Assembly: GCA_027491115.1 (NCBI GenBank)
Contig: JAIXWV010000005.1
Location: 1-64,000, forward strand
Origin: Pseudomonadota bacterium
Lineage (GTDB): Bacteria > Bdellovibrionota > UBA1018 > CAIMNF01
DNA length: 64,000 nucleotides
Direction: 5' to 3'
Position 1 is the stretch's first letter, and the number at the start of each line of letters is the position of its first letter. Below, piece after piece: positions 1 to 64,000 of the stretch. The notes under the pieces were generated by a model that was not told the origin of the DNA, made no database searches, and saw only the letters and a program-made list of their open reading frames with translations. Position numbers and translations under genes: made by a program.

Positions 1-106
1 CTACAACCCGATGTACTACGGCTGCCAGATGAGCGCGGTGTGGATGAACCACATGGCCGCTGCCAACGTATCGGTCCAAACCGACGGGACCTGGCTCAAT
101 CCTTGA
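1..106 (+). CDS. C-terminal end of a truncated protein, function unknown
   Basis: The only open frame that reads as protein starts with the codon at position 2 and runs 34 codons to TGA at 104-106. The fragment is rich in Met, Tyr and Asn and contains one Cys (YGCQMSAVWMNHM), then a short hydrophilic tail ending WLNP. The gene begins before the window, so length and family are unknown. It converges on the aminopeptidase gene, and its stop codon lies in the first copy of a 13-bp tandem repeat. The call rests on residue composition and frame only. Confidence 0.45.
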   Translation, partial: YNPMYYGCQMSAVWMNHMAAANVSVQTDGTWLNP

Positions 107-132
107 GCTCAATCCTTGAGCTGAATCCTTCA
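94..132. repeat. Three tandem copies of a 13-bp unit between convergent genes
   Basis: Unit GCTCAATCCTTGA occurs at 94-106 and 107-119, followed by a diverged third copy (GCTGAATCCTTCA) at 120-132. Each junction forms a small hairpin, for example AGCTCAA-TCC-TTGAGCT at 106-122. No T-run follows on either strand, so it is a weak candidate for a bidirectional terminator. Confidence 0.6.
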
Positions 133-134
133 AC

Positions 135-1226
135 TCAGTCCCGGATTGAGTCGAGGACTCCCCGGACATCCTCCCGCTGGGATTGTCCGAAATCAGAGTC
201 ACTCAACTTGGAAAGCCTCTTCAGAAAAGCAGCCACATCCCCATGGTATCGATCCAGGAGCTCGCGGAATCCGCGATCACCCGGGTCATAGGTCTTGAAC
301 TGAATCAGGGAGGCATTGTTCAATTCCCGTTGAATCCCGGCTGCCTTCCGAAGATCTGCGATGATCCGCGTTTTCCCGGCCAACTTCGCATCCGCACCCA
401 CTCCGGACCGGTACAGGGTATCCAACTCCCGATAGGCGGAAGAAAACAGCTCACGCACTTTCCCGATGCGAAGGCGGCGTTCTTGATACCGGTTCCAAAG
501 GGCCTGCCCGGACTCCCCTCCCGAACGAAAGTAACGTTCGGTCAGGACATCTGCGACAAAATCAGCCAGACTCTCGTTGAAGTAAGACTGTCCATTGAAG
601 TAGAGGGTGGCATGAACCGATTCATGCAGATAAACCTGCACCAGCTCCGGTAGTGCGTCAGGATGGATCTTTCCTTCGGCGGTCTTGGGAATCATGGTCG
701 AGAGCAAGGGATCAGGAAACCATCCGAGTGTAGAGTACGCAGAGGCACCCCGGATGTCGACGTCCAATCCCCTTTGGCGGTAAGCTGATGCGAACGACTC
801 GGCGTCATTCCGGTCGAACCAACCGATGTAGGTGAAGCTCCCGACCAGTGGAAACGTGAACACTTCCGGCCTGAAACTCAGGGCATCCGAAACGGTGACC
901 ACGTGAACCACCGATTCTCCAGGCAATTGAACGTACTCCCTGTAATTGGCAGTGGGCTTCAGTCCCTGGGACTCGCCGAAGGTATGGATCCCCGGTATTT
1001 TCAACAGCAACTCCCTCAAGGCGGCATCGACACGCTCGTCAACGACAAGCTCTTCGATCGGTTTCCCACGGTTCAAGAGCATGAGCTGACCTCTACCGGC
1101 CTGGACGAGAAACTTGACTGTGGAACACCCGGTCAGGAAAGTCATCATCGTGCAAACGAATAGGCACACCCTAAAAATAAAACGAGCCTCCGAGAGCAAG
1201 GTTGAAGTTGTCTTTCCAGGTCGCAA
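135..1226 (-). CDS. Putative zinc aminopeptidase, lipoprotein (Aminopep family)
   Basis: A protein of up to 363 residues matching the predicted aminopeptidase family (Pfam Aminopep, PF10023). The gluzincin motif HESVH is at about residue 202 and the downstream NESLADF Glu is about 18 residues later, so a zinc-dependent metallopeptidase is likely. The N-terminus carries a hydrophobic stretch and a lipobox-like LTGC at about residue 34, suggesting a membrane-anchored lipoprotein. The upstream start overlaps the 3' end of the beta-barrel gene by 56 bp; a GTG at 1167-1169, just after that gene's stop, is an alternative but leaves no charged n-region. Last gene of a minus-strand run that may begin at the HD-GYP gene. 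The substrate is unknown. Confidence 0.8.
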   Translation of the reverse strand: MRPGKTTSTLLSEARFIFRVCLFVCTMMTFLTGCSTVKFLVQAGRGQLMLLNRGKPIEELVVDERVDAALRELLLKIPGIHTFGESQGLKPTANYREYVQLPGESVVHVVTVSDALSFRPEVFTFPLVGSFTYIGWFDRNDAESFASAYRQRGLDVDIRGASAYSTLGWFPDPLLSTMIPKTAEGKIHPDALPELVQVYLHESVHATLYFNGQSYFNESLADFVADVLTERYFRSGGESGQALWNRYQERRLRIGKVRELFSSAYRELDTLYRSGVGADAKLAGKTRIIADLRKAAGIQRELNNASLIQFKTYDPGDRGFRELLDRYHGDVAAFLKRLSKLSDSDFGQSQREDVRGVLDSIRD

Positions 1227-1725
1227 TACTCCCTCCGGTCAGATACGAGGTCCCGTCTAGACGAAGCCCGAAGCGACTGGTCAACTTCACCTTCAGCCCG
1301 AGACCGCTGATCACCGTCACTTGATCAAGCCGCCCTGGAGGTGAAAAACCCCCTTGGTAAGTACCGGTGGCATCGCGGTTCAATTGCCCTACTCCAAAAC
1401 GTAAAAAAGGCCTGACAGGCGAACCTTCAGAAAACATGTGATACAAAAAATTCATGCTGTATACGCGGTCACGGTACTTGATGTCTTGGACATTGGGGAC
1501 AAATTCCGTGTTCAAGCTGTCCTGATAAGAGAACTGAACTTGACTGTCTTGCGTAAGGTAATATCCCAAAGCACCATTCCAACTCTGGGTCACGCTGTAG
1601 CTTCCACCATTATAGGCGCTACGGGAGTAAGAAAAACCAAGAGAAGTCTCGAATACACCGGCACCGGCGTCTGAGACAAATGCAAAGGACAGAAGCAGGC
1701 CCAACAGGATTCTAATCTTCATCAT
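1171..1725 (-). CDS. Small outer-membrane beta-barrel protein
   Basis: 184 residues with a clear signal peptide (MMKIRILLGLLLSFAFVSDAGA), alternating hydrophobic/polar strands and a C-terminal aromatic FYF. This is the pattern of an 8-10 stranded outer-membrane barrel of the OmpA/OmpW type; no specific family is recognised. A strong ribosome site (AAGGAGG) lies about 11 nt before the start, in the 24-bp gap after the FecR gene, so the two are probably co-transcribed. A role in the envelope next to FecR, TPR and aminopeptidase partners is inferred from position only. Confidence 0.7.
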   Translation of the reverse strand: MMKIRILLGLLLSFAFVSDAGAGVFETSLGFSYSRSAYNGGSYSVTQSWNGALGYYLTQDSQVQFSYQDSLNTEFVPNVQDIKYRDRVYSMNFLYHMFSEGSPVRPFLRFGVGQLNRDATGTYQGGFSPPGRLDQVTVISGLGLKVKLTSRFGLRLDGTSYLTGGSIATWKDNFNLALGGSFYF

Positions 1726-1749
1726 TTTTGCCCCTCCTTGGGCCGGTAC

Positions 1750-2748
1750 TCACTCTTCTGAGGAGTCCGGCCGGAGCGAATCGATCTCCTTACCAATTCG
1801 CCTGACCTCTGTCTTCAAACGTTTCTGATGAACACCGTATTCCTCATCCGAAAAAATAGGCGGCACAGCCCTGGATGCGGGCTTACGGTCATTCTCCACC
1901 TTGGCAACTTCCGAAGGCCTTCCGAAAAGACGTTCACGTAGCCTTCCCATGACATACTCTGCCTCGAGCACGTCGACAGCCGCTCGGGCTGACTGTCCAA
2001 CCGATGCAGGGTGACGACCCTGATCCTCATCGGGGGTTTCGTTCCAATCTTCGATCTCGGAAGCGAGTGCCTCACTTCTGGACTCATGAATCTTCTTCAC
2101 TATCGAGACCCACTCCTTGACCTCATCCGCAGGGAGCCCAAAGCGAACCAACAAAGGCGCTACCACAGAGTGATTGAGGATCTCAGGCTGCGAGGGACGA
2201 ACCCACGCCTGCTGAATGATCATTCTACTGATCTCGCCCGCTTGAACCTCACGGTTCGCATCGCGGTTGAACCGATTGACGAAGCGAGCTTTCCGGTTGA
2301 GTACCAGCAGGGCACTGGATCGCTCTGACGGTTGGTACTGAATCCAAACCACCCCGCCTTTGTAATCTACGATCGAATTCGGCGAGGTCCAGGTCACCGT
2401 CGAATTCAATGCGGGCCCGGACACCAGCACTTCTCCACGATAAAGACTCCGGATCCCTTCTCCCTGAAATTCGACAAAAGTACCCGGAGCGATTTGAACC
2501 GTGGTCCTATCCTCCAGCCGGATCCGTGCCACCCCTTGGCGGGTCATGACCATCGCACCACAGGGGAGCGGTTCTTGTGCGGGAAGCTTAGTCTTGACCA
2601 CGCCCTTAGCAGGGATCAACTGGGTTCCCGGATCGGCGTGCTCGACCAATCCACAGATTTTTGAATCATTTCCGGCATGAACCGCGGAAATTGAACCAAA
2701 AAGAGAGAAGAAAGTAATCCATGCCAAAATCCGGATATCAGTGGCCAT
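1750..2748 (-). CDS. FecR-domain periplasmic protein
   Basis: 332 residues from the ATG at 2748, chosen because it overlaps the TPR gene stop and has GGAGG 9 nt upstream; a longer frame to 2823 exists but adds an Arg/Pro-rich leader. A signal peptide (ending SAVHAG) is followed by a FecR-type domain at about residues 40-160 with the usual GVARIRLED...IAPGTFVEF pattern, then a charged Glu/Arg-rich C-terminal third likely to be helical. FecR domains often carry surface or stress signals, but here no sigma factor/FecA pair is adjacent, so a structural or scaffolding role is as likely. Translationally coupled to the TPR gene. Confidence 0.75.
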   Translation of the reverse strand: MATDIRILAWITFFSLFGSISAVHAGNDSKICGLVEHADPGTQLIPAKGVVKTKLPAQEPLPCGAMVMTRQGVARIRLEDRTTVQIAPGTFVEFQGEGIRSLYRGEVLVSGPALNSTVTWTSPNSIVDYKGGVVWIQYQPSERSSALLVLNRKARFVNRFNRDANREVQAGEISRMIIQQAWVRPSQPEILNHSVVAPLLVRFGLPADEVKEWVSIVKKIHESRSEALASEIEDWNETPDEDQGRHPASVGQSARAAVDVLEAEYVMGRLRERLFGRPSEVAKVENDRKPASRAVPPIFSDEEYGVHQKRLKTEVRRIGKEIDSLRPDSSEE

Positions 2749-3589
2749 GATGGGCACCCTCCTGGGCGGGATGGGAATCGGGCTCATGCGAAGCGTCCTC
2801 AGCAGCCGGACGACGCTTGCCATTCAACCAATCCGCCTCTTCTGAGTTTGGATAAAGCTCAATGAAATGAAGCATGGTCTGTTCGGCTTGCAACTTCTTG
2901 CCGAGGGATCGATAACATAGGGCCTGCCAAAACATGCCCTTCCGATGTCCGGACTCGCCCCTCTGACTCAAACGAATCGACTCTCGGAAGTCTCTGAGCG
3001 CCAGATTGAAATTTTTCAAGTGAAACCAAGAGATCCCGCTCATCAGATAGGTCTCGGGTTTACGGAACTGGGAATCGTCCTTTAAAGTCAGCAGGTGGTG
3101 TAAAACGATCGCCGATTTTTCGTGATCCTCACGACGGAAGTGACCTACAGCCAAAGCGTGAAGTTGATGGACTGCCAGGTGAGAGGGAACTTCGTACTTG
3201 ATCGAATGCAATGCGGTTCCCAGCTCCGACCCCGCCTCGTTCTTCAGGCTCTCCTCAAGCGTCTCATTCAGAGAGGCCAGATCGCGGGTGGCCCGGGCCG
3301 CATCCCCAAGAATCTGCTCCTTCTCAAGCTCTGCTAGCTTTTTATTGAGCTGTCGATTCTCTCGATCGAGGATTGCAAACTCATCCACCCGGTCAACGAA
3401 TGAGAAAAAATGCTTCTTATAGGTTCCATAGATACCGTACTGTTTAAACTCTTTCATGGCAAAAGAGCCTCGAAACTCCTCCACCACGGGAGTCCCCGCT
3501 CGGTACAATCCGAATACACCGACAGCACAGAAAAATCCGGCCAGTGTATAACGGAAAGCGGGTTTATTGAGCAAATGAGGAACCTTCAC
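2738..3589 (-). CDS. Membrane-anchored TPR protein
   Basis: 283 residues starting at GTG. One N-terminal membrane segment (about residues 13-32) is followed by a region with coiled-coil character (FAILDRENRQLNKKLAELEK) and at least three TPR-like helical hairpins between about residues 120 and 260 (for example GMFWQALCYRSLGKKLQAEQ). The tail is His-rich. TPR arrays bind partner proteins; the partner is not identifiable. Its stop overlaps the FecR start by 11 bp, indicating coupled translation, and a 41-bp gap separates it from the HD-GYP gene upstream. Confidence 0.65.
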   Translation of the reverse strand: MKVPHLLNKPAFRYTLAGFFCAVGVFGLYRAGTPVVEEFRGSFAMKEFKQYGIYGTYKKHFFSFVDRVDEFAILDRENRQLNKKLAELEKEQILGDAARATRDLASLNETLEESLKNEAGSELGTALHSIKYEVPSHLAVHQLHALAVGHFRREDHEKSAIVLHHLLTLKDDSQFRKPETYLMSGISWFHLKNFNLALRDFRESIRLSQRGESGHRKGMFWQALCYRSLGKKLQAEQTMLHFIELYPNSEEADWLNGKRRPAAEDASHEPDSHPAQEGAHHGH

Positions 3590-3630
3590 GTCTCTCAGAT
3601 CGGCGTTGTTGATCTGAAACTTGAGAAAAA

Positions 3631-5133
3631 CTAGGCCGCTTTCCCCGATTTCTTCGGGCTTCCAGAAGTTTCAGACCGTGTCGTGAGTAGATAAGCCCGC
3701 GACTGAACGAACAACTTGAACAGGACTCCATCGAGCTTACCCTGCTTGACCTCGGATTCCAGGATTTCGAGGGCCTTGTCGAGCGGGACCGCCGCCTTGT
3801 AGGGACGGTCTTTCGCGGTCAATGCGTCGTAGATGTCCGCAATGGTGAGCATCCGACTCTGAATGGGGATATCCTCACCTCCCACTTTAAGGGGGTACCC
3901 GGTCCGATCCAACTTTTCGTGGTGACGGTGGGCAATAGTCGGTACCTGCTCCAACCCACGACTCCAGGGGACCATTTTTAGAATCTCATAAGTGAAAGAC
4001 ACGTGTTTCTCGATCTCAATCCTTTCTTCAGGGCTGAGGGAACCACGCGGGATACAAAGGCGCTGACTCTCGTGGGCATGGAGGGCGCAACAGACCTCCC
4101 CGTCATCAATCTTGACTTGCAACTTGGTCAACTCGAGGATGTTCTCTGAAACTTCTTGCGGGAGAACGGTCGGCTCATTCGCTTTCAGGATAGTCTGGTA
4201 TGCTTGGTCGAGATCTTTGAGACGTCTCCCGAGCTCAAGCTGGTTTTCCTCTCCATGAAACTCGAGACGATAGGCGCTTTTCATCAACTTGAAACGCATC
4301 TCGATTTCTTTCAGCTCCCAAGGATAAAGTTTCTTTTCCTTTTGAAGAATGTGCTCCTTTACCGAGATCTTACCGATATCATGCAACATGGCTGCATAAC
4401 GGAGTTCCCGGAACTGGGTTTCAGAAAAGTGGATTAACCCGAGGGGGCCAGACTGTTCACGATTCACAGCGGATGCCAGATTCAAAGTGAGGTCACAAAC
4501 TCGTTGCGAATGCCCCGAAGTCACCGGATCGCGCGCCTCAATAGCAGTCACGCAAGCGTTCACAAAACCATCTAGAATATTTTCTTGCTCCACAAGTAGC
4601 ATGCTGTTTTCAATCACCAAAGCAGCCTGTGAGGAGACAATTCCGCAAAGCCGCTCGTCTTTCTCGCCGAAGACGGCTTCAGTCTCCATATTTTCGGGGA
4701 TCTTATTCACTAGTTGAATCACCCCGACCAAATCGCCCCTCGGTGTCAGCAAGGGAGCGGAGAGCATATTGAGGGTTTCATAACCCATTGCGATGTCAAT
4801 CGCACTCCGGGGGCGCTGACGTGGGACTGTTCCGTCAGCAGTTGGCTGCACGGAAATGACACTGTCGTTGTAAACTTCACGATTTAGTCCGGTACGACCG
4901 ACGGTGCTGTTTTCGTCCAAACGGAAAACGAGACTCCTGAGATGGGTCGGAACAGCTTCAACTCCCAAACTGCGTGTGATCATGGCCTTGAACACCAGAA
5001 CATCATCACCCTGGAGGTTTTTTTCGAGCGTATAGATCGAGCCCCCGTCACACCCGATCAAATCGAGGAACGAGTTCAGGATGGAATGCAGATCTGTGGT
5101 CAGGCTCTGTCTTGACATGATCCAAAGGCTCAT
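3631..5133 (-). CDS. GAF plus HD-GYP cyclic-di-GMP phosphodiesterase-type protein
   Basis: 500 residues. A GAF-like sensor occupies about residues 10-175, then an HD-GYP domain: HSQRVCDL, the catalytic LHDIGK at about residue 251, HHEKLDRTGYP at about 405 and ADIYDALTAKDRPYK. All expected HD and GYP motif residues are present, so c-di-GMP hydrolysis is plausible. About 110 residues separate HD and GYP, longer than typical, and include a Cys/His segment (VCCALHAHESQRLC). Start is ATG 5133 or ATG 5118. A sigma70-type promoter lies at 5148-5176. First gene of a run of envelope genes. Confidence 0.88.
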   Translation of the reverse strand: MSLWIMSRQSLTTDLHSILNSFLDLIGCDGGSIYTLEKNLQGDDVLVFKAMITRSLGVEAVPTHLRSLVFRLDENSTVGRTGLNREVYNDSVISVQPTADGTVPRQRPRSAIDIAMGYETLNMLSAPLLTPRGDLVGVIQLVNKIPENMETEAVFGEKDERLCGIVSSQAALVIENSMLLVEQENILDGFVNACVTAIEARDPVTSGHSQRVCDLTLNLASAVNREQSGPLGLIHFSETQFRELRYAAMLHDIGKISVKEHILQKEKKLYPWELKEIEMRFKLMKSAYRLEFHGEENQLELGRRLKDLDQAYQTILKANEPTVLPQEVSENILELTKLQVKIDDGEVCCALHAHESQRLCIPRGSLSPEERIEIEKHVSFTYEILKMVPWSRGLEQVPTIAHRHHEKLDRTGYPLKVGGEDIPIQSRMLTIADIYDALTAKDRPYKAAVPLDKALEILESEVKQGKLDGVLFKLFVQSRAYLLTTRSETSGSPKKSGKAA

Positions 5134-5147
5134 CGGAATAGAAAGGC

Positions 5148-5176
5148 GCGATATTGAGGGAATTTCATGCTGTCAA
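5148..5176 (-). promoter_or_regulatory. Sigma70-type promoter of the HD-GYP gene
   Basis: On the minus strand a perfect -35 TTGACA (5171-5176) is 17 bp from TATCGC (5148-5153). The first ATG is 14 nt downstream, so the leader would be only about 7 nt. Confidence 0.55.
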
Positions 5177-5342
5177 TTTTTTGGACAACCCCCCAATTCT
5201 CAATCAACCCGAGAAGAAGGCTCAGGGCAAAGGGTGGGCGAATGTCCAAATAAAACATTGTAATGACAAGATAATCTCTTGAGATCCCCTTGAGACCGCA
5301 CCTGGCTCAACCTTTGCATCCCTCACTATGAGAGTAGAGAAT

Positions 5343-6563
5343 ATGAACAAATCAAATTGGTTGAGAGCTCTAATTTCCCCAGCCCCCTTCAGTGCCTTAC
5401 TGCTCGGGTTGACCGCTTGTGGGCCCCAGGCCTTTGTCCCGAGCGGGATGGCTTATCGTCAAACTGCGGCGGGTTCTGTGAACATCCCTCCGAAGGTTGA
5501 TCTGGTCCTCGGTGTATCGATGAACGGAACCATGCAGAACATCGCTCCCGGGATCCAGACCGAGATCCCAGCCTTCCTGCAGGGCCTCGAGAACAGCGGC
5601 TGGGATTACCGTTTTGTATCGATTCCCCTGAGTGAACAGACCCCCGTCGATCCGCAAAGTTTCCCGATCGAGCGTAAGGTCTCTGTATCTCGCTATGACA
5701 CCAACACTCCGGAGGCGAACTGGCTCTCACCCTATCCAGGAGCCAGGTATGACGATCCGAAGCTCGGCATCGCCCCCCAACTGATAGCACCCGTGTTCAC
5801 TGTTCCGTCGGTAAACGCCGGAGTGATGAACGGACGTGAAACTGGAGTCCACAACCAGGTAAATTTCCTCTCCCGAGCAGACGTTCTTCCCTCCAATGGA
5901 AGAAATCCGAACGCCAACTTCCTCCGCAGGGATGCCTTATTGGCCGTGATCACTCTGTCGAACGGGGACGATCGCTCTGGGGGTAACTGGGTCTACGACC
6001 CCTACTACAACCGGACTGTCTGGCAATCCGGTGGAACCGCCGTTGACCTTGCCTATCGCGACACCTTCATCGATGTAAAGCAGAGTGCTTCACTGGTTCG
6101 TTATTACTCGGTGGTTGCACACCAACGCACCAGCTGCCGTGGATACGGGACTTGGTCGGGAATCCGCTATGAAGGGTTCGCGAGCATGCTGGGCGGGATC
6201 TCTCTCGATATTTGCGACAATCCAGTGAAAACAGCTCTCGAAGCGGTTGCCAACCACCTTCAAACCGTGAAGCTCTCGTTCCGGAAAAAATTCCTCGTGA
6301 TGGGAACCGAGCCGAATCCAGGGACGATCAAAGTGGTCCGGTACACCAATGGCGAATCCTCCAGGGCGGAAGTGATTCCTCAGAGCCCGACCAACGGATG
6401 GACCTACATCGGATACCGCACCAACCAGAACACGATTGATGCACCCCTTGAAATGGAACCAGCAACCGGCTACATGGTGGAACTCCATGGTACCGCGAAG
6501 CTCATGGGTTCTGATACGGCTGACATTACCTACCAGAACGCCGGTGAGCCGGTTTCGAACTGA
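5343..6563 (+). CDS. Lipoprotein with von Willebrand A-like fold, unknown role
   Basis: 406 residues from ATG 5343 (an in-frame ATG at 5328 is possible). The signal peptide ends in lipobox LTAC, so a lipid-anchored envelope protein. After it, VDLVLGVSMNGTMQNIAPG resembles the first strand and MIDAS loop of VWA proteins, but the DxSxS metal motif is incomplete. ITLSNGDDRSGGNW later resembles the VWA strand-4 region. The last 90 residues look like a beta-rich domain. The gene diverges from the HD-GYP gene across a 209-bp spacer holding an ATCTC-TT-GAGAT palindrome (5274-5285). The next gene starts 2 bp after its stop. Confidence 0.6.
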   Translation: MNKSNWLRALISPAPFSALLLGLTACGPQAFVPSGMAYRQTAAGSVNIPPKVDLVLGVSMNGTMQNIAPGIQTEIPAFLQGLENSGWDYRFVSIPLSEQTPVDPQSFPIERKVSVSRYDTNTPEANWLSPYPGARYDDPKLGIAPQLIAPVFTVPSVNAGVMNGRETGVHNQVNFLSRADVLPSNGRNPNANFLRRDALLAVITLSNGDDRSGGNWVYDPYYNRTVWQSGGTAVDLAYRDTFIDVKQSASLVRYYSVVAHQRTSCRGYGTWSGIRYEGFASMLGGISLDICDNPVKTALEAVANHLQTVKLSFRKKFLVMGTEPNPGTIKVVRYTNGESSRAEVIPQSPTNGWTYIGYRTNQNTIDAPLEMEPATGYMVELHGTAKLMGSDTADITYQNAGEPVSN

Positions 6564-6565
6564 AA

Positions 6566-6892
6566 ATGAAAACTGGGAAATCGGTCCTTAACGGATTCCT
6601 CCTGCTCTCGGGTACCTACGTCTGCCCTCATGACCCGAACATCTGTGACCAGGAAGTCCGGGTCTACGGAAGGAATGGCCAAACCACCGCAGTGAAAGTC
6701 GAATACACCGGGTACTGTGGGAGCATGGGGCCCTACCTTTATCCCTGCTCAGGACGGATCTGTAAAGACACCCACGCCGAGTTCAAAATAGAAAATGAAC
6801 GGTCGTACTCATGGAAGAACCTCGGGCACCCCTATTCGTGCCGATTCGTACTAAAGACGAAGCACCCGTCTCAATTTCTTCCCGCCGAATGA
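6566..6892 (+). CDS. Small cysteine-rich protein, unknown
   Basis: 108 residues beginning 2 bp after the lipoprotein stop, which suggests coupled translation. A hydrophobic stretch lies near residues 8-18 but there is no clear signal-peptidase site. Six Cys (at about residues 19, 27, 50, 60, 65 and 92) could form disulfides in an exported domain. The 3' end overlaps the convergent adenylating-enzyme gene by 42 bp. No family recognised; reality is supported by tight spacing only. Confidence 0.45.
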   Translation: MKTGKSVLNGFLLLSGTYVCPHDPNICDQEVRVYGRNGQTTAVKVEYTGYCGSMGPYLYPCSGRICKDTHAEFKIENERSYSWKNLGHPYSCRFVLKTKHPSQFLPAE

Positions 6893-8128
6893 GGGGATTC
6901 CCCGGTGAAACCGGAGGACAGGAGCTTGCCCTCCGATCCGGACGGCCAGATCACCCACTTCTTCACCGACCCGACGCTGGATCCTGGGAAAGTCATCTTC
7001 CCCGGCCTTGATGTGGATATCGATCTCGCCCAGAAGAGCCTGTGTGACCAGATATTCTTCGATCGCGTCATCCGCGGTGATCACCGCCCGCCGGATGAAA
7101 TCGGGAAAGACCGCAACCGATCCCTCTCCCGAACAGCTTTTGAACTCGAGGACATCATCCGAGCGACCTTCGATACTTTCGATGGCGGTCATCACCGAAC
7201 CGCACGGACAAGGTGACGAACGGAGAGTCAGGATGTCATTCAAGCGATACCGAATCACAGGTTGAGAGGTCCTGGTGAAATCCGTGATGATCGGGATGAA
7301 CTTGGTCCGACTGGAATCGAGCCACTCAGGTTCGATCCTCACGCAGTCCTCGTTCAGGTGGAGAGTCCCTTCCTGACAACTGGCTGCGAGAAAGCCCTCT
7401 GTGCACTGGTAAATTTGGTGCACCTTCATTCCAAAAGACCTCGATATCCGTCGTTCATCCAAGGGATCCAGCGTCTCGGCTATGGAAAAAATCCTCATCG
7501 GACGGGATGAAATCCTACCCTCTTCACGGGCCTCGGCAAGCCGGATCAGCATTGAAGGAGGAGCGAACAGCAGATCCGGCTGCTGGGCTTCCAACCGCTT
7601 CAAATGGTCCTCCATGGAAGCCAGGAGGTCGTAGAACTCGAACTGGATCCTCGATCCCGCGGAAGCGGTGTAGAGATTGGAATTCGCCCTCATGAAAAAC
7701 GCAACACGATACCGGCTGAAAATCGACCCAGGCAGGATTTTCCCGAGAATCGTCCCTGCATGGCGGGCCCGCTCGGAATCCGAAACCAAAAACAGCCCGC
7801 GATTCCCACTAGTCCCGGAGGAAAGTCCCACCGTGACCCCGTTCAGGGTTGGGGTGAAGTCACGGCTGTTTTCAGCCATGAAAGCCAGATCGAAGGCGCG
7901 ATCGCGCTCCACCCCGACCGTATTGAGATCGGAAAAGTGTTCCATCATGATCTTCTTGTCAATGACCCCTCCGGACCATTCTCTGTAAAACTTCGAATGC
8001 CGCCGAACCCAATCCAGATGACTCGCAATGCGACGATTCTGAAAACGCTCGAGTGACGCCCGATCCCGGAAACGTCTTCCATACCGGGTCATCAGGTAAT
8101 GAAAGAGGATCCGCAACTTAAACCACAT
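6851..8128 (-). CDS. Adenylate-forming enzyme, F390-synthetase/PaaK-like
   Basis: 425 residues from ATG 8128, which overlaps the preceding stop and has a GAGAGAG ribosome site; a GTG at 8158 would lengthen it. Motifs of the acyl-adenylating family are present: the phosphate loop SSGTSGNRG at about residue 103, YQCTEG, RYRLNDIL with a following CPCGS. It is the compact phenylacetate-CoA-ligase/F390-synthetase-like branch, which activates a carboxylate with ATP. In this cluster it could activate a fatty acyl or beta-hydroxy acid, as OleC does in olefin synthesis. Substrate and final step (CoA ester, AMP ester or lactone) are not visible. Confidence 0.8.
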   Translation of the reverse strand: MWFKLRILFHYLMTRYGRRFRDRASLERFQNRRIASHLDWVRRHSKFYREWSGGVIDKKIMMEHFSDLNTVGVERDRAFDLAFMAENSRDFTPTLNGVTVGLSSGTSGNRGLFLVSDSERARHAGTILGKILPGSIFSRYRVAFFMRANSNLYTASAGSRIQFEFYDLLASMEDHLKRLEAQQPDLLFAPPSMLIRLAEAREEGRISSRPMRIFSIAETLDPLDERRISRSFGMKVHQIYQCTEGFLAASCQEGTLHLNEDCVRIEPEWLDSSRTKFIPIITDFTRTSQPVIRYRLNDILTLRSSPCPCGSVMTAIESIEGRSDDVLEFKSCSGEGSVAVFPDFIRRAVITADDAIEEYLVTQALLGEIDIHIKAGEDDFPRIQRRVGEEVGDLAVRIGGQAPVLRFHRGIPSFGGKKLRRVLRL

Positions 8129-8966
8129 GGGTCCGCTCTCTCTCCATCGCTTCGTCACAATGGCAGGTCAGGATCCGGAGTCTGCCTGATGACCGGGTCT
8201 CGCAGTCGAGTCGATGAATCCGTGCAAGGGTGTCCCGATAGGCCGGTGGATCGTGGAAGATCAAATCTGTGATCCGCATCGGCGGGATTTCTTCCCGGAA
8301 GGAGGGGGTCAGCCAGGCTGCATCGGCTACCAGAAGATAGTCCACTCCCCCGACTGAAGGAACATAGAGCCCCATCTGTCCGAGAGTATGACCCGGGAGT
8401 GGCACGAGGAAGACACTTCCGTCACCCAGCAGATCATTGCCCGTCCAACCCGGACCTAGAGATTTCAACTCCACAGGAAAATCGTCCGACCAGAGGGTTC
8501 GGGACTCGAACGAGTCCGGAAGGAGGGCCTTCAAAAAACCGTGTCTCACCTGACTGACGGTTCCTAAAGAAACCAGGTGATCGTATTCTCTGCGTGAGGC
8601 GACATACCGTGCCCGGCTGAAATCCGAAGCACCTCCGATGTGATCCGCATGGAAGTGAGAAAGAATGACGTGTGAAATGTCGGTTTCTGCGAGACCAAGA
8701 CCACGTAAGCGGCCGACAGCACTGGTCTCAGAACTGACAGTCACCGGGGTGACCCAGGCATAAAGCTTTTCTGGAAACCGGCGGGTCACCTCTTTGAATC
8801 GGCCCGAATAGCCCGCATCGAACAACAGATACCCGTGCCGGGGATGTTCGATCAATGCCACGGTCGATGGAAAGCGGATCTTCCGCCATTTCCCGGTGAC
8901 CGGATTCACGATCTTTTCATACTGCTCGGTGAATCCCGCTTCTAGAAAGGTGATCGAGCGAACCAT
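8118..8966 (-). CDS. Metallo-beta-lactamase-fold hydrolase, lactonase-like
   Basis: 282 residues with the di-zinc signature HFHADH (about residue 107), a later His in PLPGHTLGQMG and Asp in VADAAW. Overall arrangement resembles N-acyl-homoserine-lactone lactonases and related esterases of the MBL superfamily. It overlaps the SDR gene by 25 bp and the adenylating-enzyme gene by 11 bp, so all three are translated as a block. Inference: it may open or process a thioester or lactone made by its neighbours, taking the place of OleB in an Ole-like pathway, or act as an editing thioesterase. Confidence 0.82.
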   Translation of the reverse strand: MVRSITFLEAGFTEQYEKIVNPVTGKWRKIRFPSTVALIEHPRHGYLLFDAGYSGRFKEVTRRFPEKLYAWVTPVTVSSETSAVGRLRGLGLAETDISHVILSHFHADHIGGASDFSRARYVASRREYDHLVSLGTVSQVRHGFLKALLPDSFESRTLWSDDFPVELKSLGPGWTGNDLLGDGSVFLVPLPGHTLGQMGLYVPSVGGVDYLLVADAAWLTPSFREEIPPMRITDLIFHDPPAYRDTLARIHRLDCETRSSGRLRILTCHCDEAMERERTHVV

Positions 8967-9931
8967 GGGATCGTCCTTTCGAGTCCCTCCTGCATCCCGA
9001 TCGCCGGGTGGTAACCGAGGAGGGTCTTGGCTTTTTCAATCGACAAGGTTCGGGTGTAGGCAAGCGTGCAAACCCCGTAACGGGTCAGCAGGGGTTCCCG
9101 ATCGGGTGCGAGATTCCGGTGCACCCACTCCAGCAATCCTGCGATCTTCCACGCTCGTTCCACCGGGATGTACTTTCTCTTTACCGGATAACCCAGTCTT
9201 CCGAGCAGCGCTTCGAGTGTGCGCAACTGATTCACCGGCTCGCCGTTCGTGATGTTGAATATCTCTCCAAGAGCCTGGGGTCCGGCACCTAGAGCACAAA
9301 TAATCGCAGACACCACATTGTCCACGAACGTCAAGTCAATCCGAACTGACTCATCCATCACGGGAACAAAACCCTTCTGAGCGACACGGATGAGTCGAGG
9401 CAAGATAGCGGTGTCCCGGGGGCCGAAGATCCCTTGCGGACGCAGAATGAGCGTCCCGAGACCGAGCTGGAAATACTCTTCGACGATCCTCTCGGCCTTC
9501 AGCTTCGAGTCCGCATAATCATTGATCATGGTGGGAGGCAACGGATCACTCTCACGAATCGATTCTTTTGAGGCCTTTTCGACATAAACGCTCGGGGTGG
9601 AGATGTGAACCAGGCGCGCAACACGCTTGTCGAGGGCGACCGAACACAGGACCTGGGTAGCCAGCACATTCGAGTGGTAAAAATCCGCGGTCCTGCCCCA
9701 AGGACTGGAGAGGGCCCCACAATGGACGACCATCCCGTTTTCCGGAATGACCTTTTCCAAAAAAGTCCGGTCACCGAGATCTCCGGCATGCGTGGTGGCC
9801 CCCAGAGCCGAGAGGCGGGCCAACGCGACCGGGTTCCGTCCGAGAGCGATCACACCCCGCCCCTGCTCGAGCAGGAGTTCGGTCAATCGACCACCGAGAA
9901 ATCCACTGGCACCCGTCACGACCACCGTCAT
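8942..9931 (-). CDS. NAD(P)-dependent extended SDR, 3-beta-HSD/OleD-like
   Basis: 329 residues. The start at 9931 overlaps the ATP-grasp stop by ATGA and has GGAACGG upstream. The Rossmann motif TGASGFLGG is at the N-terminus, the catalytic YADSK is at about residue 155, and a Ser-containing HISTPSVYV strand precedes it, all typical of extended SDRs such as 3-beta-hydroxysteroid dehydrogenase and OleD. The expected reaction is reversible reduction of a keto group to an alcohol; next to a condensing enzyme, reduction of a beta-keto acyl product is the natural guess. Confidence 0.85.
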   Translation of the reverse strand: MTVVVTGASGFLGGRLTELLLEQGRGVIALGRNPVALARLSALGATTHAGDLGDRTFLEKVIPENGMVVHCGALSSPWGRTADFYHSNVLATQVLCSVALDKRVARLVHISTPSVYVEKASKESIRESDPLPPTMINDYADSKLKAERIVEEYFQLGLGTLILRPQGIFGPRDTAILPRLIRVAQKGFVPVMDESVRIDLTFVDNVVSAIICALGAGPQALGEIFNITNGEPVNQLRTLEALLGRLGYPVKRKYIPVERAWKIAGLLEWVHRNLAPDREPLLTRYGVCTLAYTRTLSIEKAKTLLGYHPAIGMQEGLERTIPWFARSPF

Positions 9932-11103
9932 GGGCCGTTCCATTCGATGTCGCGGGTGGAGGCTTCGAGTGGAGTCACCTCGTCACGGAGCCCCGCACGA
10001 ACCAGTTGGTAGAATGAAATGAACTGATCAAAAAACGGTACTGGATCCCGGGAATCGAAGACCACTTCCCGTGCACCAAAAAAAATGGAACCCCAGAGTG
10101 AAAGTCGATGCCAGGACCTGACCGATGGAAGCCCGTAAACCAACATGGCCAATCTCAACTGGGCCGAATCGCCCGCCCGGGGCGTGAGCGTTTTCGGGGA
10201 GCTCACTTCACCGGCAAGAAGCTCGGCGAACTCGGCGTTCCCTGCAAACAGATGCAGCCCGCTGGTCGCTCGAGGGTTACACTCCAACGCGCGGACAGTG
10301 CCGGACTCATCCTGGATGAAATCAAAAGCGATCTGACCGGTGAACCCGGTCGCTTCAACGAAACGCGCCACCCAGGCCTCAATCGCAGGATGTGAAACCG
10401 CTTCAAAACAAATTCCAGCACCCTTCCCGGCCTTGAACTCATGAGAATAGGTCAAATGGGCAAGGAGACGACCTTCCCTGGCAAGAGAATAAGTGCAGAA
10501 CTCCTTCCCGGGCAGGAACTCCTGCACACACCAGGCTGTGCCGTTTGCAAGTTCTTCCACATCGGTCAATGCCCGGTCCCGATCCAGAATCAGGGTTCGA
10601 GTCGCGAAACGGGAGAATTCGGGTTTGAGCACCACACGGTCCCCACCGATCGCGTCGATCGCAGACCTGAGCTCCTCGAGGGTGGTAGCCCGGAACGTGA
10701 ACGGCACGGTCAATCCTGCGGTGAGGGCAAGCGTGTTGAATTCGATTTTGCTGTGCAAGCGGCTCAGGGTCGCAGGATCATCCGACCAGAACAGCACACT
10801 GCGGGATGAATCTTTCTTCAGCTCACCTCTCAAGGGCGCGAGATGAAACACTTCCTCGCAGGTGGGAACGAGAACCTCCACGTTCTCTTGCTCGAGAACC
10901 CTCCTGACAGCTGAACGAAACGCCTCCGGCCCTGCATTGGGAGCCGGTACTTGGTAAAAAGCGGCGAATGCATTCGACCTCCTCGAGAGGGCATGGTCGA
11001 GACTCTCCGCTCCGATCACACGATGCCCTGCGCGACTCAATGCACGGGCAAGATCCAATGTCACCGGGGCCCGGGCTCCGGTCAAAAGAAAGGTCTTTCC
11101 CAT
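9928..11103 (-). CDS. ATP-grasp ligase, carbamoyl-phosphate-synthase-like
   Basis: 391 residues. An N-terminal pre-ATP-grasp Rossmann-like domain (LLTGARAPVTLDLARAL) precedes an ATP-grasp domain with VVLKPEFSRFATR, VQEFLPGKEF and the metal-binding ALECNPRATSGLH at about residue 274. Such enzymes activate a carboxylate as acyl phosphate and join it to an amine or thiol, often an amino acid. It starts 1 bp after the KAS III-like stop, so it belongs to the same operon. Its presence distinguishes the locus from OleABCD and suggests the product contains an amide or peptide bond; the substrates are unknown. Confidence 0.82.
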   Translation of the reverse strand: MGKTFLLTGARAPVTLDLARALSRAGHRVIGAESLDHALSRRSNAFAAFYQVPAPNAGPEAFRSAVRRVLEQENVEVLVPTCEEVFHLAPLRGELKKDSSRSVLFWSDDPATLSRLHSKIEFNTLALTAGLTVPFTFRATTLEELRSAIDAIGGDRVVLKPEFSRFATRTLILDRDRALTDVEELANGTAWCVQEFLPGKEFCTYSLAREGRLLAHLTYSHEFKAGKGAGICFEAVSHPAIEAWVARFVEATGFTGQIAFDFIQDESGTVRALECNPRATSGLHLFAGNAEFAELLAGEVSSPKTLTPRAGDSAQLRLAMLVYGLPSVRSWHRLSLWGSIFFGAREVVFDSRDPVPFFDQFISFYQLVRAGLRDEVTPLEASTRDIEWNGP

Positions 11104-11104
11104 C

Positions 11105-12106
11105 TCAGTACTCGAAGATCACCATTCCGAGGGACATGCCGGCGGAGGTTCCGAGGAGGAGTACCTTGTCCCCTCTCCGAATCCGTCCTTCCTCGACTGC
11201 ATGATGAAGCGCGAGGGGAATCGATGCGGCAATCATGTTTCCGTGCTTCGACAGGATGTCCATGTACTTCTCTTGGGCAATTCCGAGCTTCCTCCGGACC
11301 AACTCCATTCCGTTCCCACTGGCCTGATGGGGTACCACGAGGGCGATATCATCGAGACCGAGTCCTGCCTCATTCATGGCTTCATCAAAAAATCCGGGAA
11401 TGGTCTCAAGAACCAGACGGAACACCTTACGTCCGTCCATACAGAACAGGAATTTTTCAGAATCGGGTTGTTCTGTCTTCGGATGGACCCGGGTCCCTCC
11501 TCCTTCAATCCGGCAGTACCCGGCCCCTTCACTGAAGGTCTTCATGTGGGCATGGATCACTCCCGATCCCTCTCCGGGAGCAGGACGGGTGACGATGGCT
11601 GCGGCCGCTCCGTCACCGAACAAAGCATAAGCTTCATGCTGTGCCGGGTTGAGGCCGACCGATGCAATCTCGGTTGAAACGATTGCGATCGTGCCGAACC
11701 GGCCTGTCGCGATAAGTGATGAAGCAAGATCGAACGCAGTCACAAAACTGAGGCAAGTGGAATTGACATCGAAGCAGGGAATCGGGACGTCCGGACGATT
11801 CAAGGCTTTTTGAATCAGAGCCGCGGTTCCGGGAATGGCTTGTTCAGCAGAACCACTGGCACAAATGATGGCATCGAGATTCTCGTAGCGGACTCCTGAT
11901 TTTTCGAGAGCGGACATCAGGGCGAACGCGCCCATCTGGGAGGCGGTTTCGTCGGTGACATAACGGCGCTCGGAAATCCCGGTCATCTGCTCCGACTTAC
12001 CACGGGCAAGACCCAAGCGATCATCCACTTCAGCAGCGGTCACCACCCGCTTCGGGAGGTAGGATCCAGTGGACAGAATCTTCAAGGGACGTTTGTCGAT
12101 TTTCAT
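11105..12106 (-). CDS. KAS III-like condensing enzyme (FabH/OleA superfamily)
   Basis: 333 residues from ATG 12106 (a TTG at 12142 is part of the promoter). The thiolase-fold triad is complete: Cys in VNSTCLSF at about residue 117, His in VPHQASG and Asn in HGNMIAAS. The C-terminal GTSAGMSLG is typical of KAS III. It should form a C-C bond between acyl thioesters. The sequence looks more like secondary-metabolite or OleA-type enzymes than housekeeping FabH, but no fabH lies in the fab operon in this window, so a housekeeping role cannot be ruled out. Heads the minus-strand arm of the cluster. Confidence 0.85.
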   Translation of the reverse strand: MKIDKRPLKILSTGSYLPKRVVTAAEVDDRLGLARGKSEQMTGISERRYVTDETASQMGAFALMSALEKSGVRYENLDAIICASGSAEQAIPGTAALIQKALNRPDVPIPCFDVNSTCLSFVTAFDLASSLIATGRFGTIAIVSTEIASVGLNPAQHEAYALFGDGAAAAIVTRPAPGEGSGVIHAHMKTFSEGAGYCRIEGGGTRVHPKTEQPDSEKFLFCMDGRKVFRLVLETIPGFFDEAMNEAGLGLDDIALVVPHQASGNGMELVRRKLGIAQEKYMDILSKHGNMIAASIPLALHHAVEEGRIRRGDKVLLLGTSAGMSLGMVIFEY

Positions 12107-12113
12107 GAAGCGA

Positions 12114-12142
12114 ATCTTACCTGACCTTTTTTGTTTTTTCAA
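12114..12142 (-). promoter_or_regulatory. Leaderless-type promoter of the KAS III-like operon
   Basis: Minus strand TTGAAA (12137-12142), 17-bp spacer, TAAGAT (12114-12119), then 7 nt to ATG 12106. Transcription would start at or next to the A of the start codon. No Shine-Dalgarno sequence sits before the ATG. Confidence 0.6.
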
Positions 12143-12171
12143 TAGACTTTATGTAATAAACCGGATATTTT
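12143..12171 (+). promoter_or_regulatory. Promoter of the COQ4-like operon
   Basis: TAGACT (12143-12148), 17-bp spacer, TATTTT (12166-12171). This unit would have a leader of about 17 nt with GGAG at 12183-12186, so the divergent arm uses a conventional ribosome site. The box begins immediately after the opposing -35 hexamer, so the two polymerase footprints overlap. Confidence 0.5.
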
Positions 12172-12194
12172 CTCTCCCCCATGGAGCGTTCTGA

Positions 12195-12869
12195 ATGGCT
12201 CAACTGAAAAAGTGGTTCCGGTTTCTTTCTGCATGTTTCTTGTTGATCTCGGGCGGAGTGATCCTCATCTTCAACCGCCGCAACTACAAGCCGATTTACC
12301 GTGGTTTCCGGTACTTCATGGAGCATGAGAGTTATCAGATCACTCTCCGACGTCTCCGGGAGGACCCGGGGACGCGCGAGCTCCTGGAAACGCGTTTCCG
12401 GCAGGGGCTCCCCGTCGATTGGAAAAGACTGAAGGAACTACCCGAGGACACCCTCGGGTTCCAGTTCGCCCGCTTCATGAATCACCCGGAGGTCACCCCC
12501 TTGGAACGCCTCCCGGAAGCCAAGACCGAGATTTCACCTGAAATCGACTACCTCAGGCAACGAATCAGGTTGATTCACGACATTCACCATGTGGTGTGCG
12601 GATACCCTGCTGATGAGATCGGTGAAATGGGGATCTCGGCGTTCTATGTGGCGCAAATCAACAGCCCCTTGAACTCCATGCTGCTCGCGTTCGGACTGAT
12701 CAAGTGCACGCTCCAGATGCCCGCCCGCCTGCCTGAACTGATGCAAGAAATCACACGCGGTTGGCACATGGGCCTGAACGCCAAGAATCTGTTCGGGATC
12801 AAATGGGAAGAACTGTGGGAGACCCCTCTCGACGAAGTCAGAAGACAAGTGGGAGTGGAGGTCTTGTGA
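12195..12869 (+). CDS. COQ4-family protein
   Basis: 224 residues. The COQ4 zinc motif HDxxHx11E is exact: HDIHH at about residue 131, 11 residues, then Glu. A hydrophobic N-terminal segment (about residues 10-26) suggests membrane association. COQ4 acts in ubiquinone synthesis on a membrane-bound aromatic ring; here no other quinone genes are nearby and it is coupled to a desaturase (GTGA overlap), so it more likely handles a lipid or polyketide-like product of this cluster. GGAG 8 nt upstream supports the start. Confidence 0.85.
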   Translation: MAQLKKWFRFLSACFLLISGGVILIFNRRNYKPIYRGFRYFMEHESYQITLRRLREDPGTRELLETRFRQGLPVDWKRLKELPEDTLGFQFARFMNHPEVTPLERLPEAKTEISPEIDYLRQRIRLIHDIHHVVCGYPADEIGEMGISAFYVAQINSPLNSMLLAFGLIKCTLQMPARLPELMQEITRGWHMGLNAKNLFGIKWEELWETPLDEVRRQVGVEVL

Positions 12870-13891
12870 GTTCCGGATTTTCAAAAGAATTGAAACATGA
12901 AGTTCTCAGCCTTCTGAAGTCGGATCCCCATGGACGATATGCCGACCCACTCACCTGGCTCAAAGTTGCGATCCTGTGCGGTCTTACTGCCCTCTGCTAC
13001 GTCAGTCTCGTCTTCCTGCCATCCACTTTTCCAACCCGCTTGGTGCTGGTTCTGGCTCTTGCAGTCAGCACACTCTTCCTCGGTCTGAATGTCATGCACG
13101 AAGCCGCACATGGCAACCTTTCCAGGCACCCCATGGTGAACCGTGTGTTGGCATTCATTTTCGACCTCTTCGGGATCAGCTCCGATCTGTACGCCATCAA
13201 GCACGTTCACTTTCACCATCACTACACGAACCTTCACGAGTTTGATGGGGACATCAACGAGGCGCCACTGATCCGGATGTCCCTGGAGCAGGAGCGTTGG
13301 GGCATTCACCACTACCAGGCACTCTACACACCGTTCCTGTATTCACTCATTACCCTGACGTGGCCGATCTTCGATCTCATGCGACTCCTGCAACCTCGGG
13401 TCGGGCAGAAACCCTTTAACCCTCCTCATCCCGGGGTCATTGTCCGGATTCTCCTGTTCAAAGGAGTCCATTACCTACTCGCCCTGGGGCTCCCCGCATC
13501 CCGGTTCGGATTGCCGGAAACCCTTTTCCTCTTCACTCTTTTTCATGTGATTCTCGGAGTAATTCTGGCCCTGATCTTCCAGGTGGCCCATGTCCACGAG
13601 GCGGGACTACTTCAGCCCGGAACCACCAAGAAAGACTGGCACCTTCACCAAATGCTCACCAGTGCGGACTTCAGCACCGGGAACCCATGGACTAATTTCA
13701 CCTTTGGCGGTCTCAATTTCCAGACCATCCATCATCTGTTTCCGAATGTCTCCCACCGGCACTTCCCTGCGATCCAGAAGATCGTCATCCGCCTCTCGGA
13801 AAAGCACGGAATCCCCTACACACGATTTGAAAGTTTCGGTGAGGCGATCCGGGCGCACTTCAGTCTGCTTCAACGGTTGGGACGGTCCTGA
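12866..13891 (+). CDS. Membrane fatty-acid desaturase
   Basis: 341 residues from GTG 12866, chosen because GTGA overlaps the COQ4-like stop and GGAGG lies just upstream. The three histidine boxes of the membrane di-iron desaturase family are present: HEAAH (about residue 75), HVHFHHH (about 112) and QTIHHLFP (about 288). Hydrophobic segments at about 35-75 and 190-245 form the membrane hairpins. It should insert a double bond (or hydroxyl) into an acyl chain using O2. It could tailor the precursor or product of the adjacent condensing enzyme. Confidence 0.9.
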   Translation: MSSGFSKELKHEVLSLLKSDPHGRYADPLTWLKVAILCGLTALCYVSLVFLPSTFPTRLVLVLALAVSTLFLGLNVMHEAAHGNLSRHPMVNRVLAFIFDLFGISSDLYAIKHVHFHHHYTNLHEFDGDINEAPLIRMSLEQERWGIHHYQALYTPFLYSLITLTWPIFDLMRLLQPRVGQKPFNPPHPGVIVRILLFKGVHYLLALGLPASRFGLPETLFLFTLFHVILGVILALIFQVAHVHEAGLLQPGTTKKDWHLHQMLTSADFSTGNPWTNFTFGGLNFQTIHHLFPNVSHRHFPAIQKIVIRLSEKHGIPYTRFESFGEAIRAHFSLLQRLGRS

Positions 13892-13894
13892 ACC

Positions 13895-14968
13895 ATGATT
13901 GAGATCAAGGTTCACGAGAACGAGGCGGGTCCTCGTGAAAAATCACTCCTAAGCATTATTCAGGAAAGCCGCGTTCCCGGCATGGTGACTTATCATTACG
14001 AGCGCCCCGAAGGGTACGAGGCCTTCGCCCGGCTCCAGGGATCCGGATTCCAGGTGGTCGAAGCTGTGGAAGAAGGAGTCACCCTTGGATTCACCCAAGT
14101 GACCTTCGACCGAGTAAACTGGGAAGGAAATGAGATCAGCATCGCCTACAGTGGAGACACCCGGGTCGGAATGGCTTCTCGTGGCAAGCGGATCTCGGAT
14201 GCCCTGATCAGTCAAGCATGCTCGCTCACGGTTCCGGTCTTGGGGGCTGTGATGAACAGCAATTCGACCGTTCTCGGTTCGAAGCTCCAACACTGGAGCA
14301 AATCGGGAATCCACTTCCAGCCGATCGGCGAGCTCGAAGCCTGCTTTTACCCGCCCCTGAATAAACCCCGATCCCATCCGGATCTGACCTGCCGCCCGGC
14401 CCGGAACTCCGACTTACCGTCCATGTTCGCATTGTGGGGACTGTATTCAAAAAGTCACAATCTGACACGGGCCTACACCGATCTCGACTCCTTCGCAAAC
14501 GACTTCCCGCGCGGTACCTCTCTTGAAACGACACTGCTCGTTCATCAAAATGGCGAACTGATCGCCATGACCGGACTCTGGAACCAGGATGAGATCCGGA
14601 CTATTCGGGTGGACTCGAGGGCGGGAATCTTGAACTTCGCCCTGTCCTGGATCCCGGACACATGGATCCGGATTCCGGCGGCAGGAGAAGAACTGAAGAT
14701 CGCCTACTCCTACCGGCATGCTTGGATTCCAGAGCATCCGATGTCAGCACAGGCTCTCCATTACCTCATTCAAGAGGCCCGGTACCGCTCCGGGCAGTGG
14801 AACCGTCACTTTTTCTGTTTCGGAATCGACACCCACGACCCACTGGCCCTCCAAGCACGAAAAGGAGTCCTTTTCAGTAACAGGGCCCGTATCATTTGTG
14901 ATCCTCGTGGAAACCCAGACATTCTAAAAAGCGCCAAAAGCCTGCACCTTGAAGTGGGAATGGGCTGA
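13895..14968 (+). CDS. GNAT-like protein, possibly two tandem acyltransferase domains
   Basis: 357 residues beginning 3 bp after the desaturase stop. The sequence has the look of two GNAT-type halves (about residues 20-160 and 165-350), with CRPARNSDLPSMFALW opening the second half like a GNAT beta1-alpha1 unit and TTLLVHQNGELIAMTGLW like beta2-beta3. A Q/RxxGxG/A acetyl-CoA loop is not clear, so fold assignment is tentative. Last gene of the plus-strand arm; it could acylate an amine in the pathway or be a non-catalytic partner. Confidence 0.55.
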   Translation: MIEIKVHENEAGPREKSLLSIIQESRVPGMVTYHYERPEGYEAFARLQGSGFQVVEAVEEGVTLGFTQVTFDRVNWEGNEISIAYSGDTRVGMASRGKRISDALISQACSLTVPVLGAVMNSNSTVLGSKLQHWSKSGIHFQPIGELEACFYPPLNKPRSHPDLTCRPARNSDLPSMFALWGLYSKSHNLTRAYTDLDSFANDFPRGTSLETTLLVHQNGELIAMTGLWNQDEIRTIRVDSRAGILNFALSWIPDTWIRIPAAGEELKIAYSYRHAWIPEHPMSAQALHYLIQEARYRSGQWNRHFFCFGIDTHDPLALQARKGVLFSNRARIICDPRGNPDILKSAKSLHLEVGMG

Positions 14969-14991
14969 ACGGGTCGGATCTTGATCCCAAC

Positions 14992-15654
14992 TCAGACGGG
15001 AAAAGTCATTTCGGGGACATCGCCAGTGACCAAGAGAGGGGCTTCGGTGGCCCGTACAATCTCGTCTACTGTGACACCGGGAGCCCGCTCCACCAGCTTG
15101 AGTCCTTGTGGCGTCACATCGATCACCGCGAGCTCCGAGACGATCCGGTTCACACAACGTTTTCCGGTCAAGGGGAGCGAACATTTGCGAAGGATCTTGC
15201 TCTTGCCGTCTTTCGACACATGTTGCATCGCCACGACCACGCGCTTGGCTCCGGCCACGAGATCCATGGCTCCCCCCATGCCTTTTACCAATTTTCCGGG
15301 AATCATCCAATTGGCGAGATCACCCTGTTCGTCGACCTCCATTGCACCGAGTACGGTCAGATCGATCTTTCCGGCCCGGATCATGGCAAACGAATCGGCG
15401 CTCGAGAAAAAGGCCGCACCCGGAATCACGGTTACGGTTTCTTTCCCGGCATTGATCAAGTCGGCGTCGACCTCCTGTTCGGTGGGATAAGGGCCGAGAC
15501 CGAGAATCCCGTTCTCACTCTGGAGGACCACCTCGATTCCCCGGGGGATGTAGTTCGCCACAAGGGTCGGAATACCGATACCGAGATTGACGTAATACCC
15601 GTCACGAAGCTCCTGGGAAATCCGGATGGCGATCTGTTCACGTGTGAGACTCAT
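14992..15654 (-). CDS. scoB: 3-ketoacid CoA-transferase subunit B
   Basis: 220 residues. Family I CoA-transferase beta subunit: [10 protein letters not shown], the [10 protein letters not shown] segment carrying the catalytic Glu at about residue 46, [18 protein letters not shown] and [13 protein letters not shown]. With subunit A it moves CoA from succinyl-CoA to acetoacetate or another 3-ketoacid in the cytoplasm. ATG 15654 overlaps the subunit A stop by ATGA, coupling synthesis of the two chains. Converges on the GNAT-like gene with a 23-bp gap. Confidence 0.93.
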
Positions 15655-16367
15655 GATTGTCCTCCGCTTCGGACCACTTTTCTCTCGATCCGTTTCTGAT
15701 AATCTTTTCCTTCGAAAATTCGATGGACATACACCCCGGGCAGATGGATTTCGTCGGGCTCGAGTGCTCCCACCGGAACCAGCTCCTCCACCTCGACGAT
15801 GGTGATCTTGCCCGCCATGGCACACAAGGGATTGAAGTTGCGGGAGGTCTTCCGGAAAACAAGATTCCCCATCGAGTCGCCTTTCCAGGCCTTCACAATC
15901 CCGAAATCGCCGACGATCCCCTTCTCCAACACAAACTTACGCCCGTTGAATTCACGTTCTTCTTTACCTTCAGCAATCAGAGTCCCGACCCCGGTCGGCG
16001 TATAAAAAGCGGGTATCCCCGAGCCTCCGGCACGGAGCCGTTCGGCGAGAGTCCCTTGTGGTGCGAACTCGAGTTCAAGTTCACCGGAAAGGACCAACTG
16101 TTCAAAGAGCTTGTTCTCACCGACGTAGCTCGAAACCATTTTTCGAACCTGTTTCTTTTCGAGCATCAGACCGATACCGAACCCATCGACTCCTGCATTG
16201 TTGGAAACGCAGGTGAGATCCTTCACGCCCTTTCTCACCAGAGCGGCGATGGAATTTTCAGGAATTCCACACAATCCGAACCCACCCATGGTGAGAATCG
16301 CACCGTCGAAAACATCCTTGACCGCTTCATCCGGACCGGACACCACTTTGTTCATACCCTTGGCCAT
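15651..16367 (-). CDS. scoA: 3-ketoacid CoA-transferase subunit A
   Basis: 238 residues from ATG 16367 with GGAG upstream. Family I CoA-transferase alpha-subunit features: [17 protein letters not shown] near residue 30, [10 protein letters not shown], and [26 protein letters not shown]. Pairs with ScoB. Lies 22 bp after the solute-binding-protein gene and downstream of the thiolase, together enough to convert acetoacetate into two acetyl-CoA. Confidence 0.93.
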
Positions 16368-16389
16368 GATCACTCCTTCGTCAGACAAA

Positions 16390-17967
16390 CTACTCTTTTT
16401 CGGACGGTACGTCATCCACGATCACTCCCGAAACGATTGGAAGAGCCACATGGTTGAACTCCAATTTGCGCACCCAGGAATGCTGGAGAATCGAGTACTC
16501 CTCGTCCAGGAGGGGCAACATTACGAATTCCTCTGTCAGGTAATGCCGCTGTGCCTGCTCATAGGCTCTGAGCGCCTCGTTGGGAAGCTTAGCCTGCATA
16601 CCTTCCTCGACCCACTGCTGGAAAAAAGGACTCTCGAACTTGAGCCGACTGTTCGATGCCGACTTTCCGTAGGGCCTCAGAAAATCCTCCGGCGTCGGAA
16701 CTTTAGCACTCCACCCCACCAGAATGACGTCATAGTCGAAAATATTGGCATACAGATTGAACTCCCGTTCATGGAGAGCTGCGAGGTCGACGTTGATTCC
16801 AAGTCCTTTCTGGATCTGCTCTTGGATTTCCTTACCGACCGAAACATTGGCCGGATCGATCCGGGTCAGGATGCGGAGCTTGAACGTTGGACCGAACACG
16901 AGCCCGGATTCTTTGAGCGACTTCCTGGCCTGGACGAGATTGAACTCAGGAGTGAGGGACTTCCTGGATCCCGGAAGCGGATGGGGAATGAGACCGTTCG
17001 AAATACGACCCGGAAAACTCGCGGCGGTGCGAACTTTGGACCGGTCGATAGCCCTGAAGACGGCTTTCCGGAAGTGGCGATTGTTCATTGGAAACTTGAG
17101 GGCGTTTGAAACCAAAACATGATTCCGGTAAATCCGGGGATGCTTGAGGTCGGGCTTTCCCCGGTAAGGCTTCACCTGGTCGGCCTTGGGGTTGGGTAGA
17201 AACGCGTAGTATCCGCTCCGGTACTTTTCGAGAATGGTGGTGGCATCCTGTTCGAAATGGACCTCCACCGAATCAACATTGGACAGACCCTTTGGATAAT
17301 GGGGGTTCCGCTTCAGATTCAGCTTTTTACCGGGCTCAAGACTGTCGGTCAAAAAAGGTCCGTTTGACGGCAGGATCCCGGCGCGCCAAAGATTCCCACC
17401 GTACTTTTCAATCATGTCCTTCCTGACCGGATAAAAAGGCCAGAATGTGGTGAGCGACTCCCAACCGGCCATTGGCCGCCGGAACTCCACCTCGAGCAAA
17501 TGGTCCCCTCGGGCACGGATCCCCACTTTCGAGGCATCCTGGATCTTCTTCTTGCGGAAATCCTCGGCATGGAGAATGTCGAAAAAATAATAATTGTAGA
17601 GAGAAGTCCCGAAGGGGGAGATCACACGAAGCCAAGATTCGACGAAATCCTGCGCATAAACAGGTCTTCCATCGGACCACTTGGCGTCCTTGCGAATGTG
17701 AAACACATATTTCTTCAGATCTTTTGATTTGACCACCGATTCGGCCATGGCCGGCACAAGCTTTCCGGACGGATACTCATACCGGAATAAACCCTCGGCG
17801 ATCAGATGAATGATCGGTGCCTCGGTAGTGGTGACCGTCGCGGTCCAATCCAGAGTGGCCGGTGCGTCGGGAATCGGAAAACGCAAAACCGCGGCGTTAG
17901 CTCCGGCTGGAATCAACAGGAGCAGGCAAAAGAACCGGAATGCATCATCAGCACAATTCCAGCGCAA
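16390..17967 (-). CDS. Periplasmic solute-binding protein, peptide/oligopeptide type (family 5)
   Basis: About 525 residues from a TTG at 17967 that has GGGGAGG 9 nt upstream; GTG and TTG codons further 5' (to 18006) are alternatives. A signal peptide ends near PAGANAA with no lipobox Cys. The mature part follows the OppA/DppA pattern: [34 protein letters not shown]-like entry, [39 protein letters not shown]. Such proteins bind peptides or other solutes for an ABC importer, but no permease or ATPase gene is next to it. It overlaps the thiolase 3' end, so it is embedded in a ketone-body operon. Confidence 0.82.
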
Positions 17968-19129
17968 TCGCAGTCGCCTCCCCGCCACCGATGCAGATTC
18001 CGGCAAGACCTCTCCGGAGGCCCTGTTCCTTCAGCGCAGAGATCAGGGTGATCAAAATCCTTGCGCCAGATGCTCCGATCGGGTGACCAAGACTGATCGC
18101 CCCACCCCTCACGTTCAGTTTTTCAGCGGGAATGGAAAGCTCCCTTTGGGCGGCCATGGCCACCACAGCGAACGCTTCGTTCACTTCGAACAAATCGACA
18201 TCACCCACACTCCACCCGGCCTTCTTCAGCGCTGCCTTCATGGCACCCGCCGGTGCCGTGGTGAACCACTCGGGGGCTTGGGCATGGGTGGCCATCGACA
18301 CGATTCTCGCGATCGGACGGGCCCCCGTCTTCAATGCACGCTCCTCACGCATGAGGACCAGTGCCGCAGCCCCGTCATTCAAACTGGAGGCATTCGCAGC
18401 GGTGACCGTTCCAGCTTTATCGAAGGCGGGCTTCAGAGTGGGGATTTTCTCGAACTTCACTTTACCCGGAGCCTCGTCGTGCTCGAAGGTCACCGACTCA
18501 CCTTTCGGGCCCTTGATCGTCATGGGTACGATTTCGTCTGAAAAGGCACCGCGGGCCTGGGCCGCTTGGGCGCGCTGATAGCTCGCAATCGAGTAGGCAT
18601 CCTGGGCCTCCCGGGTGAATGCGAACTCCTTGGCACAAATCTCACCACAATTTCCCATGTGCTGCGAGTGATAGGGATCCCAAAGACCGTCGTGAATCAT
18701 GGAGTCGAGAACCTGGGAGTTCCCCATTCTGAATCCGCCACGGGCCTGGGGCAGAAGATAGGGCGCGTTCGACATGCTCTCCTGTCCTCCTGCGACCACC
18801 ACCTCACTCTCGCCTGTCAGCAAGGATTGAGTGCCGAGCATGACGGCCTTCATGCCGCTTCCGCAAACTTTGTTGATGGTCAGCGCCGGGACGGACACCG
18901 GAAGTCCTGCGGCAATCAGCGCCTGCCTCGCAGGGGCTTGACCGACCCCGGCAGTCAACACGTTGCCCATGATCACTTCAGAAACCTGATCGGGCTCCAC
19001 TCCGGCGCGTTGAAGAGCGGACCGGATCGCATGGGCTCCCAGAGCCGGAGCGGTCAATGTCGCAAGGGCTCCTTGAAAAGAGGCGATCGGAGTACGGGCA
19101 TAAGCGGTGATCACGATATTGGAATTCAT
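17948..19129 (-). CDS. atoB: Acetyl-CoA C-acetyltransferase (thiolase)
   Basis: 393 residues from ATG 19129. Complete thiolase motifs: nucleophilic Cys in NKVCGSGMKAV at about residue 88, NEAFAVVAM, GGAISLGHPIGASGAR with the catalytic His, and the second Cys in the C-terminal AGICIGGGEA. Cleaves acetoacetyl-CoA to two acetyl-CoA or runs in reverse. First gene of the operon that continues into the solute-binding protein and CoA-transferase. Promoter TTGCAA-17-TAGAGT ends 7 nt before the ATG, so the mRNA is probably leaderless. Confidence 0.93.
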   Translation of the reverse strand: MNSNIVITAYARTPIASFQGALATLTAPALGAHAIRSALQRAGVEPDQVSEVIMGNVLTAGVGQAPARQALIAAGLPVSVPALTINKVCGSGMKAVMLGTQSLLTGESEVVVAGGQESMSNAPYLLPQARGGFRMGNSQVLDSMIHDGLWDPYHSQHMGNCGEICAKEFAFTREAQDAYSIASYQRAQAAQARGAFSDEIVPMTIKGPKGESVTFEHDEAPGKVKFEKIPTLKPAFDKAGTVTAANASSLNDGAAALVLMREERALKTGARPIARIVSMATHAQAPEWFTTAPAGAMKAALKKAGWSVGDVDLFEVNEAFAVVAMAAQRELSIPAEKLNVRGGAISLGHPIGASGARILITLISALKEQGLRRGLAGICIGGGEATAIALELC

Positions 19130-19136
19130 GCTCCCC

Positions 19137-19188
19137 ACTCTAGCCAAAGGCCTTCACCCTTGCAATGTCATGAGCTTCGGATTATTCG
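19137..19188. promoter_or_regulatory. Symmetric divergent promoter sharing one -35 box
   Basis: The self-complementary hexamer TTGCAA (19160-19165) reads as -35 on both strands. Minus strand: 17 bp, TAGAGT (19137-19142), 7 nt, ATG of thiolase. Plus strand: 17 bp, TATTCG (19183-19188), 7 nt, ATG of the HtrA protease. Both start codons are exactly 30 bp from the shared hexamer. The plus -10 is the weaker. Confidence 0.6.
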
Positions 19189-19195
19189 GAATTCC

Positions 19196-20302
19196 ATGCG
19201 ATTTTCACTCGGTTTTTTACTCGCCGCACTACTCCCCGCACTATTCCCCACCCCGGCCTCCGGGGGCCCATTCAATCCGGAAAATCTTCCGGATCTCGTC
19301 GACCGGATGGCTCCGTCCACCGTACACATCTCGACCCGGATCGATCAACGGCGGCAATTCAAGGCGGCCGGATGGGGTGACTATCTCCAGTATTTCGGGA
19401 TTCCGGAAGATCAACAGACCGGGTCACTCGGCACCGGCTTTCTGATCGACCTGGAGGGGCACCTCCTGACCAATTATCATGTGATCGAACAGGCCGCAGA
19501 GAACGTCGCGGTCGACATTGTCGTGACCCTGAAAGACAAACGCCAGTTCGGTGCGCGAATCGTAGGCAAGGACCCGAAAACCGACATCGCGCTACTTCAG
19601 CTCCGGGACAAGAGTGGAAAACCTCCATCCATGATGATTCCGACCCGGATCGGTGATTCCGACCGGGTCAGGATTGGGGAACCGGTAATTGCGATCGGGA
19701 ATCCATTCGGTTTGGACTATTCGGTCTCGGCGGGGATCATTTCCTCCAAGAATCGAAACATTGGCCAAGGTCCCTTCGACAACTATTTGCAAACCGACGC
19801 CGCCATCAACCCCGGTAACAGCGGAGGACCCTTATTCAACACCAAGGGTGAAGTCATCGGCATCAATTCGGCGATTTTCTCCCGCTCGGGCCAATTCGGA
19901 GGCATCGGATTCGCCATCCCGATCAATGATGCCAAAACCGTTCTCGAGAGCCTCAAAAAATTCGGCCGGGTGAGGCGCCCTTGGCTCGGCGTGATCACCC
20001 GTCAAGTGAGTCCGACCCTCGCTTACATGTATAGCCTTCCAGTCGATCACGGGATTGTCATCCTGAATCTGGTGGACTCTGCACCAGCAGACTCGAGCGG
20101 GCTTCGTGTCGGAGACATCCTGGTCGAGATCAATGGCAAGAAGATCAAGGAAGGAATCGAACTGGAACGGGAGCTCGGGAGACTGAAGCCCGAGGACACG
20201 GTCCAATTCACTATACAACGCGGCCCCCGTAGGCTAAAAACAGGCGTCAAACTGGAGGAATTCCCTCCGCAATTGAACCGGGTACGTGAAGGAGTCATTT
20301 GA
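19196..20302 (+). CDS. HtrA/Deg-family periplasmic serine protease, one PDZ domain
   Basis: 368 residues from ATG 19196; upstream in-frame sequence is antisense to the thiolase and is not protein-like. Signal peptide to about residue 22, trypsin-like domain with triad His (TNYHVIEQ), Asp (KTDIALLQL) and Ser (NPGNSGGPLF), then a single PDZ domain at about 265-360 (GLRVGDILVEINGKKI). The one-PDZ layout is DegS-like, but the cleavable-looking signal suggests a soluble periplasmic enzyme. It probably degrades misfolded envelope proteins. A hypothetical gene follows after 3 bp. Confidence 0.92.
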   Translation: MRFSLGFLLAALLPALFPTPASGGPFNPENLPDLVDRMAPSTVHISTRIDQRRQFKAAGWGDYLQYFGIPEDQQTGSLGTGFLIDLEGHLLTNYHVIEQAAENVAVDIVVTLKDKRQFGARIVGKDPKTDIALLQLRDKSGKPPSMMIPTRIGDSDRVRIGEPVIAIGNPFGLDYSVSAGIISSKNRNIGQGPFDNYLQTDAAINPGNSGGPLFNTKGEVIGINSAIFSRSGQFGGIGFAIPINDAKTVLESLKKFGRVRRPWLGVITRQVSPTLAYMYSLPVDHGIVILNLVDSAPADSSGLRVGDILVEINGKKIKEGIELERELGRLKPEDTVQFTIQRGPRRLKTGVKLEEFPPQLNRVREGVI

Positions 20303-20305
20303 TCC

Positions 20306-20983
20306 ATGACCATGAAATGGGAACGCAGGAAGAAAAGCTTGATCACCGCTCCGGAAGGAGCGCCGGGGCCACTTCCAGTGGATTTTGTCCGATTGGTCGA
20401 AGAAACCCTCACCCAGGGGCTCGAAGAGGGCCTGACCGCCATCCGTGAGATCCACCCCGAATCAGGATTCCGCGCCGGGGGTGCCATTTACGGAAATGAA
20501 ATCCTGCTTGCCATCACACTCACCCACGGAACGAGCCAGATCTCGGCAACGACCGTGTTCGGCAGTGCCGACTATGATCCGAATGCGGAGAAGCCGGCAT
20601 TGATGGAAATCCTCTCGGCATGCCTGGATGCAGCAGGTTCCGTATTCCAGCACTATCTCGACCCGGCCTATCCGGAGCGGATCGCCCAGATCGCGGATCA
20701 ATCACTCGGTGCACTCGAAGAGGCTCCGTTCCAATGGAGTCCCCTCAAATCGGAAAATCACCCCAAAATCGAAGTGCATGTAAAGATCGACAAATCCAAT
20801 CCGGTCCTGGACGCATTGACCGAGGATTGGCTCCGAAAAAACGATCCGAATTACAAAGAAGAATCCGGTAAAAACAAGGATCAAAGCCATCAAGAGGCCG
20901 AAGACTTCCTCGAGGAACGACTCGATGCCATCCAAGGTCGTAAAGGCGGAAAAGGCGGAAGCACCCCTCCCGGATTGCACTGA
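20306..20983 (+). CDS. Conserved-looking hypothetical protein
   Basis: 225 residues starting 3 bp after the protease stop, so probably co-transcribed. No signal peptide or membrane segment. An alpha/beta-looking first half (residues 20-140) is followed by a very hydrophilic, charged tail from about residue 175 rich in Lys, Glu, Asp and Gly. I do not recognise the family. It might be a cytoplasmic partner or adaptor, but nothing shows this directly. Confidence 0.6.
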   Translation: MTMKWERRKKSLITAPEGAPGPLPVDFVRLVEETLTQGLEEGLTAIREIHPESGFRAGGAIYGNEILLAITLTHGTSQISATTVFGSADYDPNAEKPALMEILSACLDAAGSVFQHYLDPAYPERIAQIADQSLGALEEAPFQWSPLKSENHPKIEVHVKIDKSNPVLDALTEDWLRKNDPNYKEESGKNKDQSHQEAEDFLEERLDAIQGRKGGKGGSTPPGLH

Positions 20984-21012
20984 AAATCGTAACCTGATCG
21001 GAAGTCAGCCGG

Positions 21013-21819
21013 TCAGAAATCCGTGTCGTCGATGCCGTCGTCTTCTTTACGGATGCTGCCGATCAGAGAATCGATCGAATCGCTGTCATAATCGAGATCA
21101 TCCATGGACTCGTCCAATTCGAGGTCGTGAATCACTTTATTGAAGTTCACTTCCGAAGACAGATCTTGACGGATCACATCGATGTACTTGTCAGGATATT
21201 TGCTGACCAATTCCTCGATGTACTGATTGAGCTTCCCCTCTTTCAGGATCATTTCCTTACGTTTGATCTTCTTCCAATTCTTGATGTAATCGAGACGGCA
21301 ATAACCTTTTGTGGTTGCGGAATTTTCGCAACCAGTCTCACGACACATTTTCTCATTGTGGACGTGCACGACGGGCTTGGTGCCTTTTGCAGTCTTGGCG
21401 CCCTTCCCCGGCTTCACCAATGCAGCCACCGGAGGAAGCGGAAGAGTTCCTTGTTCTTGACCCTTCGCCTTTTTTACCTGAGGTGCGGCCGGTGTCTTTG
21501 CCGGAGCGACTTTCACGGGAGCGGACTTGCCCGCGGGAGCGACCTTGACGGGAGGGGCCGCTTTGACTTTCTTAACCTTGGTGTCGATCTTGGCAGGAGC
21601 CTTCTTCGCGCCGGCCTGCGCCTTCACGGCCTTGACCGTCGGCTTTGCGGCCTTGGGCGCTGGCTTGGTCTGAGCTTTTTTGGCGGGCTTAGCCGACATG
21701 GCGCGGGCCAGACCTTGGGCAAGCTGCTTCACCTGCTTGAGGACCTTGGAGGGACCCTTGACCTTGCTTTTGATTTTGTTCGGTTTTTTCGAAACAGGGG
21801 AGCCTTTTTTCATGCGCAT
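21013..21819 (-). CDS. Lysine/alanine-rich histone-H1-like protein with C-terminal Cys motif domain
   Basis: 268 residues in two parts. Residues 1-145 are almost only Lys, Ala, Pro and Val (runs such as KPAKKAQTKPAPKAAKP), like bacterial H1-type DNA-binding tails. From about residue 150 a compact domain begins with CRETGCENSATTKGYC, spaced C-x4-C-x9-C, followed by RLDYIKNWKKIKRKE; it resembles short zinc-binding loops seen in some DNA-binding proteins, with Asp where a His ligand is common. The acidic tail (DESMDDLDYDSDSID) ends the chain. Likely a nucleoid or nucleic-acid binder; function is inferred from composition. Confidence 0.7.
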   Translation of the reverse strand: MRMKKGSPVSKKPNKIKSKVKGPSKVLKQVKQLAQGLARAMSAKPAKKAQTKPAPKAAKPTVKAVKAQAGAKKAPAKIDTKVKKVKAAPPVKVAPAGKSAPVKVAPAKTPAAPQVKKAKGQEQGTLPLPPVAALVKPGKGAKTAKGTKPVVHVHNEKMCRETGCENSATTKGYCRLDYIKNWKKIKRKEMILKEGKLNQYIEELVSKYPDKYIDVIRQDLSSEVNFNKVIHDLELDESMDDLDYDSDSIDSLIGSIRKEDDGIDDTDF

Positions 21820-21828
21820 GGTTTCCTG

Positions 21829-21879
21829 ACTCTACAGGGGTGCCCCAAAGCCGCGGGAGCGTCAAGCTTTTTCTTGACA
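21829..21879. promoter_or_regulatory. Divergent regulatory region between histone-like gene and rpmF
   Basis: Minus strand TAGAGT (21829-21834) ends 9 nt before the histone-like ATG, fitting the short-leader pattern, but no good -35 is placed for it. An inverted repeat GTCAAG (21861-21866) / CTTGAC (21873-21878) creates TTGACA on the plus strand (21874-21879) and TTGACG on the minus; only the plus copy faces rpmF, and its -10 is unclear. The repeat could also be an operator. Confidence 0.4.
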
Positions 21880-21941
21880 AATTCCGGCAGTTAGAGGAAC
21901 TTCAGGTTTCTAAAAATTTCAATCGAAAGGGTACAAGGACC

Positions 21942-22148
21942 ATGGCAGTTCCTAAGAAGAAAAGTTCTCGCAGCCGTCGCAACATGCGCCGCTATTCCGC
22001 AGCTTACAAACTGGATCCGATTTCCGAATCCACTTGTGAGTTCACTCACACTCCGGTGCGCTCGCACACGGTCTCGATCAAGGCCATCAAGAACGGTCTG
22101 TTCGAAGCCAAGAAGAAGACATCCAAGTCCGCTTCTGCCCAGGCCTGA
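21942..22148 (+). CDS. rpmF: 50S ribosomal protein L32
   Basis: 68 residues. The N-terminus MAVPKKKSSRSRRNMRR is diagnostic of L32, followed by the short conserved core (THTPVRSHTVS). Length is slightly above the usual 55-65 because of a Lys/Ser/Ala-rich tail. The sequence lacks the CxxC zinc pairs found in some L32 forms. AAGGA 5 nt before ATG 21942 fixes the start. rpmF heads the fatty-acid synthesis operon in many bacteria; here a terminator follows it and plsX and fabH are not next to it. Confidence 0.95.
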   Translation: MAVPKKKSSRSRRNMRRYSAAYKLDPISESTCEFTHTPVRSHTVSIKAIKNGLFEAKKKTSKSASAQA

Positions 22149-22191
22149 GGGCCGGGATCCGGAAGGGTCCCCATGACGGCATGAATTTGAG

Positions 22192-22236
22192 AGAAACTCC
22201 CGGCGGATCCAGTCCGTGGGGGGTTTTTCGTTTTTG
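22192..22236 (+). terminator. Rho-independent terminator or attenuator between rpmF and fabD
   Basis: AGAAACTCCC (from 22192) pairs with GGGGGTTTTT (22219-22228), with an inner CGGA/TCCG stem, and T-rich sequence follows to about 22236. It sits before the fabD ribosome site (GGAGG at about 22237), so it could uncouple L32 output from fatty-acid synthesis. Confidence 0.65.
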
Positions 22237-22249
22237 GAGGTAGATACAG

Positions 22250-23263
22250 GTGATTGCAGGTTTCTTCCCCGGGCAGGGTTCGCAAAGTGTGGGCATGGGA
22301 CGCGAGTTCTATGATGAGTTCACGGTTTTCCGTCAGACCATCGAGGAAGCTTCCGACACGCTCGGCATCAATCTCAAAACTCTTTTGTTCGAAGGTCCCG
22401 AATCGGACTTAACGCTGACCGAGAATGCTCAACCGGCGATTCTTGCTGTTTCCACCGGATGCTTTCGTGTCGCCGAATCGGTGATCGGAGCCAAGACCTC
22501 AGTGCACCTCGGCCACTCCCTCGGAGAATATTCCGCACTCGTCGCTTCGGAGGCATTCCCCTTTGCGGATGCGGTGGCTTGGGTCAGGACGAGGGGTCTG
22601 GCAATGCAAAAAGCTGTGCCTGTAGGTCTCGGAACCATGGCAGCGGTGATCGGAGCTGAAGACGCCGATATTGAGGTCTGGTGCCGGGAGGCCACTGACG
22701 CAGCCCGGGCACTCAGGGCTTCCGGTGCGCAGGAAGTCCAGGGCGAATTGAAGTGTACGGTGGAGTGTGCCAACTACAACGCCCCCGGGCAGGTGGTGGT
22801 CTCCGGTTCTGTGGACGCGGTCGAACAGTTCGAAAAGTCAGTGTCCGCCAAGGGAATCCGGGGAGTGATGGTGAAGCGATTGTCCGTGAGTGCTCCGTTT
22901 CACAGCTCATTGATGGCACCCGCCCGGAACCGGATGAAGGAAGAGTTCGATTCGGCAAAAGGACGGGGCCTTCCTGAGGCGCTCAAAACCCCGTACATCC
23001 CCAATCGGACGGCCATCCGTACTTCCGAGCCCGGAGTCGTGTTCCCTTTGCTCGAAGAACAGGTCGACCATTCGGTCCTGTGGAGTCAGAGCGTTTCCCA
23101 CCTGCTCGATTCTGGGGTCACCAGGGCGATTGAGTTCGGTCCTGGAAAAGTCCTCCAGGGGCTCGCCAAGCGGATTGCGAAATCAAAGAGCCTGTCTTTT
23201 GAAACCATCCCCGTATTCGATCTGGATACTCTGAAAGCTGCCGAAAAAGGAATGCATCCATGA
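22250..23263 (+). CDS. fabD: Malonyl-CoA:ACP transacylase
   Basis: 337 residues from GTG 22250 with GGAGG 9 nt upstream. FPGQGSQSVGMG opens the protein; the catalytic Ser lies in GHSLGEYSALVA at about residue 88, and the His in VSAPFHSSLM at about 222. Loads malonyl units onto AcpP for chain elongation. Somewhat longer than the usual 305-315 residues owing to an insertion near residue 145-165 (ATDAARALRASGAQEVQGE). Its stop overlaps fabG by ATGA. Confidence 0.95.
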   Translation: MIAGFFPGQGSQSVGMGREFYDEFTVFRQTIEEASDTLGINLKTLLFEGPESDLTLTENAQPAILAVSTGCFRVAESVIGAKTSVHLGHSLGEYSALVASEAFPFADAVAWVRTRGLAMQKAVPVGLGTMAAVIGAEDADIEVWCREATDAARALRASGAQEVQGELKCTVECANYNAPGQVVVSGSVDAVEQFEKSVSAKGIRGVMVKRLSVSAPFHSSLMAPARNRMKEEFDSAKGRGLPEALKTPYIPNRTAIRTSEPGVVFPLLEEQVDHSVLWSQSVSHLLDSGVTRAIEFGPGKVLQGLAKRIAKSKSLSFETIPVFDLDTLKAAEKGMHP

Positions 23264-24024
23264 GCGAAACCATGAAGGATAGCTCAACATTGAAGGGTCT
23301 AGCATTGGTGACCGGGGGCTCGCGCGGAATCGGTGCGGCGATCTCGAAAAAACTCGGAGCACTCGGTTTCCACGTGGTGGTGAACTATGTTTCGAACGAG
23401 GCGCGCGCGATCGACGTGGTCCGGGAGATCGTGAACCAGGGCGGTTCTGCAGAACCCCTCAGGTTCGATGTTTCAAAGGAAAATGAAATCCAGGGCGCAT
23501 TCGCGAAAATTTCGGAATCCCCTCACCCGCTCCGGGTTCTGGTGAACAATGCGGGAATTTCGGAGGACTCACTGATCCTCCGCTTGAAGAAGGAAAGCCT
23601 CGATCGGACACTCGACACGAATCTTTCAAGTGCGATTCTCTGTTCAAAGGAAGCGGCCCGTTTGATGATGAAACAGCGGACGGGATCGATCATCCAGATC
23701 TCGTCAGTGGTCGGAGAAATGGGGAATGCCGGGCAAGTGGCGTATGCCGCCGCCAAGGCCGGCATGATCGGTCTGACCAAGAGCCTGGCCAAAGAGCTTG
23801 CCTCGCGGAACATCCGGGTGAATGCCGTGACCCCGGGATATATTGAAACGGAGATGACGGGTGCGTTGACTCCAGAACAAAAGGAAGCGATCACCCGGAA
23901 CATCCCTCTCGGCACGCTCGGTCAGGCTTCGGATGTTGCTGAAATAGTTGGATTTTTAGCCTCTGATGGCGCCCGTTACCTGACCGGTCAGGTGATTGGG
24001 GTGAACGGTGGCCTTTACATTTAG
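23260..24024 (+). CDS. fabG: 3-oxoacyl-ACP reductase
   Basis: 254 residues, classical [11 protein letters not shown] cofactor loop at about residue 18, NNAG, catalytic Ser in [13 protein letters not shown], and YAAAKAG with Tyr and Lys. NADPH-dependent reduction of beta-ketoacyl-ACP. Translationally coupled to fabD; a 59-bp gap leads to acpP. A 7-residue hydrophilic N-terminal extension is present; an internal ATG (MKDSSTLKG) is a minor alternative start. Confidence 0.95.
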
Positions 24025-24083
24025 GCCCCGGCGCATTAAAACACCGGAATCGTTTTCAAGCGATCATAAAGGAGAAGACAGAA

Positions 24084-24332
24084 ATGTCCACGAACACAGA
24101 AGACAGAGTCCGTACGATCATTTGCGACCAGCTGGCGGTTGAAGCGGAAAAAGTGAAGCCGGCAGCATCTTTCATCGAAGACCTCGGCGCAGACAGCCTC
24201 GATATCGTCGAACTCGTGATGACCATGGAAGAAGAATTCGACATGGACATCCCCGATGAAGAAGCAGAGAAGATGAAGACCGTGGGGGATGTGATCAATT
24301 ACATCAATGCGAAGGCCAGCGCTAATCACTGA
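24084..24332 (+). CDS. acpP: Acyl carrier protein
   Basis: 82 residues, strongly acidic, with the phosphopantetheine site [12 protein letters not shown] (Ser at about residue 38). AAGGAG precedes the start. It carries growing acyl chains for FabD, FabG and FabF and possibly for the accessory cluster. The left end of an insertion sequence begins at the base after its stop codon, so any native terminator or read-through to fabF has been displaced. Confidence 0.96.
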
Positions 24333-24364
24333 CCAACTGCCCCACTTCACTGTTGATCATTTCA
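24333..24364 (+). repeat. Left terminal inverted repeat of the IS
   Basis: Begins CCAACTGCCCC directly after the acpP stop. It matches the reverse complement of 25302-25333 at 25 of 32 positions, including the 8-base block TTCACTGT. Confidence 0.75.
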
Positions 24365-24380
24365 GACATTAACAAGGTTC

Positions 24381-24420
24381 GGCCTGGTTTTTGTGAGGTT
24401 AACTCCCATGAAACCAGGCT
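24381..24420 (+). promoter_or_regulatory. Inverted repeat covering the transposase start codon
   Basis: GGCCTGGTTT (24381-24390) and AAACCAGGCT (24411-24420) pair at 9 of 10 positions across a 20-nt loop. ATG 24408-24410 is at the edge of the loop, so read-through mRNA from acpP could fold and mask initiation, a common way to limit transposase synthesis. Confidence 0.5.
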
Positions 24421-25301
24421 GCCCTCGTTTAAAGTGTCCATCTCACAAAATCCCAGGTCCTAAATCCGGATCAGTGATCGCAAACGGAACATTCTTCCGA
24501 GCATGCGACAGCCGCCGGGTCAGACGGTACATTTGTCGCTCCTGCGGACTCAACTTCTCCCAAAGCACCGGCACACCGAGGTACCGCCAAAAAAGAAGGC
24601 GCATCATCCAGCCTCTATACCGCCTTATAGCCTCTACCTTGTCCCAGAGAAGGGCCGCGATTCTACTAGGTGTCGATAAGAAAACCGTTGTCCGTTACTT
24701 CCGCTTCATTGCAAGTGAATGCGCCAAACGTGAGAAGACTCGCCTGATCAAATATGGAGGAGACAGACTGAAACAGCTTCAGTTTGATGATCTCGAAACC
24801 TTTGAGCACACCAAATTGAAACCCTTGAGTGTGGCTCTCGCAGTCGATCCTAACACTCGAAAAATCCTTGGTATTCAAGTTTCAAGAATGCCCGCCAAAG
24901 GGCCCCTTGCACGAAAATCTGTACAAAAGTATGGACGGAGAAAAGATGAGCGTAATCGGGGATGGAATCACTTATTCAAGAGCTTGGTACCACTGGTACA
25001 TCCGGATGCAGAATTCCTATCTGATCAAAACCCGCATTATCCTTCAATTTTGAGAAAGCATTTTCCCTTTGCAAAACACGCAGTCACGCCGGGTGGTCGC
25101 GGGGCGGTGACAGGTCAGGGCGAATTGAAGAAACTGGTGTTCGATCCACTATTCGCACTCAATCACACCTGTGCCATGTTACGCGCAAACCTGAGTCGCC
25201 TCATCAGACGAACTTGGTGCACGACAAAAAACATCCGGGGACTTGAGGATCACCTAGCCATTTATGTTGATTATCACAATCGGGTACTCACCCCCGAATA
25301 A
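24408..25301 (+). CDS. Transposase, IS1-like DDE type with N-terminal zinc finger
   Basis: 297 residues from ATG 24408 (GTG 24393 is possible). N-terminal Cys pairs CPRLKC and YICRSCGLNF form a zinc-finger-like module, then a helix-turn-helix (LSQRRAAILLGVDKKTVVRYF, split by eye), then a catalytic core with Asp in QFDDLETFE, Asp in FLSDQNPHY and Glu in RGLEDHLAIYVDYHN. The C-terminal block NHTCAMLRANLSRLIRR resembles the IS1 region RHNLNLRQHLARLGRK. The frame is intact. The family call is from motif layout and could instead be a related zinc-finger DDE group. Confidence 0.75.
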   Translation: MKPGCPRLKCPSHKIPGPKSGSVIANGTFFRACDSRRVRRYICRSCGLNFSQSTGTPRYRQKRRRIIQPLYRLIASTLSQRRAAILLGVDKKTVVRYFRFIASECAKREKTRLIKYGGDRLKQLQFDDLETFEHTKLKPLSVALAVDPNTRKILGIQVSRMPAKGPLARKSVQKYGRRKDERNRGWNHLFKSLVPLVHPDAEFLSDQNPHYPSILRKHFPFAKHAVTPGGRGAVTGQGELKKLVFDPLFALNHTCAMLRANLSRLIRRTWCTTKNIRGLEDHLAIYVDYHNRVLTPE

Positions 25302-25333
25302 TGAGGTGATCCACAGTGAAAGGGGTCAGTTTG
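25302..25333 (-). repeat. Right terminal inverted repeat of the IS
   Basis: Read on the minus strand it begins CAAACTGACCCC. Bases 25326-25328 inside it provide the TGA stop of the S41 peptidase, so the IS end and the peptidase end overlap. Confidence 0.72.
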
Positions 25334-27152
25334 TGGTGAGCCACGAGGCAGCCTTCTGAACCGCCCCCTTGTACTTCTCCCTCGCCATCCCGAAGGTCTT
25401 CAGCTCCACCGTCGGGCGGACACCGAAATTCTCGATATACCCCTCAGGATCGATCGTCCGGTCTTTCCGCACGATCAACGACTCTGTCTGTCTCAAATCA
25501 AGGTGGCTGTTCGGCGCTTGATTGTGGTTCACCACGTTTCCGCCCGCTCCCATCGTCCTCTGGCCGATCACCGTCGCCATCCCGTTGTCCTGCAGCATCG
25601 CGGCAAAAATATCGCACATCGATGCACACATTTCGTTCACCAGCAGAACGACCTGGAATCCCTCTTCAAGGGCCGTATTCGGAGTAATCGAGAACGGCGC
25701 CAGAACTTCTGCCGACAAAGGTGCCGACAGACGGAGTCCTGCCCTTCTCTGAGACTCGAAATCCCCGAGAATTCTGCGAGAGATTTCGCGCTCCGAATCG
25801 TTACTGGCATTCATCGACTCCGACTCGAACTGATCGAGCCAGCTGTCCGAAAGACGGAACTGCATCTTCGGCATCTCGATCCGGGTCGAGGACAATGCCT
25901 GAGCCATCTTCATTCCGAGAACCAACGACCCACCGCCGTTGTTGATGGTGTCGAGGATCAGACGTTGCACGCCCAGAGACTGCATGGCCTTCAGGGTCGC
26001 CTTGAATTCGGCCATCACCGTGCTCTCCTCCTGGTCTGGAGAGAAAGTGTCGATCAAGACATAACCCACGAGTTCCTTCTTCTTGGTCGGTTTACCGGTC
26101 GAATCCAGCAGCCGCACCGGGGCAACGTATGCGGGATAGGTTTTCGCGACATCGATCATCACTGCATTCTCGAGCACAAACCTCCGCTTTGAGAGGGCTT
26201 CGAGAGGAGAAAGCTCCCCGGCAGCTCCGGAGGCACTCTCCACCGGACTCCAGGTCTCGATCCCGTCGATGAAGCGGAATCCGTCGACAAATGTCTTTCG
26301 AACTCCGCGGAGTACGCTTTGAATCCGGTCGATCGGCATTTCCATCCTGCCGTCGAACCCGACAAACCGGAACGAGAACACCCCGGTTTCTGCACGGTTG
26401 TCCGCAACCATCATGAAATTCCCATTCTTCTTGGCTTGGGCGGCCTTGGCCTGGTCCTGCTCCATCCTGAACTGGAACAGATCACGGACCACCCAAGGAA
26501 GATCCAGTTCCAGGGTCTTTCCGTCCCGCTCTACGGTCAGCACGGCATCTTTACCCTCCGGAAGCCCGTTCTGGGTCGAGATCCGGGTGAACAGCTTGTT
26601 CATATGGAAGGTCAGGTTCGCTTCCTCATTCCCGAGGTCCCGCAGTGGAACCAGAACGCTCTCGATCTGCTCACGAAGGGACTTCCCGTCGAGTTTACGG
26701 ATCTTGTCTCCGACCTTCACGGGATACTCCGACTTGGGATCAATGGTCGGGAGCAACTGGCTCACGACCAGATCCTCGCCCTCCCGATACCCGGCGAATC
26801 CGAGAAACGCCACCTGGGCGCGATTCGGCAAGGATGCGTTGGTGAGCGCTGCAGAGGTGTGGGCGTCTTTGAACTTCGCGACGAATTTCATCATCAACGC
26901 GTAAAACTCGTCATTGTCCTTCGTCAGGGTCGCCGCCTCGTTGGTTTCGCGTTTCAACCGCTCATAGTCGAACCCATGGAGCTTCTGCTTCATTTCCAGG
27001 GGTGCGTAGTTTTCTCCGAACTGCGAATAAATCCACGCGAGATCGGCCAGCTTCTCTTCGGTGGTCAAGGTCCGACGGGGAACCGGATCACAAGCGGTCA
27101 GGGTCAGAAAAAGTGTGGCGATCAGTGACACAAGAATGATGAGGCGTTTCAT
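25326..27152 (-). CDS. S41-family peptidase lipoprotein
   Basis: 608 residues. Signal peptide with lipobox LTAC at about residue 21. The middle carries a PDZ-like KVGDKIRKLDGKSL, then the S41 core: LILDTINNGGGSLVLGMKMAQAL and the probable catalytic Ser in LLVNEMCASMCDIFAAMLQD at about residue 515, followed by IGQRTMGAGGNV. Expected to cleave envelope proteins in the periplasm. The last two codons and stop fall in the IS right end, so the native C-terminus may have been altered. Oriented against the surrounding fab genes. A TAGCGT box lies 8 nt before the ATG. Confidence 0.85.
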   Translation of the reverse strand: MKRLIILVSLIATLFLTLTACDPVPRRTLTTEEKLADLAWIYSQFGENYAPLEMKQKLHGFDYERLKRETNEAATLTKDNDEFYALMMKFVAKFKDAHTSAALTNASLPNRAQVAFLGFAGYREGEDLVVSQLLPTIDPKSEYPVKVGDKIRKLDGKSLREQIESVLVPLRDLGNEEANLTFHMNKLFTRISTQNGLPEGKDAVLTVERDGKTLELDLPWVVRDLFQFRMEQDQAKAAQAKKNGNFMMVADNRAETGVFSFRFVGFDGRMEMPIDRIQSVLRGVRKTFVDGFRFIDGIETWSPVESASGAAGELSPLEALSKRRFVLENAVMIDVAKTYPAYVAPVRLLDSTGKPTKKKELVGYVLIDTFSPDQEESTVMAEFKATLKAMQSLGVQRLILDTINNGGGSLVLGMKMAQALSSTRIEMPKMQFRLSDSWLDQFESESMNASNDSEREISRRILGDFESQRRAGLRLSAPLSAEVLAPFSITPNTALEEGFQVVLLVNEMCASMCDIFAAMLQDNGMATVIGQRTMGAGGNVVNHNQAPNSHLDLRQTESLIVRKDRTIDPEGYIENFGVRPTVELKTFGMAREKYKGAVQKAASWLTTN

Positions 27153-27203
27153 GCCGCCGGACGCTACCCCGACCTCTATGCTTTGTATAGGATTTTTCAG
27201 GGT

Positions 27204-27249
27204 GCGTTAAGCGCCTTTGCGTCACACAACTTAACGCTTTGCACAAAGC
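27204..27249. promoter_or_regulatory. Nested inverted repeats between S41 peptidase and fabF
   Basis: GCGTTAAG (27204-27211) is the exact reverse complement of CTTAACGC (27230-27237), and a palindrome GCTTTG-CA-CAAAGC follows at 27236-27249. They lie in the 157-bp divergent spacer upstream of both start codons, consistent with an operator for a dimeric regulator or a remnant of the event that inserted this segment. Confidence 0.45.
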
Positions 27250-27297
27250 AATGAATTCGACACCTCTTTCCTGTTTCCCTTTCCGACCCGGATTGGT

Positions 27298-27303
27298 TAA
27301 ATT
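27298..27303 (+). promoter_or_regulatory. -10 box of fabF, leaderless type
   Basis: TAAATT ends 6 nt before the fabF ATG. The -35 is weak (TTTCCC about 18 bp upstream). There is no Shine-Dalgarno sequence. fabF thus appears to have its own promoter after being separated from acpP. Confidence 0.45.
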
Positions 27304-27309
27304 CCGGGC

Positions 27310-28628
<1,319 letters not shown>

Positions 28629-28632
<4 letters not shown>

Positions 28633-29071
28633 AACTGCTGATCGCCTCCGATCATGCCGGCTTCGAACTGAAAGAAGCCTTGAAGGACCGGGCCGGGACC
28701 CTGGGCGTGAGCTTCAACGATCTCGGAACCCATTCCCAAGACAGCGTCGATTACCCTGACTACGCCCACGCGCTCGCACGCGAGCTCCTGAAGCCGGGAT
28801 CCGGGGCTTCGCTCGGAATCCTGATTTGCGGAAGCGGAGTCGGCGTGAGCATCGCCGCGAACCGGCACCCGGGAATCCGTGCGGTTCTCGCCGAATCCCC
28901 GGAAATCGCTCGCCTCGGTCGCGAACACAATCATGCCAATGTCCTCTGCCTCGGTGCCCGCTTCCTGAGTCCCGACCGGGCTGTCGAAGTGATCCGTGCC
29001 TTTTTGACCGCAACCCCCGAAACCGGTGAACGCCATGTCCGCCGGGTCCAGAAACTGGGAGAACCCTCGAA

Positions 29072-29075
<4 letters not shown>
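28629..29075 (+). CDS. rpiB: Ribose-5-phosphate isomerase B
   Basis: 148 residues beginning at the ATGA overlap with fabF. RpiB signatures: [51 protein letters not shown] with the active-site Cys at about residue 69, and [14 protein letters not shown]. Interconverts ribose-5-P and ribulose-5-P. The fabF-rpiB-glyA order is known from other bacteria. Confidence 0.95.
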
Positions 29076-30342
<1,267 letters not shown>

Positions 30343-30346
<4 letters not shown>

Positions 30347-31488
30347 TTTTCGACACGACGTTTGAAACCGAAGCCCAGATCGAGATTCGCACGCTTGCAA
30401 GAAAGTTCGCGCAGGAGCGGATCCGCCCGATTGTCGAGCATGACGAGGAAACGGGAACCTTCCGCCGTGACATCATCCGGGAGCTCGGGAATCTCGGACT
30501 CACGGGGATACCGGTGTCCGAAGCCTTGGGTGGTGCGGGGCTCGGTTATCAAGAGTACATCGGGGCAATCGAAGAAATTGCCGCCGAGAGCGGCGCCTAC
30601 GCGGTGAGCGTCGCGGTCACTGGACTGCCTCAGGTGATTCTCGAGAAACAGGGGAATGAAGCCCAGAAGCAAAAATACATTCCGAAACTCGCATCAGGTG
30701 AGGGAATCGGCTCGTTCGTCCTGTCCGAGGCGGGGAGCGGCTCCGATGCTGCAAGTCTCCGGACCACAGCGGTCCGGGACGGAAACCACTATGTCCTGAA
30801 CGGCACCAAGCTCTGGATCACCCAGGCCGATGAAGCCGATGTGTTCATCGCCATGGCCCGCACCGGAGGACCCGGTGCGAAAGGGGTCTCGGCCTTCATC
30901 CTTGAAAAAGGCATGTCGGGCATTTTGATGGGGAAGCGCGAAAAGAAGATGGGGATGAACATCTCGCACACCATGGAAGTGCTCTTGGAGAACGTCCGGG
31001 TCCCGGTTGAAAACCGGATCGCCGAAGAAGGAGATGGAATGAAGGTCGCCTTCGCCGCACTCGATTCTGGACGGATTACGATCGCGGCAACCGCACTCGG
31101 CATCGCCCGTTCGGCCATCGAATGTGCGAGCCGACACGCCAATCTCCGCGAGCAGTTCGGAAAGCCCATTCTGGAATTCCAGGGTGTTGGCTTCATGTTG
31201 GCCGACATGCTGAACGAGTACCACTCGGCCAAGCTCGTTGTTCAAAAAGCCGCTTTTCTGAAGGACCAAGGTCTGCCCTTCTCCATCCAGGCCGCCCAAG
31301 CCAAGGTGCTGGCCACCGACATGGCCATGAAGGTGACCACTGATGCAGTCCAGATCCTCGGGGGCTCAGGTTACACACGAGAATTCCCTGTGGAACGCCT
31401 CATGCGCGAAGCGAAGATGCTCCAGATTGTCGAGGGTACGAACCAGATCCAGCGACTAGTGATCTCACGAGCTCTCAAACAGGACTGA
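30343..31488 (+). CDS. Acyl-CoA dehydrogenase
   Basis: 381 residues from ATG 30343 (ATGA overlap with glyA). FAD-dependent family: [65 protein letters not shown] and the C-terminal [11 protein letters not shown] with the catalytic Glu, as in short/medium-chain butyryl-CoA-type enzymes. Oxidises acyl-CoA to enoyl-CoA, passing electrons to ETF. Its place beside fab genes is unusual, since it acts in beta-oxidation or amino-acid breakdown. Confidence 0.93.
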
Positions 31489-31505
31489 GGCCCGGTAAGG
31501 GACTC

Positions 31506-31534
31506 TTTCCAACAGGACGGGTTTCGGCTAGGAT
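31506..31534 (+). promoter_or_regulatory. Leaderless-type promoter of pgi
   Basis: TTTCCA (31506-31511), 17 bp, TAGGAT (31529-31534), then 6 nt to ATG 31541. No ribosome site in the spacer. Confidence 0.5.
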
Positions 31535-31540
31535 CGCTCC

Positions 31541-32896
31541 ATGTCGATCAGTGCATCCCGTTTTGGCAGTTCCCCCTTGCTCCTCGATTGGAGCGGACTC
31601 AATACCGAGATCTCCCGTGAAGAGCGCGAAGAGGCCCATGCGAAGTGGCTCGCCACCCTGGACGGACTTCGTGCGCGGGTCTCTGGATTCTACGATGCCG
31701 TGATCGACCCCTCCCTCTCACAAATCGAAGCCTGCCGGACTCTAGCCGACCGTTTCAAGTCTGATTCAAGGATCCGTCATTGCCTGTTCATCGGAATCGG
31801 AGGAAGCAGTCTCGGACCCCTCTGTTTGATCGATGCCCTGAAGCACCGGAGTTCTTCGCCCATTCAATTCCACTTTTTCGAAAACCCGGATCCGATCGAC
31901 TGGCAATACCGGATCGCTCGGATGAAGCCCGAAGAAACTCTGGTTTGCGTGGTAACCAAATCCGGTACCACCTATGAGACGATTTCAATCTTCATGCTCG
32001 CCTGGAACTGGCTCGTTCAATCGCTCGGAACGCAACGAGCAGCGGCCCAGACTGTGGCCATCACCGATCCTGCCAAAGGAGAGTTGCTCGAGTTTGCACG
32101 GAAAGAAGGTCTTTCTACACTCGAAATCGCGCCATCAGTGGGTGGCCGATTCAGCGTCTTCACCCCAGTCGGACTGTTCGCTGCCGCGCTTGCGGGACTC
32201 GATCTGGACGCCTTCCTTTTGGGAGCCAAGAAAATCCGGGATTACTGCGAACGGGCGAGCCAGGAGAAGAACCTGTTTTTGACTTGGGCGGTGTCCTTGA
32301 TGAAAAAACGGGAAACCCATCCCATTCACGTGATGATGCCCTACACCACCCCACTCCGTCAGGCGGGTGCCTGGTGGGTGCAGCTCTGGTCGGAGAGTCT
32401 CGGTAAGGATGGAAAAGGCTTCACCGCCGTACCCTCACTCGGAGCTGTGGATCAGCATTCCATGCTACAGCTCCTCCGTGACGGCCCGAACGACAAGGTG
32501 ATCTGGTTTGTGAACATCCAGGATTTCGGACCCAAAGTGCCTGTCCCGTCGGTGAAGTTCCCGGTGAAGACCTTCGAGCTCCTGGAAGGTCAGGAGCTCG
32601 GCTCATTGCTGGACACCGAGTTCCGCGCCATTCAAAAGGTGATGAAGAACCGGGGGCGTCCTGCACTCCAGCTTCAGCTGGATTCCCTGACCGAAGAATC
32701 CCTTGGTGCCTTTTTCTTCGCGCTGTCCGTTCTGACCGCCTATGCGGGTCGACTCCTCGGGGTGGACCCCTTTGACCAGCCGGGAGTGGAAGAAGGCAAG
32801 GTCTACATCCGTGAGACGCTGGAACAGATCAAAAAACAGGCTAAATATATGGATCCCGAGGACACTGTCCATCGCTTGAGACTCCATCGGGAGTGA
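31541..32896 (+). CDS. pgi: Glucose-6-phosphate isomerase
   Basis: 451 residues, in the range of the shorter bacterial form (about 410-450) rather than the 550-residue enterobacterial one. FIGIGGSSLGP, VVTKSGTTYET and the late QPGVEEGKVYIRE with catalytic residues are present. Interconverts glucose-6-P and fructose-6-P. Single gene with its own promoter; a 9-bp inverted repeat follows the stop. Confidence 0.93.
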   Translation: MSISASRFGSSPLLLDWSGLNTEISREEREEAHAKWLATLDGLRARVSGFYDAVIDPSLSQIEACRTLADRFKSDSRIRHCLFIGIGGSSLGPLCLIDALKHRSSSPIQFHFFENPDPIDWQYRIARMKPEETLVCVVTKSGTTYETISIFMLAWNWLVQSLGTQRAAAQTVAITDPAKGELLEFARKEGLSTLEIAPSVGGRFSVFTPVGLFAAALAGLDLDAFLLGAKKIRDYCERASQEKNLFLTWAVSLMKKRETHPIHVMMPYTTPLRQAGAWWVQLWSESLGKDGKGFTAVPSLGAVDQHSMLQLLRDGPNDKVIWFVNIQDFGPKVPVPSVKFPVKTFELLEGQELGSLLDTEFRAIQKVMKNRGRPALQLQLDSLTEESLGAFFFALSVLTAYAGRLLGVDPFDQPGVEEGKVYIRETLEQIKKQAKYMDPEDTVHRLRLHRE

Positions 32897-32934
32897 GTTG
32901 ACGCATTCTGCCAGTCGAGATTCTGACTCACTCC
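32890..32934. terminator. Hairpin at the 3' end of pgi
   Basis: GGAGTGAGT (32890-32898) and ACTCACTCC (32926-32934) are perfect reverse complements around a 27-nt loop and overlap the pgi stop codon. No T-run follows, so it is a terminator-like or mRNA-stabilising hairpin. Confidence 0.45.
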
Positions 32935-32952
32935 AGTCGATCGCACCTTCTC

Positions 32953-32981
32953 TTTCAATTACAGCGGCTTTCCATTAAGAT
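32953..32981 (+). promoter_or_regulatory. Promoter of the FHA-GGDEF gene, short leader
   Basis: TTTCAA (32953-32958), 17 bp, TAAGAT (32976-32981), 9 nt to ATG 32991. Confidence 0.5.
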
Positions 32982-32990
32982 GGGGATGCC

Positions 32991-33920
32991 ATGGCAAACA
33001 GTGATTTTGACTCGAAAGACCGCACAGCGATCCTTGGATTTGACCAGGAGACCATCAACCGCGAACTCCAAAAAGCCAAGGAGCAACCGGCTTGTCTGAT
33101 CCTGATCAAGGGGACCCCGCAAGGACATCGGTATTTCATCACTGCAGATGAGATGGTGATCGGTCGCGATCCGGCAGCGGACATTTCGATCCCGGACGGG
33201 TCCATTTCGCGTAAGCACGCCCGAATCAAGCAGTCCGGCGGAGCCGTGACCATCGAAGATCTCGGTTCATCGAACGGAACCTCCGTGAACAGCAAGAAGC
33301 TCGAGCCGGGTAATGTCGTGACCCTTTCAAAAGAGGACATGATCAAACTCGGGAACTCCATCGTGAAGTACCTTCCCGCAGGTGAGCTCGAGATCGTGTT
33401 CTACGGAAACCTGAATCAGGCGGCCAACACCGATCCGATGACCAAATGTTTCAACAAAGGCTACTTCCTCGAAGCCATCGAGGCGGAAGTGAAGCGTGCC
33501 AAGGCCCTTTCCACTCCCATCTCGCTCATGTTTTTCGATCTCGATCACTTCAAGAAAGTGAACGACACCTACGGACACGAAGGCGGCGATTTTGTTCTGA
33601 AAGAATTCACGAACCTGGTCCGGGGTCTCGGTCTTATCCAGAAGAGTGACATCTTCGCCCGCTACGGTGGCGAAGAGTTTTGCCTCATGATGCCGTCCAA
33701 GTCCGCACAAGAAGCGGGCAAAATCGCCGAGACCATCCGTGGCAAAGTGCAGATGCACGAGTTCAATTACGAAGGTCAGAGAATCCCGGTGACCACGAGT
33801 CTCGGCGTCGCAGAGCTCAAGTCCGATATGGAAACTGCGACTGACCTGATCAAGGCCTCCGACAAGGCTCTTTATGAGTCGAAGAAGAGTGGCCGGAACC
33901 GCGTCACCATCGCAGTCTGA
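32991..33920 (+). CDS. FHA-GGDEF diguanylate cyclase, DgcB-like
   Basis: 309 residues. A short N-terminal tail with Ser/Thr (SKDRTAILGF) precedes an FHA domain at about residues 45-115 (VIGRDPAADISIPDGSISRKHARI, split by eye; DLGSSNGTSVN), then a GGDEF domain at about 140-305 with the intact active loop RYGGEEF and FFDLDHFKKVNDTYGHEGGD. An inhibitory RxxD site is not evident before GGEEF. It should make c-di-GMP, gated by phospho-Thr binding. The layout matches DgcB of Bdellovibrio bacteriovorus, needed for prey invasion; orthology is inferred from architecture. mutL follows after 11 bp. Confidence 0.9.
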   Translation: MANSDFDSKDRTAILGFDQETINRELQKAKEQPACLILIKGTPQGHRYFITADEMVIGRDPAADISIPDGSISRKHARIKQSGGAVTIEDLGSSNGTSVNSKKLEPGNVVTLSKEDMIKLGNSIVKYLPAGELEIVFYGNLNQAANTDPMTKCFNKGYFLEAIEAEVKRAKALSTPISLMFFDLDHFKKVNDTYGHEGGDFVLKEFTNLVRGLGLIQKSDIFARYGGEEFCLMMPSKSAQEAGKIAETIRGKVQMHEFNYEGQRIPVTTSLGVAELKSDMETATDLIKASDKALYESKKSGRNRVTIAV

Positions 33921-33931
33921 ACGGCCCTACC

Positions 33932-35683
33932 ATGGGAAACATCCGGATTCTACCTTCCCTGATCGCCGAGCGGATTGCCGCCGGTGAGGTGGTCGAGCGG
34001 CCCGCAAGTGTCGTCAAGGAACTTTGCGAGAACGCGATTGATGCCGGTGCTTCCGCCGTGGAAGTGCGTCTGGCGAAGGGTGGAACCGAGTTGATCGAGG
34101 TCACCGACAACGGTTCGGGGATGCCTCGCGAGGATCTCGAGGTCTGCATCGGGCGCCATGCCACCAGCAAGATCCGCGAATTCGAAGATCTGTCCAAGCT
34201 GAACACTCTCGGTTTCCGCGGAGAGGCTTTGCCGAGTATCGCCTCGGTTTCCGAACTGTCTGTCGTCTCGAGATCGAGCGGTTCAACCGTGACGCACGAG
34301 ATCCGCCTCGCCCAAAGCGCTGCAGAGCGGGTGGAAGCGCGGAATGTTCCGAACATCTCCTTCCTGGGATCCGCTCACGGAACCCGGGTCCGGGTGGCTT
34401 CGCTTTTTTCCCAGATCCCGGCGCGCCTCAAGTTCCTGAAGTCGACCGGAGCCGAGACCTCCGCTGTGCGTGAGATCATCGAACGACTGGCATTGACCCA
34501 TCCGGAGGTGGCCTTCACTCTCAAGAATGAAGACCGGACTTTGCTCGAGCTTCCTGCAGAGAGTCTCAAGGACCGGACGGTCCGGATGCTGGCGGACGAC
34601 AATCCTTATGAAATCGTCGAAACCGAGCTTCCGGGCGCCTATTCGATCCGGGTGATCTGGCTCAAGGGCCTGAGCCTGCCTCACACCCGGGGAATGTACC
34701 AGATTGTGAACGGTCGGGCCCTGCGGGACCGGACCCTGCAATCCGCAATTCTGAATCCTCTAAAACAGTCTTTCCTTCCAGGAAATTTCCCGGTCTGCGT
34801 CGTCCGCATCGATCTCCCGACGGATGAGCTCGATGTGAACGTCCACCCCGGGAAGACCGAGATCCGCTTCCTCGAGTCGCGAAAGATCTACGCACTCTGT
34901 GATGCGGCATTCGAGCGCCTCCTCGGGCGTCCGGCCTTCCGGGATGGCGGTCCCGGTCCGGATCCGGGCTTCCATCCTCCACAGTGGAATAATCAGTGGA
35001 ATCGCGAATCGACTCCCTTTCTCGCTTTGAATGCGGAAACACAGGCAGGCACAGGGCCATCCACCACCCCACCCACCTTTTTTGACTCGACACCGATCGG
35101 TGAGTACCGCGGAGTCTGGTTCGCCACTTACCTCGCTTTCGAAAAAGACGACAAGATCACCCTGATCGATCAACACGCGGCCCATGAACGTGTCCGTTAC
35201 GAGCAAATCAAAAAAGGCGTCCTCGGAAAGCAAGGGTGCGAGACCCAACAGCTCCTGGTTCCGGAGGTGGTGAAGTTTCCTCCGGATCGACTGATACGAC
35301 TCAGAAACAAACTCGATTGGGTCAAGCCGCTCGGATTCGACGCTGAGGTGTTCGGTGAGGAGTCGGTGGTTTTCCGCGCCATCCCGTCGGTCTGGGGTTC
35401 AGGCACCTTACCGGAGCGGCTCCGGAACCTGCTGGAACGGCTGGAAAACGAAGACGCCGGCCCCGAGCATCCGACCTGGGACGAGGTCTTGTTCGAGAAG
35501 ATCGCCATGGAAGCCTGTCGCTCTTCCTTCAAGGCTGGAGACACCCTTCACGAATGGTCGGCCCGCGACCTGGTCCGAAAACTGTTCACCTGCGAACACC
35601 CCGGGAATTGCCCTCACGGACGCCCCACTTCGATCACCCTCTCCCGCAACAAGGTGGAAGAATGGTTCAGTCGATTGTCCTGA
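33932..35683 (+). CDS. mutL: DNA mismatch repair protein MutL
   Basis: 583 residues. N-terminal GHKL ATPase: IAAGEVVERPASVVKELCENAIDAG, DNGSGM, GRHATSKI and LGFRGEALPSI. The C-terminal domain carries the endonuclease metal motif DQHA-x2-E-x4-E (DQHAAHERVRYE at about residue 415), plus ACR and CPHGRP. This is the nicking type of MutL, used in bacteria without MutH. The short Pro/Gly-rich linker is at about 335-385. Probably co-transcribed with the cyclase; miaA overlaps its 3' end. Confidence 0.96.
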   Translation: MGNIRILPSLIAERIAAGEVVERPASVVKELCENAIDAGASAVEVRLAKGGTELIEVTDNGSGMPREDLEVCIGRHATSKIREFEDLSKLNTLGFRGEALPSIASVSELSVVSRSSGSTVTHEIRLAQSAAERVEARNVPNISFLGSAHGTRVRVASLFSQIPARLKFLKSTGAETSAVREIIERLALTHPEVAFTLKNEDRTLLELPAESLKDRTVRMLADDNPYEIVETELPGAYSIRVIWLKGLSLPHTRGMYQIVNGRALRDRTLQSAILNPLKQSFLPGNFPVCVVRIDLPTDELDVNVHPGKTEIRFLESRKIYALCDAAFERLLGRPAFRDGGPGPDPGFHPPQWNNQWNRESTPFLALNAETQAGTGPSTTPPTFFDSTPIGEYRGVWFATYLAFEKDDKITLIDQHAAHERVRYEQIKKGVLGKQGCETQQLLVPEVVKFPPDRLIRLRNKLDWVKPLGFDAEVFGEESVVFRAIPSVWGSGTLPERLRNLLERLENEDAGPEHPTWDEVLFEKIAMEACRSSFKAGDTLHEWSARDLVRKLFTCEHPGNCPHGRPTSITLSRNKVEEWFSRLS

Positions 35684-36579
35684 GCGGTCCGACCGCATCG
35701 GGTAAGTCCTCCTTGGCCGTCGAAGTCGCATCGAGTCTGGGCCTTGAGATCATCAATGCCGACAGCGTCTGTTTTTACCGGGGATTCAACATCGGATCGG
35801 CGAAACCGACGGCCGAGGAACGCGCCCAAGTCCCCCACCACTTGGTCGATGTGGCCGATCCGCTTGAAACCTATCACGCAGGCCGTTTCCTCAAGGACTG
35901 CAAGGAGCGGCTCGAGGAGATCCACTCTCGTGGCAAACGGGCCATCATCGTGGGGGGAAGCGGATTTTATCTGAAAGCGCTTCGCAAAGGACTCTGGGAC
36001 GCCCCCGAGGGATCTCCGGAGTTCCGGAACAGCCTTGCCGATCGCCCGACGGAAGACCTGTTCGGTGAGCTACTGAAAGAGGATCCGGTTCAAGCTCGAA
36101 AAATCGGACCTGCTGATCGATACCGCCTCGTCCGGGCACTCGAGATCTTCCACCTCTCCGGCCGGAAGCCTTCGGACCTCGAGTCAGGAATGAACGAAAA
36201 AACCGATCCTTCCTTCCAGCTCTGGGTGATCGACCGGGAGAATCCGGAACTCATGGAACGCATCGGACTCCGGGTGGAGAAAATGCTCGACCAGGGATGG
36301 GTGGAAGAGACCCGACATTTGTTGGAGACCTGTCCTGAGTCGAGAACGCTCCGGGCGGTGGGCTACGCCCAAGTGGTCCGCCACCTCAAGGGCGAACTCC
36401 CCCCGGGCCGGAAAGTCCTTCCTGGAATCGCAGGCCTCCGAGAGGAAATCATTCTTTCCCACCGCCAACTCGTCAAACAGCAAAGAACCTGGTTCAAGCA
36501 GCTGTCCCCTGATCGGTCTTTCACGCTGGATTCAGACCTGTTTGACCTAAAAGAAAAACTGATCCAGTTCTATCAGTAA
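35662..36579 (+). CDS. miaA: tRNA dimethylallyltransferase
   Basis: 305 residues from ATG 35662, overlapping mutL by 22 bp; a longer frame to 35554 would lie wholly in mutL. P-loop SGPTASGKSSLA, INADSVCFYRGFNIGSAKPT, HHLVDVADP, IIVGGSGFYLKAL and AVGYAQV are typical. Adds dimethylallyl to A37 of UNN-reading tRNAs. In INADSVCFYRG the usual Gln-Val-Tyr (as in DSMQVYRG) is replaced by VCFY, a mild divergence. mutL-miaA adjacency is widespread. Confidence 0.94.
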   Translation: MVQSIVLSGPTASGKSSLAVEVASSLGLEIINADSVCFYRGFNIGSAKPTAEERAQVPHHLVDVADPLETYHAGRFLKDCKERLEEIHSRGKRAIIVGGSGFYLKALRKGLWDAPEGSPEFRNSLADRPTEDLFGELLKEDPVQARKIGPADRYRLVRALEIFHLSGRKPSDLESGMNEKTDPSFQLWVIDRENPELMERIGLRVEKMLDQGWVEETRHLLETCPESRTLRAVGYAQVVRHLKGELPPGRKVLPGIAGLREEIILSHRQLVKQQRTWFKQLSPDRSFTLDSDLFDLKEKLIQFYQ

Positions 36580-36639
36580 GGATTAGCTGATATTTTAGGA
36601 TGCATCGGGTAAACCTGAGGCTCACGAGGAGCTTGAATT

Positions 36640-37578
36640 ATGGCAAGAGGCAGCAAACTCTGGTTGAACGGAACCATTCGAAATGTGGAAGAGGCGAAGA
36701 TCAGCCTGTTCTCACACGTTTTGCACTACGGCACAGGCGCCTTCGAAGGCATCCGCGCCTACAAGCAAGAATCGGGTGGTGGAGCGATCTTTCGCTTGAA
36801 GGAACACATGGAGCGCCTCCAGGACTCGGTCAAGATCATGGGCTTCGAACTGCCCTTCTCGGTCGAAGACATGTGTCGCGGAGCGATTGAAGCCTGCAAA
36901 GCCAATGGTTTTGAAGAGTGCTACATCCGCCCCCTCGCATTCATCGGTGACGGTCCGCTCGGAGTCTATCCCGGTGCCGCTCCGAAAGTGGAACTGGCCA
37001 TCCTCGTTTGGGAATGGGGTAGCTACCTCGGTGACAAAGGGGTGAATGAAGGCGCCCGCTTGAAGGTTTCGACCTTTGTCAGACCTCATGTCAATTCGGC
37101 CATGACCAAAGGAAAAATCACCGGTGCATATGTCGTCGGAGTAGTCTCGAAGAGCGAAGCCATCCGCCAGGGGTACGACGAAGCCCTCATGCTCGACACC
37201 GAAGGCTACATGACCGAAGGAACGGGCGAGAACCTCTTCATCATCAAAGACGGCGTGATCAAAACCACCCAGCTCACCTCCATCCTGAATGGCGTGACCC
37301 GAAACACCGTGATCGAGATGATCCGGAAGCGCGGCTTGACCTTGATCGAGACCCGCTTCACCCGTGACGAGCTTTATTGCGCAGATGAAGTGTTCCTCAC
37401 CGGAACGGCTGCAGAGATCACCCCGGTTTCTTCTGTAGACGACCGCAAGATCGGAAAAGGCACCACGGCCGGCAAACCGGGCCCGATCACCCAAGGAATC
37501 CAAAAGGACTACGCCCGACTGGTTCGCGGTGGCATGCGCGGTGAATTCCCGGAAGCTTGGCTCACCCAGGTGAAATGA
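36640..37578 (+). CDS. ilvE: Branched-chain amino-acid aminotransferase
   Basis: 312 residues, fold-type IV PLP enzyme: HYGTGAFEGIRAY, the PLP Lys in VVSKSEAIRQGYDEALMLD at about residue 170, and EGTGENLFIIKDG. GAGGAG lies about 9 nt before the ATG in a 60-bp leader, so this gene uses a normal ribosome site. Catalyses the last step of Ile, Leu and Val synthesis or the first of their breakdown. The next gene overlaps by ATGA. Confidence 0.94.
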   Translation: MARGSKLWLNGTIRNVEEAKISLFSHVLHYGTGAFEGIRAYKQESGGGAIFRLKEHMERLQDSVKIMGFELPFSVEDMCRGAIEACKANGFEECYIRPLAFIGDGPLGVYPGAAPKVELAILVWEWGSYLGDKGVNEGARLKVSTFVRPHVNSAMTKGKITGAYVVGVVSKSEAIRQGYDEALMLDTEGYMTEGTGENLFIIKDGVIKTTQLTSILNGVTRNTVIEMIRKRGLTLIETRFTRDELYCADEVFLTGTAAEITPVSSVDDRKIGKGTTAGKPGPITQGIQKDYARLVRGGMRGEFPEAWLTQVK

Positions 37579-38264
37579 ATCCGCCATTCCGGGTCCTCTT
37601 CGAGGATCAGCACCTGATCGTGCTCTCGAAGGAACCGGGATTGCTCTCCCAGGGCGATTCGAGTGGTGAATCCTCTTTGGTAGACGTGCTGCGCGTCCAC
37701 TTCGGACGCAATTATGTGGGTCTGATTCACCGGCTCGATCGGAACACGAGTGGACTGATGGTTGTGGCGAAGCGTTCGAAAAGCGCTGATCGGCTGAGCG
37801 AGCAACTCCGGACTGGAGAACTGGTCCGTCAATACCATGCCGTTCTTTGGGGACACTTCAAAGATCTCCGTGAAACCGTTTGGGAGCACCTCCTCAAGAA
37901 AGATGATCGTACCAATGAAGTCCGGGTCGTTCGAGCGGGAACCGCCGGTGCCAAAAATGCGACACTGAATATTCTCCCGATCAAAAGTTTTCTCCATCCT
38001 GCCTCAGGCGATCCCCTCACCCTGGCCCGATTTTCTCTGGAAACAGGGAGATCCCACCAGATTCGTGTGCAATCCGCAACCCAGGGGCATCCCCTGATCG
38101 GTGACACCAAATACGGAAACAAACAGAGCATGTCCCTTTTCTCGAGGCCGGCTCTTCACTCTGCGGCGCTCGAGTTTCTTCACCCCATGACAAAAGAAAA
38201 GATGAGCTTTGTGGAACGGTATAGTTCTGACATGCTTCAATTTTTTTCTACAGATCTTGAATAA
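37575..38264 (+). CDS. RluA-family pseudouridine synthase
   Basis: 229 residues from ATG 37575 (ATGA overlap with ilvE). The catalytic Asp is in HRLDRNTSGLMVVAK at about residue 58; ETGRSHQIRVQSATQGHPLIGDTKYG is the conserved C-terminal motif. No S4 domain, so it is a short RluA/TruC-type enzyme whose rRNA or tRNA target cannot be told from sequence. Coupling to an amino-acid gene is probably incidental. Confidence 0.9.
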   Translation: MNPPFRVLFEDQHLIVLSKEPGLLSQGDSSGESSLVDVLRVHFGRNYVGLIHRLDRNTSGLMVVAKRSKSADRLSEQLRTGELVRQYHAVLWGHFKDLRETVWEHLLKKDDRTNEVRVVRAGTAGAKNATLNILPIKSFLHPASGDPLTLARFSLETGRSHQIRVQSATQGHPLIGDTKYGNKQSMSLFSRPALHSAALEFLHPMTKEKMSFVERYSSDMLQFFSTDLE

Positions 38265-38286
38265 AAAACAAACGGGCCATTACACT
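38257..38286 (+). promoter_or_regulatory. Leaderless-type promoter of the outer-membrane protein gene
   Basis: TTGAAT (38257-38262), 18 bp, TACACT (38281-38286), then 7 nt to ATG 38294. The -35 overlaps the end of the pseudouridine synthase gene. Confidence 0.55.
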
Positions 38287-38293
38287 GATAAGG

Positions 38294-39682
38294 ATGAAAA
38301 AATCCTTCTTCAGTCTTGCCCTCTTGCTCGCTACCTCCGGAGCGGAAGCCGCATCACGCTCCGACCTGCCTGTTTCGAGCTCTGAATTGAACACGAACCA
38401 GAATCGTGAAAACACTTTCACGGGCAGTGTGGGTCTAGACAGCTCGAGCTTTCTCTACACCAGTGACGCTCGAGGCACTCAGGCCACCACTTTCAAGGCC
38501 AGCCTTCGGGGGAAGTCCGATACGACCTATTTTCACCAGGAAGGCGAAGTCGCACTCTACTCCTTTGTGACCCAACAACCCCAAGTCGGGTTTGAAGCTC
38601 CAGAGCTCTATGCATCCACTCACAAAGGATTGTTGGGAAACTTCACTCTCAGCTTCGGAAGAAAAATGCAGAACTGGTCTCAACTCGATGGAACCTGGCG
38701 AATGATGAGCCTCTGGTCTCCGCGATGGACCTGGGACGAGCTGCATCCTCAGGTGGTCGGCATGACCGGGGTCTTCCTCAATTACGAAACTCCCCGATTC
38801 AAGATCGTTCTGTACGGTTCCCCCATCGCCATTCCCGAGAGAGGGACCCCTGTAGCGGAGGAAAACGGGAACATCGTCTCCCCGAACCCGTTTTGGAAAC
38901 CCCTTCCTTCCTCACTCAACGTTCTCGGAGCCGATACGACCATTCGCTACAGCCTGATGATGCCATCCATCACCCAGATTCTGCTCCGCCCGAACTTCGC
39001 TCTGAAAGCGCGGTATGAATCGGAGCAAGGTTTCTTCGTTTCCGCCAACACCGGTGTGCTTCCAGTTCACATGGTCCAGATGGCCGCCGAGCCCTTTGTC
39101 TCGACCTCGGGATCCTCAGGTCTGCTGGAGGTGAACATCCGTCCACAACTCCCGATGCGGAACATCAACACACTGGAAGCCGGCTACCAGGATCCTAAAG
39201 GGAGATTCAACGCTTGGGTCTCGGGAAGTTACGAGCAACCCTTCCGATTTGAGAACCAGGCCACCTGGCTGAATCCGATCATCACCCCCAGCACCGTGCT
39301 TTCTGCTGGGGCCAAAGCCCAAATCAGAAGCAATATCAACATCGAGGGATCGGTTTTGGTGGTGAATGAAGAACCGTTTGTCCGCTCCAGCAATCTTCCA
39401 AATGTGAATGTCGATCTGCCCTCCCGCTTCCCGCTGAAACAAGGGATCCAATTGGGAGGCAATTGGCAGGTATCCGACCATACGGGAACGGACGCAGCCT
39501 GGATCCATGACCTCATGAACGGCAACCATTTTGCCTCACTCGGACTACAACATACGATTCCCGACCCACGCCTGACACTTGGTGTGGGCATGGACTTGAT
39601 ACTCGCCCAAAACACCCAAGGCTGGATCGGAAATTACTATGGCGACGATCGCATCAGAGGATGGTTGAAATATGCGTTCTGA
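38294..39682 (+). CDS. Large outer-membrane beta-barrel protein, unknown
   Basis: 462 residues with signal peptide (to about GAEAA, residue 21) and a chain of amphipathic beta strands ending in KYAF, the C-terminal Phe of Gram-negative barrels. Length would suit 16-18 strands. Repeated phrases like GSYEQPFRFENQATWLNP and GRKMQNWSQLDGTWRMMSLWSPR give a Trp-rich interior or aromatic girdle. No known porin family recognised. Its 3' end overlaps the following lipoprotein gene by 11 bp, so the two probably work together. Confidence 0.72.
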   Translation: MKKSFFSLALLLATSGAEAASRSDLPVSSSELNTNQNRENTFTGSVGLDSSSFLYTSDARGTQATTFKASLRGKSDTTYFHQEGEVALYSFVTQQPQVGFEAPELYASTHKGLLGNFTLSFGRKMQNWSQLDGTWRMMSLWSPRWTWDELHPQVVGMTGVFLNYETPRFKIVLYGSPIAIPERGTPVAEENGNIVSPNPFWKPLPSSLNVLGADTTIRYSLMMPSITQILLRPNFALKARYESEQGFFVSANTGVLPVHMVQMAAEPFVSTSGSSGLLEVNIRPQLPMRNINTLEAGYQDPKGRFNAWVSGSYEQPFRFENQATWLNPIITPSTVLSAGAKAQIRSNINIEGSVLVVNEEPFVRSSNLPNVNVDLPSRFPLKQGIQLGGNWQVSDHTGTDAAWIHDLMNGNHFASLGLQHTIPDPRLTLGVGMDLILAQNTQGWIGNYYGDDRIRGWLKYAF

Positions 39683-42002
39683 AACAATCTCCACTCTTTA
39701 TCGGAAAACTGTCACGCTCTCACTCTTGGTCATCAGCACGACCACAGGTTGCGGCATGCTCGGACAAAAATCCCTACCCACTCTCCCGGGTGGAGGCGCC
39801 GGTGGCGCCGCAGGCGGGTGCCTGAACGATTCAGTGGACTTGATGGGAAGATACCTGCGTGGCGAAATCTCCCAGGCCCAGTGGAAGACCAGTTTCGATT
39901 GCGTGAACCAGTCCCTCGGTTTTTTCACCGACTTTGTACGGGGAAGCGAGGTCAACTCCTACTCCCAGGGTGACATGTACAATCTGATCACCACTTTCCT
40001 GATCACCAATCGTGAAGTCCGCCCGGAACTCATGGGGAGTGCCTTCAGCCTGAAAGCCGGATTGTTCGGGGGAACCGACACGGAATTCACCAAAGAAGAA
40101 ATAGAAACCTTAAAGCGCAGTTTGACCGCACTCCAGGAGATCACCGGTGAGCTGATTCCACATCTCCAGGTGAGGCAGTCCGCCTCTCCCAAGACCGAGG
40201 ATCTCCTTGCCATGGCCCGAGCCTTCGAGCAGGCCGGCAATCGCCTGGCCGACTTCATCAACAGTCTTCCCGTCGGATCACTCTCTTCGCGGGCGATCGA
40301 TTCCTTACTCGAGGAACTCACCCACACCCTCGATCTTCCCGGATACGAGGGGCTGGGAGCCAAGGTGTTCCTTGCCAAGTGGCTGATGTTCAACAGTCGT
40401 CGGGATGCCATTGAGAACCGGGACTGGGCCGAGATCTTCAGTTCGGCAATGGGACTCGGGGGCATGGCTCTCGCCGTGAAGACTGCGCTCGGAGACGATC
40501 CTGAAGCGCCCCGTGCAAGAATGATGAACCGGATCCTCGAGGACTCGCAATTCCGGAATCTGGTCTGGAATCTCGCACTGATGGCGCGTCCCTATATCGA
40601 ACGTTCTTTGGCACGCCACCAGGGTCTTGCCCCCCTTCCGCTCTACGACCACATCATCAACGAATTGCCCGAGTCGGTGATCGGATCCATTCCAAGCAGA
40701 ATCATGAAGTCGTCTCTCCGCCCCTTGATCCGAAAGCTCATGCAATCGAGCACCCAGGCGGGAGTCGATGCGGGTGTGATCGACACTCTCTACAGTATCA
40801 CGGGAGAAATCATCGAAGATCTGAACACCCTCGACCGAATGTACGAGAAGCAGGGGCTCGATCGTGAATCCTTGAACCGGACCCAACTCACCCAAGCCTT
40901 GACCTCATTCGAGAACTCTTCAGGCTCTAACCAAGAGAAAACACGGATCCGGAACATCCGCACCAAGCTCCTCACCTATTCCCCACTCTTCCGGAAGCGC
41001 CAGGGACCCAAGGGTGAACTGTATGCCATCAAATTCGGAGCAGGCGTGGGTTATTCGCATTTCCAAAATCGACTGGTGCTGATGCTCGACCGGGTCGGTC
41101 GACACCTCCAGAAGGTCTATGGAACCGGAGGCACCCACTTCGTAGATACCGATCTGAACGCGTTTTTCAAGGATTTTGGGGATATTTTGCTCGCATCCCG
41201 TCTCTTCGATACGACCATTCCCAACTTCGCACAAAAGCGACTGCAGGACATGGATCTGTTCACTCCGGCGAGTGACGGAAACGGGGAAGGCTCCCTGACC
41301 GAGTTTGTGAATTACGCAATGATCCTGATTTCCTCTTCACATCTCACTGCTCAAATGCGTGAGGAAATCACCCCCGCTTGCGATTCTGGTCTCGGCGAAG
41401 ATCACATGGGTTGGACCAAGATTCCGGCATCCTGTTTTAGGAGTCAATTCCACGCCCGGATGGATTACTGGCTCGCTCAGGACTTTCCACGCCTTGCCGC
41501 TTACTGGAACACCCTCAGTGCGGATCAGAAAAGGAAAGCCGCGGTCTTTCTCGAGCATGGAAGCCGGCGGAACGGCTACACAGACGAGGATTTCACCAAG
41601 TTCGACTTCGGAGCCGTTTCGGTCATTCTCTACTATGTGGAGAGCATGTTCGGGCGCTTCGATGCGGACATGACCGAGCATCTCGCCCGGGGCGAGATCG
41701 ATCAGGCCTACCCCGTATTCAAAAATCTGATCAAGAAGACCGCGAAAGCCAAAGGGCTCAATACCGGAAGTGATTACCTTCTCAAAGGGATTTTCACCTA
41801 CATCGTCAGGTACCAGGAGATGCCAGCCACCCCGCTCAATGCATCCACTCTCGCAAAGCTGGCCGGATGGATGGCGACCTACGCCCTGCCCATCACGTCG
41901 TATGATACCGACAGGTACGGCATCTTCAGCGTGGTCTGCAACATTGCGACGCCAGAGAATCCCGGACAAGCTCCTGCCAATTCCGTTGTTTGCGCTCCAT
42001 GA
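39672..42002 (+). CDS. Large lipoprotein, unknown, likely partner of the beta-barrel
   Basis: 776 residues. Signal sequence with lipobox-like TTGC at about residue 27, a Gly/Ala-rich linker (PGGGAGGAAGG), then an almost wholly alpha-helical body rich in Leu, Arg and Asp and lacking obvious repeats or motifs. Cys occur in pairs in the first and last thirds (for example TPACDSGLG and ASCFRS near residues 575-590). I do not recognise the family; it looks lineage-specific. It overlaps the barrel gene upstream and mnmC downstream (ATGA), so all three are translated together. Confidence 0.68.
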   Translation: MRSETISTLYRKTVTLSLLVISTTTGCGMLGQKSLPTLPGGGAGGAAGGCLNDSVDLMGRYLRGEISQAQWKTSFDCVNQSLGFFTDFVRGSEVNSYSQGDMYNLITTFLITNREVRPELMGSAFSLKAGLFGGTDTEFTKEEIETLKRSLTALQEITGELIPHLQVRQSASPKTEDLLAMARAFEQAGNRLADFINSLPVGSLSSRAIDSLLEELTHTLDLPGYEGLGAKVFLAKWLMFNSRRDAIENRDWAEIFSSAMGLGGMALAVKTALGDDPEAPRARMMNRILEDSQFRNLVWNLALMARPYIERSLARHQGLAPLPLYDHIINELPESVIGSIPSRIMKSSLRPLIRKLMQSSTQAGVDAGVIDTLYSITGEIIEDLNTLDRMYEKQGLDRESLNRTQLTQALTSFENSSGSNQEKTRIRNIRTKLLTYSPLFRKRQGPKGELYAIKFGAGVGYSHFQNRLVLMLDRVGRHLQKVYGTGGTHFVDTDLNAFFKDFGDILLASRLFDTTIPNFAQKRLQDMDLFTPASDGNGEGSLTEFVNYAMILISSSHLTAQMREEITPACDSGLGEDHMGWTKIPASCFRSQFHARMDYWLAQDFPRLAAYWNTLSADQKRKAAVFLEHGSRRNGYTDEDFTKFDFGAVSVILYYVESMFGRFDADMTEHLARGEIDQAYPVFKNLIKKTAKAKGLNTGSDYLLKGIFTYIVRYQEMPATPLNASTLAKLAGWMATYALPITSYDTDRYGIFSVVCNIATPENPGQAPANSVVCAP

Positions 42003-43939
42003 ACGAATCCACCCCGAAGGTGGAGGTGGTCCGGATCGACTTCCGTGACGAGCGGACCCCCTATTCCACCCGATTCCAGGATGTCTATTTCTCGGCTTTG
42101 GACGGGATCAGCGAGTCCCGCTACGTTTACCTTGAGGGTTCCGGTTACCTGGGCGCTTTGGGTGAAGGACGCCCGCGGATCGAGATCGGTGAAGTCGGGT
42201 TCGGCGTCGGATTGAACTTCGTTTTGACACTCGATGCCTTTTTGAAGGAATCGAAACCGGGGCAAGTCCTGCACTACCACTCCTTTGAGCGCTTTCCCGT
42301 CCACTTAGATGACCTGAAACGACTTTATGGAGCATACCCCGAACTCTCCGAGGCTTCAGGCATGCTTCTCGCTCACTACCCTATCCTCACTCCGGGAGTT
42401 CACTCGCTCCGAATGGCCGGAGGTCGGGTGAGACTCTGGCTCTCTCTCGGAGAAGCTAGGGAACAGATGTCTCTTTCAGACTTCAGGGTCGACCACTGGT
42501 ATTGGGATGGCTTCGCACCGAAACAGAACCCGGATGCTTTTGATCCCAGATTGTTCGCTGAAGTGGCGCGACTGTCCCGGAGCGGATCCCGTGGAGCCAG
42601 CTTCACCTCTGCTGGCTGGGTGAGAAGGGCCATTGAAGCGGCAGGATTCAGGATCGAAAAGCGGCCGGGTTTCGGAAAGAAACGCGAATGCATTCGGGCT
42701 GAGTTCGTAGGTCCGGGAATCGAGGGTACGTCCCCGCTGCCTCCGTGGTTTTCGGGCGAATCATCGGTCGTCCGACCACCCGAAGCTGGACCGGTCGGAG
42801 TCATCGGCGCAGGTTTGGCCGGATCCGCGATTTCTAGAAGACTCGCCGAAGCCGGGTATGAGGTACTGATTTTCGATCCCGAAGGCCCCGGGAACCGGAC
42901 TTCTGGAAATCCTCTCGGTCTTTACAACCTACAGATCAGTAAGAAGCCGAATCCCATCAGCCGTTTTGCCCAAGCTGCACTTGCCGAATTTCTACGCGAG
43001 TTGCGGGACCTCGGAGTGCCTCACCACACCGGCATCATGAGAACGGATTTCCGCGATCCCCTGCCCTTGATCGAATCCAATTATCCAGAAGATTCTTACG
43101 AAGTCACTCCCCGGGGAATCCGGCTCAAAGTCTGCGGGGTCGTGAACCCGAGGGAGCTCTGCAGGATCCGGATCCACCACCCCAAAATCCGACTCTTCAG
43201 GAACCGCGTGAGCTCGATCGAAGTGACCGGAGGGGGTTTTCTCATCCGTGCTGATGGTCTTCCACCCATCGAATGCACCCAAGTGGTTTCGACACTGGGA
43301 GCGGACTTCAGACTTCCCGACGCTTCTCCTCCCGTCATCCCACACCTCGATCCCATTCCCATGCGCCCGATCCGGGGTCAAATCATCCTCGTCCCGCCCA
43401 GCGCCCAGAGTCGGAATCTCCAGGAAACCCTGGTAGAAGAGGGCTATGCCTCACCGGCTCTTCCAGCACTTTCGGGAGTCGACGCCCACTTGATCGGAGC
43501 CACTTATCAAGCAAAAACCGCACTCCCCAATCAAGAGAGCATCGATCGGGATCAATTGATCCGAGAGTTAGCCAAATGGTCCGAGTTCTCGGGATCTTTT
43601 CCACAGGATTCCATTCAATCGAGAGTCGGTTGGAGATTGTCGAGTCCTGACAAGCTCCCCGTGATCGGCCCCTTGTGCGATCCCAAACTGCTTTCGGGAA
43701 TCTATGGAAATGCTTTTCGAGGCGGACCGGTGAGATCACTCCCTCCGATTCCAGCGGCTCCTGGAGAATGGACCCTGACCGCTCTCGGATCCCGGGGGAT
43801 CACTTTTTCATCGATCGGCTCCTTACTCCTCTGTGACTGGATGACAGGAGAACGTTTGTCCATCGAGCTCGATCTGATCGAGCACCTTCACCCTGCCCGA
43901 TTTTTCATAAGAAAACTGAAAAGACCTGGGATAAGCTAG
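41999..43939 (+). CDS. mnmC: tRNA mnm5s2U biosynthesis bifunctional protein MnmC
   Basis: 646 residues, near the 668 of the E. coli enzyme. The N-terminal methyltransferase half (about 1-240) has the SAM loop EVGFGVGLNF and DHWYWDGFAPKQNPDAF; the C-terminal FAD-dependent oxidase half (about 255-640) starts with VGVIGAGLAGSAISRRLAEAG and ends GSRGITFSS. It finishes the wobble-uridine modification that MnmE/MnmG start. Start ATG 41999 overlaps the lipoprotein stop. A glycosyltransferase follows after 4 bp. Confidence 0.92.
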   Translation: MNESTPKVEVVRIDFRDERTPYSTRFQDVYFSALDGISESRYVYLEGSGYLGALGEGRPRIEIGEVGFGVGLNFVLTLDAFLKESKPGQVLHYHSFERFPVHLDDLKRLYGAYPELSEASGMLLAHYPILTPGVHSLRMAGGRVRLWLSLGEAREQMSLSDFRVDHWYWDGFAPKQNPDAFDPRLFAEVARLSRSGSRGASFTSAGWVRRAIEAAGFRIEKRPGFGKKRECIRAEFVGPGIEGTSPLPPWFSGESSVVRPPEAGPVGVIGAGLAGSAISRRLAEAGYEVLIFDPEGPGNRTSGNPLGLYNLQISKKPNPISRFAQAALAEFLRELRDLGVPHHTGIMRTDFRDPLPLIESNYPEDSYEVTPRGIRLKVCGVVNPRELCRIRIHHPKIRLFRNRVSSIEVTGGGFLIRADGLPPIECTQVVSTLGADFRLPDASPPVIPHLDPIPMRPIRGQIILVPPSAQSRNLQETLVEEGYASPALPALSGVDAHLIGATYQAKTALPNQESIDRDQLIRELAKWSEFSGSFPQDSIQSRVGWRLSSPDKLPVIGPLCDPKLLSGIYGNAFRGGPVRSLPPIPAAPGEWTLTALGSRGITFSSIGSLLLCDWMTGERLSIELDLIEHLHPARFFIRKLKRPGIS

Positions 43940-43943
43940 CCGC

Positions 43944-44741
43944 ATGGTCCCCGTCACCGGTCTACTCATCGTCAAGAACGAGCAGGAATTCATCGAACGC
44001 GCCCTGAACTCGCTCCTTTGGTGTGACGAGATCCTGGTCATCGACTCATTCAGCACGGATGAAACACCCCGGATTTGTACGGACCCGGACCGACCATGGG
44101 CCACCCGGATCCGCTTTCTACAAAGAGAATGGTCGGGATTTTCCGCCCAGCGTAATTTCGGAATCGATCAGGCTCGTCACGACTGGGTTTTCTTTTTGGA
44201 TGGAGACGAAAAGTGTTCGCCCGGACTTTCTCAAAAAATCAGGGAAATACTCGATTCACCCGGCCTGATTCCCGGAGTCTACAAGGTTCGACGACAGGAG
44301 TTTTTCCTCGGTAAACCGATTCGACATGGAATCTGGAATCCATCCTACCATGAGCGCCTGTTCCACAAGGCCGGTGTCCGGTTTGTCGGTGCAGTCCACG
44401 AAGGCATCGACGGTGGGAATCCTCTTGGAAACATCGACGAACCGATCATTCACGTGGAAAATCTCAGAATCGAGCGCTTCCTGGTGAAACTCAATCACTA
44501 CACGACGATTCAGGCGGAAGCGGACTACCGTCGAGGTCTCAGAACTGGCTTCCTCCGCATCCTGCTCTCGTTTCCTGCCATGCTCTACAAGAACTACATC
44601 TATTACGGCGCATGGAAAGACGGCCGTGAAGGATTCATCATCTCGATTCTAGAGGGGATTTCCAGGACCGTCCGGCACCTCAAGATCTGGCAGATCCAGA
44701 CCTTGGCCACAAAGAATCAGGATCGCGACTTCAAGCGGTAA
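43944..44741 (+). CDS. Family 2 glycosyltransferase, WaaE/KdtX-like
   Basis: 265 residues. GT-A fold: TGLLIVKNEQEFIERALNSL, VIDSFSTDET and the DxD-type FFLDGDEK at about residue 88, then HEGIDGG and a C-terminal amphipathic segment. Resembles the WaaE/KdtX lipopolysaccharide-core beta-1,4-glucosyltransferases, so a role in LPS or other surface glycans is likely. TAAGCT ends 6 nt before the ATG, hinting at its own leaderless promoter. Its 3' end overlaps the convergent response-regulator gene by 25 bp. Confidence 0.85.
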   Translation: MVPVTGLLIVKNEQEFIERALNSLLWCDEILVIDSFSTDETPRICTDPDRPWATRIRFLQREWSGFSAQRNFGIDQARHDWVFFLDGDEKCSPGLSQKIREILDSPGLIPGVYKVRRQEFFLGKPIRHGIWNPSYHERLFHKAGVRFVGAVHEGIDGGNPLGNIDEPIIHVENLRIERFLVKLNHYTTIQAEADYRRGLRTGFLRILLSFPAMLYKNYIYYGAWKDGREGFIISILEGISRTVRHLKIWQIQTLATKNQDRDFKR

Positions 44742-45400
44742 CCTTCACCATAAACGGTCTGGAGATCCGCCTCCCAGGAATTGAGCTTCTTCCGAAGAGT
44801 GCTCAAATGGGCGTCGATGAGCCGGTCGTTCTTGCGCCCGTCTTCCCAGACGCGTTCCATAATCTCTTTACGCGAAACCACCGCACCGGGACGCCGGAGC
44901 AGAATCTCCAGGATCCCGTACTCCACCGGTCCCAGGTCCAACAACACCCCGTCCAAACGGACCTCGCGGGCGCGGGTGTCCATCACGAGATTCGCAAATC
45001 CGAGAGCCGGGACGGCGGGCTCCTGGATCTGACGGATCCGGCTCAATTTGGAGCGGATCCGCGCGAGCAATTCCTCGATCTCGAAGGGCTTCGAGATGAA
45101 ATCGTCGGCACCGAAATCGAATGCTGCGATCCGCTGCCGGGTGGTGTTCGCCGCAGTGACCATCAAAATCGGGATGTGACGGGTGAGCTCGTGATCACGA
45201 ATTTTCTGAACCGCCGAGATTCCGTCCAAGTCGGGCATCATGACATCCATCAGGATCAGGTCAGGGATCCATTCTAGTGAGCGCTTCACCGCCTCATTCC
45301 CGTTGGAAGCGAACTCGGTTTCATAAAGGTCCGACAGGAACTCACCGAGCAGCAACCGAATCTGAGGTTCGTCGTCGACTATCAAAATCCTGCTCTTCAT
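44717..45400 (-). CDS. OmpR-family response regulator
   Basis: 227 residues. Receiver domain at 1-120 with acidic pair DDE, phospho-acceptor Asp in PDLILMDVMMPDLDG (about residue 52), Thr/Ser-like LMVTAA and Lys in FISKPFE; winged-helix DNA-binding domain at about 135-225 (VEYGILEILLRRPGAVVSRKEIMERVW, split by eye). A transcription factor without a neighbouring histidine kinase, so the partner is elsewhere. Overlaps the lipoprotein gene upstream by ATGA, placing it last in a radical SAM-lipoprotein-regulator run. Confidence 0.93.
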   Translation of the reverse strand: MKSRILIVDDEPQIRLLLGEFLSDLYETEFASNGNEAVKRSLEWIPDLILMDVMMPDLDGISAVQKIRDHELTRHIPILMVTAANTTRQRIAAFDFGADDFISKPFEIEELLARIRSKLSRIRQIQEPAVPALGFANLVMDTRAREVRLDGVLLDLGPVEYGILEILLRRPGAVVSRKEIMERVWEDGRKNDRLIDAHLSTLRKKLNSWEADLQTVYGEGYRLKSRS

Positions 45401-45774
45401 TTCACACTCCCTGCTTTCTGCTGGATCAGGAGATCCATTTTTTTCCGGACATCTTCGGAGGGTGACTTCTCGACCCCTTGATCAAAATACTTCACTGCAA
45501 TCAATCGGCCGTCTTCGGCGTAATGTAACCAGATCCCGGATTTTAACCCTTCTGTGAACTCTCCCTCGAGAGCTATCCTACCGGTAGACGTGTACGACTG
45601 CAGGAACCTCCCGTGATTGACGACTCTCCCGTCTTTACGCGTCTTCTGGGTGCATCGTTTGTCTCCGATGATTTTTGGATTCCAGGAAACATCTCCGGCC
45701 TCCGAGCAAGGCTTCGTGATCGAACACGCACCCAAAAGGATCGACAATATCAAAATGGAAAAGGCTTTTCTCAT
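45397..45774 (-). CDS. Small lipoprotein with MORN/YwqK-like repeat
   Basis: 125 residues from ATG 45774, which overlaps the radical SAM stop by ATGA. Signal peptide with lipobox LGAC at about residue 16. The middle has the pattern STGRIALEGEFTEGLKSGIWLHYAEDGRL (split by eye), typical of MORN-like or YwqK-type beta-hairpin repeats found in bacterial surface proteins. Three further Cys could pair. Its role is unknown; coupling to a response regulator suggests an envelope sensor input, which is inference. Confidence 0.7.
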   Translation of the reverse strand: MRKAFSILILSILLGACSITKPCSEAGDVSWNPKIIGDKRCTQKTRKDGRVVNHGRFLQSYTSTGRIALEGEFTEGLKSGIWLHYAEDGRLIAVKYFDQGVEKSPSEDVRKKMDLLIQQKAGSVK

Positions 45775-47660
45775 GATTCGAGCGCCCTCCGGATCAGAAA
45801 AGGATCCACCTGGGGCTTGGGAACCTTGAATTCGAACCAACTTCTCACATCCTCATCCAGGCCGATACCGAGCATGTAATTGTAGACCGCTTTTCTGAGC
45901 CCAGGACCGAAGCGATCGTGGTCGACGCCGCTCTCATCCTCGAAGGGGAGATCGTTTTCTGCGAAAACAGATTCCTCGCGACTGTCGATCCGGATGCCGT
46001 AGTCCTCAGGTGCCATGCCGACCCCCGAATGGACCGTGGCCGAGAAACGGTGCCAAAATGCGGAGCTGAGGCATCCTTCCCGGAACAACTGCCTCACCCG
46101 CTCGAGACTGTCGATCGTCTCCTGGACCGTCTGGGTCGGAAATCCGTACATCAGATACGCATGGACCAGGACCCGTGATTCGCGAAAATTCCGGGTGACC
46201 CGGGCAACCTGCTCGACGGTCACCCCTTTCTTCATTTTTTTCAGCAACCGGTCCGATGCAACCTCGAGGCCACCCGAGACCGCAACGCATCCGGCATCAC
46301 TCATCATCTCGGTCACTTCCCGACTGAAAGCTTTTTCGAACCGAATGTTCCCCCACCATGAAAACGAAAGGCCTTCGGAGACCAACTGACGGGAAAGCTC
46401 TTTCAAAACAGCGGGGGGAGCGGCTTCGTCCACGAAATGGAACCCGCTCGACCCGCTTTCTGCGTACAATCGCTTCATGCGCTCGACCGTGAGTTGAACG
46501 GGAGAAATCTCGTAACGTTTGATGTAATCGAGGCTGATGTCACAAAAACTGCACTGATGCCAATAACAGCCGTGCGCCAACATCAATTTGTTCCAGTGCA
46601 AATCGGACCAGAACCGGTGCATCGGATTCAACATTTCCACCAAGGAAAGGTAAGATCCGAGGGGCAACCCGTCTAGAGTCGGAAAGCCGGTGCCGGTCTG
46701 AGGGATGTCATGGACCTCGGGGCTCGAACAGAATTCGATCGCCCCCGGAACCCGGCTGGATTCGAGGAAGGTCCTCAGGAGCCGGTCACGAGAGCCGGTA
46801 CCCTCCCAAAACTCGAGTAGTTTCTCGAGCGGTCGCTCACCGTCATCCAGTGTGATGGCGTCAAAAAACCTGAGAAGCCGTCCGTCCTTCACCTTCCTGA
46901 GCTCCGTGTTCACATAGCCCCCGCCCAATGCGATCCGGATCCGAGGATCGATTTTCCGGATGGTCGACGCGATCCGCAGAGCTCCGAGCATGCACCCCGG
47001 AAATGGTACGGTCAGCAACACCACATCCGGTCGGTGTCGCTCTACAGTACTCTTCACGAGTCCTTCGAGCAGTTCGGGGATGAGGGGATGGCCTTTCTCG
47101 AGCTCATCGAGAAGCGGTTCAAGACTGGGTGCACTTGCCGCCAGCTTTTCACCGTACCTCGAAAGCGAAAACTGGGGATCCACACCAGCCTGGATCACGT
47201 CTGTGAGGTCGTCGATGTACAAGCTGGCCAGGTGTTTGGCCTGATCCTGGGTCCCCATTCCGCCGAAAGCCCATTCGAGATCCGCAATGTCGACTGGGGC
47301 AAAACGGGGCCCCTCTGGCAGCAAGGTGCGGGAGGCGATCCGATGAGCGAGTGTCGCGTCTTTTCCCTGCAGAAACCGGATAACGGGAGAAATGGTCTTC
47401 CGGTACTCGGTAAAGGCCTCGAGAAAAAATCCGATTGAAGGATTCGACCGGATGAGCGGTTCGGACCCGATCCTTTCATCGATCGAGGCGCGAATACGGT
47501 CCAGTCCGTCTTCCGAGAACAAGCGGAGCACCAGACCCAGTCCGAGATCATCTTGAACCGCTTCATAGCCGAGTGACCTCAGGAATCCGGTCAGAAAGCT
47601 CGTGGCCGGATACGGAGTATTCACCTGAACCAGAGGAGGAATGAGACTGAGAACCTTCAA
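45771..47660 (-). CDS. Radical SAM protein with B12-binding-like N-terminal domain
   Basis: 629 residues. The N-terminal 280 residues resemble a cobalamin-binding domain region (VVLLTVPFPGCMLGALRIASTIRKID, split by eye; IALGGGYVNTEL). The radical SAM core starts at about residue 350 with HGCYWHQCSFC. The Cys spacing is C-x4-C-x2-C rather than the usual C-x3-C-x2-C, as in some B12-type clades. SGGLEVASDRLLKKMKKGV and HAYLMYGFPTQT are characteristic core strands. It may catalyse a methylation or rearrangement; the substrate is unknown. Starts 5 bp after the HAD gene. Confidence 0.85.
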   Translation of the reverse strand: MKVLSLIPPLVQVNTPYPATSFLTGFLRSLGYEAVQDDLGLGLVLRLFSEDGLDRIRASIDERIGSEPLIRSNPSIGFFLEAFTEYRKTISPVIRFLQGKDATLAHRIASRTLLPEGPRFAPVDIADLEWAFGGMGTQDQAKHLASLYIDDLTDVIQAGVDPQFSLSRYGEKLAASAPSLEPLLDELEKGHPLIPELLEGLVKSTVERHRPDVVLLTVPFPGCMLGALRIASTIRKIDPRIRIALGGGYVNTELRKVKDGRLLRFFDAITLDDGERPLEKLLEFWEGTGSRDRLLRTFLESSRVPGAIEFCSSPEVHDIPQTGTGFPTLDGLPLGSYLSLVEMLNPMHRFWSDLHWNKLMLAHGCYWHQCSFCDISLDYIKRYEISPVQLTVERMKRLYAESGSSGFHFVDEAAPPAVLKELSRQLVSEGLSFSWWGNIRFEKAFSREVTEMMSDAGCVAVSGGLEVASDRLLKKMKKGVTVEQVARVTRNFRESRVLVHAYLMYGFPTQTVQETIDSLERVRQLFREGCLSSAFWHRFSATVHSGVGMAPEDYGIRIDSREESVFAENDLPFEDESGVDHDRFGPGLRKAVYNYMLGIGLDEDVRSWFEFKVPKPQVDPFLIRRALES

Positions 47661-47665
47661 AGTCT

Positions 47666-48451
47666 TCAGAAATGAAACTCCCGGATCCGATAGATCCCGG
47701 TTCCCGAAGGAGCCGGATGATCGCTACTCACCGTTTCGATGAAGACATTCATGGTTTCAGCCGGAAACACTTCTTTCATGGCAACGAGATTCTTGGGCTC
47801 GTTCTCGAAGCTCGCAATGACCTTGCCGAACCCGGTGATGGTACGGGCGGCGCCCGTCTTGAAGTCGAGATCGTCCAGATGTCGCTTTGGCTTCAGAATC
47901 AGCCGTGTCCTTTCCACTTCGATCGGAAGGCCGTGACTCTTCAATTGATCGAAAGTACCGAAAGCCATGAGCGGCACATCACGCCCGGTGAGGTAAACGA
48001 TCATGACCCCGTCGGCGTGAAGGGTTTTCACGAATTCGACCGCACCTGGGGTCGGCTCGTCGAAACGGAGGTAATCATTTGCGAAGAAACGGGCACGCCA
48101 AAATCGCTTGGCGTGTTTCAAGTGATGATCATAAGGGGCCACATCACCGGGAATCTTTTTGATTTCCCACACGTCCTCGAGCGAGTACCTCATGTCGGAG
48201 GGTTCGAGATCCGAAAGTCTATCACGGGTCTCCTGGAAGGACCCCGACTCGGGATGAGTCAGCCACTCCTTCAAAATCTCGAACGAACGTTTCGAAACGT
48301 CAAAAAGTGTCGAGTCCAGATCGAACACCACGACCGGCAATCCGCCGCGTTCGATCTCCTGGCGACAACGCAAGACCACTTCACGAATCACCTCTTCCGC
48401 CGGAAGCGGGTGGAATTGCGTCTTTTCGATCCAGGCATTTCTGATGTACAT
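47666..48451 (-). CDS. HAD-superfamily hydrolase
   Basis: 261 residues. Motif I VVVFDLDSTLFDV (nucleophile Asp at about residue 43), motif II VYLTGRD at about 152, a motif III Lys probably in LILKPKRH and acidic residues later. The cap region (about 55-130) is of moderate size. Likely a phosphatase; substrate unknown. Positioned 5 bp before the radical SAM gene, suggesting a shared pathway. TAAAAC lies 6 nt before the ATG, with TTCAAT 17 bp further up. Confidence 0.8.
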   Translation of the reverse strand: MYIRNAWIEKTQFHPLPAEEVIREVVLRCRQEIERGGLPVVVFDLDSTLFDVSKRSFEILKEWLTHPESGSFQETRDRLSDLEPSDMRYSLEDVWEIKKIPGDVAPYDHHLKHAKRFWRARFFANDYLRFDEPTPGAVEFVKTLHADGVMIVYLTGRDVPLMAFGTFDQLKSHGLPIEVERTRLILKPKRHLDDLDFKTGAARTITGFGKVIASFENEPKNLVAMKEVFPAETMNVFIETVSSDHPAPSGTGIYRIREFHF

Positions 48452-48456
48452 GAATA

Positions 48457-48499
48457 GGTTTTATCGCAAAACCCGCCTGAATTGAACGTCTAATCAGGC
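48457..48499 (-). terminator. Terminator-like hairpins after the BtpA-family gene
   Basis: On the minus strand GCCTGA / TCAGGC (48494-48499 and 48475-48480) forms a stem followed by GGGTTTTG, and a second hairpin GGTTTT / AAAACC lies at 48457-48473. The first stem starts at the BtpA-family stop codon. The region also holds the promoter-like boxes of the HAD gene. Confidence 0.45.
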
Positions 48500-49297
48500 C
48501 CTGGAGTAACGACGCCAGGCTTTGACGAGGGCGGAAATCCTAAGTGGATCCAATGGCGCACCGGCCTTGCCCCCTCTCCGGAGCGCAGACCCGACAATCA
48601 GTCTCAGTCCGCGTTCGGCATCGGAAAGCCCTTCGACCGTCATCCCGCTTCCGACATAAAGGGGGACCCCGGAATGCCGAGCCGAGCTGAGCGCCGTCCG
48701 GAGGGAATCCTGTGCCGGCAATCTGCCGGTTGTGGCTCCGGTGACAATCACCCCGTCGGCACCCCCACGGCCCGCGACCTCCTCGATCGCAATTCCGAGA
48801 TCTTCCGATGAAAGGGTCTGAGCGTGCTTCACGTGAACATCGGCCAGGAGCCGGACCTTGCCACCCAGGCGTTGGTTTTCCCGGACCCAGCGGGCAGCCT
48901 CGCCTTCGATCAGCCCCTGATCCGTAGCGACCACGCCCGCCAAGACGTTGATCCGGACAAAGGCCGCTCCGGTCACCGAAGCGACAGCCAAAGCGGCGTC
49001 CGCATCGTTACGGAGAACATTGATTCCGAGTGGAATCTTGACGGATGAGATCACAGCAGAAGCAATGATCGACATGGAAGCGACCGTTTCAGGCGGAACA
49101 CGGTTCTTGTAAAAGGGGGCATCACCGAAGTTCTCGATGATCAACCCCTCGAATCCGGACTTCTCAAGCTTCTTCGCTTCCTCCACCGCGCGTGTGCAGG
49201 CTAGATTGAGAACAGCTGAGGGAGATTTTCCATGGGCACCGGGAGCTCCAGGCAATGCCGGCAAGTGAATGACTCCGATCAAACCCGGCAGGCTCAT
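48494..49297 (-). CDS. BtpA/SgcQ-family TIM-barrel protein
   Basis: 267 residues matching BtpA (PF03437): GVIHLPALPGAPG at the start, IIENFGDAPFYK, PLGINVLRNDADAALAVA, AFVRINVLAGVVATDQGLIEG and DGVIVTGATTG. BtpA is linked to photosystem I assembly in cyanobacteria, while bacterial relatives (SgcQ) sit in sugar or nucleoside gene sets. Here it overlaps the 5'-nucleotidase gene by ATGA, so a nucleoside or phosphosugar role is more likely than photosynthesis. Confidence 0.88.
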   Translation of the reverse strand: MSLPGLIGVIHLPALPGAPGAHGKSPSAVLNLACTRAVEEAKKLEKSGFEGLIIENFGDAPFYKNRVPPETVASMSIIASAVISSVKIPLGINVLRNDADAALAVASVTGAAFVRINVLAGVVATDQGLIEGEAARWVRENQRLGGKVRLLADVHVKHAQTLSSEDLGIAIEEVAGRGGADGVIVTGATTGRLPAQDSLRTALSSARHSGVPLYVGSGMTVEGLSDAERGLRLIVGSALRRGGKAGAPLDPLRISALVKAWRRYSRA

Positions 49298-51051
49298 GGC
49301 AATTCCTTCATGATCTCTTCGAGACCCTCGTCCAGGACGTCCCGACTGAATGTCGATTCAACCCCGAAAATCCCCTCTTCCATCATTTTTTCGCCCGGAT
49401 TCAGTGCCAGGATGGTTCCAATTTTGCGTAAATGGGCTTCCATGGCATTCCAAAGTGTATGGGGGCTAATCCGTGCATTGATGAACAGCAATTTGGCCAA
49501 TGGGGTGATGCCGAAAGCTCCTCGCACCAAGGACTCTGAGGTTGCGGCCTTGTACCAGCGCCACTTCCTGAGGGGTTCACCGTTGATTTTGATGTTCTTG
49601 GGAACGAACCGGGTCAGGTAGCGTTTCGAATCCCGACCGTTGTGCCGGGTGCGGAGGCGATCGTACTCCTCGTCACTCAGGGCCACGAGGTCGTAAGTGA
49701 CTCCGCTCGTGGACAAGAAATACCCGTAACGCATGGAGTACTCGAGACCGATCTTGATGGCGATCCCGGGAATTTTGGTGGTGTAGATATAATGCCCCTC
49801 GTTCTGTTCCTGCTCGAACTTGCGGGGGTACATTTCCATCAATGTAAAGCGGGAGACATCACCCGCCGGTTGCGGGGTGTTTCCATGAAAAGCTCCGACA
49901 TCGACAGCCAATTCGGCTCCGGTCGCCTCACGCATGGCATTGGCTGCAAACTGCGCAAACGCGGTCGGCCCACGATCTCCGGATACCAGTCGGACTTCTG
50001 ACTTTCCGATGGGCTTTCTCAAGTCAGGACCGTACAGGCGCTCGAGTGCGGCTTCAGCTTCCTGCAGGTAGCGATCCTGTTCGGGGTTCCTCGGCCCGTC
50101 CATATCAACCGGCACGAGTTCGTAAGACAAGATCTTTGGCTGCTGTCCCCTTTCGGCTTCGACCAGGATCTTGCCGATGAAATGTCCGTTAAACCCGGTT
50201 TGGACGACAGGCACTTCGCGGCCCTCCCGGTTCGGAACGATGGCCATGCTCTCAAGAACGGTGTGTGAATGGCCACCGATGACGAGATCGAGCCCCTTGG
50301 AAGCGGCTGCCAGCAACTTGTCCTCGCTGTAGCCGATGTGGGTCAGTGCGATCACCAGATCGTGTTCCCGGTCCAGCTTGTCGATCACATCGTTCGCCAA
50401 ACCCTGCTCCGTGTATTCTTCCCGGGTGTCCGGATCCAGGTAGGAACCGTCCCGGAAGTCGAGGATCTTCATGTCGTTCTTGCGGGATTTGACCCGGGTG
50501 ATCCAACTGTAAAGGGCCTCGTCGGTCGATAGACCCATCACACCGATCCGGACTCCACCCCGTTCGAAACTTGCACTGGGACGGATCTGTCGGCTCAGGT
50601 TTTTGAGTCGCTTCTTGATTCGTAAATTGCTCGAGACTACGGGGAATGGAAAGGGAGATTGCCCGTAAAGTGCGTCGAGGTCTCTGGCCCCCATCAGCCA
50701 ATCATGATTGCCCAGGGTGGCGGCATCGAATCCGAAGCTCTGATACGCCCGCAACACATGGATTCCATTGTCCGGAAAGTAATAGGAGGATCCCTCGAGG
50801 TAGTCCCCTGCATCGAACTTGAGAGTCTCGAATCCTCGGGCACGGCCCTCGCTCTCCAGCTCATCGAGTTTAGCCTTCACCCGGGCCCAGCTTCCGAATT
50901 CGGGCATTCCTGAGCGTGGGGTGCCAGCCGTCTTCAGCGCAGCATGCAGATCATTCGTATGAAGGATTTGCAAAACAACTGCCTCGGCACTCCCGGAGAG
51001 GAGCGCCAGTGGCAGGACAAAAATGAGACGAGCGAGGTGGACCACCCTCAT
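49294..51051 (-). CDS. Secreted 5'-nucleotidase/metallophosphoesterase (UshA-like)
   Basis: 585 residues with signal peptide (to about SGSAEA). Calcineurin-like domain motifs in order: LQILHTNDLHAAL, DAGDYLEG, LGNHDWLMG, ALTHIGYSEDK and IGGHSHTVLE; the C-terminal 5'-nucleotidase domain spans about 340-560. Hydrolyses nucleotides or similar phosphoesters in the periplasm, feeding nucleosides to the cell. The mature C-terminus extends about 60 residues past the usual end (MEAHLRKIGTILALNPGEK). Promoter at 51061-51089 gives a nearly leaderless mRNA. Confidence 0.9.
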   Translation of the reverse strand: MRVVHLARLIFVLPLALLSGSAEAVVLQILHTNDLHAALKTAGTPRSGMPEFGSWARVKAKLDELESEGRARGFETLKFDAGDYLEGSSYYFPDNGIHVLRAYQSFGFDAATLGNHDWLMGARDLDALYGQSPFPFPVVSSNLRIKKRLKNLSRQIRPSASFERGGVRIGVMGLSTDEALYSWITRVKSRKNDMKILDFRDGSYLDPDTREEYTEQGLANDVIDKLDREHDLVIALTHIGYSEDKLLAAASKGLDLVIGGHSHTVLESMAIVPNREGREVPVVQTGFNGHFIGKILVEAERGQQPKILSYELVPVDMDGPRNPEQDRYLQEAEAALERLYGPDLRKPIGKSEVRLVSGDRGPTAFAQFAANAMREATGAELAVDVGAFHGNTPQPAGDVSRFTLMEMYPRKFEQEQNEGHYIYTTKIPGIAIKIGLEYSMRYGYFLSTSGVTYDLVALSDEEYDRLRTRHNGRDSKRYLTRFVPKNIKINGEPLRKWRWYKAATSESLVRGAFGITPLAKLLFINARISPHTLWNAMEAHLRKIGTILALNPGEKMMEEGIFGVESTFSRDVLDEGLEEIMKELP

Positions 51052-51060
51052 AGGCGCGGA

Positions 51061-51089
51061 ACTCTAACGCTTTTTGCGCAAGGTGTCAA
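51061..51089 (-). promoter_or_regulatory. Consensus leaderless-type promoter of the 5'-nucleotidase gene
   Basis: Perfect TTGACA (51084-51089), 17 bp, TAGAGT (51061-51066), then 9 nt to ATG 51051. The leader would be only 2-3 nt. One of the strongest promoters by consensus in the window. Confidence 0.65.
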
Positions 51090-51117
51090 CACAAAAATCC
51101 ACTGCATTTCCGAGCCC

Positions 51118-52812
51118 TTAACGGACGGATTCGACATTACGGAACCGGACCCGTTTCGGTGTGAGTGCCTCTGCACCCAAGCGGCGTTTTTTGTCTTCTT
51201 CGTAGTCCTGGAAGTTACCCTCGAAAAATTCGACCTTGGACTCCCCTTCGAAAGCCAGGATGTGAGTGGCAACCCGGTTCAGGAACCAGCGATCGTGCGA
51301 AATCACGATGGCGGTTCCGGCGAAATTCACCAGCGCCTCTTCCAGAGCACGGAGGGTATTCACATCGAGATCGTTGGTCGGCTCGTCGAGCAGGAGCACG
51401 TTCGCCCCGGACTTCAGCATCTTGGCCAGATGGACCCGGTTTCGCTCACCGCCCGAGAGGATCCCGACCTTTTTCTGCTGATCGGATCCGGTGAAGTTGA
51501 ATCGCGAACAGTAGGAACGTGAGGACACTTCCCGGTTTCCAAGAAGTACGGTCTCGTTCTTACCGTCTGAGATCTCTTCCCAAACCGTGTTCTCGGAATT
51601 GAGGCTGTCACGGGACTGATCGACATACCCGAGCTTCACGGTGTCACCGATCCGAATCGATCCGGTGTCCGGCTTCTCTTTGCCAGTGATCATCTTGAAC
51701 AGGGTCGACTTCCCCGCTCCGTTCCCTCCGATCACCCCGACAATGCTCCCCGGCGGGATCTTGAAATTCAGATTTTCGAACAGGAGCTTGCCCCCGAACG
51801 ACTTCGAAATGTTCTCGGCCTCGATCACCACCGAACCCAGACGCGGTCCTGGTGGAATGAAAATTTCCATTTCCTCGTCGCGACGTCCGCCTTGGCTCTC
51901 GTTCAACATGGCTTCGTAGGCGTTCACACGGGCCTTGCTCTTCGCCTGGCGGGCCTTCGGACTCATCCGGATCCACTCGAGTTCGCGCTCAAGGGTCTTT
52001 TGCCGCTTGGTCTCGGCTTTTTCTTCCTGGGCGAGGCGGTTCTGTTTCTGCTCGAGCCAGCTCGAGTAATTTCCCTGCCACGGAATCCCGTGCCCGCGGT
52101 CGAGTTCGAGGATCCATCCGGCGATGTTGTCGAGGAAGTAGCGATCGTGGGTGACCGCGATCACGGTCCCCTCGTAGCTCTGAAGGAACTGCTCGAGCCA
52201 GCCCACGGATTCCGCATCAAGATGGTTGGTCGGTTCATCGAGCAGCAGCACATCGGGCCTCTGGATCAACAGACGACAAAGGGCCACCCGTCTCCGCTCA
52301 CCGCCTGACAGGTTTTTCACCGGTGCATCGGACGGAGGACAACGGAGCGCATCCATCGAAACCTCGAGCTTCCGGTCGATGTCCCAACCGTCTTTGGCTT
52401 CGATCCGTTCCTGGATCACGGCTTGTTCTTCCAGGAGTTTCGTCATTTCGTCCGGGTCGAGCTCCGGATCCGCAAACTTCTGACCGATCTCCTCGAAGCG
52501 TTTCAAATCCCGCCCGAGTTCACCGGTCCCTTCCATGACGATCTCTTTTACCGTTTTGGCCGGATCGAGTTCGGGCTCCTGCTTGAGATATCCAAAACTG
52601 ATCCCGTCAGAAGGCAACACCTCGCCGTTGACGTTCTTTTCCTCACCGGCGATCACCTTCATCAAGGTCGATTTCCCGGCCCCGTTCAGCCCGAGCACTC
52701 CGATCTTCGCTCCGTAAAAAAAGGACAAGGAGATGTCCCGGAGAACGGTTTTGTTGGGAGGGTAGATCTTCGAGACCCGACTCATCGAGAAAGCGAACTT
52801 CGGTTTAGCCAT
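51118..52812 (-). CDS. ettA: Energy-dependent translational throttle protein EttA (ABC-F)
   Basis: 564 residues with two ABC ATPase domains: Walker A GLNGAGKSTLMKV and GGNGAGKSTLFKM, signatures LSGGERRRVALC and LSGGERNRVHLA, Walker B VLLLDEPTNHLD and VLLLDEPTNDLD. The EttA-type arm region (GNYSSWLEQKQNRLAQEE) lies between them. No membrane domain, so a ribosome-binding ABC-F that gates entry into elongation according to ATP/ADP. Starts 6 bp after a beta-barrel gene but has its own promoter-like boxes at 52822-52850. Confidence 0.95.
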   Translation of the reverse strand: MAKPKFAFSMSRVSKIYPPNKTVLRDISLSFFYGAKIGVLGLNGAGKSTLMKVIAGEEKNVNGEVLPSDGISFGYLKQEPELDPAKTVKEIVMEGTGELGRDLKRFEEIGQKFADPELDPDEMTKLLEEQAVIQERIEAKDGWDIDRKLEVSMDALRCPPSDAPVKNLSGGERRRVALCRLLIQRPDVLLLDEPTNHLDAESVGWLEQFLQSYEGTVIAVTHDRYFLDNIAGWILELDRGHGIPWQGNYSSWLEQKQNRLAQEEKAETKRQKTLERELEWIRMSPKARQAKSKARVNAYEAMLNESQGGRRDEEMEIFIPPGPRLGSVVIEAENISKSFGGKLLFENLNFKIPPGSIVGVIGGNGAGKSTLFKMITGKEKPDTGSIRIGDTVKLGYVDQSRDSLNSENTVWEEISDGKNETVLLGNREVSSRSYCSRFNFTGSDQQKKVGILSGGERNRVHLAKMLKSGANVLLLDEPTNDLDVNTLRALEEALVNFAGTAIVISHDRWFLNRVATHILAFEGESKVEFFEGNFQDYEEDKKRRLGAEALTPKRVRFRNVESVR

Positions 52813-52818
52813 AGGGGC

Positions 52819-53448
52819 TCAAAGATACCAAACGAGGCGCAAAACCGCAATTTGTGGGAGCGGAAGTCCCGAGATCCGCTCCATGACCTTCTTGTCACTC
52901 ACCGTGTTGTCGGTGAGACCCTCCTGATCGGGTGCGGCGTGAATGGTGATCGAGCCGGCATGCAGCAAAGCTAGTTGCACCCCGAGGTCGAAGCCCAAGC
53001 CGAAACCGGGGGTCAGAAGCCACTCTCCGCCAAGTGAAACCCCTCCAAAAAAAGTTCCGAGTCCGAGCTCGGCCGTTTTGGCCAGCGCCACCCCGTCGAG
53101 TTTTAGGTTGGAGATGTCGACCGAGACATTCACATGACGAAATCCGAGCTCACCCGACACAAACCAAGCATTTGAAAAAGGGTGGTAGCGAACTCCCCCT
53201 TTGACGGTGGTGCTCGACAGGGTGCGGGACGACTCATCTGAACCAAACCCGTACCGGAACCATCCCCCCTCGAAGTAGGACTCCCAGTCCGGAGCAGCCT
53301 CGGGTCTGAGCCGCACCCCGACCAGAAGGGGCTGAGGAAGAGTGACCGCACTGGTCACCCCCACCTTCACCGAAGGGACTTCAGATTCGCCCGCATGTGC
53401 CCAACCAAAAGAAAAAGCGAGCATCAGTAAGGTTCCCTGCCACCTCAT
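52819..53448 (-). CDS. Outer-membrane beta-barrel protein, unknown
   Basis: 209 residues. Signal peptide ending WAHAG, then strands of an 8-10 stranded barrel (YFEGGWFRYGFG, VSGELGFRHVNVSVD, GGVSLGGEWLLTPGFGLGFDLGVQL split by eye) and a C-terminal WYL. It starts at the ATGA overlap with the PHP-domain lipoprotein gene, so the pair is probably made together. Confidence 0.68.
   Translation of the reverse strand: MRWQGTLLMLAFSFGWAHAGESEVPSVKVGVTSAVTLPQPLLVGVRLRPEAAPDWESYFEGGWFRYGFGSDESSRTLSSTTVKGGVRYHPFSNAWFVSGELGFRHVNVSVDISNLKLDGVALAKTAELGLGTFFGGVSLGGEWLLTPGFGLGFDLGVQLALLHAGSITIHAAPDQEGLTDNTVSDKKVMERISGLPLPQIAVLRLVWYL
52822..52850 (-). promoter_or_regulatory. Promoter-like boxes of ettA
   Basis: TTGCGG (52845-52850), 17 bp, TATCTT (52822-52827), 9 nt to ATG 52812, inside the end of the beta-barrel gene. 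No good Shine-Dalgarno sequence precedes ettA. Confidence 0.45.
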
Positions 53449-54836
53449 CGGACCACCCGGATCGGATTCGAGATGATCCAGAGGAACTCCGCGTCTCCTC
53501 GGTCCTCGTCAAACAGGAACTCTTTGAGATGCTTCGGGCGGATCCAAACTTGTACGCGGTAATGCCCGGCCGGAGGATCGGTGAACGAGATTCCGGCACC
53601 TCCGCGACCCACCACGGTTTCAGCCCCGGACGAATCGACGCGGATGAGCTCCGAACGGATCTCGGGTTTTTCGTCCCCGTCACCCATGCCCGGAAAGCTC
53701 CCGTGGACCGACGGCGCGGTGAAGGACAATTCCGAAGAGAAAGCCCCGGGAGTGAGCGTTCCGCCCATCTCCACCACGGTTCCGGCTCCGCCGTTCATCC
53801 AGTTTGCGTGAAAATCGGGAAGTGTCGGAGTGCCGAGCCCCTCCACGACAAAGTAGACCCGACCGGCGACGATCGCTTGCTTGACTGAGCTGAAATCATC
53901 AGCAGAGGACAAAACCCAATTGTTGATGAACCGGGTCATCCTCCGGTGATGATCCAGACGCTCTCCATCGGCGGCTTTTTGCGAAAAAATGTTCTCATGC
54001 GAATCAAGTCCACCGAGCCCGGTGACCTGGACTCCCGCTGCCAGCAGGCGGTTCCAGGTCTGGAAATAGACCGGATTGAATTCGAGGAAATCGAGCAACA
54101 TGTAATCGGGATTCAGCTCTTTGTAGGGATCGGCCAGGTAATTCAACAGGGCACCGAGTTTTTCAAAGGGCGGTCTCCCGAGGTACTTCTTCCGGATTTT
54201 TGGATCGAGATTGGCGTGCAAATTGTAGATCTCGATTGCCGAAGGAGCCAGTGCGAGGAGACTCGCAAAATCCCGGCTCTCGGTATGAGGAACCGCCACC
54301 ACTGCACCCACGGATTCGAGTGCGGCCTTCGAGGCGGCATCATCCGCGCCATAAACGGCCTGTCGCGTGGCGAGGTCACCCGGAATGTGGTTCTGCATTC
54401 CGAGTGCGAGCCATTTTCCTTCGAGCCCGGGCAGGAGCACCGGTGTGAACCCGTCAGGGCACACCATCCGGTTTCCGACCGGATCGGCACCCTGGGTGAG
54501 CAAGGTGTCTCCGGAGCGGAGCAGAGAAAGGTCTTGGAGAGAGGTCTCGGCCATCCGGTCGACATGATCGGTCGCAAAGACATAGTTGATGTGGTTCTCA
54601 CAAAAAGCCCGCCTTGCGTGATCCCAGCATTTCGCATCAGGACTTCCGTCTGCGAGAATGCCCTCGCCATCACAAGCATCGAAAGAATAAGGAGTGTGGA
54701 AATGAGTGATCGCTCGGACCGGAATCAGACTCCGCAATGTACCGAGTTCGGAAGTTCGAATCAGGCCAGGGCTGACCGGTCGGTCTGCACAGGCCTGAAG
54801 GAGGAGCCCCAGAACCAACAACCCAAAAACACGCAT
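53445..54836 (-). CDS. PHP-domain lipoprotein, putative metal-dependent phosphoesterase
   Basis: 463 residues. Signal peptide with lipobox LQAC at about residue 16. PHP-domain metal ligands are spread as expected: HFHTPYSFDA at about residue 45, ATDHVD at about 90, VPHTES, IYNLHANLD and GGLDSHEN. A beta-sandwich-like C-terminal part follows (about 330-460). The substrate is unknown; lipid anchoring puts it in the periplasm or on the surface. Extended -10 TGCTAATCT ends 6 nt before the ATG, so the message is probably leaderless. Confidence 0.8.
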   Translation of the reverse strand: MRVFGLLVLGLLLQACADRPVSPGLIRTSELGTLRSLIPVRAITHFHTPYSFDACDGEGILADGSPDAKCWDHARRAFCENHINYVFATDHVDRMAETSLQDLSLLRSGDTLLTQGADPVGNRMVCPDGFTPVLLPGLEGKWLALGMQNHIPGDLATRQAVYGADDAASKAALESVGAVVAVPHTESRDFASLLALAPSAIEIYNLHANLDPKIRKKYLGRPPFEKLGALLNYLADPYKELNPDYMLLDFLEFNPVYFQTWNRLLAAGVQVTGLGGLDSHENIFSQKAADGERLDHHRRMTRFINNWVLSSADDFSSVKQAIVAGRVYFVVEGLGTPTLPDFHANWMNGGAGTVVEMGGTLTPGAFSSELSFTAPSVHGSFPGMGDGDEKPEIRSELIRVDSSGAETVVGRGGAGISFTDPPAGHYRVQVWIRPKHLKEFLFDEDRGDAEFLWIISNPIRVVR

Positions 54837-54842
54837 GTTCTC

Positions 54843-54851
54843 AGATTAGCA
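54843..54851 (-). promoter_or_regulatory. Extended -10 promoter of the PHP lipoprotein gene
   Basis: TGCTAATCT on the minus strand, ending 6 nt before ATG 54836. The -35 is poor, as is common for extended -10 promoters. Confidence 0.5.
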
Positions 54852-54910
54852 CTGCTTTTCGTTCCTCTGTGTCCGAAGCCACCCACCCGGCAGGATTTTC
54901 CGACTCAAGA

Positions 54911-54938
54911 TTTTGACGCTTGCTCCGATACGTCAAAA
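54911..54938. promoter_or_regulatory. Inverted repeat just upstream of the hypothetical gene
   Basis: TTTTGACG (54911-54918) and CGTCAAAA (54931-54938) are exact reverse complements 12 bp apart; the right arm ends one base before ATG 54940. The spacing suits a dimeric DNA-binding repressor covering the start of transcription. Confidence 0.45.
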
Positions 54939-54939
54939 T

Positions 54940-55509
54940 ATGATCATTCCCTTTAGAACACTCCTCGCCCTCACTGCAGTCCTCTCTGGAGTCCTCACTT
55001 CCTTCTCGGTTTTTTCGGAAGAAGTGTTCGACCGCTTGGACGGAACCGGTCCCTCAGGAAAGAAAGTGGACGTGGTGGAATGGGAAGGGAATCTCGAAGT
55101 CCACGTCTATCCGAAAGGTTCCTTGAAGGGACTCTCCGCGAAAATCGATGAACGCCAGAAGGGTAAGAAGGTGATGGTGATCGGGTACCGATTCGGAGCC
55201 AATGAGCGCCCCCTGATCCGACGCGCGATCCTCGGTGTTCCCTTTGATGCGAAGATTCAGGCATTCATCGAGACCGGAGCAAAGGGTTACGACAAAATCG
55301 GACTCTCGAACCGTCCTCTTTCCGCTCCCTGGAAGCCCTACAAACTCGATGCAGCCCCTGCGCAGTGGTATCCCGATGGGGACGAGCGGAATGAAGTCGA
55401 TCCAGTCGCACCGACTCTCACCGAAGCCCCTCTTCCGAAAGCCAAGCGAAACCCCGCGGGCGACCGCAAGCCTCTCGATGAGGGCTCGGTGAACGGCTTC
55501 AATTTCTGA
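54940..55509 (+). CDS. Exported hypothetical protein
   Basis: 189 residues from ATG 54940. A signal peptide (about residues 1-25, ending FSVFS-EE) is followed by a small alpha/beta-looking region with GKKVMVIGYRFGANERPLIRRAIL (split by eye) and a Pro/Lys-rich disordered tail. I do not recognise the family. It diverges from the PHP lipoprotein gene and converges on the nfu-like gene (12-bp gap). Confidence 0.62.
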   Translation: MIIPFRTLLALTAVLSGVLTSFSVFSEEVFDRLDGTGPSGKKVDVVEWEGNLEVHVYPKGSLKGLSAKIDERQKGKKVMVIGYRFGANERPLIRRAILGVPFDAKIQAFIETGAKGYDKIGLSNRPLSAPWKPYKLDAAPAQWYPDGDERNEVDPVAPTLTEAPLPKAKRNPAGDRKPLDEGSVNGFNF

Positions 55510-55521
55510 GGCGCGTGCGAA

Positions 55522-56085
55522 TCAGATTTGAACGACTTCGATCACTTCAGGTACGGCTTCTTTGAGCTTGGTCTCGATACCCACTTTGAGGGTCATGGTG
55601 GAACTCGGACATCCTGCGCAAGATCCCTGCATGTACAGGTAAACAATGCCGTCTTCAAAACGGTCTAGAGTGACATCTCCGCCGTCCATCGCCACGGCCG
55701 GACGGATGTGCTCGTCCAGGAAAGCCTGGATGCGTTTCTCGATCTCGGAGGAATTCTGATTTGCGATTCCAGCGGCGAGATCCTCGGCCAAAACCGTTTC
55801 GCCCGCAGTCAGATGACGGTCGATCGTGTCGGAAGCATTCCGGTGGACATGATCCCAATCTCCATCTTCGGTCTTGGTGATGGTCACAAAATCCTTACCG
55901 ATCATGACTCCCGAAATCCCATTGATATTGAGGAGTTTCCAAGCCAGAGGCGACCGTTGCTCCGCATCGTCTTTTTTGGTGAAATTGGCAGCACCTTTGT
56001 CGAGGAGCTTCCGATTCACAGAATACTTCAAGGTATTGGGGTTCGGGGTGAATTCCAAGGATACGTAGACGGCTGAATCTTCCAT
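55522..56085 (-). CDS. Nfu-type iron-sulfur scaffold or carrier protein
   Basis: 187 residues from ATG 56085. An Nfu N-terminal domain (VSLEFTPNPNTLKYSVNRKLL split by eye, residues 6-90) is joined to a NifU C-terminal domain at about 110-185 with the cluster-binding CAGC in QGSCAGCPSSTMTLK. The layout matches Nfu1/NfuA-like carriers that deliver Fe-S clusters to target enzymes. TAGATT ends 7 nt before the start. Confidence 0.9.
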   Translation of the reverse strand: MEDSAVYVSLEFTPNPNTLKYSVNRKLLDKGAANFTKKDDAEQRSPLAWKLLNINGISGVMIGKDFVTITKTEDGDWDHVHRNASDTIDRHLTAGETVLAEDLAAGIANQNSSEIEKRIQAFLDEHIRPAVAMDGGDVTLDRFEDGIVYLYMQGSCAGCPSSTMTLKVGIETKLKEAVPEVIEVVQI

Positions 56086-56092
56086 GAAAGGG

Positions 56093-56122
56093 AATCTATA
56101 CTGGAAAGTACGGATTCCGCAA
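56093..56122 (-). promoter_or_regulatory. Leaderless-type promoter of the nfu-like gene
   Basis: TTGCGG (56117-56122), 18 bp, TAGATT (56093-56098), 7 nt to ATG 56085. TATAGA at 16-bp spacing is an overlapping alternative. Confidence 0.5.
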
Positions 56123-56185
56123 GTCTTCAATTCTCCGTAAAAAACCCTCGATTTTTACTCTCGTTTTTGGAAGACTGCGCCCACT

Positions 56186-57562
56186 ATGGCATTCATTCCC
56201 GTGATCCTCTCCGGAGGCAGTGGTACCCGTCTTTGGCCCCTTTCCCGCACCCAGTTCCCGAAGCAATTCTGTGAACTGTTCGAGGAATCCTTGTTCCTGA
56301 AGACCCTGCGTCGATTGAAGCCCCTCGGCTCTCCTTGGGTGGTCACCAACCAATCCATGAAGGTCCTGACCGAGAACGTCCTCCGTGAAGCCGGAGTCCC
56401 TGCCTCTCAGGCTCTTTATGAACCGAAGGCGAACAACACCGCGCCTGCCATCGCGCTCCTTTGCAAAGTGTTCGAACAACAGAGCCGGACGGATGCCGTG
56501 GTCGGAGTGTTTCCTTCCGACCACCTGATCCAGAATGAGGCCGCCTTCCAAGCCGCGATCCGCCTGGCCGAGGCCTGCGCCAGAAAAGGCCAGGTTGCGA
56601 CCCTCGGCATCCGACCGACCCATCCAGCCACCGGCTACGGCTACATTGAAGTCGGAACCACGCCTTTCGCCAGCGAGAGCGAAACCACCGCTTTCCAGAC
56701 CCTCGGCTTCCGTGAAAAGCCCGACCTGAAAACAGCCGAAGGCTTCCTGAAAGCCGGAACCTTCCTCTGGAATGGCGGCATGTTCGTGTTCCAGGTGGGA
56801 ACCATGATCGCCGCCCTCAAGGAACTCATGCCTGAGACCTGGGAAGTGATGAACGGACTCAAGACCGACCTGTCCAACCTGAAAGAATTGTACGACCGTT
56901 GCCCCGCCCAAAGTATCGATTATGGCGTGATGGAAAAACTGAAAGCCCAGGTTTGCATCCCTTGCGATCTCGGATGGAGTGACGTCGGATCCTGGGACGA
57001 GATCGCCAAGCTCGGAAAATCCTCCGAGATGCTCGAAGTCGGCGGCAGCGGGAACTTCGCTTACTCGAACCAAGGCCGCCTCACCACTTTCATCGACACC
57101 GATGATCTGATCGTGGTCGACACCGCCGACGCCCTACTGGTTGCCAAGAAAAACTCGACCCAAAATGTGAAACACGCAGTCGAGCAACTGGTCCGGAACC
57201 GTGACAAACGCGCGCAGGAGCACCCCTTCGAGTTCCGTCCCTGGGGACGCTTCGAAATCCTCCGCGACACAGACGCCTACAAGTCGAAGGTGATTCATGT
57301 GAATCCTGGGCAACAGCTCTCCTACCAGAGCCACGCCAAACGGGCCGAACACTGGGTGATCATCAAGGGCGAGCCGGAAGTGGTCCTGAACGACGTGGTT
57401 CACGCCCTGAAGCCAGGAGAGTCCATCTACATCCCTCAAGGGGCCAAACACCGGATCCGCAACCCGGGCAAGGTGCAGGTCGAGTTCATCGAAGTCCAGG
57501 TCGGAACCTATTTCGGCGAGGACGACATTGTCCGCTATCAAGACGATTACCAACGGAGTTGA
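56186..57562 (+). CDS. manC: Mannose-1-phosphate guanylyltransferase / mannose-6-phosphate isomerase
   Basis: 458 residues, the standard bifunctional type II length. Nucleotidyltransferase domain: ILSGGSGTRLWPLSR at the N-terminus and PSDHLI; the isomerase-like cupin domain at about 345-455 has RPWGRFEIL, HVNPGQQLSYQSH and RAEHWVIIKGE. Makes GDP-mannose for surface polysaccharide, linking it to glycosyltransferase genes elsewhere. Only 4 bp separate it from mmsA, so the uracil operon may be partly read from the manC promoter. Confidence 0.94.
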   Translation: MAFIPVILSGGSGTRLWPLSRTQFPKQFCELFEESLFLKTLRRLKPLGSPWVVTNQSMKVLTENVLREAGVPASQALYEPKANNTAPAIALLCKVFEQQSRTDAVVGVFPSDHLIQNEAAFQAAIRLAEACARKGQVATLGIRPTHPATGYGYIEVGTTPFASESETTAFQTLGFREKPDLKTAEGFLKAGTFLWNGGMFVFQVGTMIAALKELMPETWEVMNGLKTDLSNLKELYDRCPAQSIDYGVMEKLKAQVCIPCDLGWSDVGSWDEIAKLGKSSEMLEVGGSGNFAYSNQGRLTTFIDTDDLIVVDTADALLVAKKNSTQNVKHAVEQLVRNRDKRAQEHPFEFRPWGRFEILRDTDAYKSKVIHVNPGQQLSYQSHAKRAEHWVIIKGEPEVVLNDVVHALKPGESIYIPQGAKHRIRNPGKVQVEFIEVQVGTYFGEDDIVRYQDDYQRS

Positions 57563-57566
57563 AACC

Positions 57567-59018
57567 ATGATCGAGTGCAAAAACTACATCAACGGGGCCT
57601 TCGTCGAGGGAAGCGGGGCCTCCCGTGAAGTGAAAAGCCCTCGAACTGGAAATGTGATCGGTCGTTTCAAGGAAAGCACCCCATCCGACATCGAGCAGGC
57701 GATTGCATCGGCCAAAAAAGCTGCGCCGAATTGGGCCAGGACTCCGGCCAAAGAGCGAGCCTCGCTGTTGTTCAAATTCCGGAACATCCTGCTGAGAGAC
57801 CTGGATCTGATCTCGGCACAGATCAGCGAAGAATCCGGAAAGACCCTGGCCGAAGCCAAGGCCGGGCTCATGAAGGGTGTCGAAGTACTCGAATACTCCC
57901 TGAGCTTGCAAAACTCCGACTCTGGCGGCCGCCTTCAGGTTTCGCGTGGAGTGTTCTGTGAATACCGTCGCGAAGCCCTCGGAGTGGTTGCCGGCATCAC
58001 TCCGTTCAATTTTCCGGCGATGGTCCCGATGTGGATGATACCGATCGCACTTGCGGTCGGAAATGCCTTCGTCTGGAAGCCGTCCGATAAAGTTCCTCTG
58101 ACTTCGAATCTTCTAGCCAAGGCCATTGAAGAAGCAGGATTCGCTCCGGGAGTCTTTACGGTTCTCCAAGGCGGCCGAGAGAGCGTGGAGAACCTCCTCG
58201 ACCATCCGGGAATCTCGGCTGTCGGTTTCGTCGGATCCTCTCCGATCGCACAAAGCGTGTACGCTCGGGGCACCTCCCGAGGCAAGCGCGTCCTGGCACT
58301 CGGAGGGGCGAAGAATCCGATCATCCTGATGCCGGATGCGGACCCTGAAATCGCCACTCGTGGGATTGCAGACTCCTTCACCGGCTGTGCAGGCCAACGC
58401 TGCATGGCAGCCTCTGTCCTCCTGGCCGTGGGTGAAGTGGAATCCTTGATCGATGGCGTGGTAGAAAAGGCACGTGCCCTCCGTCCTGGTAAGGAAATGG
58501 GCGCCATCATTTCCAGGGAATCCCTGGACCGCCTGAATGCCTCCATTTCGCGCGCTGTGAGCGAAGGGGCTCGACTCCTTCTCGACGGTCGCAATCCTGA
58601 AGTCTCGCCCGAGCTGAAGGGCGGATACTGGCTCGGTCCCACCATCCTCGACGGAGTCACGCCGGGATCTTCCGCAGCCTGTGAAGAATGGTTCGGTCCG
58701 GTGATCTCGATTGTCCGGTGCAAGAACCTCTCGGAGGCTCTGGCCTTCGAAGCGGCTTCTGCGTTTGGAAACGCCTGTAGTGTCTTCACTCGTGACGGAT
58801 CGGTTGCGGAACGGGTCGCGAGCGAGAGCACCGCCGGAATGATCGGCATCAATGTCGGCGTACCGGTACCGCGCGAGCCCTTCTCCTTCGGTGGAACCAA
58901 GATCTCTAAATTCGGCTCCGGTGACATCACCGGAGATTCCGGAACCGAGTTCTGGTCCCAACTGAAAAAAATCACCACCAAATGGGCCGACAGCCCCGAC
59001 AAGAATTGGATGTCTTGA
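57567..59018 (+). CDS. mmsA: Methylmalonate/malonate-semialdehyde dehydrogenase
   Basis: 483 residues from ATG 57567 with GGAG upstream. CoA-acylating aldehyde dehydrogenase of the MmsA group: GVVAGITPFNFPAMVPMWM, VGFVGSSPIA, GGAKNPIILMPDAD and catalytic Cys in FTGCAGQRCMAAS at about residue 277. Oxidises malonate semialdehyde to acetyl-CoA and CO2. In this operon it fits as the last step of URC uracil degradation, whose C3 product is 3-hydroxypropionate or its aldehyde. The next gene starts 1 bp after its stop. Confidence 0.92.
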   Translation: MIECKNYINGAFVEGSGASREVKSPRTGNVIGRFKESTPSDIEQAIASAKKAAPNWARTPAKERASLLFKFRNILLRDLDLISAQISEESGKTLAEAKAGLMKGVEVLEYSLSLQNSDSGGRLQVSRGVFCEYRREALGVVAGITPFNFPAMVPMWMIPIALAVGNAFVWKPSDKVPLTSNLLAKAIEEAGFAPGVFTVLQGGRESVENLLDHPGISAVGFVGSSPIAQSVYARGTSRGKRVLALGGAKNPIILMPDADPEIATRGIADSFTGCAGQRCMAASVLLAVGEVESLIDGVVEKARALRPGKEMGAIISRESLDRLNASISRAVSEGARLLLDGRNPEVSPELKGGYWLGPTILDGVTPGSSAACEEWFGPVISIVRCKNLSEALAFEAASAFGNACSVFTRDGSVAERVASESTAGMIGINVGVPVPREPFSFGGTKISKFGSGDITGDSGTEFWSQLKKITTKWADSPDKNWMS

Positions 59019-59019
59019 T

Positions 59020-60279
59020 ATGCCACACAACAAACGAACCGCTCATATCGCTCTCACCTCCCACCCCGGACAAAAGAAGGACGTCACCTCCTTTGAGATC
59101 CAGTGGGGCGCCAAAACCCCGAAGGAACGCGGACCCCTCATCGCAACCAACACCAATCCCTTGCAAAGGAACGCCATCGGCGCACACTCCGGATCCTATT
59201 CGGTGTACCGGGCCCTGGCGATGGCAGCAGGTAAACTCGCGGAAGACTTCAAACCCGATCTGACCAATACCGAGCCCGTCGAGAAAATCGGGCCGCACCC
59301 GAGCTGGAAAGATCCGAAAAAAATCGTGTCGCTCGACCCCTGGGGCGCGGATGTTGCCACCGTTTATAAGAAAGAGCTCGAAGGCGGATATGACATCCGG
59401 CCGAGTATCGCCGTGACCAAGGCCCACATCCGCATGGCCGAGCTGGACGACCTGATCGAAAAAGGCGAACTCGAGGTCGACGGAAAGATCGTCAAACCGT
59501 CTCATGACGTAACGGTCACGAAGGCTGCGATCGAACCCGTCTGGTACCTACCCGCTGTTGCCGAACGTTTCGGAACCACCGAAGGCGAGCTCCGAAAGGT
59601 GCTCTTCCAGGAGACCGGGGGGATGTTCCCCGAACTGGTGACCCGTCACGACCTGAAGGCCTTCATGCCTCCGATCGGATCCACCTCCGTCTACATCTTC
59701 GGAGATGTCAAAGCGATCACCGACCCGAAAAAAGAACTCACGGTCCGGGTGCACGATGAGTGCAACGGATCGGACGTGTTCGGCTCGGACATCTGCACCT
59801 GTCGCCCTTATCTGGTTCACGGCATCGAGGAATCGATCAAGACCGCACAAAAAGGCGGGGCCGGCGTCATCGTGTATTACCGCAAGGAAGGTCGCGCCCT
59901 CGGGGAAGTGACCAAGTTCCTGGTGTACAATGCGCGGAAACGCCAGAAAGGCGGCGACTCGGCGAGCACTTACTTCCTGCGAACCGAATGTGTCGCCGGA
60001 GTCCAGGACATGCGCTTCCAGCAGATGATGCCGGACGTGCTCCATTGGCTCGGCATCACCCGGATCACGAATTTCGTCTCCATGTCGAACATGAAATACG
60101 ATGCTGTTGTAGGGAGCGGAATCAAGATCGTCAACCGGATCGAGATTCCGGCCGATCGCATCCCGGCCGATGCGTCTGTGGAAATGGAAGCCAAAAAGGC
60201 CGCTGGATACTTCACACCGGGCAAAGTGAAGAAAAAGGGCGACCTCAAAAAAGTCAAAGGACGGGGTCTCTTCGAATGA
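59020..60279 (+). CDS. urc1: GTP-cyclohydrolase-II-like protein, URC1 family
   Basis: 419 residues, about twice the size of RibA-type GTP cyclohydrolase II. The C-terminal half holds the GCH II zinc cluster (HDECNGSD then DICTCRP, three Cys), a KEGRALGEVTKF loop matching REGRGIG, and an active-site region. The N-terminal 180 residues (GSYSVYRALAMAAGK, WGADVATVYKKE) are particular to the URC1/Urg1 group. URC1 probably opens the pyrimidine ring of a uracil nucleotide rather than GTP. Coupled to urc4 by ATGA. Confidence 0.9.
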   Translation: MPHNKRTAHIALTSHPGQKKDVTSFEIQWGAKTPKERGPLIATNTNPLQRNAIGAHSGSYSVYRALAMAAGKLAEDFKPDLTNTEPVEKIGPHPSWKDPKKIVSLDPWGADVATVYKKELEGGYDIRPSIAVTKAHIRMAELDDLIEKGELEVDGKIVKPSHDVTVTKAAIEPVWYLPAVAERFGTTEGELRKVLFQETGGMFPELVTRHDLKAFMPPIGSTSVYIFGDVKAITDPKKELTVRVHDECNGSDVFGSDICTCRPYLVHGIEESIKTAQKGGAGVIVYYRKEGRALGEVTKFLVYNARKRQKGGDSASTYFLRTECVAGVQDMRFQQMMPDVLHWLGITRITNFVSMSNMKYDAVVGSGIKIVNRIEIPADRIPADASVEMEAKKAAGYFTPGKVKKKGDLKKVKGRGLFE

Positions 60280-61475
60280 AAGGCACTGCCGCTGAACTGG
60301 ATCATCTGCTTTCACCCCAGGCGGTGCGGGAACGTTCGCGACGTCTTTACGACCTCGCCCTCGAGGGCAAGGGGCATTTCCGGGTCCATCCTGAAAAGCT
60401 TCCGGAAGTCGCCGCTTTCGTTCTTGAGGTAACCCGCGAAAATTATCCGGACCTCACTATTCCTTTTCACTCACGCTTCGGCCATTTTCGGGCAGGAGGA
60501 GTGGATCGGCTTCGTGGGGTGATGGCCGCCTCGGGTGTGAGCGACCCCGTAGAACGTGCGCGCATCCTGATCGAGCTCGGAATCGTTTCGGTATTGCTCG
60601 ACGCCGGTGCCGGAATGGCTTGGAAATACCGGGATCCCTTCACCGAAGGACGGGTTTTTTCGAAGTCCGAAGGCCTGGCCATCGCATCCCTGGATCTGTT
60701 TCGTGCTGGAAAATTCCACTCAAAAGGACTGATCGGTGCCGATTCCGAAGGCTTGAAACGCTTCTCGACGATGGATTTGGAAAACGGGTTCCAAGTTTCG
60801 CCCGGGAACCCCTTGCTCGGTGTGGAAGGTCGCGTGGCCCTTCTGAACCGACTCGGAGAGATCTTCGAGGGTTCACGCCCCGGGATCCTTCTCGATGAAT
60901 GGCTGAAGGAAACCCGGAACGGTTCCATCACGGCTGACCGGGTATTGAAGAGTGTCCTCCTCAAACTCGGACCCATCTGGCCCGGACGGATCGAACTGAA
61001 CGGGGTGAACCTCGGAGACTGCTGGGAACATCCGGCACTCGGTACCCCGGGAACCCCCTCCTCCCTCATCCCTTTTCATAAGCTCTCCCAATGGATGAGC
61101 TACTCCCTCATGGAACCCCTGATGGAGCTCGGGATCACAATTTCAGACCTCGATTCCATGACCGGGCTCCCGGAGTACAGGAACGGCGGTCTCCTACTGG
61201 ACTCGGGCCTGATTGAACTCATGGACGAGAGGGAACGTGAACGCGAGCACGCACCCTCATCCGAACTGATCCTGGAGTGGCGAGCTCTCACCGTGACCCT
61301 CCTCGACCGAATCGGAGAACAAGTCCGGACCACTCTCGGAAAAACGAAGGAAGAGCTCCCTCTGGTCAGGATTCTCGAAGGCGGAACCTGGCACGCAGGG
61401 AGGCGCCTGGCATCCCGACTTCGCTCAGACGGAGGCCCCCCCTTGAAACTCCAGAGCGACGGAACCGTATTTTAA
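60276..61475 (+). CDS. urc4: URC4/Urg3-family protein (DUF1688)
   Basis: 399 residues from ATG 60276, overlapping urc1 by ATGA; a longer frame to 59760 lies inside urc1 and is not protein-like. Family markers: SRFGHFRAGGVDR, ELGIVSVLLDAGAGMAWKY, GRVFSKSEGLAIASL, LNGVNLGDCWEHPAL and TGLPEYRNGGLLLDSGLI (split by eye). URC4 is essential for uracil use by the yeast URC route, biochemistry only partly known. Followed after 21 bp by upp. Confidence 0.92.
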   Translation: MKGTAAELDHLLSPQAVRERSRRLYDLALEGKGHFRVHPEKLPEVAAFVLEVTRENYPDLTIPFHSRFGHFRAGGVDRLRGVMAASGVSDPVERARILIELGIVSVLLDAGAGMAWKYRDPFTEGRVFSKSEGLAIASLDLFRAGKFHSKGLIGADSEGLKRFSTMDLENGFQVSPGNPLLGVEGRVALLNRLGEIFEGSRPGILLDEWLKETRNGSITADRVLKSVLLKLGPIWPGRIELNGVNLGDCWEHPALGTPGTPSSLIPFHKLSQWMSYSLMEPLMELGITISDLDSMTGLPEYRNGGLLLDSGLIELMDEREREREHAPSSELILEWRALTVTLLDRIGEQVRTTLGKTKEELPLVRILEGGTWHAGRRLASRLRSDGGPPLKLQSDGTVF

Positions 61476-61496
61476 ACCCACGAAGGAAAAGTGATC

Positions 61497-62168
61497 ATGG
61501 CCAAGTCCAAAAAGAAGACCGCAAAAAACCCTCATCCGACCGTGACCATCCTCGAGCACCCCGTGCTCCAGCACAAGCTCTCGATCCTCCGGGACAAGAA
61601 CATCTCCTCGATGGCCTTCCGCCAGATTGTCGAAGAGATGAGCCAGATGATGGCCTATGAAGCCACCCGTGATCTCCAAATGGGACTCTCGACGGTTGAA
61701 ACTCCTCTTGAGAAAACCAAGTCACCCAAGATCACCGAGACCTTCACCATTGTGGCCATCCTCCGTGCGGGCCTCGGCATGTTGAACGGAATGATGAAGA
61801 TCCTTCCCTTCGCCACGGTCGGACACATCGGAATTTACCGGGACCGTTTTGTGAATGCCACCGTTGAATACTACCTTCGTCTCCCGAAGAACGTGAAGAA
61901 CCAGCGTGTTTTGCTTCTCGATCCGATGTTGGCCACCGGTGACACTGCCTGCGCCGCAATTGAACGCTTGAAGGAGTACGGAGTGGGACAGATCCGACTC
62001 CTCACCCTGCTGGCCGCTCCCCAAGGAGTCCGCAAGATCCATGAGCATTTCCCTGATGTGGAGATCGTGACGGTGAGCCTCGAGCGTGAATTGAATAAAA
62101 AGGGCTACATTCTTCCCGGGATGGGGGATGCGGGTGACCGCCTCTACGACACGGTCCAACACTCATGA
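61497..62168 (+). CDS. upp: Uracil phosphoribosyltransferase
   Basis: 223 residues from ATG 61497. PRPP loop LLLDPMLATGDTACAA at about residue 140 and the uracil-binding GDAGDRLYDT at the C-terminus. Converts uracil and PRPP to UMP; in the URC pathway it makes the nucleotide on which URC1/URC4 act (URC6 role in Lachancea). An N-terminal Lys-rich extension of about 10 residues is present. Overlaps udk by ATGA. Confidence 0.95.
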   Translation: MAKSKKKTAKNPHPTVTILEHPVLQHKLSILRDKNISSMAFRQIVEEMSQMMAYEATRDLQMGLSTVETPLEKTKSPKITETFTIVAILRAGLGMLNGMMKILPFATVGHIGIYRDRFVNATVEYYLRLPKNVKNQRVLLLDPMLATGDTACAAIERLKEYGVGQIRLLTLLAAPQGVRKIHEHFPDVEIVTVSLERELNKKGYILPGMGDAGDRLYDTVQHS

Positions 62169-62782
62169 CTCCCGAATCGGTCATGCTCATCGGAATCTCG
62201 GGTGGCAGTGGATCAGGCAAGACGACCTTCGCCCGGATGCTCAATGACTATCTGAACTCTACTCGTGGTGCTGGATTTTCCGCAATCCTGGCACAAGACC
62301 ACTACTACATCGACCAATCCGCCCGGTTCAAAGAGGACGGAGATCCGTCGGTCAATTTCGATCATCCGTCTGCGATCGAGTTCTCGCTCCTGAGCCGGCA
62401 TCTCGAACAACTCCGACTAAAAAAGCCGGTGGAGGTCCCGATCTACGACTTCGTGACCCACACCCGAAAGGTCGAAACCACGCCGTTTCCTCCCCGTCCG
62501 GTGGTGATCGTCGACGGCATGCTCCTGCTTTCGCAGGCGATTGTCCGCCCCTGGCTCGATCACAGTATCTATGTCGATGCGCCCGAATCTGTCCGCTATG
62601 AGCGCCGACTTCGCCGCGACGTCACTGAAAGGGGCCGCACTCCGGAGGGCGTGGAACGTCAGTTCAACGCACAGGTGAAGCCCATGCACGACGAATTCAT
62701 AGAACCTTCCAGAAGGTACGCGTCTCTGATCGTGGATGGAACTCGGGATTTCACTGCGGTCATCGCCGGAATACGCCTCTGA
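62165..62782 (+). CDS. udk: Uridine kinase
   Basis: 205 residues. P-loop GISGGSGSGKTTFARML, LAQDHYYID, NFDHPSAIEFSLL, PIYDFVTHTRK and RRLRRDVTERGRTPE match bacterial uridine kinases. Makes UMP from uridine, complementing upp, so both base and nucleoside can enter the URC pathway. Last gene of the mmsA-urc1-urc4-upp-udk operon. Confidence 0.93.
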   Translation: MTPESVMLIGISGGSGSGKTTFARMLNDYLNSTRGAGFSAILAQDHYYIDQSARFKEDGDPSVNFDHPSAIEFSLLSRHLEQLRLKKPVEVPIYDFVTHTRKVETTPFPPRPVVIVDGMLLLSQAIVRPWLDHSIYVDAPESVRYERRLRRDVTERGRTPEGVERQFNAQVKPMHDEFIEPSRRYASLIVDGTRDFTAVIAGIRL

Positions 62783-62831
62783 TTCCGCTGTTTACTTGAG
62801 TTCCGCGTCAATTTCAGGTAAGTTTGCGGAA
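62783..62831. promoter_or_regulatory. TTCCGC repeats around the ahcY promoter
   Basis: TTCCGC occurs directly at 62783-62788 and 62801-62806 (18 bp apart) and inverted as GCGGAA at 62826-62831, flanking -35 and -10. The helical-phase spacing hints at binding by a regulator. Confidence 0.4.
62796..62824 (+). promoter_or_regulatory. Promoter of ahcY, short leader
   Basis: TTGAGT (62796-62801), 17 bp, TAAGTT (62819-62824), 8 nt to ATG 62833. There is no room for an SAH or SAM riboswitch. Confidence 0.55.
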
Positions 62832-62832
62832 T

Positions 62833-64000
62833 ATGAACACAGGATTCTCGACAGGTACCTACAAGCAAAACCCCAACATGCTCCAATACAAGGTGCGCGA
62901 CATCACCTTGGCCGATTGGGGTCGCAAGGAAATCAAACTTGCTGAAGCTGAGATGCCCGGCCTGATGGCCCTCCGCCAGGAGTTCGGTCCGTCCAAGCCA
63001 CTCAAGGGCGCCCGGATCGCAGGCTGTCTCCACATGACCATTCAGACCGCGGTGCTCATCGAGACCCTGGTCGAACTCGGTGCGGAAGTGACCTGGTCCT
63101 CCTGTAACATCTTCTCGACCCAAGACCACGCAGCTGCGGCCATCGCGGCGGCCGGAATTCCCGTCTACGCGTGGAAAGGCCAGACCGAAGATGAGTTCAT
63201 GTGGTGTATCGACCAGACCGTGTTCTTCGGCGACAAGAACCGTCCGCTCAACATGATCCTCGATGATGGCGGAGATCTCACCGGTCTCGTTCTCACCCAA
63301 TATCCTGCCCTCTACGAAGGGATCCGCGGCATCTCCGAAGAGACCACCACAGGCGTCCACCGCCTGCACGAGTTGGAACGCCTCGGAAAACTCCCGGTTC
63401 CTTGCATCAACGTGAACGACTCCGTGACCAAGTCGAAGTTCGACAACAAGTACGGATGCCGCGAGTCCTGCGTGGACGCCATCCGTCGCGCCACTGACAT
63501 CATGATCGCAGGCAAAGTCGCAATCGTGGCCGGTTTCGGCGATGTCGGCAAGGGTTCCGCTGACTCCCTCCGCGGAGCGGGTGCACGCGTAATCGTCACC
63601 GAAATCGACCCCATCTGCGCCCTTCAGGCCGCGATGGAGGGTTTTGAAGTGAAGAAAATGGACGACGTGATCGGTCTAGCCGATATCGTCGTCACTGCTA
63701 CCGGTTGCAAGGGCATCATCCAAGATCGTCACTTCAAGGCAATGAAGGACAAGACCATCGTTTGCAACATCGGTCACTTCGACATCGAGATCGACATGGC
63801 CTGGCTCAACAAGAACTACGGGCACACCAAAGACACCATCAAGCCACAAGTTGATCTTTACACCCTCGACGGGAACAAACAGGTCATCGTGCTAGCTGAA
63901 GGCCGCCTCGTGAACCTCGGATGTGCCACCGGCCACCCGAGCTTCGTGATGTCGAACTCGTTTGCAAACCAGACCCTGGCCCAGATCGAGCTTTGGGCCC
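62833..64000 (+). CDS. ahcY: S-adenosylhomocysteine hydrolase, 3' end cut by window
   Basis: 389 codons are visible, still open at the window edge; the family is about 430-475 residues. [60 protein letters not shown] and the NAD loop GFGDVGKG are diagnostic. It contains the longer insert typical of many bacterial forms ([18 protein letters not shown]). Hydrolyses SAH to adenosine and homocysteine, keeping methyltransferases such as MnmC active. Confidence 0.96.

Follow-up and report, generated by a model that had tools for sequence, protein, structure and literature searches.

Organization of the Locus

The window analysed is a 64,000-nucleotide stretch of DNA from a Bdellovibrionota bacterium. 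Between positions 6851 and 14968 it carries eight tightly packed genes in two divergent arms (Table 1). The earlier note had described overlapping or abutting genes in the minus-strand arm and a coupled operon in the plus-strand arm. This was confirmed, each of the eight frames being open at its stated position and the family assignments holding. From the ligase gene to the KAS III gene, neighbours in the minus-strand arm overlap by 41, 25 and 16 bp and are then separated by a 1-bp gap. In the plus-strand arm, the sequence indicates that the desaturase gene most likely starts at the GTG at 12866, placed within the stop of the COQ4 gene (GTGA), and its own stop lies 3 nt from the acyltransferase start. 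The spacer between the arms measures exactly the 88 bp previously claimed if KAS III starts at the ATG at 12106, with the upstream TTG at 12142 being a possible alternative start. A divergent promoter in the spacer was considered and rejected, since it contains a single weak sigma-70-like match (minus strand) and promoter-like matches in the region do not exceed those in shuffled sequences.

Table 1. Genes and other features in and around the cassette
Feature	Position	Strand	Basis
Left flank gene, outside cassette	5328..6563	+	Also conserved in cassette-free congeners
Small ORF between left flank gene and ligase gene, membership uncertain	6566..6892	+	
F390 synthetase-related / PaaK-like acyl-adenylating ligase	6851..8158	-	TIGR02304, 474 bits (cut-off 251.9)
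MBL-fold hydrolase	8118..8966	-	Pfam Lactamase_B 5.3e-16
Extended SDR oxidoreductase, OleD-like	8942..9943	-	Pfam Epimerase; NF042422 OleD, 188 bits
ATP-grasp ligase, PRK06849-like	9928..11103	-	353 bits (cut-off 406)
KAS III, PRK07204, CorB/MxnB-like	11105..12106 (ATG) or ..12142 (TTG)	-	406.6 bits (cut-off 402)
Divergent spacer, 88 bp	12107..12194	.	Assumes KAS III start at ATG 12106
COQ4-like protein	12195..12869	+	Pfam Coq4 4.4e-28
Membrane fatty-acid desaturase	12866..13891	+	Pfam FA_desaturase 2.5e-31; His boxes
Putative tandem-GNAT-fold acyltransferase resembling N-myristoyltransferase	13895..14968	+	Predicted structure
scoB-scoA CoA-transferase, right flank, outside cassette	14992..16415	-	Also conserved in cassette-free congeners

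Synteny of the block extends to three congeners (62-93% protein identity in two of them, 42-76% in the third), and the core catalytic motifs are kept over 24-25 loci, which together argue that this is not a chance assembly of genes. In several genomes of the genus the eight genes behave as an all-or-none island, the flanking genes of cassette-free relatives lying from 3 bp (non-carrier G006) to about 2.4 kb apart. The small ORF preceding the ligase gene is kept in the two nearest carriers only. A recent transfer, as judged by base composition, was rejected (the GC content of the cassette, 0.559, equals that of the rest of the window), as was a phage origin, no PHROG matches being found except to a generic epimerase.

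Enzymes of the Minus-Strand Arm

The KAS III scores above the curated PRK07204 cut-off and has a catalytic triad (C130-H272-N302, numbered from the TTG start) that is invariant across the cassette loci. It had been proposed to mirror OleA, the enzyme opening the OleA-OleB-OleC-OleD pathway, but this reading had to be abandoned. Among proteins of solved structure in the PDB, CorB (218 bits) and MxnB (217 bits), from the corallopyronin and myxopyronin systems, are its closest relatives and match over the full length, whereas OleA reaches only 68.6 bits over residues 253-340, in the C-terminal part. Moreover, a glutamate at the OleA E117/PpyS E105 position deprotonates the bound acyl chain (PMC4578411). 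This position is occupied by I103 in the window enzyme and by Ile or Leu in 24 of 24 cassette KAS IIIs, so that OleA membership was rejected. CorB aligns V94 with I103, and both CorB and MxnB are likewise devoid of the Glu, as is ordinary FabH. The window enzyme thus shares with CorB and MxnB the KAS III fold, the Cys-His-Asn triad and the missing Glu, in addition to being most similar to them. Phylogenetically, the cassette KAS IIIs did not resolve into a single clade apart from CorB/MxnB (two label changes in the tree), and the core may thus have come together on more than one occasion.

The SDR, regarded earlier as a counterpart of OleD, does have OleD (NF042422) as its best NCBIfam model, but its score falls below the model cut-off of 580 bits; its YxxxK motif is conserved over the cassette loci. 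The closest solved relatives of the MBL hydrolase are AHL lactonases (PDB lactonase GcL, 1e-13), with an AttM-like model giving 74.6 bits, below cut-off, and its motifs HxHxDH, GH, D and H are conserved over the cassette loci. In the ligase, which belongs to TIGR02304 by its curated cut-off, the motifs SSGTSG and YQxTEG and a C-terminal K/R show little or no variation over 25 loci. The parallel previously drawn between this ligase and OleC, with the MBL enzyme replacing OleB, is unproven: by family models, the adenylating enzyme of the window cassette is of the PaaK/TIGR02304 type and the sole hydrolase is a lactonase-like MBL-fold protein. The predicted structure of the ATP-grasp protein (AF2 pLDDT 92.5) matches PurK, L-amino-acid ligase, CPS and PylC in Foldseek, and its best-scoring model, PRK06849, stays under cut-off.

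Proteins of the Plus-Strand Arm

The COQ4-like protein matches Pfam Coq4 with 98.5 bits and PDB 3msq with 2.7e-28, and the residues of its HDxxH...E metal motif (H128, D129, H132 and E144) are invariant in six loci. Human COQ4 is an oxidative decarboxylase acting on the ring in CoQ synthesis (PMC11495197). For the product of 13895-14968 no Pfam or NCBIfam family match was found. The original description of it as GNAT-like can be kept as far as the fold is concerned: the predicted structure (AF2 pLDDT 79.7) places two GNAT domains in one chain, its nearest fold in Foldseek being that of N-myristoyltransferase (E 2.9e-12, TM 0.61, 13-14% identity). On this predicted resemblance the protein is considered a putative acyltransferase.

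Within the window genus this arm accompanies the core, but it is lineage-specific and separable from it. This, and its location largely on another contig in G005, speaks against the two divergent arms forming one fixed unit, as had been supposed. COQ4 is missing from most cassettes.

A Core Shared Across Phyla

KAS III, SDR, MBL and F390/PaaK-like ligase genes, often together with ATP-grasp, follow one another in an almost invariable order across Bdellovibrionota, Bacillota, Pseudomonadota and Fusobacteriota. The core order was found in Bdellovibrionota, Paenibacillus, Pontibacillus, Clostridiales, Fusobacterium, Paracoccus, Ketogulonicigenium, Pseudomonas, Paraburkholderia, Burkholderia and E. 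coli. In the phylum of the window, 11 of 192 genomes score over the TIGR02304 cut-off, and the 11 best PRK07204 matches (at least 318 bits, the next reaching 261) come from the same genomes. In ten of these 11 carriers ligase and KAS III share a contig and are no more than about 5 kb apart; the assembly of the remaining one (G003) is broken. With one row per genus, the distances of the core proteins correlate pairwise (Mantel r 0.47-0.80, p <=0.0045). The view of the block as one functional cluster is therefore upheld, as the core genes co-occur and co-evolve and are joined by the plus arm in the genus. Independent scattering of homologues in relatives does not describe the core, given its recurrence and co-occurrence, although it applies in part to the lineage-specific accessory arm.

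Lipid-type genes recur beside the core. E. coli and Burkholderia have a desaturase, a fatty-acid hydroxylase and PAP2 there, G016 a desaturase and a fatty-acid hydroxylase, the window genus and G029 a desaturase, and Fusobacterium GT21. The E. coli form adjoins narI in 673 of 5,426 complete genomes; E. coli K-12 lacks the cassette, its record matching only the RtT repeat. This operon (L044, L058), present also in Burkholderia stagnalis (L054), encodes KAS III, SDR, MBL, F390, PAP2, fatty-acid hydroxylase and desaturase. Its four core enzymes stand in the same order as those of the window, with 32-44% identity (29% for the desaturase), but ATP-grasp, COQ4 and the NMT-fold protein are absent, PAP2 and the fatty-acid hydroxylase being found instead. 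The cassettes of Paenibacillus, Pontibacillus and Paraburkholderia (L038, L045, L048, L053) share KAS III, ATP-grasp, SDR and F390 with the window, and MBL as well except for one Paenibacillus cassette (L038), which suggests that the MBL step may be dispensable; they differ in having neither COQ4 nor desaturase. As in the window, an N-acyltransferase-type partner, here a GNAT, is present in the Paenibacillus and Paraburkholderia cassettes, yet homology between these GNATs and the window acyltransferase was rejected, being undetectable (hhalign probability 0.2%).

The set had been presented as undescribed. This holds in that no characterised pathway was found in the open-access literature, but the five-gene core recurs in at least four phyla and its parts already carry PGAP names. 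Likewise, no paper on the cassette, or on its E. coli counterpart, was found in open-access full text, which is weak evidence given that subscription papers lay outside the scope of the search.

Proposed Pathway and Alternative Readings

The block has probably spread horizontally and would serve to make a specialised product derived from fatty acids, the conserved core carrying out the chain chemistry and exchangeable neighbours the tailoring. Acyl condensation is a plausible basis for the pathway, whose product would most likely be a modified membrane lipid or a lipid-like signal; we infer all the substrates, the reaction order and the product. In the proposed scheme, KAS III would be acylated at Cys130 by acyl-CoA or acyl-ACP and then carry out a Claisen condensation. 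Because the OleA/PpyS Glu is missing, a plain fatty acyl chain would probably not be the nucleophile, which is more likely to be malonyl-ACP, as for FabH, or a beta-ketoacyl thioester that is acidic already, as for CorB/MxnB. The OleD-like SDR would then reduce the beta-keto group, the lactonase-like MBL would convert a thioester or lactone intermediate into a free acid, and the PaaK-like ligase would re-activate the free carboxylate as acyl-AMP/CoA. In the branch with ATP-grasp, this enzyme would attach an amine or amino acid through an amide-type bond. The NMT-fold protein of the window genus could then acylate an amine with the completed chain, an unrelated GNAT taking its place in other lineages. 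The desaturase would introduce unsaturation into the alkyl chain, and decarboxylation of an intermediate may fall to the COQ4-like protein. Counting against this scheme, no ACP gene was found in the cassette, and the SDR and ATP-grasp proteins score under their family cut-offs. The COQ4 role is taken from the human enzyme with its aromatic-ring substrate, and none of the cassette genes evidently encodes an enzyme that would form a ring.

The missing Glu and the closeness to CorB and MxnB would also be in line with a fusion like theirs, in which KAS III would build a pyrone or a similar ring from two beta-ketoacyl chains and SDR, MBL and COQ4 would then reduce, open or decarboxylate it to give a ring-bearing signal or antibiotic; the lactonase-like MBL in the operon and the ring decarboxylation by human COQ4 point the same way. 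However, CorB and MxnB operate within large PKS clusters, where they serve large polyketide synthases, whereas the window cassette encodes neither PKS nor ACP, its KAS III being partnered instead by SDR, MBL, PaaK-like ligase and ATP-grasp. In addition, most cassettes have no COQ4, sequence closeness does not fix the substrate, and the Glu is absent from FabH too. We thus consider such a fusion unlikely.

An Ole-type pathway is still harder to sustain and appears improbable. The single operon does combine a KAS III-fold enzyme, an SDR with OleD as best model and an adenylating enzyme, and its MBL is lactonase-like, but the KAS III is only distantly OleA-like and Glu-less in all 24 loci, the ligase belongs to another family, no alpha/beta-hydrolase OleB accompanies them in the window cassette, and ATP-grasp and the putative acyltransferase are additions to the Ole set. 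A degradative or quorum-quenching module, in which a lactone signal would be opened by MBL and the resulting acid channelled into catabolism by the PaaK-like ligase and KAS III/SDR, is highly improbable: the MBL resembles AHL lactonases, PaaK relatives act in aromatic catabolism, and scoAB and a thiolase adjoin the block, but the KAS III family is one of biosynthetic condensing enzymes, the core is elsewhere accompanied by desaturases, fatty-acid hydroxylases, glycosyltransferases and acyltransferases, and the scoAB neighbour is conserved in non-carriers too.

Returning to the lipid-like product, a broader and more tentative suggestion is that the core might represent an uncharacterised class of bacterial lipid pathway crossing phyla as a unit, to which each lineage adds an arm of its own for amidation, desaturation, hydroxylation, glycosylation or decarboxylation. 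The window arm would then contribute two oddities, namely a COQ4 decarboxylase that seems to work outside quinone synthesis and a bacterial enzyme with a predicted N-myristoyltransferase fold. If true, one pathway would explain genes now vaguely labelled by annotation pipelines in many bacteria, including about one eighth of complete E. coli genomes. Strains that are easy to grow could then serve to look for the product class, as Paenibacillus, Fusobacterium and E. coli have the core in common with a Bdellovibrio relative. The carriers range from soil and gut bacteria to E. coli, the version found in the window being specific to its lineage.

Gene Layout and Genomic Neighbourhood

The window is part of contig 35 of a 2.5 Mb Bdellovibrionota genome, the near relatives of which are MAGs labelled Bdellovibrio sp. 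ZAP7, Bdellovibrionales bacterium and Oligoflexia bacterium. A reading-frame check bore out the eight open frames claimed by the earlier note, and the 88-bp divergent spacer that it described matches the sequence if the KAS III gene starts at ATG 12106. In the minus arm the genes overlap by 16, 25 and 41 bp at three junctions and are 1 bp apart at the other. On the plus arm the most likely desaturase start is GTG 12866, which lies within the stop of COQ4, and the gene that follows begins 3 nt past the desaturase stop. The genes of the neighbouring thiolase-scoB operon also overlap; the presence of an oligopeptide-binding-type protein within a ketone-body/CoA-transferase operon is unusual, and in the congener G002 (locus L059) an OppA-like gene likewise lies upstream of scoA.

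Features of the window and of compared loci
Feature	Coordinates	Strand	Content
Cassette	window 6851-14968	both	eight open frames
Minus arm		-	KAS III, ATP-grasp, SDR, MBL hydrolase, F390/PaaK-like ligase
Plus arm		+	COQ4, desaturase, last protein
Last plus-arm protein	window 13895-14968	+	tandem GNAT fold (predicted)
Neighbouring operon	window 14992-19147	-	thiolase, OppA-like solute-binding protein, scoA, scoB
E. coli operon	L044:12209-19090; L058:3110-9991		KAS III, SDR, MBL, F390-related, PAP2, FA hydroxylase, acyl-CoA desaturase
G029 (Bdellovibrionota)	L034:296-4209		desaturase, Paenibacillus-type GNAT, alpha/beta-hydrolase-like ORF and SDR just downstream of cassette
Paenibacillus sp. MSJ-34	L038:4804-10464		cassette without MBL gene; F390 ligase directly after SDR
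Pseudomonas sp. Leaf58 plasmid	L046:3321-13254		several ORFs inserted between core genes

A Conserved Core with an Accessory Distribution

The cassette is real, conserved and coherent, and to that extent the cluster proposed earlier stands; on two points, however, the proposal needs correcting, in that the core turned out to recur widely as a cassette and its KAS III is not OleA-like. Three congeners (G001, G007 and G004) share all eight genes in synteny and with identical flanking genes, and across the 24-25 loci compared the KAS III Cys130-His272-Asn302 residues, the MBL HxHxDH motif with its partner residues, the SDR YxxxK and the adenylation motifs and terminal Lys/Arg of the ligase are all conserved, which argues against a chance grouping. 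Among 192 genomes of the phylum, the ligase family TIGR02304 scored above cut-off in 11, and the same 11 hold the 11 best matches to the KAS III model PRK07204 (at least 318 bits), the next best (261 bits) being at the level of housekeeping FabH. The two genes lie at most about 5 kb apart on one contig in 10 of the 11, and in G003 on separate contigs that each end inside the cassette. Core-protein distances correlate pairwise (Mantel r 0.47-0.80, permutation p <= 0.0045, one row per genus), which indicates a common history rather than function, because shared species history contributes.

Within the genus, the ligase occurs in 6 of 12 genomes, and COQ4 is present in the same six and absent from the others. 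Non-carriers keep the left flank gene and scoB. Between the two, in place of the 8.4 kb block of carriers, G006 has 3 bp, G002 a single other ORF and G008 two. The base composition of the cassette equals that of its surroundings, so that its gain was not recent or the donor was of similar composition. In G005 the core and two desaturases lie on one contig, and COQ4 and the acyltransferase on another, adjoining a lon-like gene; the two arms are thus separable.

Beyond the genus, the core enzymes occur in near-constant order in several phyla: in other Bdellovibrionota (G016, G028, G029, G158 and G159), in Bacillota (two Paenibacillus, Pontibacillus and rumen Clostridiales), in Fusobacterium and in alpha-, beta- and gammaproteobacteria (Paracoccus, Ketogulonicigenium, Pseudomonas, Paraburkholderia, Burkholderia and E. 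coli). The forms found in Bdellovibrionota, Bacilli and Paraburkholderia include the ATP-grasp gene; those of E. coli, Burkholderia stagnalis, Paracoccus, Ketogulonicigenium, Clostridiales and Fusobacterium lack it. The seven-gene E. coli operon, shared gene for gene with B. stagnalis, has narI on one side and the tyrT/RtT region on the other, and 673 of 5,426 complete genomes contain at least 80% of it; the open-access literature yielded no description of its function. Unlike Paenibacillus sp. MSJ-34, P. urinalis has the MBL gene, and the Leaf58 plasmid cassette is possibly decaying or rearranged. A virulence-screen table (PMC9823363) includes Pseudomonas syringae pv. actinidiae with a transposon insertion in IYO_RS29540, a gene annotated as coenzyme F390 synthetase.

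The Condensing Enzyme and the Likely Type of Pathway

The closest solved relatives of the window KAS III are CorB and MxnB (218 and 217 bits, full length), whereas OleA matches its C-terminal part only (68.6 bits). In OleA and PpyS a glutamate (E117 and E105, respectively) deprotonates the bound acyl chain, and PpyS E105A forms no product; CorB and MxnB have Val94 at this position (PMC4578411). Val94 of CorB precedes the catalytic Cys by 27 residues, as does the aligned Ile103 of the window enzyme with respect to Cys130. Because Ile or Leu occupies the Glu position in all of the cassette KAS IIIs, head-to-head condensation of plain acyl chains is unlikely, and the proposed parallel with OleA did not hold; a malonyl or beta-ketoacyl nucleophile is the better inference. 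In the KAS III tree, most housekeeping FabHs are set apart from the cassette proteins, which are not resolved as separate from CorB/MxnB.

Around the core, the neighbours vary: a desaturase (the genus, G016, G029, E. coli, Burkholderia), an FA hydroxylase (G016, E. coli, Burkholderia), PAP2 (E. coli, Burkholderia), a Rieske oxygenase (G028), COQ4 with a cupin and a formyltransferase (G159), a methyltransferase (G003), a GT21 glycosyltransferase (Fusobacterium), a UDP-glycosyltransferase (Clostridiales) or a sulfotransferase (Paracoccus, Ketogulonicigenium), with a distinct GNAT near the ATP-grasp or ligase gene in G028, G158, G029, Paenibacillus and Paraburkholderia. Mainly because the core is constant and the tailoring varies while being mostly of lipid type, we infer a specialised lipid pathway. 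No characterised pathway for the cassette was found in the open-access literature, which is not to say that there is none.

The Remaining Enzymes

The SDR is OleD-like, but scores far under the OleD cut-off; the nearest relatives of the MBL protein are AHL lactonases, and the ligase is PaaK-like, with phenylacetate-CoA ligases as solved relatives. Structural matches to the predicted ATP-grasp protein (pLDDT 92.5) are PurK, L-amino-acid ligases, carbamoyl phosphate synthase and PylC, which confirms the type of enzyme, though not its substrate. The last plus-arm protein has no match among Pfam or NCBIfam families; its model (pLDDT 79.7) adopts a tandem GNAT fold, the top structural matches being N-myristoyltransferases (E 2.9e-12, TM 0.61, 13-14% identity). 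It shows no detectable relationship to the Paenibacillus/Paraburkholderia cassette GNAT, which suggests that an acyltransferase was recruited independently. All five homologues stop exactly at ...LHLExGxG. Such constancy of the C-terminus would suit a mechanism like that of NMT, in which the terminal carboxylate is used, but the model is of low confidence in this part. Human COQ4 is reported to be an oxidative decarboxylase acting at ring carbon C1 (PMC11495197), and by analogy one might guess at the same role for the COQ4-like protein of the cassette.
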